From contig JACPHL010000187.1 in NCBI GenBank assembly GCA_016188625.1, forward strand, positions 1 to 6,417: a stretch of 6,417 bases of DNA. Reading direction: 5' to 3'. Positions within the stretch are counted from its first letter, which is position 1; each line of letters starts with the position of its first letter. The notes under the pieces are model-generated. The model was not told the origin of the DNA. It ran no database searches and saw only the letters and a program-made list of their open reading frames with translations. This stretch comes from Candidatus Rokuibacteriota bacterium (GTDB lineage Bacteria; Methylomirabilota; Methylomirabilia; Rokubacteriales; JACPHL01). Shown here piece by piece: positions 1 to 6,417 of the stretch. A program made the translations under genes and the position numbers.

Positions 1-23
1 CAGGTATGGATGGTCCGCTTCGA

Positions 24-42
24 GCGCCGGCTTCGCCGGCGC
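24..42. repeat. Perfect 8-bp inverted repeat, second hairpin after ctpA
   Basis: GCGCCGGC (24-31) and GCCGGCGC (35-42) are perfect inverted complements separated by 3 nt (TTC on plus, GAA on minus). The hairpin is symmetrical enough to form on either strand. It lies 14 bp beyond the first hairpin and about 47 nt after the ctpA stop. The sequence on both sides is short and non-coding, and no T-run follows on the minus strand. It resembles the REP-type GC-rich palindromes that are repeated across many high-GC genomes; copy number cannot be judged from one window. Confidence 0.5.
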
Positions 43-56
43 AATTTGGGGGGAGG

Positions 57-85
57 TTCGGACGGGGGGCAGCGCCCCCGCCGAA
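57..85 (-). terminator. Strong GC-rich stem-loop just after ctpA (possible terminator)
   Basis: This inverted repeat begins 4 nt after the ctpA stop codon. On the plus strand TTCGG (57-61) pairs with CCGAA (81-85), C63 pairs with G80, and GGGGGC (65-70) pairs with GCCCCC (74-79) around a 3-nt AGC loop; A62 and G64 are bulged. That is about 12 base pairs, nearly all G-C. No T-run follows on the minus strand (the sequence goes on ACCTCCCCCC), so it is not a classical intrinsic terminator. It could stabilise the mRNA 3' end or be part of a dispersed repeat. Confidence 0.45.
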
Positions 86-89
86 TTAT

Positions 90-1334
90 CTAGCCGGCGC
101 GGGCGGTGGGCCGGTTCCGCTCCAGGATCCGGGAGGCCTTGAGGATGTCCAGGGCCCGCTGGAGCTGGAGATCCCGCTTCTGCTCCTCGGCCTCGTCCTT
201 GGGCGGCGGCAGAGGCTTGGCCTCGTCGGGCTTCGGCGGCTCGACCACGATGTCCGGGGTGACCCCCTTGCCGTGGATCGAGCGCCCCTTGGGGGTGAAG
301 TACTTGGCCGTGGTGAGCCGGAGGCCCGAGCCGTCGGAGAGCGAGATGATGGTCTGGACGGAGCCCTTGCCGAAGGTGGGGATGCCGAGGACGATCCCCC
401 GCCCCCAGTCCTGGATGGCCCCGGCCACGATCTCCGAGGCCGAGGCGCTCCCGTTGTTGACCAGGACCACCATCGGGAACTCCAGGTAGGCGTGCCGGGC
501 GTGGGCGCTGAAGCGCATGTTCTGGCTCCGGACCCGCCCCTCCGTGTAGACGATCAGCTTCCCGTCCCCCAGGAACTTCTCCGCGGCCTCCACCGCCGCC
601 GACAGGAGGCCGCCGGGGTTGTTCCGGAGGTCGAGGACGAGCCCCTCGATCCGGCCGTTCTTGGTGAACTTCTCGAGGGCCGCATCGAGGTCCCGGCCCG
701 TGCGCTCCTGGAACTGCCGGATCCGGATCAGCCCGAAGCCGGGCTCGATCTCCTGGGCCTTGACGCTCTGGACCTGGATGATCTCGCGGGTCAGGGTGAG
801 GTCGAAGATCTCCTTGGCCCCCTCGCGGAGGATCGAGATGGTGACCTTGGTCCCCTTCGGCCCGCGCATCCGCTTCACGGCGTCCAGCAGGCTCATGTCC
901 TTGGTGGGGAGCCCCTCGATCCTGAGGATCTTGTCCCCGGGCTGGATCCCGGCGCGGTGGGCGGGCGTCCCCTCGATGGGGGCCACCACCGTCAGCTGGT
1001 CGTCCCGGACGGTGATCTCGATCCCCAGCCCCCCGAAGCTCCCCGAGGTCTCGACCTGCATCTCCCGGTACATCTCCGGGTCCAGGAAGGCGCTGTGGGG
1101 ATCCAGGGCGCGCAGCATCCCCCGCACCGCCCCGTAGATCACCTCGCGCGGGTTGGTCTCCTCGACGTACTGGTTCTGGACGATGGAGAGGATCTCGGTG
1201 AAGAGCTTGAGCTGCTCGTAGGTGGCCCCGGGATCGACGGCCTTGGAGGCGAGGGTCCCTCCCAGGCTCAGGGTGAGGAGGACGAGGATGGCGGCGGCCA
1301 CCAGGGCCTTCTTCATCGGCTGCACCGAACGCAT
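90..1334 (-). CDS. ctpA: C-terminal processing peptidase, S41 family (CtpA/Prc type)
   Basis: This is a periplasmic, PDZ-containing serine protease with a Ser/Lys dyad that trims or degrades exported proteins from their C-termini. The 414-residue protein has a signal peptide or anchor at 8-29 (KKALVAAAILVLLTLSLGGT) and a helical cap with YGAVRGMLRALDPHSAFLDPE (67-87). A PDZ domain follows at about 98-185 (GGLGIEI at 101-107, AGIQPGDKILRIEG at 128-141), then the S41 core with LDLRNNPGG (234-242). The catalytic residues can be placed by the conserved spacing known from E. coli Prc (Ser to Lys 25, Lys to Gln 4): S298 in NNGSASASEI, K323 and Q327 in FGKGSVQ. All are intact, so the enzyme should be active. 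The tail after residue 365 is proline-rich, then charged and probably helical. It lies 37 bp after envC in the same direction, so co-transcription with ftsEX-envC is plausible. In Pseudomonas aeruginosa a CtpA degrades peptidoglycan hydrolases; a similar role here is inference. Confidence 0.95.
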   Translation of the reverse strand: MRSVQPMKKALVAAAILVLLTLSLGGTLASKAVDPGATYEQLKLFTEILSIVQNQYVEETNPREVIYGAVRGMLRALDPHSAFLDPEMYREMQVETSGSFGGLGIEITVRDDQLTVVAPIEGTPAHRAGIQPGDKILRIEGLPTKDMSLLDAVKRMRGPKGTKVTISILREGAKEIFDLTLTREIIQVQSVKAQEIEPGFGLIRIRQFQERTGRDLDAALEKFTKNGRIEGLVLDLRNNPGGLLSAAVEAAEKFLGDGKLIVYTEGRVRSQNMRFSAHARHAYLEFPMVVLVNNGSASASEIVAGAIQDWGRGIVLGIPTFGKGSVQTIISLSDGSGLRLTTAKYFTPKGRSIHGKGVTPDIVVEPPKPDEAKPLPPPKDEAEEQKRDLQLQRALDILKASRILERNRPTARAG

Positions 1335-1341
1335 GGAAGGG

Positions 1342-1349
1342 ACCTCCTT
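1342..1349 (-). promoter_or_regulatory. Perfect Shine-Dalgarno for ctpA
   Basis: The minus strand carries AAGGAGGT, fully complementary to the anti-Shine-Dalgarno end of 16S rRNA, 7 nt before the ATG at 1334. It decides the ctpA start in favour of M1 (1334) rather than the second methionine (residue 7), which would be 25 nt from the site. It is by far the strongest ribosome-binding site in the window; ftsE and the AsmA-like gene have none, and ftsX and envC at most a weak G-rich tract. Confidence 0.85.
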
Positions 1350-1361
1350 GAAGGATATCCG

Positions 1362-1374
1362 CTATACTATACTA
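1362..1374 (-). repeat. Short TAGTA direct repeat in the envC-ctpA spacer, containing the envC stop
   Basis: The minus strand reads TAGTATAGTATAG, which is two copies of TAGTA plus TAG, and the first TAG is the envC stop codon. It is one of very few AT-rich spots in the window. It contains TATAGT (1371-1366), a 5-of-6 match to a -10 box, but no convincing -35 box lies 16-18 bp upstream, where the sequence is coding and GC-rich. It may be a weak promoter for ctpA or simply a spacer. Confidence 0.3.
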
Positions 1375-2553
1375 CAACCCGCGCCTGAGCCACTCCTGGG
1401 GATCTTCGGGGCGGCCCTGGGCGCGGACCTCGAAGTAGAGGCGCGGCCCGTCCAGCGAGCCGGTCTCGCCGATCCGCCCGATGACCTGGCCCTGGCTCAC
1501 CCGCTCATCCTCCCGCACCAGGATCTCCGAGGCGTGGGCGTACACGGTGGTGTACCCGTGGTCGTGGTCGAGGATGATGAGGTTACCGTACCCCTTGAAC
1601 CACCCGGTGTAGAGCACGGCCCCGTCGTAGACCGCCCGGATCTCGCTCCCCTCCACGGCCTCGATCTCGACCCCGTTCCGCTGGGTCTGGGTGCCGAAGC
1701 GAGGGTGGACCTGGCGACCGAACCCGCCCACCACCCGGCCGGCGGCCGGCCAGGGGAGCCGGCCCCGGAGGGCCCCGAACCCGACCTCGGGCGCGACGCG
1801 GCCGTCCACCGGGGGGCGCTTGCGGGCCACCGCGACCTTGCGGGTGAGGTCGCGGATCAGGGCCTCGAGGCGGCGGCCCGCCTCCTCCAGCTCGAGGGCC
1901 ATCCGCTCACGGGTCACCCGATCTTCGCGCACGCGCGCCAGGAGGACCCGCCGTCGCTCCGCCTCGCGATCGATGGCCTGCCGCTCCCGCTCGGCGGCCT
2001 GGCGGAGCGCCCCCAGCTCCCGACGGTGGCGCTCCACCGCCTCCTGGCGGACCGTGAGCCGCTCGGCCCGGGCGCCGTACGCCTCGACGAGGCGGAGGTC
2101 GTGGAGGGCGAGGGTCCGGAGCGCCCGCGCGGCGCCGGCCCGCGTCTCTTCCCCGGGGCTCAGGAGCGGACCCGGGGCGACGGCCACCAGCTTGTAGAGC
2201 CTCCGAAGCCGCTCGGCGGCAGCCTCCTGCTGGGCGGTGAGCCGTTGCGCGAGCGCCCCCCGGTCCCCTTCGAGGGCCCGGAGCTCCCGCTCGAGCCGCT
2301 GGAGGCGGACGTCCAGGCGACTGAGCTCCCGGCGCTTGACCGCCAGGAGCCGATCGGTGGCCTCGAGCTCCGCCAGGAGCGACCCCTCCTGCCGCCGGGC
2401 CCGATCGGCCAGGGCCCGCTCCTGGCGGAGCTGGCGCCGGACCTGGTCGAGGGCCTTCTGCTGCTCCCGGAGCGTCTCCTTGGCGGGGTGGGCCGCCACC
2501 GGCAGCGCGACGGCGAGGAGCAGGAGCCCGAGAAGCCGCGTCAGCCCTCTCAC
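1372..2553 (-). CDS. envC: Murein hydrolase activator EnvC (degenerate LytM/M23 domain)
   Basis: EnvC is a periplasmic protein that binds FtsX and switches on N-acetylmuramyl-L-alanine amidases for daughter-cell separation. The GTG at 2553 is chosen over an ATG at 2631: it overlaps the ftsX stop as GTGA and puts a clean signal peptide at residue 1 (RGLTRLLGLLLLAVALPVAA, probable cleavage near A21). The ATG would add 26 arginine-rich residues overlapping ftsX. The mature 393-codon product has a long, Arg/Glu/Gln-rich coiled coil in two arms at about 26-122 and 145-245, with a Pro/Gly break at about 126-134. The C-terminal LytM domain runs from about 266 to 390. Residues that bind zinc in active M23 enzymes are replaced: R292 and E296 in the HxxxD position and R371-L-Y373 in the HxH position; H340 in VYAHAS remains. 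The ending RLYFEVRAQG..DPQEWL closely resembles E. coli EnvC. It is therefore an activator, not a peptidase. Confidence 0.92.
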   Translation of the reverse strand: MRGLTRLLGLLLLAVALPVAAHPAKETLREQQKALDQVRRQLRQERALADRARRQEGSLLAELEATDRLLAVKRRELSRLDVRLQRLERELRALEGDRGALAQRLTAQQEAAAERLRRLYKLVAVAPGPLLSPGEETRAGAARALRTLALHDLRLVEAYGARAERLTVRQEAVERHRRELGALRQAAERERQAIDREAERRRVLLARVREDRVTRERMALELEEAGRRLEALIRDLTRKVAVARKRPPVDGRVAPEVGFGALRGRLPWPAAGRVVGGFGRQVHPRFGTQTQRNGVEIEAVEGSEIRAVYDGAVLYTGWFKGYGNLIILDHDHGYTTVYAHASEILVREDERVSQGQVIGRIGETGSLDGPRLYFEVRAQGRPEDPQEWLRRGL

Positions 2554-3428
2554 CGGGTCCGCCCGCCCAGCAGCCCGCCGAACGCTCCCAGCCCGCACCC
2601 ACCCAGGACCAAGGCGAGGGCCTCCCGCCATCCGAGGAACGCCGGGGTCTCGAGGCCGAGCCCCTCACGGAGGGCCGGGCCGAGGTGCCGCAGCAGGGGG
2701 GGCTCGGCCAGGACGAGCAGCCCGACCGCGGCGAGGGCGCCCAAGGCCCCGTGGATCACCCCGCCGAGGATCAGCGGGAGCCGGACGGTGGCTCCCGTCG
2801 CCCCGACCAGGCGGGCGAGGGTCGCCTCCTCCCGCCCCGCCACCCCCGCGAAGGTGCTGGCGGTCGCGACCGCCAGCAACGCGACCAGGGCCAGGAGCCC
2901 GCCGAGTCCCAGGCCGAGGCCGATGAGGACCCGCCGGCCCCCCTCGGCCCACTCCACCCACCGCCCCGGGCCCTGGACCTCCTCGACCCCGGGCAGGGCC
3001 TCGAGCCCCCGGATGAGGGCCCGCAGGCCGACCGCCGAGAGGGCCGGGTCCGGGGCGATCTCGACGGACGCCGGCAGGGGGTTCGACGGCAGCCGCGCCA
3101 GGAGCGCCCCGTCGGCGCCCAGGTAGGCGTGGAGCTCCCCCATGGCCTCATCCGGGGAGATCCAGCGCCACTCCCGCACCCCTCCGAGGGTCCTGAGCCC
3201 CGCGAGCCACTCCTCGCGCTGCGCCGGCTCCTCGTCGAGATAGAGGACGATCCGCACCTGCTCACGCCACCCGGTCACGATCCGCTCCAGGTTCTCCTCA
3301 AGGATCAGGGCGCTGCCGGCGGCCAGGACGGCGAGGAACACCAGGAGGAAGGCCCCCAGCCCCGCCGCCCGGCTCCGGCGCAGGTCGCGGAGGGTCGCCT
3401 CCACGAGGAAGGGGACGTGGCTACCCAT
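2550..3428 (-). CDS. ftsX: Cell division membrane protein FtsX
   Basis: FtsX is the inner-membrane partner of FtsE; its large periplasmic loop contacts murein hydrolase activators such as EnvC. At 292 residues it has the usual FtsX plan: a short cytoplasmic N-terminus with LRDLRRSR, TM1 at about 23-43, a periplasmic domain at about 44-165, then three further hydrophobic segments at about 168-192, 217-241 and 267-288. The periplasmic domain contains QVRIVLYLDEE (57-67), the common W/ISPDEAMGEL region (89-99) and LPASVEI (118-124), the last being a strongly conserved FtsX feature. The loop between TM2 and TM3 has REEATLARLVGAT, the stretch expected to contact FtsE. The ATG at 3428 overlaps the end of ftsE by 8 bp, and the TGA at 2552-2550 overlaps the envC GTG start, which suggests tightly coupled translation at fixed stoichiometry. 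A G-rich tract before the start is only a weak ribosome-binding candidate. Confidence 0.95.
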   Translation of the reverse strand: MGSHVPFLVEATLRDLRRSRAAGLGAFLLVFLAVLAAGSALILEENLERIVTGWREQVRIVLYLDEEPAQREEWLAGLRTLGGVREWRWISPDEAMGELHAYLGADGALLARLPSNPLPASVEIAPDPALSAVGLRALIRGLEALPGVEEVQGPGRWVEWAEGGRRVLIGLGLGLGGLLALVALLAVATASTFAGVAGREEATLARLVGATGATVRLPLILGGVIHGALGALAAVGLLVLAEPPLLRHLGPALREGLGLETPAFLGWREALALVLGGCGLGAFGGLLGGRTR

Positions 3429-4110
3429 CCCCCGCCCGGGCCATCTCCCCCTCGAGGCGACCGCCCGCGAGGAGAAGGGTCCGACACTGAAGTCGCTCGG
3501 CGACCGCGCGCTGGTGGGTGGCCACGATGAGCGTGGCCCCGCGGGCGTGGACGCCCCTCAGGACCTCGAGGATCTCGCCGGCGGCGTCTCCGTCCAGGCT
3601 CCCCGTCGGCTCGTCCGCCAGGAGCAGCGGCGGCTCGGTCACCAGCGCCCGGGCCAGGGCCAGGCGCTGGCGGCCCTCCGCCGAGAGCTCGGCCAGGCGC
3701 GCGTTCGGCCGCCGGTGGAGCCCGACGCTCCGGAGGGCCTCGAGGACCCGCTCACGGAGCTCGTGCCGGGGCGTCCCCTGGACGCGGAGGACGAAGGCCA
3801 CGTTCCCGGCCACGGTCCGGTCGGCGAGGAGGCGGCCGTCCTGGAAGACGATCCCGATCCGGCGCCGGAGGTGGGCGACCGCCCGCGGCCCGAACCGGCT
3901 CACCTCCTCCCCGGCGACCACCACCTCGCCCTCCGTGGGGAGCTCCTCGCGGGAGACGAGCCGGAGCACGGTCGTCTTCCCCGCCCCGCTCGGACCGAAG
4001 AGGCAGACCATCTCGTCCTGCCCCACGGCGAAGGTCACCCCGGTCAGGGCGGGAACCGGCCTGCCCCGGCCTCGGCCGTAGACCTTGGAGACATGACGGA
4101 ATTCGACCAT
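3421..4110 (-). CDS. ftsE: Cell division ATP-binding protein FtsE
   Basis: FtsE is the cytoplasmic ATPase of the FtsEX complex, which acts at the divisome and transmits ATP-driven changes through FtsX to peptidoglycan hydrolase regulators. The 229-residue length is typical. Visible motifs are VEFRHVSKVYG at the start, Walker A GPSGAGKT (39-46), the Q-loop IVFQDGRLLADRTV (87-100, Q90) with the FtsE-type FQDxRLLxDRTV pattern, Walker B and D-loop LLLADEPTGSLD (162-173), and the H-loop histidine H199 in VATHQ. The ABC signature is unusual: LSAEGRQR (142-149) where FtsE normally has LSGGEQQR, so both conserved glycines are replaced while the serine and the final QR remain. The ATG at 4110 is the earliest possible start, because a TGA lies two codons upstream in frame. 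No ribosome-binding site precedes it, and a TATAAT box sits about 10 nt away, so the mRNA may be leaderless. The 3' end overlaps ftsX by 8 bp. Confidence 0.95.
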   Translation of the reverse strand: MVEFRHVSKVYGRGRGRPVPALTGVTFAVGQDEMVCLFGPSGAGKTTVLRLVSREELPTEGEVVVAGEEVSRFGPRAVAHLRRRIGIVFQDGRLLADRTVAGNVAFVLRVQGTPRHELRERVLEALRSVGLHRRPNARLAELSAEGRQRLALARALVTEPPLLLADEPTGSLDGDAAGEILEVLRGVHARGATLIVATHQRAVAERLQCRTLLLAGGRLEGEMARAGDG

Positions 4111-4120
4111 GAATCATTCG

Positions 4121-4150
4121 ATTATAGAAACCGCGCCCGAGGGCACGCAA
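4121..4150 (-). promoter_or_regulatory. Sigma70-type promoter for ftsE-ftsX-envC, giving a near-leaderless mRNA
   Basis: Reading the minus strand, a perfect TATAAT -10 box lies at 4126-4121, preceded after an 18-bp spacer by TTGCGT at 4150-4145 (3 of 6 matches to TTGACA, with the TTG intact). The usual spacing from the -10 box would put the start of transcription near 4114 (an A), only about 4 nt before the ftsE ATG at 4110. The 43-bp gap is markedly more AT-rich than its surroundings, so the match is unlikely to be base composition alone. This would make the division genes a transcription unit separate from gatB and the AsmA-like gene. The -10 match is seen directly; promoter activity and start site are inferred. 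Confidence 0.6.
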
Positions 4151-4153
4151 CTT

Positions 4154-5944
4154 TTAAAAGCCCCCGCGAAGGACCGACAGACGCGGCCTCGACAGCGAGC
4201 CTCCGAGCAACCCCTCCAGCGGCTCGTCCCGGCGCCGGCCGTGGAGCCGCACCTCGAGTTCCCCCCCGAGCTCCACGCGCCCCCGCCCCGAGAGCTCCCA
4301 CGTCGGACCCCGCCCGCGGAGCCCCCGGATGGTGACGGTCGTCCCCCTCACCTCGTAGGGCACCCGGAGCTCCTCGACGGTGACGGTGCGCCCGCCGAGG
4401 CGATCGGAGGCGGGGACGCGGAGCCACCCGTGCTCCAGCGCGAGCACCCCGTGACCGCGGGCGGTCTCGAGGAGCTCCGGCCAGGAGAGCCCGCGCCAGC
4501 GGAGCGCCAGCTCCCCCCTCACCAGCCCGCCCCCGCGCCCCGGCCAGTCCCCGGCGGTAAGTCGGAGGAGGGGGCCCAGGGTGAGGTGCGCGCCCGAGAG
4601 CCGGAGCCGCCCCTCGCGGGTGGTCGGGTCCAGGGTCGCGGAGCCGACCGTCTCGCCTCCCGCGGCCCGGAGGGCGATCCGGGAGAGCGCCCATCGGCGC
4701 GCGTCGGCCGCCAGTCGCACGACCAGACCGTCGAAGGGCACGCCCCCCCACCGTCCGGTCCTGGCCTCGAGCGCCCCCACGAGGCGGAACGGGGCCGCGC
4801 CGCGGCGCCGCCCCTCGAGCCGGAGCTCACCCCGCCGCACGGTGATCGGAGGGAGGGGGCCTCCCGGGAGCCGGAGGCTCGCGTCGCTCACGGCCAGGCG
4901 ACCCCGGAGCTCAGGGGCCATCAGGCCCCGGACCTCCACCCCCACCGCTCCCGTCACCTCGCCCCCCACCTCGACCGTCCGGCCCTGCACCTCGAGGCTC
5001 AGGCGGTCCAGGGGGAACCGGTCCGTCCTCGCGCTGAGGGTCAGCCGATCGGGCGCGAGGGTCGCCTCCGCCTCGATCTCCACCGGCCCGAGCCGGACGA
5101 TGAGGGGCCGGACCAGGAGCCTGCGCTCGCTCTGAAGGCTCGCCGTGAGCAGCCCCGGCTCGCCCCGCCGCTTGACGAAGCCGGGGAGGGCGAGCTCGGC
5201 GGGGGTGAAATCGAGCCTCGCCTCGAGGGTCGAGCGCCCCGCCGGTCTGACGACGAGGGAGAACGGCCCGTCCAGCGCGAGGGGCCCGCTCCGGAGATCG
5301 CGGACCGTCCCCTCGGCCTCGAGGGTCGCGGTGAGCGGCTCGAGGCGGCCGACGAAGCGCACCGGGGGAGAGGCGATCTCGCCGGCCACCCACAACCCCT
5401 CCGGGGCGCGCGTGACCGCCCCGGTGATCCCGTCGAGCACCGCCGAGCGCCCGCCGCCGGCCAGCTCGAGTCGGCCACCCTCCACGGCGATCGCTGCCGG
5501 GAGGGCCGGGGCCGGCCCGGGGCGGCCCGGCTCGCCGCGGCCCTCGCGGGGCGGCGGGGCTCCCGGGCGCGGCCGGGAAGCGGTGCCCCCCCACCACCCG
5601 TCCTCCAGGCGGAGCACGAGCCGGGGCTCGAGGAGTCTCACCGTGCCCGCCGCGAGGCGCCCGGCCAGGAGTGGGAACGGGTCGATGGCCACCACGAGCC
5701 GTCGCGCCTCGAGGTACGGGGCGGGGGCGCCGGGGAGGGTGGCGGTCAGCCCGTCCAGCGTGAGCCGGAGGGGCGGCCAGAGCGCCAGGTGCGTCCGGGT
5801 CGCCCTGACCTCGCCCGGGAGTCGCCGCTCCAGGGCGGTGAGGACGAGGGGACCAGCCTCGCGGAGGCGGAGGCCGACGGCGGCCGCGGCGCCAGCCATC
5901 ACGAGGAGGCCGGCCAGCAGGATCGCGCCGGCCCGGCGGGTCAT
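4154..5944 (-). CDS. AsmA-like inner-membrane-anchored protein (AsmA family, putative)
   Basis: This is a 596-residue protein. Residues 1-4 (MTRR) are basic and residues 5-25 form one hydrophobic segment, giving an N-in signal anchor with the rest in the periplasm. After it, RATRTHLALWPPLRLTLDG (47-65) fits the N-terminal AsmA pattern, and the remainder is made of repeated short amphipathic beta strands, ending in a typical AsmA-like tail (EGLLGGSLSRPRLSVL, 577-592). E. coli AsmA is 617 residues, so the length fits. AsmA-family proteins are thought to form beta-groove structures that carry lipids between membranes, but no cargo can be read from the sequence. A Pro/Arg/Gly-rich stretch at about 121-149 looks like a disordered linker. 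The ATG at 5944 is chosen because it gives the signal anchor immediately and overlaps the gatB stop as ATGA; upstream in-frame sequence (to 6154) lies inside gatB. No Shine-Dalgarno precedes it, so translational coupling to gatB is likely. The family call rests on pattern, not on a profile search. Confidence 0.75.
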   Translation of the reverse strand: MTRRAGAILLAGLLVMAGAAAAVGLRLREAGPLVLTALERRLPGEVRATRTHLALWPPLRLTLDGLTATLPGAPAPYLEARRLVVAIDPFPLLAGRLAAGTVRLLEPRLVLRLEDGWWGGTASRPRPGAPPPREGRGEPGRPGPAPALPAAIAVEGGRLELAGGGRSAVLDGITGAVTRAPEGLWVAGEIASPPVRFVGRLEPLTATLEAEGTVRDLRSGPLALDGPFSLVVRPAGRSTLEARLDFTPAELALPGFVKRRGEPGLLTASLQSERRLLVRPLIVRLGPVEIEAEATLAPDRLTLSARTDRFPLDRLSLEVQGRTVEVGGEVTGAVGVEVRGLMAPELRGRLAVSDASLRLPGGPLPPITVRRGELRLEGRRRGAAPFRLVGALEARTGRWGGVPFDGLVVRLAADARRWALSRIALRAAGGETVGSATLDPTTREGRLRLSGAHLTLGPLLRLTAGDWPGRGGGLVRGELALRWRGLSWPELLETARGHGVLALEHGWLRVPASDRLGGRTVTVEELRVPYEVRGTTVTIRGLRGRGPTWELSGRGRVELGGELEVRLHGRRRDEPLEGLLGGSLSRPRLSVLRGGF

Positions 5945-6417
5945 GGCCCGGATGGAGGCGGGAGGCGTTCGGAGAGGAGCCGGTTCACCAGCTGGGGGTT
6001 GGCCTGCCCGCGGGTCGCCTTCATGACCTGGCCGACCAGGAAGCCCAGGCTTTGCTTCTTCCCCTTCTGCCAGTCGCCCACCGCCGCGGGGTGGGCGGCG
6101 AGAACCGCCTCGATGACCCGCACCAGCTCGGACTCGTCGGAGACCTGGACCCACCCCTTCCTGGCCACGATCTCCTCCGCGGAGGCCCGGGGCTCCCGGA
6201 ACATCGCGTCGAGGACATCCTTCGCGATCCTCCCGCTGATGACCCCCTGCTCGAGGAGCCGGAGGAGCCCGGCCAGACGTTCCGGGGGGAGGATCTCGAT
6301 CCAGGAGGCCGGGGCAGCGTCCCCGGCCGCTCCCTCGGCCCGGAGGCGCCCGAAGACCTCCGTGGTGATCCAGTTGGACACGAGCCGGGGCTGGGAGACC
6401 CGCGTCACGACCTGCTC
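5941..6417 (-). CDS. gatB: Asp-tRNA(Asn)/Glu-tRNA(Gln) amidotransferase subunit B, C-terminal part (5' end outside window)
   Basis: GatB is the tRNA-binding and kinase-like subunit of the cytoplasmic GatCAB complex, which converts Glu-tRNA(Gln) and/or Asp-tRNA(Asn) to the amidated forms. The visible 158 residues begin in mid-protein (E-Q-V-V-T-R at the window edge) and run to a TGA at 5943-5941. The frame stays open to the window edge, and the GTG at 6408 is an internal valine, not a start. The segment LVSNWITTEVFGRL is typical of the GatB middle/C-terminal junction. It is followed by the helical GatB/YqeY tail domain, with VISGRIAKDVLDAMF, the conserved GWVQVSDE stretch, and the ending KGKKQSLGFLVGQVMKATRG plus NPQLVNRLL, which matches the usual K-x-xx-GFLVGQ-M-K-x-T-x-G-x-A-NP signature. 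GatB is normally about 480 residues, so roughly the last third is present. The stop codon overlaps the start of the AsmA-like gene (ATGA). Identification is firm; only the 5' part is missing. Confidence 0.95.
   Translation of the reverse strand, partial: EQVVTRVSQPRLVSNWITTEVFGRLRAEGAAGDAAPASWIEILPPERLAGLLRLLEQGVISGRIAKDVLDAMFREPRASAEEIVARKGWVQVSDESELVRVIEAVLAAHPAAVGDWQKGKKQSLGFLVGQVMKATRGQANPQLVNRLLSERLPPPSGP

Follow-up and report, generated by a model that had tools for sequence, protein, structure and literature searches.

Starts at which a −10 box lies almost against the start codon are known from several lineages but have been little studied. In Deinococcus, experiments identified this layout as a −10 region giving leaderless or shortened-leader mRNA; the motif lies about 6–7 bp from the ORF in about one-third of genes (PMC12340547). 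More broadly in Deinococcus-Thermus, many genes of mixed function have TANNNT directly before the start codon and no Shine-Dalgarno (SD) sequence, and the −35 element is dispensable in these −10-adjacent genes (PMC12340547). Actinobacteria, including mycobacteria, likewise have a TANNNT −10 box near the start, with SD-led and leaderless genes side by side (PMC3898074, PMC4633059, PMC8485053), and mycobacterial leaderless initiation needs an RTG codon (ATG or GTG) exactly at +1 (PMC4633059). In the TA-led genes of Zheng et al. 2011 (PMC3160421), a TA-like signal about 10 bp before the start is the mark of leaderlessness; Methylomirabilota/Rokubacteria are not among the leaderless groups listed there. 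Haloarchaeal hsp70 (PMC4574771), also a conserved gene, has a very short SD-less leader and constrained bases around its start codon, although it depends on archaeal machinery and is translated from an mRNA with a measured 4-nt 5′-UTR.

The ftsE gene on a 6,417-nt stretch of DNA (the window, analyzed over its whole length) and its counterparts across Rokubacteriales share the main features of these systems, namely a TANNNT box near the start, the missing SD and, for the wider set of such genes in the order, mixed functions. They differ from Deinococcus in that the Rokubacteriales boxes peak at 6–10 nt from the start, in roughly 6–9% of genes, and are closer to the full TATAAT, with ftsE at 10–16 nt (PMC12340547). 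They differ from mycobacteria, and from hsp70 with its measured leader, in that ftsE is predicted to retain a leader of 3–9 nt. The −10-adjacent layout is already known (PMC3160421, PMC12340547); what appears to be new is its occurrence in Rokubacteriales, for which we found no prior report. The literature search, with subscription journals mostly outside its scope, yielded no paper joining leaderless genes with Rokubacteria.

The window belongs to a fragmented genome (2.6 Mb, 84% complete), and its genes are listed in Table 1. TIGR02673 is by far the best family for FtsE (228.1 bits), yet this is below the curated cut-off of 264.85, and FtsX also scores below the cut-off of its family (138 bits against TIGR00439). 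The genomic context fits FtsE, with FtsX adjoining, an EnvC-type M23 partner downstream and this order kept across genomes. In the ABC signature of the window’s FtsE (residues 142–149), LSAEGRQR stands in place of the LSQGEAQR or LSGGERQR of relatives in the order, so that the G/E pair is displaced; Walker A, Walker B and the H-loop appear unaltered. The ORF between gatB and ftsE matched TIGR04411 below cut-off (E 4e-6) and had no Pfam match. This large ORF also occurs at that place in one relative (G002, locus L278) and is absent there from most of the order, in which gatB is the usual direct upstream neighbor of ftsE (most of 36 loci).

Table 1. Coordinates of genes and start-region features in the window.
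Feature	Position	Strand	Basis
ctpA, S41 C-terminal processing peptidase	90..1334	−	TIGR00225, PF03572
Shine-Dalgarno AAGGAGGT of ctpA, 7 nt 5′ of the ctpA ATG	1342..1349	−	Sequence
envC-like murein hydrolase activator, GTG start	1372..2553	−	NF008644 EnvC, PF01551 Peptidase_M23
ftsX	2550..3428	−	TIGR00439, PF18075 (FtsX_ECD)
ftsE, 229 aa, ATG start	3421..4110	−	TIGR02673, PF00005, M1 alignment with relatives
Predicted ultra-short leader AUUC	4111..4114	−	Inferred from standard −10 to +1 spacing; start near A4114, 1–2 nt leeway either side
In-frame TGA, two codons 5′ of the ftsE ATG	4114..4116	−	Sequence
−10 box TATAAT of the ftsE promoter (almost certainly)	4121..4126	−	Sequence; TA[T/G]AAT at the same place in 36/37 order members
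Weak −35-like TTGCGT (3/6), separated from the −10 box by a spacer of 18; unlikely to be a true −35 element	4145..4150	−	No conserved −35 in box-anchored profile of order members
ORF between gatB and ftsE, earlier called AsmA-like	4154..5944	−	Weak GspN match only
gatB, 3′ part	5941..6417	−	PF02637 GatB_Yqey

The region around the ftsE start has the minus-strand sequence TTGCGTGCCCTCGGGCGCGGTTTC-TATAAT-CGAATGATTC-ATGGTCGAATTC, and coding begins ATG GTC GAA TTC. The box (4126–4121) is the sole TATAAT on either strand of the window, which has a GC content of 74.6%, and it ends 10 nt 5′ of the ATG at 4110. This ATG is the correct ftsE start, as it lines up with the first residue (M1) of the other FtsE proteins in the alignment; the TGA in frame with it excludes an upstream in-frame start, and a further ATG, at 4117, belongs to another frame and lies 5′ of the predicted transcription start. 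No SD-like core was found between the box and the ATG in the window. Nor was there a consensus −35 element 5′ of the box (TTGCGT is the best match), an extended −10 at the box or, in a sigma-70 scan requiring both hexamers, any two-hexamer promoter reported for the window. A terminator-like hairpin near the ftsE start (4147–4132) was dropped as being at chance level (1 found vs 0.7 expected). The preliminary description had named the same box, start codon, in-frame stop and missing SD, as well as operon overlaps of 8 bp (ftsE/ftsX, 3421–3428) and GTGA (ftsX/envC, 2553–2550, containing the envC GTG start), and the sequence, the alignment and the coordinates bear all of this out.

That description also set an alignment of the upstream region in relatives as a test of its reading. 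We took the operon from 37 relatives, one of which lacked a true ftsE on the stretch taken, so that with the window the set comprised 37 sequences. The relatives are 46–56% identical in FtsE and fall into four families, with the window’s genome alone in its family within the set searched; the gene order gatB-(AsmA-like)-ftsE-ftsX-envC-ctpA is kept wherever the contig is long enough. Using a criterion of at least a 5/6 match to TATAAT no more than 30 nt before the ftsE start, TA[T/G]AAT was found in 36/37 members (31 with perfect TATAAT, 5 with TAGAAT). A 5/6 match is reached by 0.76% of random 30-nt windows from these loci and by none of the windows 40–400 nt upstream of ftsE (0/1332). In a box-anchored profile, the 36 loci agree at five of the six positions of the box and have T or G at the third, whereas most bases on either side vary; a conserved AAA/CTC stretch 16–30 nt further 5′ appears to reflect the gatB C-terminus. 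The box stays when the upstream gene changes, whether this is gatB (most members), the AsmA-like ORF (the window and G002) or other sequence (L285), which argues for a functional element attached to ftsE with the letters of a −10 region. Considering the conservation in 36/37 members vs 0/1332 control windows, the TATAAT before ftsE is almost certainly a real −10 element, judged on sequence comparison. An SD-like (GGAG-like) core precedes ftsE in 5/37 members, four of them in the TAGAAT group (L283, L286, L301, L302, L306); at four of these five TAGAAT loci, GGAG lies 3–4 nt 5′ of the ATG, where it coincides with or adjoins the bases predicted to be transcribed first. At L313 (G006), ACGTGACGGCTATAA is tandemly duplicated 5′ of ftsE, giving two successive −10-like boxes.

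Beyond the order, the box is mostly missing at the corresponding place in 80 GTDB ftsE loci, nearly all of them from outside Rokubacteriales. An FtsE-specific pattern search over the phylum gave matches in 38 genomes, all Rokubacteriales, and none in 35 others, although the pattern demands an MIE/MIQ-type start, misses the window itself and cannot establish absence outside the order.

The test thus upheld the box, which 36 of the 37 members keep, while its distance from the start varies from 10 to 16 nt (10 in 2 loci, 11 in 4, 12 in 5, 13 in 10, 14 in 13, and 15 and 16 in one each). If transcription begins the usual 6–8 nt from the box, a start near 4114 and a leader of about 4 nt are predicted for the window’s ftsE mRNA, against an SD-less leader of about 6–8 nt for most relatives, whose spacing is 13–14. 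Taking −10-adjacent starts as those with TANNNT about 6–11 nt before the start codon, ftsE of the window lies within the class at a spacing of 10, and the relatives, mostly at 13–14, lie outside this range, at the long edge of the class. As most relatives are at 13–14, strict leaderlessness is probably not the conserved state. Of the earlier proposal that ftsE is leaderless or near-leaderless, only the second half, a near-leaderless ftsE with its own −10 box, is well supported by the order-wide comparison.

ftsE is not unique in this respect. Across 40 genomes of the order, TATAAT precedes ATG at a spacing of 5–11 in 800 cases vs 50 for a reversed-pattern control, and at a spacing of 12–18 in 327 vs 59; in the window’s genome (G000), TATAATN{3,24}ATG gave 41 matches vs 1. 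We also sampled 100 stretches of G000 (913 kb, 847 modelled genes), part of which had been chosen for TATAAT...ATG matches, so that the counts lean upward; the contrast of in-frame with out-of-frame starts and an unselected 400-kb sample of a second genome (G001) are independent of this choice. TANNNT occurs 6–11 nt before ATG/GTG in frame 74 times vs 20 per out-of-frame frame in G000 (p ~6e-12) and 47 vs 14 times in G001 (p ~2e-7), an in-frame excess of about 6% and 9% of genes, respectively. From these excesses, roughly 6–9% of genes in the order look leaderless or near-leaderless. The in-frame excess is larger for GGAGG at 4–9 nt, which indicates that SD-led starts remain the commoner class, and the 16S still carries a complete anti-SD (CCTCC) in the four relatives with a matched 16S end, so the loss of the SD is gene-specific.

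The 21 TATAAT-adjacent genes in the sample include lpxK, a RarA/MgsA-type ATPase, phosphofructokinase, a MerR regulator, a response regulator, transporters and a HEPN protein; this is a set of mixed functions and not a division regulon. The RarA/MgsA-type ATPase gene is a candidate for a strictly leaderless gene with conserved spacing, to judge by TATAAT-6-ATG in G000 (L206:16781-18121) and TATAAT-6-GTG in two relatives (G019:C31:1529, G028:C33:5539); the box was not found in G003. For lpxK and pfk, no such box turned up in the genomes checked. A HEPN-domain gene and an MNT-type nucleotidyltransferase gene (L224:3592-3972 and L225:5510-5860, on separate contigs) have TATAAT directly before ATG, at spacings of 6 and 11. 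HEPN/MNT-type pairs are often toxin-antitoxin modules. In M. tuberculosis, toxin-antitoxin modules are reported to be mostly leaderless (PMC8485053).

Within the operon, the start of ftsE stands apart from those of its neighbors. Under a permissive test, SD-like sequence was found before ctpA in 24/30 loci and before ftsX in 28/36. As ftsX is also overlap-coupled in the window, the suggestion that the FtsEX-EnvC module as a whole relies on leaderless initiation is an overstatement; only ftsE has such a start. The contrast drawn earlier between an SD-led ctpA and a leaderless ftsE holds, yet it is nothing out of the ordinary, as SD-led and −10-adjacent genes occur together throughout the genome. 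Folding of the mRNA around both starts was unremarkable. A TATAGT at the end of envC (1366–1371, minus strand) lies 32 nt 5′ of the ctpA ATG; with a promoter of its own there, ctpA would have a leader of about 25 nt containing its SD. The first codons of ftsE are also distinctive: codon 2 is A/T-ending in 30/37 members (4.7 expected; mostly ATT) and codon 4 in 20/37 (1.6 expected; mostly CTT), by far the largest such excesses among the ftsE columns, and in the same loci the A/T-ending fraction at codon 2 is 0.81 for ftsE, 0.14 for ftsX and 0.27 for ctpA. This bias may hold the 5′ end of the transcript free of structure or aid start selection, or it could be a remnant of promoter sequence. It is a tentative idea, and one we regard as unlikely, that ftsE of Rokubacteriales forms a distinct, selectively kept class of ultra-short-leader mRNA (about 3–9 nt, SD-less, not leaderless), in which A/T-ending codons after the AUG (ATT at codon 2, CTT at codon 4) help to choose the start and the division operon responds in translation unlike SD-led genes. 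The role under stress suggested earlier is not supported by these results; its only precedent is one M. tuberculosis reporter pair (PMC8485053).

The reading we prefer, with a probability of about three in four, is that the division operon has a conserved, near-leaderless promoter, one of many such starts in the order. The TATAAT at 4126–4121 would be the −10 element recognized by a housekeeping sigma factor, in a promoter serving ftsE-ftsX-envC alone, from which RNA polymerase would start about 7 nt downstream of the box. The leader of about 4 nt (roughly 3–9 nt in relatives) would be too short for an SD, so that the ribosome would pick the 5′-proximal AUG of ftsE by a leaderless-type route, and ftsX and then envC would be translated by overlap coupling. 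The box, its position, its conservation, the missing SD in most members and the −10-adjacent starts elsewhere in the genome are observed; for ftsE itself, the transcription start, leader length, sigma factor and initiation mode are the inferred part. As the spacing of 13–14 in most relatives would exclude a true 5′-AUG and mycobacteria need RTG at +1, a 4–8 nt leader without an SD may follow another rule or may be poorly translated.

Transcripts running on from gatB or the AsmA-like gene could likewise provide ftsE mRNA with a long leader. Such read-through could even be the main source, with the box a real but secondary promoter and initiation occurring inside a long SD-less leader or by loose coupling to the upstream stop, given that ftsE is closely spaced with gatB and the gene in between and shares their direction, and that this stop and the ATG are 43 nt apart in the window and a few tens of nt apart in many relatives. 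We think this improbable, as read-through by itself would not preserve the box order-wide, the distance to the stop varies widely while the box is constant, and the box occupies the place that an SD would need. The box might instead be conserved for DNA-level regulation, as an operator or another site bound by protein where gatB meets ftsE, with no transcription start at this place; a 7-bp dyad (GGCGGGC...GCCCGCC) does flank it in a few genomes (L279, L300, L311). The dyad is missing in the window and most other members, the conserved letters are exactly the −10 consensus and the TATAAT-start arrangement recurs at unrelated genes, all of which make this explanation very unlikely. The dyad was dropped because of this narrow distribution. 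From a single genome, a chance AT-rich hexamer without function could not have been excluded; the conservation of the box against the empty upstream control windows refutes it, and we give it almost no weight.

A conserved near-leaderless ftsE promoter widens the range of −10-adjacent, SD-less gene starts to include an uncultured order of high GC content from soil and groundwater, and the box-to-start rule is useful for start-codon annotation in Rokubacteriales. With an order-wide near-leaderless start at variable spacing, the core gene ftsE also offers a natural series on the limit of leader length for leaderless-type initiation.
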